Shown: positions 1 to 22,995 of the stretch, piece by piece
Numbering within the stretch: the first letter of the stretch is position 1
Layout: the number at the start of each line of letters is the position of its first letter
DNA from: Candidatus Woesearchaeota archaeon
GTDB lineage: Archaea; Nanobdellota; Nanobdellia; Woesearchaeales; UBA10216
Direction: 5' to 3'
Assembly (NCBI GenBank): GCA_013331515.1
Contig: DUGG01000073.1
Location: forward strand, 1 to 22,995
Length of the DNA stretch: 22,995 nucleotides
Made by a program: the position numbers and the translations under genes
The notes under the pieces: model-generated
The model's database searches: none
Seen by the model: the letters and a program-made list of their open reading frames with translations, nothing else
Told to the model about the DNA's origin: nothing

Positions 1-441
1 TGCAACGTCCGCCTCGCTTATCCTTGGCAGGCGAGGGCGTCCGCTCCCCTTTTCAAGCAGCCCTTCAAATTCCTCGGCAAGCAGGGTTTTTATCCTCAGC
101 AGCTTCGGCCTGTACTTTGTCTGGAAGATTATCCTCGCCTTTGCCCGTTGCTGGATTCGGTTGATGTATTCGCTGCTTGCGTGGGCATCAATGGGAACGG
201 CGATGATGCCTGTCAGGGTGCACGCGAGGAAGAACGCGCCCCATTCTGGCGAGTTCGGTGCCCAGATTATTGCCCTGTCCCCCTTCTTGATACCTTCGCT
301 TTGGAGGAGTGCGGCTGCCTTGAGTATTTTCCAGTGCAGCTCGCGGTAGCTGTACTTCAGCGTGCGGAATCCTGTCTTGCTTACTATTGCGGTTTTATCC
401 CTTTCGGGAAATTGCCTGATTATGCCAGCCAGCGTTGACAT
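1..441 (-). CDS. AMP-dependent acyl ligase (acyl-CoA/ACP synthetase), N-terminal part, cut by window edge
   Basis: The minus-strand frame starts at ATG 439-441 (MSTLAGIIRQFPERDKTAIV) and stays open for 147 codons to base 1, so the C-terminal part lies outside the window. Around residues 55-85 it shows the typical N-terminal adenylating-enzyme pattern: KKGDRAIIWAPNSPEWG, then LACTLTGIIAVPID. This matches long-chain fatty-acid ligases that activate a carboxylate with ATP and pass it to CoA or to an acyl carrier. The ATP-binding and adenylation motifs would lie further on and cannot be seen, so the substrate is open. The start lies only 2 nt after the acpS stop, so the two are probably co-transcribed; the pairing suggests acyl transfer to a phosphopantetheine carrier (inference). 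Confidence 0.85.
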   Translation of the reverse strand, partial: MSTLAGIIRQFPERDKTAIVSKTGFRTLKYSYRELHWKILKAAALLQSEGIKKGDRAIIWAPNSPEWGAFFLACTLTGIIAVPIDAHASSEYINRIQQRAKARIIFQTKYRPKLLRIKTLLAEEFEGLLEKGSGRPRLPRISEADVA

Positions 442-443
442 TT

Positions 444-755
444 TCACCATATTACAACAACAGCTACGGCGTATTCGCCGTCGTGGCTTATGCTCACTGA
501 CGGCTTTACCCTGCTTCCTGCAACGGATATGCCTGGTGCGCTGTTTTCCCCTGCCGTGACTTCAACAGAAAGCCATTCCGGGGCCTTCCCTGCCGCCTTG
601 AAGTAGGCCTCCTTTGCCGCGAATATCCCGGCAATATGTTCAAGGCGCTTGTCAGAAAGCTCGCTTGGATGAAAAACCTTCCTTGCGGCTTCAACGCTTC
701 TCAGCAATTTCTCTATCTTCTGTATGTGGACGATGTCAACACCGACAGATGCCAT
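444..755 (-). CDS. acpS: Holo-[acyl-carrier-protein] synthase (AcpS-type phosphopantetheinyl transferase)
   Basis: This 103-residue protein has the AcpS signatures: MASVGVDIVHIQKI at the N-terminus with the metal-binding Asp7, FHPSEL near residue 28, the IAGIFAAKEAYFKA block with metal-binding Glu49, and the C-terminal strand VSISHDGEYAVAVVV. AcpS moves 4'-phosphopantetheine from CoA to a carrier-protein serine. It is a little shorter than typical bacterial AcpS (about 120-125 residues) but keeps both metal ligands. It is the first gene of an operon with the acyl ligase (2-nt gap). The TATA element at 798-808, shared with the divergent tRNA gene, would give it a leader of roughly 20 nt. AcpS is unusual in archaea, so a bacterial origin is likely (inference). 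Confidence 0.9.
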   Translation of the reverse strand: MASVGVDIVHIQKIEKLLRSVEAARKVFHPSELSDKRLEHIAGIFAAKEAYFKAAGKAPEWLSVEVTAGENSAPGISVAGSRVKPSVSISHDGEYAVAVVVIW

Positions 756-797
756 TTCCGGTCAGGGCAACCTTCTGCCTTATGAAGCTTTCCACAA

Positions 798-808
798 ATA
801 TTTATAAA
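798..808. promoter_or_regulatory. Divergent TATA box between acpS and the initiator tRNA gene
   Basis: The sequence ATATTTATAAA contains the palindrome TTTATAAA (801-808), centred at 804.5. The first base of the mature tRNA (833) is 28.5 bp downstream, the normal archaeal TATA-to-start distance, so the tRNA precursor probably has almost no leader. Being palindromic, the same box could also serve acpS on the other strand. Confidence 0.6.
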
Positions 809-847
809 CAGGTCCAAGTTTGTCAATAGTATAGCGGGGTAGGGCAG

Positions 848-879
848 AGGGTAGTAGCTTTCTGCTATTAACCGCCTAA
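848..879 (+). other. tRNA intron 1 (D-loop, after position 15), 32 nt
   Basis: Excision joins A846-G847 to C880-C881, giving the standard archaeal initiator D-loop. GGGC (842-845) pairs with GCCT (874-877), flanked by 3-nt bulges AG|A (846-848) and AA|C (878-880), each cut after the second base. An inner hairpin (849-858 with 864-873) has a 5-nt loop. The outer helix is weak, so this is a relaxed motif. Confidence 0.75.
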
Positions 880-895
880 CCAGGAGTGCCCGGTG

Positions 896-919
896 TAGCA
901 GAGACCTGCTGCTTCGGAA
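896..919 (+). other. tRNA intron 2 (position 29/30), 24 nt
   Basis: This is a good bulge-helix-bulge. The central helix is C890-C891-G892-G893 with T914-C915-G916-G917. The bulges are TG|T (894-896) and AA|G (918-920). The inner stem AGCAG (897-901) pairs with CTGCT (909-913). Outer pairs G921-C889 and C922-G888 complete the motif. Excision restores the 5-bp anticodon stem GTGGG/CCCAC. Confidence 0.8.
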
Positions 920-927
920 GGCTCATA

Positions 928-945
928 ACCACTTTTGGTTGGGAG
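928..945 (+). other. tRNA intron 3 (canonical position 37/38), 18 nt
   Basis: The central helix pairs loop bases C922-T923-C924-A925 with T940-G941-G942-G943. The bulges are TA|A (926-928) and AG|A (944-946). Outer pairs are G921-C947 and G920-C948. The inner stem is only C929-C930 with G937-G938. This is the usual archaeal intron site and a very short intron. Confidence 0.75.
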
Positions 946-953
946 ACCCACAG

Positions 954-984
954 AATGTGGACGCGCGAGTTTCCACATGTTTAA
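954..984 (+). other. tRNA intron 4 (variable loop, 45/46), 31 nt
   Basis: A strong 7-bp hairpin, AATGTGGA-type (955-961 with 972-978), fills the intron. Excision between G953|A954 and A984|G985 yields the canonical variable loop AGGTC. The central helix has only two clear pairs (C951-G979, A950-T980), so the junction could shift by a base or two. This is the least certain of the five. Confidence 0.65.
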
Positions 985-998
985 GTCGGAAGTTCAAA

Positions 999-1030
999 GT
1001 TTGGAGTACGCTTTGTACCCCGAGAGAAAG
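999..1030 (+). other. tRNA intron 5 (T-loop, 59/60), 32 nt
   Basis: The outer helix is the T-stem GGAAG/CTTCC (988-992, 1032-1036). The bulges are AA|G (997-999) and AG|T (1029-1031). Central helix pairs are T993-A1028, T994-A1027 and C995-G1026, plus one A-A mismatch. The inner stem runs from 1000 to 1024, ending in GTAC (1006-1009) with GTAC (1015-1018). Excision restores the T-loop TTCAAAT. Confidence 0.8.
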
Positions 1031-1044
1031 TCTTCCCCCCGCTA

Positions 1045-1054
1045 TTATTTTTTT
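1045..1054 (+). terminator. T-rich terminator of the tRNA gene
   Basis: Right after the discriminator base comes TTATTTTTTT, ending in seven T residues. This is typical of archaeal intrinsic termination. Confidence 0.55.
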
Positions 1055-1060
1055 AGGAAC

Positions 1061-1070
1061 AATTTTAAAC
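1061..1070 (+). promoter_or_regulatory. TATA-like box of the ABC transporter operon
   Basis: AATTTTAAAC is centred 26-27 bp before the ATG at 1092. This suggests a leaderless transcript starting at or next to the start codon. Confidence 0.5.
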
Positions 1071-1091
1071 TGTTGAAAAATTTCTGTTACA

Positions 1092-1835
1092 ATGGCAATA
1101 ATCAGCATCTCCCGCGTTTCCAAGCAGTTTGGCAGCCGCGGTGATGGTGGGAAAAAGGAGAAGTTCTACGCCCTGAAGGATGTTTCATTGAAGATTGAGG
1201 AAGGGGAAATATTCGGCATTCTCGGGCCAAACGGCGCTGGGAAGACCACGCTCTTGAACATTGCCCTGGGAATTGTTTACCCTGATTCCGGGAATGTGTC
1301 TGTTTTTGGCTGTGACGTCATAAACGGCAAGGTTGTGCAGGGCATAAGCTACGTTTCCGGTGAGGAGCGCTTTCACTGGGCGCTTACACCATCTGACGTG
1401 CTGACGTTTGGCTGCATCCTGCATGGGCTGGGCAGGTCTGAGCGCAGGCACAGGAGGGATGAGCTGCTGGCGCTTTTCGGCCTTGATAAGGTTGCGAAGA
1501 GCAGGTTTGACGTGCTCTCTACCGGTGAAAAGATGCGCCTTGCTTTCGCTTATGCGCTTATTAACAGGCCGAAGCTGCTGCTGCTTGATGAACCGACAAT
1601 TGGCCTCGATCCGGACATAGCCATAACGGTCAGGAAGGAGATTAAGCGCATCAACGGTGAACTGGGCGCTACAATCGTGCTCACCAGCCATTATATGCGT
1701 GAGGTTGAGCAGCTTTGCGGCAGGATTGCATTCATCAACAGAGGAAAAATCATGCAGGTAGCGAAAGTTTCGGAGATAAGGAAAAGGCATGCCGGCCTTG
1801 ATGCATACTTTGTGAAGATGGTTGGTCAAAGATGA
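1092..1835 (+). CDS. ABC-2 type exporter, ATP-binding protein
   Basis: This 247-residue ATPase has the Walker A motif GPNGAGKT (45-52), the signature LSTGEKMR (142-149), Walker B LLLLDEP (162-168), the D-loop GLDP and the switch His at about 200 (TSH). The Q-loop region (SYVSGEERFHW) has no obvious glutamine; a Glu may take its place. It powers the permease encoded next, whose ATG overlaps this stop by 4 bp. The substrate cannot be told; the closest style is the drug, lipid or polysaccharide exporters of the ABC-2 group. The start is supported by the TATA-like box 27 bp upstream. Confidence 0.92.
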   Translation: MAIISISRVSKQFGSRGDGGKKEKFYALKDVSLKIEEGEIFGILGPNGAGKTTLLNIALGIVYPDSGNVSVFGCDVINGKVVQGISYVSGEERFHWALTPSDVLTFGCILHGLGRSERRHRRDELLALFGLDKVAKSRFDVLSTGEKMRLAFAYALINRPKLLLLDEPTIGLDPDIAITVRKEIKRINGELGATIVLTSHYMREVEQLCGRIAFINRGKIMQVAKVSEIRKRHAGLDAYFVKMVGQR

Positions 1836-2599
1836 ACGTTGGAAGGATTTTGGCATTGGTGTATCGTGATCTGCTCATTATCAGGCGATCGAAGTGGCGC
1901 CTGGTTGAGATATTTTATTTTCCGCTCACAACCATGCTGATGTGGGGTTTTTATGCGTCATATTCGGCGTCTTTTGCTTTTGAGGCGGGCCTTCTTGTGC
2001 TGGTAATCAGCCTGTTTTGGAATTTTGCCTATGTCGCGCAGAGCACTGTGAACATGCAGATGATGGAGGATGTCTGGTTTGGCAGCCTTAAGCAGTTGTT
2101 TCTGTCAGGAGTTTCTGAAGTTGAGTATGTTGCCGCGAGGATATTCACTGCAACTGTTGTTTCGGCTCCGGTCCTTGCCCTGATGGCGGCCGTGGCTTTC
2201 TTTTCGGGATGGGACTTTTTAAGTGAGCTTCCTCTCGTGGCTGCCATCTCGGCTTTGACGCTTTTGACCTCGCTGGCGATGGCTGTGCTGATAACAGGCA
2301 TGATTGTTGTTCTTGGAAGGGGGTATGGCTTCCTTTCATGGACGGCCTTGCAGGCATTCGTGCTGCTGTCAGCCCCTTTCTTCCCAAGGGAAGTCTTTCC
2401 CGGCTTCCTCCAGCCAGTCTCGGCAGTAATGCCATACACTTATATTTTTGAGGCTGCACGAAACCTTGCCTTGGGTTCACCTGTCGGCTTGTGGAAGCCA
2501 ACTCTTGTGGCAGCGGCCTATTTTGTTTTCGTATGGCCCGTTTACATTTTCTGCTTCAGGCTGGCCAGGAAAAACGGGAATCTTGTCAAGCTGGCATAA
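1832..2599 (+). CDS. ABC-2 type exporter, permease
   Basis: This 255-residue integral membrane protein has about six hydrophobic segments (roughly residues 26-45, 48-70, 105-127, 135-160, 168-190 and 224-245). A short amphipathic N-terminus (VYRDLLIIRRSKWRLVEIF) precedes the first, as is usual for ABC-2 permeases. Its ATG sits inside an ATGA overlap with the ATPase gene, so translation is probably coupled. Together the two form a full exporter, probably as a dimer of each subunit. Confidence 0.9.
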   Translation: MNVGRILALVYRDLLIIRRSKWRLVEIFYFPLTTMLMWGFYASYSASFAFEAGLLVLVISLFWNFAYVAQSTVNMQMMEDVWFGSLKQLFLSGVSEVEYVAARIFTATVVSAPVLALMAAVAFFSGWDFLSELPLVAAISALTLLTSLAMAVLITGMIVVLGRGYGFLSWTALQAFVLLSAPFFPREVFPGFLQPVSAVMPYTYIFEAARNLALGSPVGLWKPTLVAAAYFVFVWPVYIFCFRLARKNGNLVKLA

Positions 2600-2600
2600 G

Positions 2601-2610
2601 AAATAAAAAC
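2601..2610 (+). promoter_or_regulatory. TATA-like box of rnhB
   Basis: AAATAAAAAC lies just after the permease stop and is centred about 27 bp before the ATG at 2632. This supports that start over upstream in-frame codons that lie inside the permease gene. Confidence 0.45.
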
Positions 2611-2631
2611 AGCGGCGCATGGGTGTTTCTG

Positions 2632-3324
2632 ATGGTTCTTGTGTGTGGGATTGACGAAGCCGGAAAGGGTTGCATCATAGGGCCGCTTGTGATGGCTGGC
2701 ATTCTTACGGATGACGCGGGGGTTGAGGAACTTAAGAAAATTGAAGTTAAGGACTCCAAGCTTCTCTCTGCCGGGCAGCGGCAGCAGCTGTTTGGGAAAA
2801 TTATCGATATTGTAGAGTCATATAAGATTATTCCTGTCACGCCTGCCGAGATAGATGCTGCTGTCCAGTCAACCGACGGCATGAACCTCAACTGGCTGGA
2901 GGCTCACAAGGCAGCCGATATAGTCAATTTCCTGAAGCCTGAAAAGGCAATTGTTGACTGCCCCAGCCCCAACATTAAAGCTTACAGGCAATACCTTCTG
3001 CGGCTTGTTGATAATAAAAAGATGGACGTGATTGTTGAGCACAAGGCTGACGTGAACTGGCCTGCTGTTTCTGCGGCATCAATACTTGCTAAAGTGACTA
3101 GGGATGCTGAAGTTGAGAAAATCAGGCAGGCAGTTGGCGATGATTTCGGCAGCGGCTACATGCACGACCCAAAAACTGTTGAATTTTTTAAGAAGGGTTT
3201 TGAGGCTTATCCCGGCATTTTCAGGAAGAGCTGGGCGCCTTACAGGAAGCTGGCAAGCGACAGGCTGCAGAGGAGGATTGGCGAATTTCAGGAGAGCAAC
3301 CTGAGAATGAATGAAAAGAAATAA
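2632..3324 (+). CDS. rnhB: Ribonuclease HII
   Basis: This 230-residue protein cleaves the RNA strand of RNA/DNA hybrids. The four metal-binding carboxylates are visible: Asp8 and Glu9 in GIDEAGKG, Asp109 in AIVDCP, and Asp140 in HKADVNWP. The family blocks VSAASILAKVTRD and GSGYMHDPKT follow. The frame is open further upstream, to 2491, but that part overlaps the permease and has no family similarity. The start at 2632 fits the TATA-like box at 2601-2610. The last 35 residues are a basic tail beyond the catalytic core. Confidence 0.93.
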   Translation: MVLVCGIDEAGKGCIIGPLVMAGILTDDAGVEELKKIEVKDSKLLSAGQRQQLFGKIIDIVESYKIIPVTPAEIDAAVQSTDGMNLNWLEAHKAADIVNFLKPEKAIVDCPSPNIKAYRQYLLRLVDNKKMDVIVEHKADVNWPAVSAASILAKVTRDAEVEKIRQAVGDDFGSGYMHDPKTVEFFKKGFEAYPGIFRKSWAPYRKLASDRLQRRIGEFQESNLRMNEKK

Positions 3325-3328
3325 AAAG
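3319..3328 (+). promoter_or_regulatory. TATA-like box before the TRASH-domain gene
   Basis: AAATAAAAAG overlaps the rnhB stop and is centred 28 bp before the GTG at 3352. It closely resembles the rnhB box at 2601-2610. Confidence 0.35.
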
Positions 3329-3351
3329 CAGCGGAAGCTGGGCTGTGAAAG

Positions 3352-3648
3352 GTGGTTATTGTGGAAAAAAGCAATGATGACAACGGGTTTGATGATGCCG
3401 CTGAGCCGGAAGAGGAGAATGACATTTACGAGGAGGAGAAAGCCGAGGAACAGGAGGAGAATGACGAGATAAGCCCGACAGAGGAAGCGTTCATGGAGGG
3501 CTATGATGAGGAGGAAAAGGTGGCTGAATGCGCCCTGTGCAGGAAGCCGCTCCTACAGGTTAAGGGCGCTGTGGAGAGAGAGTTCAAGGGCAGGCACTAC
3601 CGCTTTTGCTCGGAAAAGTGCTCAAATGGTTACAAGTTCGGGAAGTGA
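3352..3648 (+). CDS. Small acidic protein with a C-terminal TRASH-like metal-binding domain
   Basis: This protein has 98 residues. The first 55 or so are very acidic (runs of Glu and Asp, probably disordered). The last 40 carry ECALCRKPL, then HYRFCSEKCSNGYKF, a spaced Cys-Cys pattern like the TRASH/YHS zinc-finger group. Such domains bind metal ions and are common in archaeal metal sensors and carriers, but there is no DNA-binding domain here. Two GTG starts are possible. GTG 3352 fits the TATA-like box 27 bp upstream; GTG 3361 has GGTGG at 3351-3355 as a possible ribosome site. The role is unknown. Confidence 0.75.
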   Translation: MVIVEKSNDDNGFDDAAEPEEENDIYEEEKAEEQEENDEISPTEEAFMEGYDEEEKVAECALCRKPLLQVKGAVEREFKGRHYRFCSEKCSNGYKFGK

Positions 3649-3666
3649 CCATTGCGAAAGCTAAAA

Positions 3667-3677
3667 CTTTTATATAG
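3667..3677 (+). promoter_or_regulatory. TATA box of the VWA/MoxR operon
   Basis: CTTTTATATAG begins 30 bp before the ATG at 3697. It is probably the main promoter of the six-gene operon, giving a leaderless message. Confidence 0.6.
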
Positions 3678-3696
3678 GCAATAGCAAAAGCAAGTT

Positions 3697-5559
3697 ATGC
3701 CTTTCAGGAATCCTGCCGGACTGTTTGCTCTTCTTGCCGTGATTCCCCTGATTCTCCTTTACATGCGGCGCCCAAGGCCAAAGGAGCGCACCATCCCCAG
3801 TCTGATGTTTTTCATGAAGGACGCTGGCGTCACGAGGTTTTCCACCCTTTTCAGGCAGATAGTCAAGAATCTCATATTCCTGCTCCAGTTTGGAGCCATA
3901 CTGGCGGCAGCTTTTGCTGTAGCTTCCCCGTTTTTTGAGAGCGAAAACGCCGCTCTGGCCACACACACTGTCCTTGTTATTGACTCTTCAGCCAGCATGG
4001 GTGCGCTCATCAAGGGCGCTCCGGACACAAGGCTTGACAAGGCGGTTGACATGGCTGCCGGGCAGCTTCAGGGCGGGATTAGCATTGTCCTGGCTGAAAA
4101 CATTCCTGTTGTTGTACTTGAGAAGGGGACAGCGGGCGAGGCGAGGAAGGTTCTCTCTGCACTTCGGCCCAGGGCTACCGATACGCATCTTGGGGATGCC
4201 ATTACTGCTGCAGGCGAGTTGATTGGGGATAAGGCTGCAAAGAGCCGGGTTGTTGTGGTGAGTGATTTCCAGGCAAATCAGGGAACGGACGTGATTGTTG
4301 CCAAAAGGGCGCTCTCTGCGAGGGGAATCGTGATTGATCTCGTCAGTGTTCTTGGCCCTGACAAAAGCGCAGTAAGCGGGCTGAGCAACGTCGGCTTTGT
4401 CGGGCTGGAAATAAACAAGTACCAGACCACGGCCTTTGTGAGGAACTATGATGATGCTCAGAAGGCAGTTGATGTGAAGGTTGCTGGCGGGAAAAGCGTG
4501 CTTGCCGAGAAGCAGATGGTCATTGAGCCAAGGTCTGTTGAGCCTGTGGTGTTCGACACCCTTAACGGCAAGGTGGAGCTTGCCATCATGCAGGATGATG
4601 ATCTCGCGGTTGACAACAGGCTTTACATAAGCTCTCCGGCAAGGAGGATAAGGGCGCTCCTGATAACAAATTCAGACTCAAGCTATGTGATGGCAGCCCT
4701 TAAGTCACTGCCGACAGTTGACGTGGAGCTTGCCTTTCCCCCGGTCATCAAGGGGTTTGACTACGATGTGATTATTATCCATAATGTGAGCAGGGAACTG
4801 ATGCTTCCGGGATTTTACAGGGAGATAAACCGGGTTGTCTCAAACGGGACAGGGCTTGTCGTGATGGCCCAGGACGGTTTTGGCGAAGTGGCATCGCAGC
4901 TTGGCATGCCTCTCAGGATTGGTGGCCAGGGAAACCTGTCAAGGGCGGATGTGAAGGTTGTGAATCGGCTGACGAACGGAATTGATTTTGGGGTTGTCAC
5001 GGATTATGTTATTGCAAGCACATCAGTAGCCGAGGGAGCTGAAAGGGGGATGGCCGTGCTCGTCTCTGCCGATGACGGGAGCCCGCTCCTGAGCGTCTAC
5101 TCGCACGGGAATGGGTTTGCTGCTTATTACGGCTTCCTGGATGACAAGGCCACTGTCAAGTCCTCCTATATCTACCCTGTCTTCTGGGACAACCTGCTGG
5201 AATTCTTGACTGGAACAGAGGACATAGCCGGTTTTAATTTTGAGACTGGCAGGATTGATGTTGTTGGCGAGCAGGAAGTTGCCACTCCCAGCGGCAGTGT
5301 GACGACTTCAAGCGTGTTTTTTGACGAGGCAGGATTTTACTCGTTCGGAGGCAAAACCATAGCTGCCAACCTGCTGAGCAGCGAGGAGTCAGACATAAGG
5401 TCTGAGACGGCGTTTGAAGTTGCCGCTGAGGATGCCCTGCTGGTCACGTCAGTGGCGCAGGAAAAGGGCGAGGTGGCGCTTGACGGCAAGCTTATAGCCG
5501 GAGCGATCCTGCTTGTGCTAGCTGAACTCCTGCTTATCAAAATTAGGGGGGATCTCTGA
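3697..5559 (+). CDS. BatA-like membrane protein with a VWA domain
   Basis: This 620-residue protein starts with the BatA/aerotolerance N-terminal pattern: a membrane helix (FRNPAGLFALLAVIPLILLY), a basic loop ending in TIPSLMFF, and a second helix (about residues 62-83). A VWA domain follows, with an intact metal site in VIDSSASMG (about 93-101). The rest (about 200-590) is extracytoplasmic-type beta-rich sequence plus a Rossmann-like stretch (RIRALLITNSDSS; DYDVIIIHNVS). A last helix (about 598-615) sits near the C-terminus. It is probably an anchored metal-dependent adhesion or assembly module working with MoxR. The stop overlaps the next ATG by one base. Confidence 0.85.
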   Translation: MPFRNPAGLFALLAVIPLILLYMRRPRPKERTIPSLMFFMKDAGVTRFSTLFRQIVKNLIFLLQFGAILAAAFAVASPFFESENAALATHTVLVIDSSASMGALIKGAPDTRLDKAVDMAAGQLQGGISIVLAENIPVVVLEKGTAGEARKVLSALRPRATDTHLGDAITAAGELIGDKAAKSRVVVVSDFQANQGTDVIVAKRALSARGIVIDLVSVLGPDKSAVSGLSNVGFVGLEINKYQTTAFVRNYDDAQKAVDVKVAGGKSVLAEKQMVIEPRSVEPVVFDTLNGKVELAIMQDDDLAVDNRLYISSPARRIRALLITNSDSSYVMAALKSLPTVDVELAFPPVIKGFDYDVIIIHNVSRELMLPGFYREINRVVSNGTGLVVMAQDGFGEVASQLGMPLRIGGQGNLSRADVKVVNRLTNGIDFGVVTDYVIASTSVAEGAERGMAVLVSADDGSPLLSVYSHGNGFAAYYGFLDDKATVKSSYIYPVFWDNLLEFLTGTEDIAGFNFETGRIDVVGEQEVATPSGSVTTSSVFFDEAGFYSFGGKTIAANLLSSEESDIRSETAFEVAAEDALLVTSVAQEKGEVALDGKLIAGAILLVLAELLLIKIRGDL

Positions 5560-7937
5560 TGGCAGTTTTTGAGAACCCGGGAATTCTGCTTCTGATTCCT
5601 GCCATGGCAGTCGCGCTTTTCTTAATCATAAGGAGCGACTTTGTGGCCCTCAAGGGAGAGAGATGGAAAGATTACGGGAAGGCAAAGGTGAGGAAGCGCC
5701 TTGTAGTTTTTGCGCTCAGGCTGGTAACGCTGGCCTGCCTTATCGCAGCGCTTGCACAACCGGCTGTGGTGAAGCAGGAACTCAATTCGGGAGACCCGGT
5801 GCTTACAATGCTCATTGACAACTCAAGGTCGTTTGACATCTTTGACAGGGAGGCTGCTTACCTCCTGAAGGAGAGGCTTCAGGATAACATCCCTGTGAAG
5901 GCCAGGAACATTGGCTCCGAGAATGTTTCGGCTATTGGTGATGAAATCCTGGCAAGCATGACTGGCAATGATAACTTCCTTCTTGTTTCTGACGGCAGGG
6001 CAACAAAAGGCAGGTTGCTTGGCGATGTTCTCGGCGTTGCGGCAGTGATGAACTCCACCATAAACCTGCTCTACCTTGATCAGGTACGCACCGACCTGTC
6101 CGTCAGGATTGAGGGGCCAAGGGTGACCACTGTTGGCATAGACAACGAGTTTATCGTAACTGTTGACCAGGCGGCCCCTGCTGCTGCGCCGCCATCCGGC
6201 TACCGGCTTGTCGTGGAGCTTGATGGCGAGGTTGTTCTGGAGAAAGCAGCGAGCGGCACCTCCGATTTCAAGTTCACCAAAAAGCTCTCTGATGGTTACC
6301 ACAGGATTGAAGCGGCGATTGAAGCGGATGACTTCTTTCCCGAGAACAACGTATTTTATCGCTCTGTAAAGGTTGAGAAGAAGCCGAAGGTACTTCTTGT
6401 TTCAGCGGGGAACTCCCCGCTTGAGACGCTTTTCACCCCGGTGTATGATCTGACCACCCTGCCTTCGCTTGGCGGGGTTGACTTGCGGGGGTATTATGCA
6501 ATTGTTCTTAACGACATTCCCGCATCCGGGATTGATGCGGACAAGCTCTCCGCCTTCATTGACGATGGCAATGGCGCGGTTGTCTTTGGGGGAAAGAATT
6601 CCTATGACAAGGGCGGCTACGGGAACAAGCCGCTTGAGGGGCTCCTTCCCGTAAGGGTAGGCACCAGCGCCGACGAGGCAAAGAAGCTCGTTAATATTGT
6701 GCTTCTCATTGACATTTCAAAGAGCACGGGCGAAAGATTCGGCTCAGGGAGCGACTCAACAGTTGAGGATGTTGAAAAGGCTCTTGCCATAGGCATCCTG
6801 GGCGACCTGAAGCCAGATGACCGCGTTGCAGTGGTTGCATTCAACTCTTGGAGTACGGTAGTAAGGGGGCTGGACCGGCTCTCCCCTGAGAACAGGACAA
6901 TCCTTGAAAATTCTGTCAAATCGCTCATTTTCACTGGCGGCACCAGGATAGCCGAGGGAATAAAAGCCGCGAGGCAGCTTCTGGCTAAAGAAGCCGGCAG
7001 CAACAGCATCATACTCTTTTCTGACGGACAGGAGTCGGGCGAGGGTGATGACATCCAGGCGGCAGGGGTAGCAGCCAGGCAGGGCACCAGGATTTACGCA
7101 ATTGGGGTTGGCAAGGGCACCAATGAGGCGCACATGCAGGAGATTGCCAGTGCAGGGAATGGCTTTTACCTCAAGCCAACAGAGGCCCAGCGGCTGAAGA
7201 TAATCCTGAACAGTGGCGGGCTGGAAAAGCTGAGCAACATCCATTTCATAACGCGGAACGTTCTTCTGAACGCGAGAATATCCGGATTTAACCAGGTTGT
7301 TCCGAAGTCCAACGCAGATGTGCTGGTGGCAACAGGGGAAGGCAGGCCGGTGCTCACGGTCTGGCGGCTCGGCCTTGGGAAGGTTGTTGCCATATCAACC
7401 GATGATGGCAAGGGCTGGGCCAGCGAGCTCCTGAACAGGGATAATTCTGTGCTTCTCAGCAGGGCGGTGAACTGGGCCATAGGCGACCTTGGCAGGAACA
7501 AGCAAGTTGATGTCAGCGTCAGGGACACGTTCCTTGGCGACTACTTCGGCATTGAAGTCATTTCCAACAGGATGCCAGAGGACAACCGGCTTGAATTTGC
7601 CAAGACAGGCGAGAGGGCTTACAGCACAGAGTTCAGGCCTGAATCAGCCGGCTGGCACTCTTTTTTTGACGCCGCAGCGGCAGTGAACTACCCGCTTGAG
7701 CTTTACAACCTCGGCTACGATGCTGAGCTTGAAACGCTTGTGAAATCAACCGGAGGAGGCATTTTCACGCCTGAGCAGAAGGACGCGCTTGCTGATAAAG
7801 TCAGGCAGGATTCCAGAATGCTTGTGACATCAAGAAAAAGCCTTGCATGGCTGCCGCTCGCTGCCGCGCTTGTCGCGTTCCTAGCTGAAATTGCAATCAG
7901 GAGGGCTTGGGAGAGGAACGAGAAAAAAACTTTATAA
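5559..7937 (+). CDS. Large membrane-anchored VWA protein with a glutamine-amidotransferase-like fold
   Basis: In this 792-residue protein two N-terminal helices (about 8-26 and 48-66) are followed by a degenerate VWA-like part (TMLIDNSRSFDIF; then NFLLVSDGRA) and an Ig-like region. Next come a Rossmann-like stretch (GYYAIVLNDIPASG...GNGAVVFGGKNSYDKGG, about 309-350) and a complete second VWA domain with the metal site VLLIDISKSTG (about 382-392). A C-terminal helix lies near 764-782. This order resembles the bacterial Bat-type proteins with GATase-like domains. It overlaps the preceding gene by one base, so the two are co-translated and probably form one membrane complex with the coiled-coil protein that follows. 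Confidence 0.85.
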   Translation: MAVFENPGILLLIPAMAVALFLIIRSDFVALKGERWKDYGKAKVRKRLVVFALRLVTLACLIAALAQPAVVKQELNSGDPVLTMLIDNSRSFDIFDREAAYLLKERLQDNIPVKARNIGSENVSAIGDEILASMTGNDNFLLVSDGRATKGRLLGDVLGVAAVMNSTINLLYLDQVRTDLSVRIEGPRVTTVGIDNEFIVTVDQAAPAAAPPSGYRLVVELDGEVVLEKAASGTSDFKFTKKLSDGYHRIEAAIEADDFFPENNVFYRSVKVEKKPKVLLVSAGNSPLETLFTPVYDLTTLPSLGGVDLRGYYAIVLNDIPASGIDADKLSAFIDDGNGAVVFGGKNSYDKGGYGNKPLEGLLPVRVGTSADEAKKLVNIVLLIDISKSTGERFGSGSDSTVEDVEKALAIGILGDLKPDDRVAVVAFNSWSTVVRGLDRLSPENRTILENSVKSLIFTGGTRIAEGIKAARQLLAKEAGSNSIILFSDGQESGEGDDIQAAGVAARQGTRIYAIGVGKGTNEAHMQEIASAGNGFYLKPTEAQRLKIILNSGGLEKLSNIHFITRNVLLNARISGFNQVVPKSNADVLVATGEGRPVLTVWRLGLGKVVAISTDDGKGWASELLNRDNSVLLSRAVNWAIGDLGRNKQVDVSVRDTFLGDYFGIEVISNRMPEDNRLEFAKTGERAYSTEFRPESAGWHSFFDAAAAVNYPLELYNLGYDAELETLVKSTGGGIFTPEQKDALADKVRQDSRMLVTSRKSLAWLPLAAALVAFLAEIAIRRAWERNEKKTL

Positions 7938-7938
7938 G
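7930..7938 (+). promoter_or_regulatory. Possible internal TATA box
   Basis: CTTTATAAG overlaps the end of the large VWA gene and is centred 23 bp before the ATG at 7957, or 29 bp before the in-frame ATG at 7963. It could drive the second half of the operon separately. Confidence 0.4.
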
Positions 7939-7956
7939 TCAACCAATTTGTGAGCG

Positions 7957-8475
7957 ATGAAAATGTACATGAAACGGAACGTCAACTTTGCCCTGCTTGG
8001 ACTGGTAATAACCGTGCTTGTCGGCACGGTCATCATAACCACCTATTTCCAGTCAACTTACAAGGATGTCTCTACAGAGCTTGAGGAGAAGAAAGGGCAG
8101 CTTGAGACAATCAACAGCAACTTCTCTTCCAAGCTGAGGGAGCTCAACAAGACGGCTTCCGAACTCCAGCTCAGGCAGCTTGACAAGGATAAGCTTGACC
8201 AGCTTTACACAGACCTTACGGGAGCGAAGGAGATGCTTGATGCCGAGCTTGAATCAACAAGGGAAAAGCTCAACCAGACGCTGATTGCGTTTGAAAGGAA
8301 GAGCGACGAGCTTTTGGAAGTCAGGTACGTCCTGCTGACCCAGGAGAACGAGCTTTCAGAGCTTAGGGCCAAGGTGGAGAACCAGCTTGGAACAATCAGG
8401 AGCAAGACGGCGGAGATTGACACTTTGAAATCCCAGCTTTGCGAGGAGAAGAAAGCGCAGGGAAAAACGTGCTGA
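7957..8475 (+). CDS. Membrane-anchored coiled-coil protein
   Basis: This 172-residue protein has a single N-terminal membrane helix (VNFALLGLVITVLVGTVIITTY, about residues 9-30), followed by about 130 residues of heptad-rich, charged helix (ELEEKKGQLETINSNFSSKL onward) with many Leu at heptad positions. It ends in CEEKKAQGKTC with two cysteines. No enzyme motif is visible. In this operon it is likely a structural tether or oligomerisation partner of the VWA proteins. Starts at 7957, 7963 and 7969 are all in frame. Confidence 0.75.
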   Translation: MKMYMKRNVNFALLGLVITVLVGTVIITTYFQSTYKDVSTELEEKKGQLETINSNFSSKLRELNKTASELQLRQLDKDKLDQLYTDLTGAKEMLDAELESTREKLNQTLIAFERKSDELLEVRYVLLTQENELSELRAKVENQLGTIRSKTAEIDTLKSQLCEEKKAQGKTC

Positions 8476-8485
8476 GTGATTTGTC

Positions 8486-9298
8486 ATGAGAGTGTTCACC
8501 GAAGCGCTGAGGGAGGTAAAGACATCCATTCTTAAGATTTACCTCTTCGAGGAGGTTCTCAATGCAATACTTATTTTCCTGCTTGCTTACCTGATAAGTT
8601 CGCTGTTCAAGCTCGGCCTTATGCCGCCATTAGCTGCCGGGCTGGCTTACCTGGCTTTCGCGGTTTACAGGGAAAGCCGCCTCAGGGCTTCAAGGATGGT
8701 TGAGTCAAGGTACCGTGACCTGAAGGAAAAGCTCTCAACCGCTGCCGAGTACGCCAATGTTGACAATCGCGTGGTGAACGAACTGAAGACAGACGTGCTG
8801 CGCGGCCTTAGCAAGGTGGAGGAGTCCTCCTTTCTGAACGAGCGCAGGGTTTACGCCAAGTCAATAGTTGCAATTGCCCTTTGCTTCATCATACTCCTGC
8901 TCTCTCCGGTTTCTGTGGGTTTTTTCAGGCACGCCTTCCCAGACCTATTTCAGCAGTCAGATTCCGGACAGGGTGATGCACTCCAGGCAAAGCTCAAGGC
9001 AGGCAAGGGGAATTCTGATACGCGAGTGCCGATTGGCAATGACAAGTCATCTCAGGACATCTTTGGCGTCCCGAGCGTGGCGAAGCTTGGCTCAGAAGAG
9101 ATCAGGGTTACCCTCAAGCCGGCAGTGTTCCATCTCAGCACCGCCAATGTCAAGCCGCCTGAGGAGCTCCAGTTCACAGACTACTATCCTGAGGAGGTTT
9201 TCTCTGTGGCTGCCGAGAGCGTGGAGGAACGCATCCCCAGGGAGCAGCAGGAGCTCATACGGCGTTACTTCAGGAATGTTGTTGAGACCGGAAGGTGA
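8486..9298 (+). CDS. Membrane protein of the MoxR/VWA operon, unknown function
   Basis: In this 270-residue protein two close hydrophobic segments (about 24-42 and 45-61) are followed by a helical cytoplasmic-type region (about 65-125), a third membrane helix (KSIVAIALCFIILLLSPVSVGFF, about 129-151) and a hydrophilic tail. I do not recognise a family beyond membrane protein. The gene begins 10 nt after the coiled-coil gene and precedes moxR, a place often held by an uncharacterised membrane partner in archaeal MoxR operons. Confidence 0.75.
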   Translation: MRVFTEALREVKTSILKIYLFEEVLNAILIFLLAYLISSLFKLGLMPPLAAGLAYLAFAVYRESRLRASRMVESRYRDLKEKLSTAAEYANVDNRVVNELKTDVLRGLSKVEESSFLNERRVYAKSIVAIALCFIILLLSPVSVGFFRHAFPDLFQQSDSGQGDALQAKLKAGKGNSDTRVPIGNDKSSQDIFGVPSVAKLGSEEIRVTLKPAVFHLSTANVKPPEELQFTDYYPEEVFSVAAESVEERIPREQQELIRRYFRNVVETGR

Positions 9299-9312
9299 GA
9301 TGCTCAATAACC

Positions 9313-9323
9313 TTTATTAATAT
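9313..9323 (+). promoter_or_regulatory. Possible promoter upstream of moxR
   Basis: TTTATTAATAT lies 36-46 bp before the moxR ATG. With GAGGT at 9348-9352, 6 nt before the ATG at 9359, this would give a short leader with a ribosome-binding site, unlike most genes here. Confidence 0.35.
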
Positions 9324-9358
9324 GTTCCACAATAATCCTGCAAAAATGAGGTTGCCTG

Positions 9359-11866
9359 ATGTTAGCCTACAAGAAGCTTTTTGACGATTTATTTGAGGAA
9401 ACCGGCAAGGTAGTGGTTGGCCAGCAGGAAATGGTCACTCAGGTACTCTCCGCAATGCTGGCTGATGGCAACGCCCTCCTTGAGGGCTACCCAGGCCTGG
9501 CTAAGACGCTTGCCGTCCGGACCCTGGCCAGGCTCATGGACCTGCGCTTCAGCAGGATTCAGAACACCCCTGACCTGATGCCTTCCGACATAACCGGCAC
9601 ATACGTGCTTGAGGAGCAGAATGGGAAGCGCGAGTTCAAGTTCCACCCTGGCCCGATATTTGCCAATATCGTTTTGGCAGATGAGATAAACAGGGCTACG
9701 CCAAAGACCCAATCAGCCATGCTCGAGGCGATGCAGGAAAAGCAGGTAACGGTAGGCAACACGACCTACAAGCTTGAGCCCCCATTCTTCGTACTGGCGA
9801 CGCAGAACCCAATTGAGCAGGAGGGAAGCTTATCTCTTGACCAGCATGTTTTTGTTAATGGAGAGCTAAAAACCGGCAAGGAACTGCTGGAACTTGCCAA
9901 AGAGTGCTGCATTCTGGAAGATGCCAAAGGCATAAGGCTTTACGATATAAAAGCATGGACGCTTTCGCTAAACCCAAATGGCAGGCTGGAAAAGGGCAGC
10001 TGCTTGCTTTACACCCTGCCTTATAAAAATGAGCTGATGGAAATAACAACTAAAACAGGCAAAAAGCTGGCTGTTACGAAGAACCATCCTTTCCTCGTTA
10101 ATGAGAACGGGGCTATTTTGTGGAAGAAGGCTGAAGAACTCACCAAGCAGGATTATATTATTAATCCTGCAAAGGTAACCTTAAACGAGCCACGGAAAGT
10201 AATGACGCATGCAGAAGCCATTTCAAGGATGAATCAAAAGCCGATTCCCAAAGAGATATTGTTTGACACGGATTTTGCTTTTTGGATAGCCTTCATACTT
10301 TCTGATGGCTACATAGGAGAAAAGTGTGTGGCTGCTGTACAAAAGAACTATCCTGAAGCTCTCGATAGGTTCATAGCCATATCCAGGAAATATGGATTTA
10401 AAACTGGCGTTTCTTCATCAAAAACTGATGGTTGCAGGACTGCCACGATTTACTCAAAACCTCTCGTTGAGTATCTGCGAATAAGGTTCTGCGTGACCGG
10501 AGGGAGAGATAAAGAAATTCCCTCATGGTTTTTAAGCTTCCCTGAGGAAATGAACAGGGAATTCCTCAAAACATTCATATCCCTTGAGAGTTCGCTCAGA
10601 GATAACAGCGTGGTGTTCACACAAAAAAGTGCCGATAACGCCAGCATGATTTCATACATGCTTCTTCGCGAAGGAATACTTTTGTGGATCAGACATGATG
10701 GCAGAATCTTTAGAATGAAAATACAAGGAAAAGATTTTGCCAACTACATCAAACAAGTCGGCTGGGTATGTGATGACAAGCTGAAAAACCTTGATTTGGA
10801 GAGGCAAACAGAATCAAGTTTTAGAGTTGTGCCTGTTGACAGAAAAAGAGTTCTCAGGCTGGTTGAACTTTTGGGGTTCAACAGCTTCCGCACATTAAAG
10901 AACAGAACGGACATAACAGCAAGAGACTGGTATGGAAGCTACAGAGGCATAAAAGGTGGCGAGACTGTCATGAGCGTAGACTCACTAAAACAGTTTGTAA
11001 ATGACACCAGAAGAGAACTGGAGATTCGAAAACAGCCATTCTTTTCTGAAAATTTAGATAACAATCCAAGACTTTTTGCTGCCAGCATAGGCATCCCAAT
11101 GACTGAGATTTCCAAAAGTCTTGCCATATCGAAAAACCAGGTTTGGCAACTTTACACAAGCGAAAATTCTGCCCAGGCCGTACAGATAAAAGGCCATATG
11201 AAAGAGCAATACAAACTGTGCATTGCAGAGGCCGAAAGCCTTCTGGTTCATTTTGAAGGCTTATTAAGCGAAGATGTATTTTATGACAGAGTGAAAAGCA
11301 TAAATTACAAGAATACTGAAGGACTGGCGTTTGGTTTGACGGTGCCGGGATTGCAAAACTACCTGGCAGGTTTCGGCGGCTGCGGCATAAACCACAACAC
11401 ATATCCCTTGCCTGAAGCACAGGCAGACAGGTTCCTGCTTAAGGTAAAAGTAACCTACCCGACTTATGACGAGGAAATGGAGATTGTCAAACGCTACGCC
11501 AGCGAAGGCGGGGAGAGGCGGCTGAAGGTTGTGATGAGCAAGGAGCAGCTCCTTGACCTCCAGGCGCTGACAAGGCAAGTCCCGATAAGCTCTGACCTGA
11601 AGCAGTTCATAGTCAAGCTCATGAACGAGACAAGGGACAGGAAAGAGATAATTGAGTACGGCGCCTCGCCAAGGGCATCCATAGGGCTTGTCATGTCCTC
11701 AAAGGCCCGGGCGCTCATATCAGGCAGGAACCATGTGAGCATGGAAGACATCAGGGCAATGGCCTACCCTGTTCTGAGGCACCGCATAATCCTCAACTTT
11801 GAGGCTGAAAGGAAGGGCCTGACTTCAGACGGCGCGATAAAGATTCTTCTAGATAAGGTCAAATGA
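9359..11866 (+). CDS. MoxR-family AAA+ ATPase precursor containing an intein
   Basis: The precursor has 835 residues. Extein part 1 (1-156) has Walker A GYPGLAKT (43-50), Walker B VLADEIN (105-111) and the sensor-1 stretch LATQN (146-150). Extein part 2 resumes with [14 protein letters not shown] and ends with the usual MoxR lid region. Joined, the exteins make a 311-residue MoxR, the normal family length. The 524-residue insert between EQEG and TYPLP is a full intein. MoxR ATPases act as chaperones that insert metals or help assemble protein complexes, working with DUF58 and VWA partners; all are encoded around it. The start at 9359 has GAGGT 6 nt upstream. The 3' end overlaps a frame with ATG 11863, but the real DUF58 start is probably further on. 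Confidence 0.93.
9827..11398 (+). mobile_element. Intein (524 residues) with LAGLIDADG-type homing endonuclease, inside moxR
   Basis: The splicing ends are Ser1 ([12 protein letters not shown]) and a terminal His-Asn (GGCGINHN), followed by extein Thr. Block B is intact: [10 protein letters not shown], with Thr84 and His87 of the intein. Block F/G reads [15 protein letters not shown] then GINHN. Two degenerate LAGLIDADG helices are visible: [14 protein letters not shown] (acid Asp160 of the intein) and [14 protein letters not shown] (a possible acidic Glu). A helix-turn-helix-like stretch ([19 protein letters not shown]) lies near the endonuclease C-terminus. Splicing should be class 1 with Ser at position 1 and Thr at +1. 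The DNA is visibly richer in A than the flanking moxR exteins, which fits a separately acquired element. Confidence 0.92.
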
Positions 11867-11869
11867 AGA

Positions 11870-11938
11870 ACCCCGCCGCAAGCAGCAGGGTATCCCGAAA
11901 TAGATTGAGCAATCATACCGCCCCAAGGGGCGGGGTAT
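11870..11938 (+). repeat. Pair of related palindromic repeats between moxR and the DUF58 gene
   Basis: Unit 1 (11870-11891) folds as ACCC-GC-GC with two mismatches. Unit 2 (11915-11938) folds as ATACC-GCCCC with a 2-nt bulge and an AA loop. The 24-nt stretches 11871-11894 and 11916-11939 match at 18 of 24 positions, 45 bp apart, and both end in GGGTATC. They look like two copies of one small hairpin element. Confidence 0.6.
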
Positions 11939-11952
11939 CAACCCAAACTGGA

Positions 11953-12810
11953 ATGATAACCACAGAATTCCTGGATGCGCTGGACAGGTTCCGCCTTATC
12001 ATAAACAAGAAAGTCGCTTCCAGCTACACAGGGAAGAGGCAATCGCTTTATACAGGCTCGGGCAATACCATCAAGGACTACCGGATTTACTCCCCAGGCG
12101 ATGACTTCCGCCTTATTGACTGGAAAATATACGCCAGGACCGACCATCTTTACATCCGAAGGTATGAGGAGGAACGCAACCTGGTAATGCACGCCCTTGT
12201 TGACATCTCGGCGAGCATGAATTACGGCAGCCCTGTGACAAAGTTCGAGTACGGTGCCATGCTCGGCGTTGGCTTTGCCCACCTTGCCCTGCGCGAAAAC
12301 GAGAAGTTCCAGTTCGCGACATTCTCGGATGACATCCGAACTTTCCAACCGAAAAGGGGCGTTGGCCACCTGCTTGAAATGGTTGACTACCTGAACTCAA
12401 TCAAACCTTCAGGCAAGTCACGATTCAGCGACATGATGACGAAGTACAGGAAGAACATTACAAGCAGGTCATTCATCGTGCTGGTTTCAGACTTCCTCGT
12501 TGACATTGACGAGATACGGAACGGCCTTCTTGCCCTCGCTTCAGGCAGACATGACATAAAGGTAATACAGGTGCTTGACAGGACAGAGCGCGACCTCCCG
12601 GTTGAAGGGGATGTCAAGCTGAAGGACGCAGAGTCAGCCGAGACGCTCCGCACGTACATCGGCCCCAGGCTCGTGATGGAATACGAGAACAAGCTTGAGC
12701 AGCACATTGTCAGGATTGGGAAAATATGCGCAAGCATCAGGGCGGACTTCTACGTTGCGACGACAGCAACGCCGATTTTTGACATTTTCTATGATGCGCT
12801 GAGGAAGTAA
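11953..12810 (+). CDS. DUF58 family protein (MoxR partner)
   Basis: From ATG 11953 the protein is 285 residues. It shows the DUF58 start (TTEFLDALDRFRLIINKKV), the signature block SPGDDFRLIDWKIYARTDHL, the YEEERNL stretch and a VWA-like metal motif DISASMNYG. No membrane helix is present, so it is probably cytoplasmic and binds MoxR. The frame is open back to ATG 11863, which overlaps the moxR stop. However, those 30 extra residues are encoded by two palindromic repeats and have no family similarity, so I place the start at 11953. If the upstream ATG is used, the repeats would be translated. Confidence 0.88.
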   Translation: MITTEFLDALDRFRLIINKKVASSYTGKRQSLYTGSGNTIKDYRIYSPGDDFRLIDWKIYARTDHLYIRRYEEERNLVMHALVDISASMNYGSPVTKFEYGAMLGVGFAHLALRENEKFQFATFSDDIRTFQPKRGVGHLLEMVDYLNSIKPSGKSRFSDMMTKYRKNITSRSFIVLVSDFLVDIDEIRNGLLALASGRHDIKVIQVLDRTERDLPVEGDVKLKDAESAETLRTYIGPRLVMEYENKLEQHIVRIGKICASIRADFYVATTATPIFDIFYDALRK

Positions 12811-12811
12811 A

Positions 12812-13112
12812 ATGGATGTAAAGTTAGGCAAATATCGCCATTATAGCAAATTGCAGGAATATTTGAACTTTTTACTTGCAATTTGCTATTTGGCGAATCT
12901 CGCAAATGTTCCATAATTAACGAGATTCGCCATTACAAGGGCAATGAGTATGAAGTCATAGGGTAGCTAAGCACAGCGAAACCCTTGAGGAGCTGGTCGT
13001 CTATCGCGCACTTTATGGCGAGCATGTGCTTTGGGTGAGGCCGAAGGCGATGTTTGGGGAAACGATTGAAGTTGAAGGCAAGAAAGTGCCCAGGTCTCTA
13101 TTGATAGACTAA
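12812..13112 (+). pseudogene. Broken DUF1653-domain gene (palindromic insertion plus frameshift)
   Basis: Reading in pieces recovers a small DUF1653 protein: MDVKLGKYRHY (12812-12844), then RHYKGNEYEVIG (12928-12963), then AKHSETLEELVVYRALYGEH through VPRSLLID (12966-13112). Two lesions separate the pieces. A 92-bp insertion after RHY carries a duplicated 9-bp TCGCCATTA. A one-base loss in the G-run at 12961-12963 puts TAG in frame. From the original start, translation stops at 12914-12916 after 34 residues. DUF1653 proteins are small beta-rich proteins of unknown function. The gene starts 1 nt after the DUF58 stop, and its last codon overlaps the convergent ahcY stop. The frameshift alone could be an assembly error, but the insertion could not. 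Confidence 0.8.
12835..12935 (+). repeat. 92-bp palindromic insertion flanked by 9-bp direct repeats
   Basis: TCGCCATTA occurs at 12835-12843 and 12927-12935. Between them lie two perfect inverted repeats: a 13-bp pair (12843-12855 with 12877-12889) and a 12-bp pair (12891-12902 with 12921-12932). The second arm includes part of the right-hand direct repeat. No ORF fits inside. It looks like a small non-autonomous, MITE-like insertion with target duplication. Confidence 0.65.
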
Positions 13113-14371
13113 GTCCCTTCCTGCCAGCTGTTGACGTATTTCTTCTGCTCATCGGTCATCTCGTCAATGAAGACACCCATGGCAGCAAGCTGGAGGCGGG
13201 CAACTTCATCATCCTTTTCAGGAGGTAGGACGTGAACGCCGGGCTTGAGCTTCCCCTTGTTCTTGACGAGGTATTCGCATGCAAACGCCTGGTTGCAGAA
13301 AGACATTGACATTATTGCAGAAGGGTGGCCTTCGGCCGCAGAAAGGTTAATCAGCCTCGCCTCTCCAAGAATAAAGATTCGTTTTCCATCAACTGCAAAC
13401 TCATCCATGAATGGCCTTATCTTCCTCACGCCATTTGCAATCTTCCTGAGCCCGTTTATGTTGATTTCGGCGTCAAAATGCCCAGAATTTGCAAGAATGG
13501 CACCATCCTTCATAAGCTTCATGTGCTCAATGTCAATCACGTTCTTGTTTCCTGTCACGGTCACAAACACATCCCCCATTCTCGCAGCTTCCTTGATTGG
13601 CATGACCATGAAACCGTCCATCGCCGCCTGAAGCGCCCTGAAAGGGTTTATTTCAGTAACAATGACGTGGGCATCCATGCCCTGAGCTCTCTTTGCAAGA
13701 CCCTTGCCGCAATCACCATAGCCACAAACAACAAAGTTCCTCCCGGCCAGCAAAATGTTGGTTGCCCGGAGGATTCCATCTATTGTTGACTGGCCCGTGC
13801 CCTTGACATTGTCCATGAGGTGCTTGGTGTTTGAATCATTGACTGCAATCACAGGATACTTCAAGGCGCCATCCTTCTCCATTGCCTTCAACCTTATGAC
13901 GCCGGTTGACGTTTCCTCAGCACCGCCAATTATGTCCTTGATGAGCTCCGGATGCTTGCTGTGAATTTCAGAAACCAAATCGCAGCCGTCATCAATCGTG
14001 ATGTGGGGCTTTGCCGCAATGACCGCGTTGATGAAGCGGTAGTAATCCTCCTTGTTCTCGCCCTTGTACCCGAACACCTTGACTCCTGACTTTGCCAGCG
14101 CTGCAGCAACATCGTTCTGGGTTGAAAGCGGGTTGCAACTTGAGATGGCGACGTCAGCACCGCCGACAATCAGTGTCTTCACAAGAACAGCCGTTTCCTT
14201 CGTCAGGTGAAGCGCCATTCCGACACGAAGCCCTTTCAGCGGCTTTTCCTTTGCAAAGCGCTCTTTCACTCTCATCAAGGCACCCATCTCCCTTTCCGCG
14301 AACTCAATGTTTCTGAGCCCCTGCTCGGCAAGTGAGATGTCCTTTACTGCGTAGCTGGCTGTTTCATCCAT
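13109..14371 (-). CDS. ahcY: Adenosylhomocysteinase (S-adenosylhomocysteine hydrolase)
   Basis: This 420-residue enzyme hydrolyses S-adenosylhomocysteine to adenosine and homocysteine with tightly bound NAD, relieving product inhibition of methyltransferases. Visible family blocks are LKGLRVGMALHLTKETAVL, EETSTGVIRLKAME, VIAVNDSNTKHLMDN (substrate and catalytic Lys/Asp region), the NAD motif VVCGYGDCGKGLA, and VTVTGNKNVI. The end, EQKKYVNSWQEGT, is the short archaeal or Thermotoga-type C-terminus. The gene diverges from the MFS gene at a shared palindromic TATA box, and its ATG is 27.5 bp from the box centre, so it is probably leaderless. Confidence 0.95.
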   Translation of the reverse strand: MDETASYAVKDISLAEQGLRNIEFAEREMGALMRVKERFAKEKPLKGLRVGMALHLTKETAVLVKTLIVGGADVAISSCNPLSTQNDVAAALAKSGVKVFGYKGENKEDYYRFINAVIAAKPHITIDDGCDLVSEIHSKHPELIKDIIGGAEETSTGVIRLKAMEKDGALKYPVIAVNDSNTKHLMDNVKGTGQSTIDGILRATNILLAGRNFVVCGYGDCGKGLAKRAQGMDAHVIVTEINPFRALQAAMDGFMVMPIKEAARMGDVFVTVTGNKNVIDIEHMKLMKDGAILANSGHFDAEININGLRKIANGVRKIRPFMDEFAVDGKRIFILGEARLINLSAAEGHPSAIMSMSFCNQAFACEYLVKNKGKLKPGVHVLPPEKDDEVARLQLAAMGVFIDEMTDEQKKYVNSWQEGT

Positions 14372-14393
14372 GAGCTGCCGCTCTTTTCCGAAT

Positions 14394-14403
14394 ATTTATA
14401 AAT
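14394..14403. promoter_or_regulatory. Palindromic TATA box shared by ahcY and the MFS transporter
   Basis: ATTTATAAAT is a perfect palindrome centred at 14398.5. The ahcY ATG (14371, minus) and the MFS ATG (14426, plus) are each exactly 27.5 bp from that centre. One box thus appears to fire in both directions to give two leaderless messages. Confidence 0.65.
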
Positions 14404-14425
14404 GTTGATGTTTGCTTGCCCCGGC

Positions 14426-15601
14426 ATGGGCGATGTGACAACCAACATACCGAAGTTTTACGTTGGCAGTGCCCTTGCAACCGCTTACTTCTTTCTGCCT
14501 GTTTATGTCATTTACCTTTACCAGAAGGGGCTGAGCTTCACTGAGATAATGATGCTTGAGGCATTTTACGCGGTCATACCGGTGATTCTTGAAATTCCCA
14601 GCGGCTATTTCGCTGATGTCAAGGGCAGGAAGGCATCGCTTGTTGTCTCGCTGCTGTGTTTCATTGGGGCTGTTGCCGCCCTGCTTTTTGGCACGGCCGT
14701 GTGGCACTTCCTTGTGTCCATGGCCCTGTGGGGCGCCAGCAGTGCATTTTGGTCTGGAGCCAACTCGGCGCTTGTTTACGATACGCTCCTTACCGCAAGG
14801 CAGGAAAAGCGTTATCCTGCAATATGGGGAAGGATGTTATTCGTGATGTACTGCTCGTTCGCTGCCGGCTCTGTAATAGGAGGTTACGTGGCTGGCGTCA
14901 ACATGGCCCTTACGCTCATCATGAACCTCGTGACAGGTGCAGGTGCGTTGCTTGTTATGCTGAGCCTTACGGAGCCCCTGAGGGAAAAGCGCATCATGAG
15001 CAAGTGCCACTTGCATAACCTGGTTCACATTTCAAGGCAGGCGTTTGGCAACAGGAAATTTGTGTTCATTACAGCATACAATGCCTTCTTTGCCATGGTG
15101 AGCCTTGTGCTTTTCCTCATTATCCAACCCCTGGCCATTTCATTAGGGGTGTCTCTCGGTAGTTTAGGCGCCCTCTTCGGCCTTGGCAGTGTGGTTATGG
15201 CCATTGGCACGTTAATGGGACACAGGATTGCGGGAAAGAGGGCGACAGGGATGCTGCTGTTTGCGCTTGCCGCAATATCCGGCGTTTCACTGCTTGCAGT
15301 GGCGTTTCTCAAATCACCCTGGGCTTTGCTGCTTTTCCTGGTGCCGGCAGCCGCTTACGGGATGGTACAGGTTGCAGGGAACGTCATTATCAACGGCGTA
15401 ACATCCTCAGACAGGCGTGCAACAGTTCTGTCTATTGAAGGCATGACTACAAAAATTGCTTATGCCGCTTCTGCCGTATTCCTCGGCACCGTAATGGACG
15501 CTCATTCAGTGAAACTTACGCTTGTAATTGCAGGCATTGCGGCAATATTCGGGAGCGGGTGCTGCGCATTGTTGATGAGCTTTGCAGAAAAAAGGAAGTA
15601 A
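14426..15601 (+). CDS. Major facilitator superfamily transporter
   Basis: From ATG 14426 (MGDVTTNIPKFYVGSALATA) the protein has 391 residues and about twelve hydrophobic segments. It carries the MFS loop signature between helices 2 and 3 (GYFADVKGRKASLVVS) and a shorter central loop near residue 190. The frame also has ATGs at 14402 and 14408, but these fall within about 10 bp of the TATA box at 14394-14403 and would not be on the transcript. The substrate is not evident; the sequence style is that of small drug or metabolite exporters. Confidence 0.9.
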   Translation: MGDVTTNIPKFYVGSALATAYFFLPVYVIYLYQKGLSFTEIMMLEAFYAVIPVILEIPSGYFADVKGRKASLVVSLLCFIGAVAALLFGTAVWHFLVSMALWGASSAFWSGANSALVYDTLLTARQEKRYPAIWGRMLFVMYCSFAAGSVIGGYVAGVNMALTLIMNLVTGAGALLVMLSLTEPLREKRIMSKCHLHNLVHISRQAFGNRKFVFITAYNAFFAMVSLVLFLIIQPLAISLGVSLGSLGALFGLGSVVMAIGTLMGHRIAGKRATGMLLFALAAISGVSLLAVAFLKSPWALLLFLVPAAAYGMVQVAGNVIINGVTSSDRRATVLSIEGMTTKIAYAASAVFLGTVMDAHSVKLTLVIAGIAAIFGSGCCALLMSFAEKRK

Positions 15602-15656
15602 CCCTTTTTGGCCAGACTGGCGTGTTGCCCTTCACGGCTTGCACCGCTTCGTATTG

Positions 15657-16271
15657 CTATGAATGATTTTCAGCATAGCTCTTTCTTAAAGACAAAAGCC
15701 GGCCTACAAATTCTTGTTCCCGGATATTCAGCCGATTGAATTCCATATTGCCGGCCGTGGCTGCCGCCACGTTCAGCTTGGCTACATAGATTATCGCTCC
15801 TGCTTCGTCCGTATAATTGCTCCCCTCTAGAGATAGCATTGCTCCCGCCCATAAAGCCAGCTCATTGTTGCCAGCATTACATGCGTGCACCAGAACAACG
15901 TCCGGGCTATCCCTACTTAGAAACAGCTTGTAAACAGCTAACTGCACCTCCCGATAATGGCTGTGGATGGCATTTATTGCATCAGGCGGGGCAGAAGACA
16001 TATAATCTTTTGCTCTTGGATTTCCTTCTCTTTTCAGCCACATAATATCCTCCAGTGAAAAGTCCCTGAACAAATCTGCGTGCATCTCAATGTATGGTAC
16101 GAATCGTCTGAGATTTTCAGGGAGGAAAAACTCGAGTGCCCATCTTTCAGCATCCTCAAGTTTACTTCCCGAATATGCACTGTAAAGTTCGCCAGTCAGA
16201 TTTTTAATTGCCCGCACATCACTTACTGCAGTAAGGATTTCCTCAAGATTTTGCTTGTCGTCATTGCTCAT
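15657..16271 (-). CDS. Unknown protein encoded downstream of ispH
   Basis: This 204-residue protein starts at MSNDDKQNLEEILTAVSD. The open frame extends upstream, but that part overlaps ispH. It is soluble and mostly helical by composition, with no signal peptide and no metal or nucleotide motif that I recognise. The ATG is 1 nt after the ispH stop, so the two share a transcript and probably a translation link. I do not recognise the family. Confidence 0.65.
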   Translation of the reverse strand: MSNDDKQNLEEILTAVSDVRAIKNLTGELYSAYSGSKLEDAERWALEFFLPENLRRFVPYIEMHADLFRDFSLEDIMWLKREGNPRAKDYMSSAPPDAINAIHSHYREVQLAVYKLFLSRDSPDVVLVHACNAGNNELALWAGAMLSLEGSNYTDEAGAIIYVAKLNVAAATAGNMEFNRLNIREQEFVGRLLSLRKSYAENHS

Positions 16272-16272
16272 G

Positions 16273-17190
16273 TCATATCCTCGGAAGCACGAATTTAACA
16301 TTTTCAACAATGGTGGCGAGCTCAGTGACTTGGGCAACCCCGGCACTCTTAAGATGGCCAATCACTTCCTGCACCAGGTAATCCGGGACAGATGCGCCTG
16401 AGGTTATCCCGACTGAAAAAACATTCACAAGCCAATCAGGGTTTATCTCCCTGTAATCGTTAACGAGGTAAGCATTGGCGCCTGAATTCCTGGCAACCTC
16501 AACGAGCCGGTTGGAGTTTGAGCTGTTTTTAGAGCCAACGACAATCACCAGGCCAACGCCCTTTGCCAGTTCCTTGACGGCATTCTGCCTGTTCTGGGTT
16601 GCGTAGCAGATGTCCTCCTTAGGAGGGAAAATAATCCTTGGGAAGCGCGCCTTAAGTGCTTCAATAACCTTCCTTGTGTCATCAATGCTAAGCGTGGTCT
16701 GGGTAAGGCACACGACCTTATCCGGATTTGAAACAGGGATATTATTGGCGTCCTCAACAGTCTCAACCAGCTGTGTTAACTCGGGGGCTTCGCCGCTGGT
16801 CCCTATGACCTCAACGTGGCCGCGGTGGCCGACAAAAAGTATGCTATAGCCCTCCCTGGAATACTTTCTGGCTTCCATGTGGACCTTGGTAACAAGCGGG
16901 CAGGTGGCATCTATGATTGTAAGGTTTCGCTTTGCTGCCTCATCGTGAGCTGATGGAGGAACCCCGTGAGCGCTGAAAATCACAACGCTGCCAGGGGGCA
17001 CTTCATCAAGGTCCTCAACAAACACCGCCCCTTCTTTCCTCAGGTCATCAATCACGTGGCTGTTATGGACAATCTGGTGCTTGACATAAACAGGCCTGCC
17101 GTATTTTGCAAGCGCCTTCTCGACCGCATCAATAGCCCGCTCAACGCCGGCGCAGAAGCCCCGGGGGCTTGCCAGAACAATCTTATCCAT
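16273..17190 (-). CDS. ispH: 4-hydroxy-3-methylbut-2-enyl diphosphate reductase
   Basis: This 305-residue iron-sulfur enzyme makes isopentenyl and dimethylallyl diphosphate in the last step of the MEP pathway. The three cluster cysteines are present: Cys13 (RGFCAGV), Cys97 (DATCPL) and Cys195 (DICYATQN). So are the substrate residues around His42 (IVHNSHVI), His75 (SAHGVP), TQTTLS and GSKNSSNSNRL, and the end block GITSGASVPDYLV. Length matches bacterial IspH. A TATA-like box (AAATAAAAG read on the minus strand, 17214-17222) lies 27 bp before the ATG. Most archaea use mevalonate, so this gene is unexpected. No other MEP gene is in the window. Confidence 0.95.
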   Translation of the reverse strand: MDKIVLASPRGFCAGVERAIDAVEKALAKYGRPVYVKHQIVHNSHVIDDLRKEGAVFVEDLDEVPPGSVVIFSAHGVPPSAHDEAAKRNLTIIDATCPLVTKVHMEARKYSREGYSILFVGHRGHVEVIGTSGEAPELTQLVETVEDANNIPVSNPDKVVCLTQTTLSIDDTRKVIEALKARFPRIIFPPKEDICYATQNRQNAVKELAKGVGLVIVVGSKNSSNSNRLVEVARNSGANAYLVNDYREINPDWLVNVFSVGITSGASVPDYLVQEVIGHLKSAGVAQVTELATIVENVKFVLPRI

Positions 17191-17213
17191 GAAAGTTAAA
17201 GAGAACGGCTGCT

Positions 17214-17222
17214 GCTTTTATT
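17214..17222 (-). promoter_or_regulatory. TATA-like box of ispH
   Basis: Read on the minus strand this is AAATAAAAG, centred about 28 bp before the ispH ATG at 17190. Confidence 0.45.
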
Positions 17223-17226
17223 TGTT

Positions 17227-17340
17227 ATGTTTCGGCGATTCTACAACAGCTGGGAGGAATACCGCAACGACGCTTCCCTCTACAACGAAAGCGCCCTCAA
17301 GATGCCAGGATACTTGACACTGGGATTGATTGATGGGTAA
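17227..17340 (+). CDS. Possible small protein, 37 residues
   Basis: ATG 17227 opens a frame starting MFRRFYNSWEEYRNDASLYN and ending TLGLIDG before TAA 17338-17340. It fills the gap between ispH and the PfkB kinase gene and ends 1 nt before the convergent kinase stop. A weak TATA-like AGTTAAAG is centred about 28 bp upstream. Its aromatic- and charge-rich make-up looks protein-like, but it may be chance or a remnant of a longer gene. Confidence 0.4.
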   Translation: MFRRFYNSWEEYRNDASLYNESALKMPGYLTLGLIDG

Positions 17341-17341
17341 A

Positions 17342-18247
17342 TCAAAATTCTCTAATCATCTCAAACTCCGAGTAGCGCTTTTCTATCTCAGCCATGGTCA
17401 GCCGCTTCATCCTCTCCAAGCTGAAGTCTTCTGCGTTGAATGATGCAATGACTGAGCCGTAAATTATTGCCTTTCGCAGGTCTTTCTCGCTGTTGCTGCT
17501 TTTACCCGCAATATACCCTATCAGTGCGCCGGCAAAGCTGTCTCCGCATCCCGTCGGGTCCTTGATGCTCTCCAGCGGGTAGCCGGGAGCCGAGAAGTGG
17601 CTCCCATCGCTGAAAAGAAGCGCGCCATGCTCGCCTTTTTTCACAATTACATATTTTGGCCCCAGTTTCAATGCCGCTGCTGCCGCCTTTACCAGGTTGG
17701 GTGTCTCAAACAGCTGCCTCGCCTCACTGTCATTCAACAGCAGGACGTCAACTTTCCCGATAACCTCCAGCAACTGCTGCTTTTTGTTGCTTATCCAGTA
17801 GTTCATTGTGTCCAGGAGGACAAGCTTTGGCTTCTTCATCCGTCTAATCACGTTGAGCTGGAGCTCGGGGTCAATGTTGGCCAGGAAAACGTATTCCGCA
17901 TTGCGGTAGCTTTCAGGCAGCTTCGGCTCAAAATCAGCGAACACGCCAAGCTCTGTCCTGACAGTCTTCGCCTCATTCAGGTCATACTCGTAATAGCCCT
18001 CCCAGCGGAATGTGTTGCCCGTTTTTCTGATTTCAACGCCATCTGTATTGATTCCTCGCTGCTGCAGCAGTTGCAAGTGCTGCCGGGAAAAATCGCTCCC
18101 GACGACTCCGACTATTGACGGCTTTGCAAAGAAAGATGCGGCGTAGCTTGAATAAGTGGCCGCTCCCCCAAGGGCATCTTTCACGCTGCCAAAGGGGGTT
18201 TTGACAGAGTCAAGCGCCACTGAGCCGACGATAATGAGGTTTGACAT
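17342..18247 (-). CDS. PfkB (ribokinase) family kinase
   Basis: This 301-residue protein has the N-terminal PfkB pattern (LIIVGSVALDSVKTPFG, then LGGAATYSSYAASFF) and the C-terminal signature DPTGCGDSFAGAL, with the catalytic base at Asp236. The family phosphorylates sugars or nucleosides with ATP. The substrate cannot be read from the sequence. Adenosine would make sense near ahcY, but the close match to generic sugar-kinase forms leaves that open. A TATA box (18266-18277, minus strand) is centred about 25 bp before the ATG, so the message is probably leaderless. Confidence 0.9.
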   Translation of the reverse strand: MSNLIIVGSVALDSVKTPFGSVKDALGGAATYSSYAASFFAKPSIVGVVGSDFSRQHLQLLQQRGINTDGVEIRKTGNTFRWEGYYEYDLNEAKTVRTELGVFADFEPKLPESYRNAEYVFLANIDPELQLNVIRRMKKPKLVLLDTMNYWISNKKQQLLEVIGKVDVLLLNDSEARQLFETPNLVKAAAAALKLGPKYVIVKKGEHGALLFSDGSHFSAPGYPLESIKDPTGCGDSFAGALIGYIAGKSSNSEKDLRKAIIYGSVIASFNAEDFSLERMKRLTMAEIEKRYSEFEMIREF

Positions 18248-18265
18248 GAAAAATCAGATCTTGAG

Positions 18266-18277
18266 GCAATATTTATA
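18266..18277 (-). promoter_or_regulatory. TATA box of the PfkB kinase gene
   Basis: Read on the minus strand this is CTATAAATATTG, beginning 30 bp before the ATG at 18247. Confidence 0.5.
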
Positions 18278-18334
18278 GTTGTCTGCCAACTGCGTGTTAT
18301 TTAAGACTACTATTGAATGACAACTGCCAAAAGA

Positions 18335-18342
18335 TTTAAATA
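18335..18342 (+). promoter_or_regulatory. TATA-like box of the DUF6384 gene
   Basis: TTTAAATA is centred 28 bp before the ATG at 18367, giving a likely leaderless message. Confidence 0.5.
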
Positions 18343-18366
18343 CTGTAAGAGGAACCACTGAAGGAA

Positions 18367-19797
18367 ATGAACCATGCATTGCGGGAAATAAATCCGGACG
18401 ACGTACTCGGCACTTCAGCAGACGATTTTGCGTTTCCTGACCATGAGTTGGTCAGGGAGAGACTACGGCTGGCGCTCGCTTCAAAAGGAGTGAACGCCGA
18501 TGGGTCTGCTCTTGATGAAGCGATTGAAAGCCTCACTCGTGACAGGCACTCTTTTAATCCGCAAAAAAAAAGCCTTGCGTACAAACTTGGGGGGATTTAT
18601 GTCAATAGAGTTAGAATAGCAAGAAAAACCATACGAGCAGCTTTAATTTCAGGCATTTCTCTTGCAACAGTTAGCACGCTTATCTTTGCTGGAATGAGCG
18701 CGTACAGGATTTTTGATGAGCGCAGCGCAGAAAAAGAGGTTGAACGGCTTTATTCCCAAAGTGAAACGCTCAAAAATGCCGCGTCTGCCCTGACTTCGCA
18801 GGTTGATGCAGTCAACAGCTTTAATGCTGAAGAAAAACATGCTTTAAGCAGTAACATCAGTGAAGCATATATGCATATTGGACAATGGCAGCCTTTTTTT
18901 GAGACTTACACTGAAAATGGCAAAGCAACGAGGCATGTAACTACAGGCAACAGAGTGCAAGCCAAGCAACAGGCAAAGGGCATTGAAAGCGCGATTAAAA
19001 GAGCTAGCTTGAGTATTACTAAAGCACAGCAGATAACAACCAACAGGATAAATATTGATGGTTCGCTGAATAACCTTGAGAAGCTTATCAGTGAGATAAG
19101 ACAGGCTGACCCACCTCCAAACATCCTTGCCGATGCCGAATCAATATACCATGAAGGGCTGGCAATGGCCGCATCTGGCCAGGGCGATAAGTCTGTAGAA
19201 TATGGGAATCAATTACGCCAGCTAACGGATGATTTTACAGATATAACCGCTCTTCTTCCAGTGGCAAAAACGCTTTACGCCTCAATAACCACAAAAGCGG
19301 GTGAAGATAAAGCTGTTGACTTGGCAAATTTGATTGGGCAGGACGCAGAAAAATACGCTTCCGATAGAAATATAACTAATCTTAAGCTGGCTGTGGCAAA
19401 GCTGACCGGGCTTGATAACGCCATGCAGGAGTATCAGGTTAGAATAATTGGGGGAGTTTACGGAGAGGTTCATAAGACAAAAAAAATCGAATACTTTCTC
19501 AGGGTTCAGGCGGTTTCCAAGGACGGGACTGTTCTGCCCGTGTTGGTATTTAACAAGGCAACTGACAGTTGGGATGTTGTTGATCAGTGGGCAGAAACTG
19601 TGCCAGAGGGAGTATATGAACAGGTTAAAACGGACGCTTCCGACGGCTGTATTGGCCAGAATACTTTTGGTTTAAAGCCGTCTGGCATGCTGACTTGGCA
19701 AAGGGTATACAGTGGAAATGGCCTTCGTGACGGAGGCCAGATAACCTGGTGGGAAGGGCACAAGAACATCAACCCTGGCGGTGAAAGCTGCAAATGA
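18367..19797 (+). CDS. DUF6384-type membrane protein
   Basis: In this 476-residue protein the N-terminal 85 residues are soluble and match the DUF6384 N-terminal style (RERLRLALASKGVNADGSAL, then ESLTRDRHSFNPQKKSLAYK). One membrane helix follows (AALISGISLATVSTLIFAGM, about 91-110), then long helical, coiled-coil-prone sequence (about 115-360). The compact C-terminal domain has EYFLRVQAVSKDGTVLPVLV, then WAETVPEGVYEQVKTDASDG and GQITWWEG. I recall this layout from bacterial proteins; their function is not known to me. The stop overlaps the next ATG by 4 bp. The DNA is richer in A than nearby housekeeping genes, which suggests transfer (inference). Confidence 0.8.
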   Translation: MNHALREINPDDVLGTSADDFAFPDHELVRERLRLALASKGVNADGSALDEAIESLTRDRHSFNPQKKSLAYKLGGIYVNRVRIARKTIRAALISGISLATVSTLIFAGMSAYRIFDERSAEKEVERLYSQSETLKNAASALTSQVDAVNSFNAEEKHALSSNISEAYMHIGQWQPFFETYTENGKATRHVTTGNRVQAKQQAKGIESAIKRASLSITKAQQITTNRINIDGSLNNLEKLISEIRQADPPPNILADAESIYHEGLAMAASGQGDKSVEYGNQLRQLTDDFTDITALLPVAKTLYASITTKAGEDKAVDLANLIGQDAEKYASDRNITNLKLAVAKLTGLDNAMQEYQVRIIGGVYGEVHKTKKIEYFLRVQAVSKDGTVLPVLVFNKATDSWDVVDQWAETVPEGVYEQVKTDASDGCIGQNTFGLKPSGMLTWQRVYSGNGLRDGGQITWWEGHKNINPGGESCK

Positions 19798-21206
19798 ACA
19801 CTGGGATTCAAGGAAAAGACGTATACAAGAAAATCACGGATAAAATCTCCGGACTTGAACAGGACAGGCGTGCTGTAAACACAGAGCTTGCAGCGGTTGA
19901 ATCTTCAATAGAGGAAGACCGAAGGGAAAGGGAAAGGGTGTTTACTCTTCTTGCTTCACAGTTCCTGCCTGATTTGACTGCGAAATCAATAACGGAGACA
20001 CTGCCGCAGCTAAGAAAAGGTGTGGAGGAGCTTTTTCAAAGGAAACGGACTGAAAGAGAAGCGATAGAATCACAGATTACAATAGAAGAGGGGCTTAGAG
20101 AATTTTTTAACAGCTCCCTTATGGATGTGACCGGGCAGCTTGAAGAGAAAGCTTCTGAAAGAGAAAGACTTTTACAGGTTGTTGACAGCACACTCGGTTC
20201 TAACAAGGATTATTCTGAGCTTGTTCGAAGGATGAAAGAGCTGATGGGCCAGGCAGCTATGGCAAGAACAAAACTTGGTGAAGCTCGCTCTGAAAAGCTT
20301 CAGCGCACAGATGAGTTTACATCAAACCCCATGTTTGGGTACCTGCTTGAAAGAGGGTATGGCAGTCCTGAATACAAAGGAAAATTTCTTGCAAGAATCC
20401 TTGATAAGTGGGTTGCAAGGGTCATAGGGTATGAGCAAGCAAAGCAGCGATACGCCCACCTTACTGGAATGCCTGCAAAGGTAGAAGCTCTGTTAGCAGA
20501 CAAAAAGCATGAATTGCGCAGCGTTGAGGAAGCTGTTGGCCAGACAGATGCAAAAACGCGGGAAGAGACTGGCCTGACAGCCGTAATTGAGCATGGCAGA
20601 AGGCTATACGCGGAACGTATGGATACCTTTAGGCAAATAGAGGTTTCAGACAAAAGGTACGCCGCCCTTCTCACAAGAAGGCAAGAGCTTGATGATGAAA
20701 AGGGAACTTATTATGATTCTGCCGTAGGAATGTTAAAGAACTATATGAAAAGCAGGACAATCCTGGAATTAAAGGAGCTGGCTTCTTCCACAGCTTCGAC
20801 AGAAGATGACACGGCTGTGACAAGCCTTGAGCATCTTGAGCAGCGCATAAATCCAAATAGGGAGAAAGCCAAGGAACTTAAGCAAAAACAGCAGGGCATA
20901 GCAGTAGAAATACAAAAATTGAAAGAAGTTGAGCGCGAATTCATCAGGAAAAGATATGATTCAAAGAATTCACACTTCAAGAGCGGAACAGACATTGATG
21001 ATTTGCTCATTCTTGGAGCAGCTGCCTTGATAATGAACGGGCTGTCATCAAACCATCAATTCCAGCCAAGCTACGATTATGGCGGTGGAAGGAGCGGAGG
21101 CGGGGGTGCGAGCAGAAGTTACGATTCAGTAGATCACGATTCCAGCATGGACTTTGGCGGCGGGATGGGCTTTGGCGGCGGCTTCTCGTCTCATGGGGGC
21201 TTTTGA
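19794..21206 (+). CDS. Coiled-coil protein with a Gly-rich C-terminal tail, partner of DUF6384 protein
   Basis: This 470-residue protein is mostly long charged helices (ISGLEQDRRAVNTELAAVES; VEELFQRKRTEREAIESQ), consistent with extended coiled coils, and has no signal peptide. Near residues 403-413 is a short hydrophobic stretch (IDDLLILGAAALIMNG). The last 45 residues are rich in Gly, Ser and aromatics (YDYGGGRSGGGG; FGGGMGFGGGFSSHGGF). Such tails occur on several membrane-associated proteins, but their role is unclear. The ATGA overlap with the DUF6384 gene indicates translational coupling, so the two probably act together at the membrane. I do not recognise the family. Confidence 0.75.
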   Translation: MNTGIQGKDVYKKITDKISGLEQDRRAVNTELAAVESSIEEDRRERERVFTLLASQFLPDLTAKSITETLPQLRKGVEELFQRKRTEREAIESQITIEEGLREFFNSSLMDVTGQLEEKASERERLLQVVDSTLGSNKDYSELVRRMKELMGQAAMARTKLGEARSEKLQRTDEFTSNPMFGYLLERGYGSPEYKGKFLARILDKWVARVIGYEQAKQRYAHLTGMPAKVEALLADKKHELRSVEEAVGQTDAKTREETGLTAVIEHGRRLYAERMDTFRQIEVSDKRYAALLTRRQELDDEKGTYYDSAVGMLKNYMKSRTILELKELASSTASTEDDTAVTSLEHLEQRINPNREKAKELKQKQQGIAVEIQKLKEVEREFIRKRYDSKNSHFKSGTDIDDLLILGAAALIMNGLSSNHQFQPSYDYGGGRSGGGGASRSYDSVDHDSSMDFGGGMGFGGGFSSHGGF

Positions 21207-21212
21207 CGGCAG

Positions 21213-21230
21213 GAGGCTATCTGAAGCCTC
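21213..21230 (+). terminator. Hairpin terminator candidate between convergent genes
   Basis: GAGGCT (21213-21218) and AGCCTC (21225-21230) form a 6-bp hairpin with a 6-nt loop, followed by ATAACTTTT. It lies just after the coiled-coil gene. Confidence 0.4.
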
Positions 21231-21262
21231 ATAACTTTTGCCATTTGCCGCAACAAGTCGTA

Positions 21263-22237
21263 TTATTGTGCAGATGACCTGTTGTTTATTGTATCAAATT
21301 CCTCAACATACATTCCAGCGAATTCTTTACTGGTAATGATTATTACATTCTCATCATTCCTCTCCGCAGCGTTTTTTGTCGGGTTGAAGCTTCCGGTTAT
21401 CACTGTCTCGCCGTCTACCACGAAGAACTTGTGGTGCATCAGCCACTTTGAGCTTTCAAGCCTCACGCCAATGCCGTTTACCGCCATTGCAGCGTATTTT
21501 GAATGGACGCTGCCGCTGCCTGATTTTTCCATCACGCCCGTCACTTGCACGCCCTCTGCTGTCTTGATTATCAGTTCATTCGCTATTTCAGGATGGGTGA
21601 ATGAGTAAGCTGCGAAGAGAATGCTGCTGTTTGCCTTCCTGAGCGCTCTCCTCACCGCATCAATGCAGTTGTCCTGCGGGCAGAAGTAAACCTCAATGAG
21701 CGTTGCATTGAGAATGGCCCTTTTGCGCCTTGCATGCCCGGCTGCTGGAGCTTGCGTTTTGCCTTCCTTGAGCATGCTGAAATCGCTGCTGTAAAATGCA
21801 GCCAATGCCGTTGAGTTGATGATGAGCAGGTTATTGTAGTCGCTTTTTGCTTCCTCGACCGGATTGAATGAGCCGGTAATCAGTGTCGTGTCATCAATGA
21901 TGCAGTACTTGTTGTGCATGATGCCTTTGGAGCTGGCATTGCTGATTTTGACGTTCCCGGCAGCCGGAATCCTTGCACCTTTGTCAACGACAATCCAGGC
22001 AGGCACGTTTGCAGGGATGCTGAGCATTAAATCGCCGTCTACCCTGTAAAAGGCGCATTTCACCTGCGATTTTGCTGCCTGTAAACTGGCGGTTATCTCT
22101 TTTATGCAGTCCTCGCGGCTGCAGAAGTGCAGTGTATAATTGAAGAATCCCTCTTTCGGGATGGCTTCTTCACGGCTCGTTATCGAAGCCGCAATCAGGA
22201 ACAGCGCAACTGCCGCTGCCAAGGCGTATTTTTTCAC
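21263..22237 (-). CDS. Secreted phospholipase-D-like protein with two HKD motifs
   Basis: This 324-residue protein begins with a signal peptide or anchor (MKKYALAAAVALFLIAASIT). It has two PLD domains with complete catalytic motifs: His108-x-Lys110-x4-Asp115 (HNKYCIIDD) and His268-x-Lys270-x4-Asp275 (HHKFFVVDG), each followed by TGSFNP. Each domain opens with a matching Cys pair (HFCSREDCI; YFCPQDNCI), which may form disulfides outside the cell. Such proteins are phosphodiesterases of the nuclease or phospholipase type; the substrate is unknown. The start is GTG at 22235-22237, inside a 4-bp overlap with a small upstream frame. Confidence 0.9.
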   Translation of the reverse strand: MKKYALAAAVALFLIAASITSREEAIPKEGFFNYTLHFCSREDCIKEITASLQAAKSQVKCAFYRVDGDLMLSIPANVPAWIVVDKGARIPAAGNVKISNASSKGIMHNKYCIIDDTTLITGSFNPVEEAKSDYNNLLIINSTALAAFYSSDFSMLKEGKTQAPAAGHARRKRAILNATLIEVYFCPQDNCIDAVRRALRKANSSILFAAYSFTHPEIANELIIKTAEGVQVTGVMEKSGSGSVHSKYAAMAVNGIGVRLESSKWLMHHKFFVVDGETVITGSFNPTKNAAERNDENVIIITSKEFAGMYVEEFDTINNRSSAQ

Positions 22238-22365
22238 GCAGTTTCAGTGCCATTTTGGATTGATATCACTAACCACAAGAATGCCGGAAGCTTTGCGGCC
22301 ACGCACAATGTGCTTGCGCAGCTTGTGCAGGTTTCACGGTAAAACGGCTGAAAGCCGGAATTCAT
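22234..22365 (-). CDS. Possible 43-residue protein upstream of the PLD gene
   Basis: ATG 22363-22365 opens a frame starting MNSGFQPFYRETCTSCASTL, followed by a hydrophobic stretch (KLPAFLWLVISIQ). It ends in TGA overlapping the GTG start of the PLD gene (GTGA). It fills the 148-nt gap between the two neighbouring genes, and the overlap suggests coupling. No ribosome site or promoter is visible and no family is known to me, so it may also be chance. Confidence 0.35.
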   Translation of the reverse strand: MNSGFQPFYRETCTSCASTLCVAAKLPAFLWLVISIQNGTETA

Positions 22366-22385
22366 GCGCAGAAGGCGGAAAAACA

Positions 22386-22616
22386 CTACCGTTCTTCTTC
22401 AAACTCAAGCCCTGATTTGTACATGCCTTCATAGCCCTTGTGGACCTTTACCCAGATGATGTATAGCACAATGAAGATTACGTCAGTTATCAGTATGTTC
22501 CTCAGGACGCCCAGCAGTGCCTGTTTAAAGAAGGCAAGGGTCCCTACTACTGAAAGAAAAGAGACAAGGGTCAACCCTGAGAAGAACACCAGTCTCTTTC
22601 TTTTTTCAGGCTTCAT
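22386..22616 (-). CDS. Small membrane protein with two helices
   Basis: This 76-residue protein has a basic N-terminus (MKPEKRKRL), two hydrophobic helices (about 9-29 and 40-57) and an acidic end (GLEFEEER). Its ATG overlaps the stop of the upstream gene (ATGA), so the genes are co-translated. There is no motif that points to a function. Confidence 0.65.
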   Translation of the reverse strand: MKPEKRKRLVFFSGLTLVSFLSVVGTLAFFKQALLGVLRNILITDVIFIVLYIIWVKVHKGYEGMYKSGLEFEEER

Positions 22617-22995
22617 TTTTCAAGCAACTCGACAAGCTTCTCCTTTGAGCGGGCAATCGCCTCGATTGTGCCAGGATGCTTTGCCTGGAACTCTGCAAGC
22701 TTTTGCCGCAGGAGCGGTTTTGCAGCTCTGCCGTATTTAATCTTTTTGATGCTGGCGTACGCCTCAAGCTCCATCTCGGTGATGGAATGAAAAAGCTCAA
22801 CAGCCTTTTTCCCGGCGCTTTTCACGCCTTTGCCCGAAATGAACTCCTCAATCAAGGCGGCTGCGGCGTCATCCGAAGTTGCCGTGCCCACTAAAAAACG
22901 CTTCCCTGCTGATTTGCCAAGGACGGCAGCCGGCATGAACCTGTGCACGAAGTATGCCGCCGCACGGTCATTAAGCCTGTCGCCGCTTGCTGCCA
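22613..22995 (-). CDS. Unknown helical protein, C-terminal part, cut by window edge
   Basis: The minus-strand frame stays open from the right edge to TGA 22613-22615, so the N-terminus lies outside the window. A GTG at 22948 is in frame, but the sequence upstream (SGDRLNDRAAAYFVHRFM) continues without a stop and looks coding. The visible 127 residues are rich in Ala, Lys and Glu and probably helical (KKAVELFHSITEMELEAYAS; RQKLAEFQAKHPGTIEAIAR). I do not recognise the family. It heads the small operon that leads to the PLD gene. Confidence 0.6.
   Translation of the reverse strand, partial: AASGDRLNDRAAAYFVHRFMPAAVLGKSAGKRFLVGTATSDDAAAALIEEFISGKGVKSAGKKAVELFHSITEMELEAYASIKKIKYGRAAKPLLRQKLAEFQAKHPGTIEAIARSKEKLVELLEK

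Follow-up and report, generated by a model that had tools for sequence, protein, structure and literature searches.

An initiator tRNA-Met gene with five probable bulge-helix-bulge introns in a Woesearchaeota-like archaeon

The locus and its gene structure

The DNA analyzed here, referred to as the window, is a stretch of 22,995 nucleotides that forms contig 27 of an archaeal genome (G000 in our labeling of genomes, contigs, and loci as G, C, and L), which measures 1.0 Mb in 106 contigs and is 68% complete. Positions 833..1044 of its plus strand hold an archaeal initiator tRNA-Met gene of 212 nt in which six exons alternate with five introns, as checked at all ten boundaries. The introns are 32, 24, 18, 31, and 32 nt long and together make up 137 of the 212 nt (65%). 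By a manual count in standard tRNA numbering, they lie at 15/16, 29/30, 37/38 (the canonical site), 45/46, and 59/60. The parts of the locus are as follows.

801..808, plus strand: TATA box TTTATAAA, 25 nt before the 5' end of the tRNA, a putative archaeal promoter
833..847, plus strand: exon 1, tRNA positions 1-15
848..879, plus strand: intron 1, 32 nt, at 15/16; central helix GGGC:GCCT, 4/4 pairs
880..895, plus strand: exon 2, tRNA positions 16-29
896..919, plus strand: intron 2, 24 nt, at 29/30, a site that covaries; central helix CCGG:TCGG, 4/4 pairs
920..927, plus strand: exon 3, tRNA positions 30-37, with the anticodon CAT inside
928..945, plus strand: intron 3, 18 nt, at the canonical 37/38; central helix CTCA:TGGG, 4/4 pairs
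946..953, plus strand: exon 4, tRNA positions 38-45
954..984, plus strand: intron 4, 31 nt, at 45/46; central helix CCAC:GTTT, only 2/4 pairs
985..998, plus strand: exon 5, tRNA positions 46-59
999..1030, plus strand: intron 5, 32 nt, at 59/60; central helix TTCA:AGAA, 3/4 pairs; outer helix formed by the T stem, 5 bp
1031..1044, plus strand: exon 6, tRNA positions 60-73
1045..1054, plus strand: T-rich stretch 3' of the gene, by its sequence a possible terminator

When the exons are joined, they give 75 nt that fold into a cloverleaf (minimum free energy −35.2 kcal/mol) with 21/21 of the standard stem pairs. ARAGORN reads this joined form over its full length as tRNA-Met(cat), a cloverleaf with the anticodon CAT. 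Archaeal initiators are distinguished by an A1:U72 pair and by three G:C pairs closing the anticodon loop; both can be read in the joined sequence, the latter at 29-31:39-41, together with the loop CTCATAA. An earlier note on this DNA had proposed five introns at these coordinates and an initiator identity for the gene. The boundaries hold exactly, as judged from the joined exons and from relatives, and the identity is borne out by the stem pairs and the ARAGORN assignment. A split or permuted tRNA gene is ruled out, since the exons follow one another in their regular order on the same strand, all six within 212 nt. Among the loci listed, the promoter box lies upstream of 12/12.

The best named relatives of the RNase HII of the host are in Woesearchaeota assemblies (73 and 67% identity), which on sequence makes the host a Woesearchaeota-like archaeon (DPANN). 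Elsewhere in the window, at 9359-11866, is a reading frame of 835 aa for what we take to be a MoxR-like ATPase, with an apparent insertion in mid-frame that, from the translation, resembles what we assume to be an intein.

Intron presence and absence in relatives

Judged from sequence comparison, the strongest evidence for the five-intron structure comes from relatives, in which a 241-nt query recovered the locus and spliced alignment provided the structures. The same five introns are found in G007, of the same genus, and all five are found by a hand-made parse in G012, of another genus in the same family. Intron 5 is missing from G001, introns 1 and 5 are missing from G002 and G005 (same genus), and G006 (same genus) has intron 1 only. 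Introns 1 and 5 are the only ones in G010, while G045 has zero introns and is continuous through the five junctions. Each intron of the window is cleanly absent in at least one relative of the same genus (intron 1 in G002, introns 2-4 in G006, and intron 5 in G001). For all five, removal of the intron restores the tRNA and intron-less relatives read straight through. Intron 3 is identical across G000, G007, G001, G002, and G005, while the other introns vary.

A survey of the order started from an exon-1 pattern, which matched 154 of 287 genomes and by its nature misses genes with an altered or interrupted first exon. From among the matches listed, with a contig-edge match in G131 skipped, 160 loci were examined and 8 were dropped as not being confident initiators (L040, L043, L044, L048, L131, L155, L214, and L233). 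Removal of 6 repeats from the remaining 152 left 146 distinct confident initiator genes, of which 56, 38, 21, 17, 10, and 4 have zero, one, two, three, four, and five introns, respectively. Two loci were re-parsed by hand: L022, whose five-intron count is that of the hand parse (sequence score 89.6 vs 93.1, 21 vs 19 pairs), and L024 (102.0 vs 102.5, 21 vs 20 pairs). The four five-intron genes are those of G000, G007, G012, and G078, which rules out five introns as a peculiarity of the host genome. The gene of G078, which belongs to a different family, has a site set partly different from that of the window, so that either high intron numbers evolved repeatedly or the turnover of sites is fast.

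A profile-based spliced aligner scored the locus at 91.8, compared with at most 29.1 in the rest of the window and at most 34.3 in 20 dinucleotide shuffles (both strands). The profile was trained on initiators of the clade including the window gene, which makes this score partly circular; the presence and absence of introns in relatives is an independent test and is weighted more. It is hardly credible that the locus consists of chance tRNA-like pieces or reflects an assembly error. The aligner does chain 7-10 introns in shuffled DNA too, but those solutions stay far below the score of the locus, which recurs in independently assembled genomes from several genera, among which introns come and go cleanly.

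Detection by tRNA finders and the search for a second initiator

When ARAGORN was applied to the window, nothing was found, with introns allowed too, and no Rfam family reached its gathering score in the window. The prediction that standard finders would miss the gene was therefore correct for both of those tried. In relatives, ARAGORN with introns allowed placed the gene ends in 49/56 of the intron-less initiator genes compared with 0/4 of the five-intron genes, and for this reason tRNA counts in the group may be too low. A general tRNA model gives 14 matches in G028, which is one contig rated 100% complete, and 36 in G135 (96%), and introns that hide tRNAs may explain these small numbers. 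The same model gives 18 matches in the genome of the host (L001-L018), five of which carry insertions of ~15-59 nt in the anticodon loop.

The search for another initiator gene that the earlier note called for was made with the spliced 75-nt sequence as the query. It revealed no intact second copy in G000 (68% complete), G007 (92%), G012 (87%), or G078 (93%), and its matches were confined to fragments of the initiator gene itself plus two short stretches elsewhere, in G000:C25 and G078:C34. As the genome of the host is 68% complete, another initiator could be unassembled, and the locus might then be a decaying copy beside an ordinary initiator in the unassembled third of the genome. We consider this very unlikely, since the stem pairs are all intact, the five-intron gene is kept in G007 and G012, and no intact second copy was found in the three relatives with 87-93% completeness.

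Splice motifs and covariation

Introns 1, 2, and 3 have the 4-bp central helix between two 3-nt bulges that hold the cut sites, which characterizes the bulge-helix-bulge (BHB) motif, while introns 4 and 5, with two and three central pairs out of four, represent relaxed motifs at best. Within a set of 185 distinct introns, counted before the hand re-parse of L022 and L024, a complete 4-bp central helix is present in 114, compared with 2.8% of 1480 shifted controls, and a helix of at least 3 bp is present in 167, compared with 23% of the same controls. Covariation is also observed. In the inner helix at 29/30, each of pairs 1-4 is standard in 30/30 distinct introns and occurs as four to six pair types, and pair 5 is standard in 29/30; at 53/54, which is not a site of the window gene, 5/5 pairs are standard in 15/15 introns (kinship is ignored in these counts). 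At 37/38, the register used gives a poorly conserved inner helix, which counts against a strict motif.

Folding of the naked precursor failed as proof of the motifs, with the minimum free energy structure (−90.7) preferring other pairings. Forcing one motif costs 2.3 to 18.5 kcal/mol and forcing the four compatible motifs together costs 20.4, although the cost for intron 3 is overstated because the inner pair that was forced was a poor one. The motifs gain no support from the naked-RNA fold, and the case for them rests on relatives and covariation. In the same fold, nucleotides 930-943 of intron 3 pair with 875-888, which comprise the end of intron 1 and part of the D-loop exon.

The gene might work with one cut displaced by a nucleotide, most likely at intron 4, or intron 4 might be removed by another route; its central helix has two of four pairs in the window, and 5/8 of the distinct introns at 45/46 likewise have only 2 central pairs. 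This is improbable in our judgment, since the site as drawn gives the variable region AGGTC that is found in G006 and G045, both of which are without intron 4, and the same boundary in G005 and G012 fits a CCAC:GTGG helix (parses read by hand).

A different origin for the insertions can also be considered, as self-splicing or mobile elements such as a group I intron or the remains of a transposon. Group I introns have a large catalytic RNA core. Their occurrence in archaea has been reported, according to the available text of PMC6125680, but the insertions here are only 18-32 nt, their ends fit BHB motifs, and the window is devoid of Rfam families at gathering scores. Size and the lack of an Rfam match rule out a group I intron, and we attach next to no probability to self-splicing or mobile elements in general.

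Proposed expression and splicing

It is highly probable that the locus at 833..1044 works as the initiator tRNA-Met gene of its Woesearchaeota-like host, probably as the only one, and that its five introns are archaeal BHB introns. We infer how the gene is transcribed, how its precursor is cut and joined in the cell, and in which order the introns are removed. Transcription from the TATA promoter (801-808) would give a precursor of ~212 nt. All ten of its junctions would be cut by the tRNA splicing endonuclease, EndA, and RtcB would make the five joins that link the six exons. In the structure drawn here, no nucleotide is shared among the motifs of introns 1, 2, 4, and 5. The motif of intron 3 uses the anticodon stem as its outer helix, overlaps the outer helix of intron 2, and would also run into the central helix of intron 4 if that helix were complete. 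Because of these overlaps and the involvement of the anticodon stem, intron 3 may be the last to be removed, once this stem can form.

Genes for both EndA and RtcB are present in the genome of the host. Across 29 genomes, a search with PF01974 (EndA) found matches in 27, with a single match in 26 and two partial matches in G013, and none in G003 or G009. The EndA of the host, at G000:C30, is a reading frame of 195 aa and is the only EndA gene found there. Among solved structures, its best matches are 3iey_A, 5x89_A, and 1a79_A, the first of which is the catalytic chain of a heteromeric enzyme; we take 3iey to be the Nanoarchaeum enzyme and 1a79 to be the enzyme of M. jannaschii. In alignment, the EndA of the host is without an insertion that is present in 2cv8, a loop tied to relaxed motifs and presumably the crenarchaeal loop. 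The available text of PMC6379350, and also that of PMC12397907, describe relaxed introns as being efficiently removed only by the (alpha-beta)2 and epsilon2 types of EndA, with special loops accompanying this ability. Set against this rule, a single EndA without the loop implies that the motifs are mostly strict enough, or that a divergent second subunit was missed, or that the rule fails in this group. EndA could have a second subunit, as one divergent partner gene could escape the PF01974 search. In G000, G007, and G012 (loci L094, L102, and L086), the neighbor of endA on the opposite strand looks tRNase Z-like, an identification that we assume.

The joining of tRNA exons is attributed to the RNA ligase RtcB. 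The rtcB gene (in the genome of the host at G000:C34, L234/L266; also L267-L275) is itself interrupted in this family by BHB-type introns of 29-32 nt at two sites. Site A (HEGY^GFPIGG) is occupied in 8/13 genomes (G000, G002, G003, G005, G007, G013, G016, and G017) and site B (GGIGY^DVNCG) in 5/8 of the genomes covered there (G002, G007, G008, G014, and G016). In a register giving a Tyr codon, 13/13 of these introns form a central helix of 4 bp and an outer helix of 2 bp, where only registers yielding Tyr or Phe were scored; 16 stretches had been fetched, and L276, L279, and L280 were dropped as they were without the motif. RtcB may be needed for making its own mRNA. In archaea, the available text of PMC7714728 (2020) names cbf5 as the only mRNA known to have an additional BHB intron, beside the 5' UTR site reported there. 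In G004:C15, G015:C13, and G044:C87, the RtcB match splits near residue 50 within a long open frame of 913-1001 aa, in a manner that is intein-like.

Comparison with known systems

Introns of this kind are familiar from Thermoproteales, in which multi-intron tRNA genes likewise carry short BHB introns, located at the canonical position and at several non-canonical ones within one tRNA, as described in the available parts of PMC4033280, PMC8450103, and PMC4090602. Sites observed here such as 29/30, 45/46, and 59/60 appear on the published list of intron sites in the accessible text of PMC4090602. The difference is in number, tRNA, and host. Two papers put the most introns in an archaeal tRNA gene at three; one of them, PMC4033280 (2014), gives this maximum for Thermoproteales in its available text, and no more than three are described in the corresponding parts of PMC8450103 and PMC4090602, whereas the gene described here has five, in an initiator tRNA and in a DPANN host. 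In the Asgard groups Atabeyarchaeia and Freyarchaeia, most tRNA genes have introns, often at non-canonical sites, and over half have several, according to the portion of PMC11291895 (2024) that is available; this is another lineage than that of the window host, and genes with at least four introns are possible there.

Other systems show more limited similarity. The initiator tRNA gene of Thermofilum pendens is also disrupted, but is permuted, in contrast with the colinear gene with introns found here (PMC4090602, available text). Three-intron tRNA genes, with non-canonical sites included, occur in red algae and algal nucleomorphs; these are eukaryotic, with no more than three introns in the sections available from PMC4090602 and PMC9602550. 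Searches within the open-licence literature, also on DPANN, Micrarchaeota, and Woesearchaeota, found no report of an archaeal tRNA gene with four or five introns. As far as these searches reach within that literature, the introns are of a familiar kind, but we found no report of them in this number, this lineage, or this tRNA. The claim in the earlier note that five introns would be exceptional stands in comparison with the literature, but not in the sense of an isolated case, given the other three five-intron genes and the 10/146 genes with four introns in the survey.

Biological significance

The window gene and its relatives raise the intron count per archaeal tRNA gene from the published three to five, and do so in the tRNA that starts proteins. 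Furthermore, within this clade a single tRNA naturally carries anything from zero to five introns, inserted at corresponding sites, and so intron gain and loss, together with the order of splicing, become directly testable. A more tentative proposal, which we regard as possible but doubtful, is that the splicing system of the clade may control both itself and the start of translation. In this view, maturation of the sole initiator tRNA would call for ten cuts and five joins, and the rtcB mRNA introns would need EndA and RtcB as well, so that splicing capacity would set the supply of initiator tRNA. All of the cleavage would be carried out by an EndA encoded by a single gene and without the loop considered necessary for relaxed motifs. 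If true, the rule that links the type of enzyme to the diversity of introns would fail in this clade.
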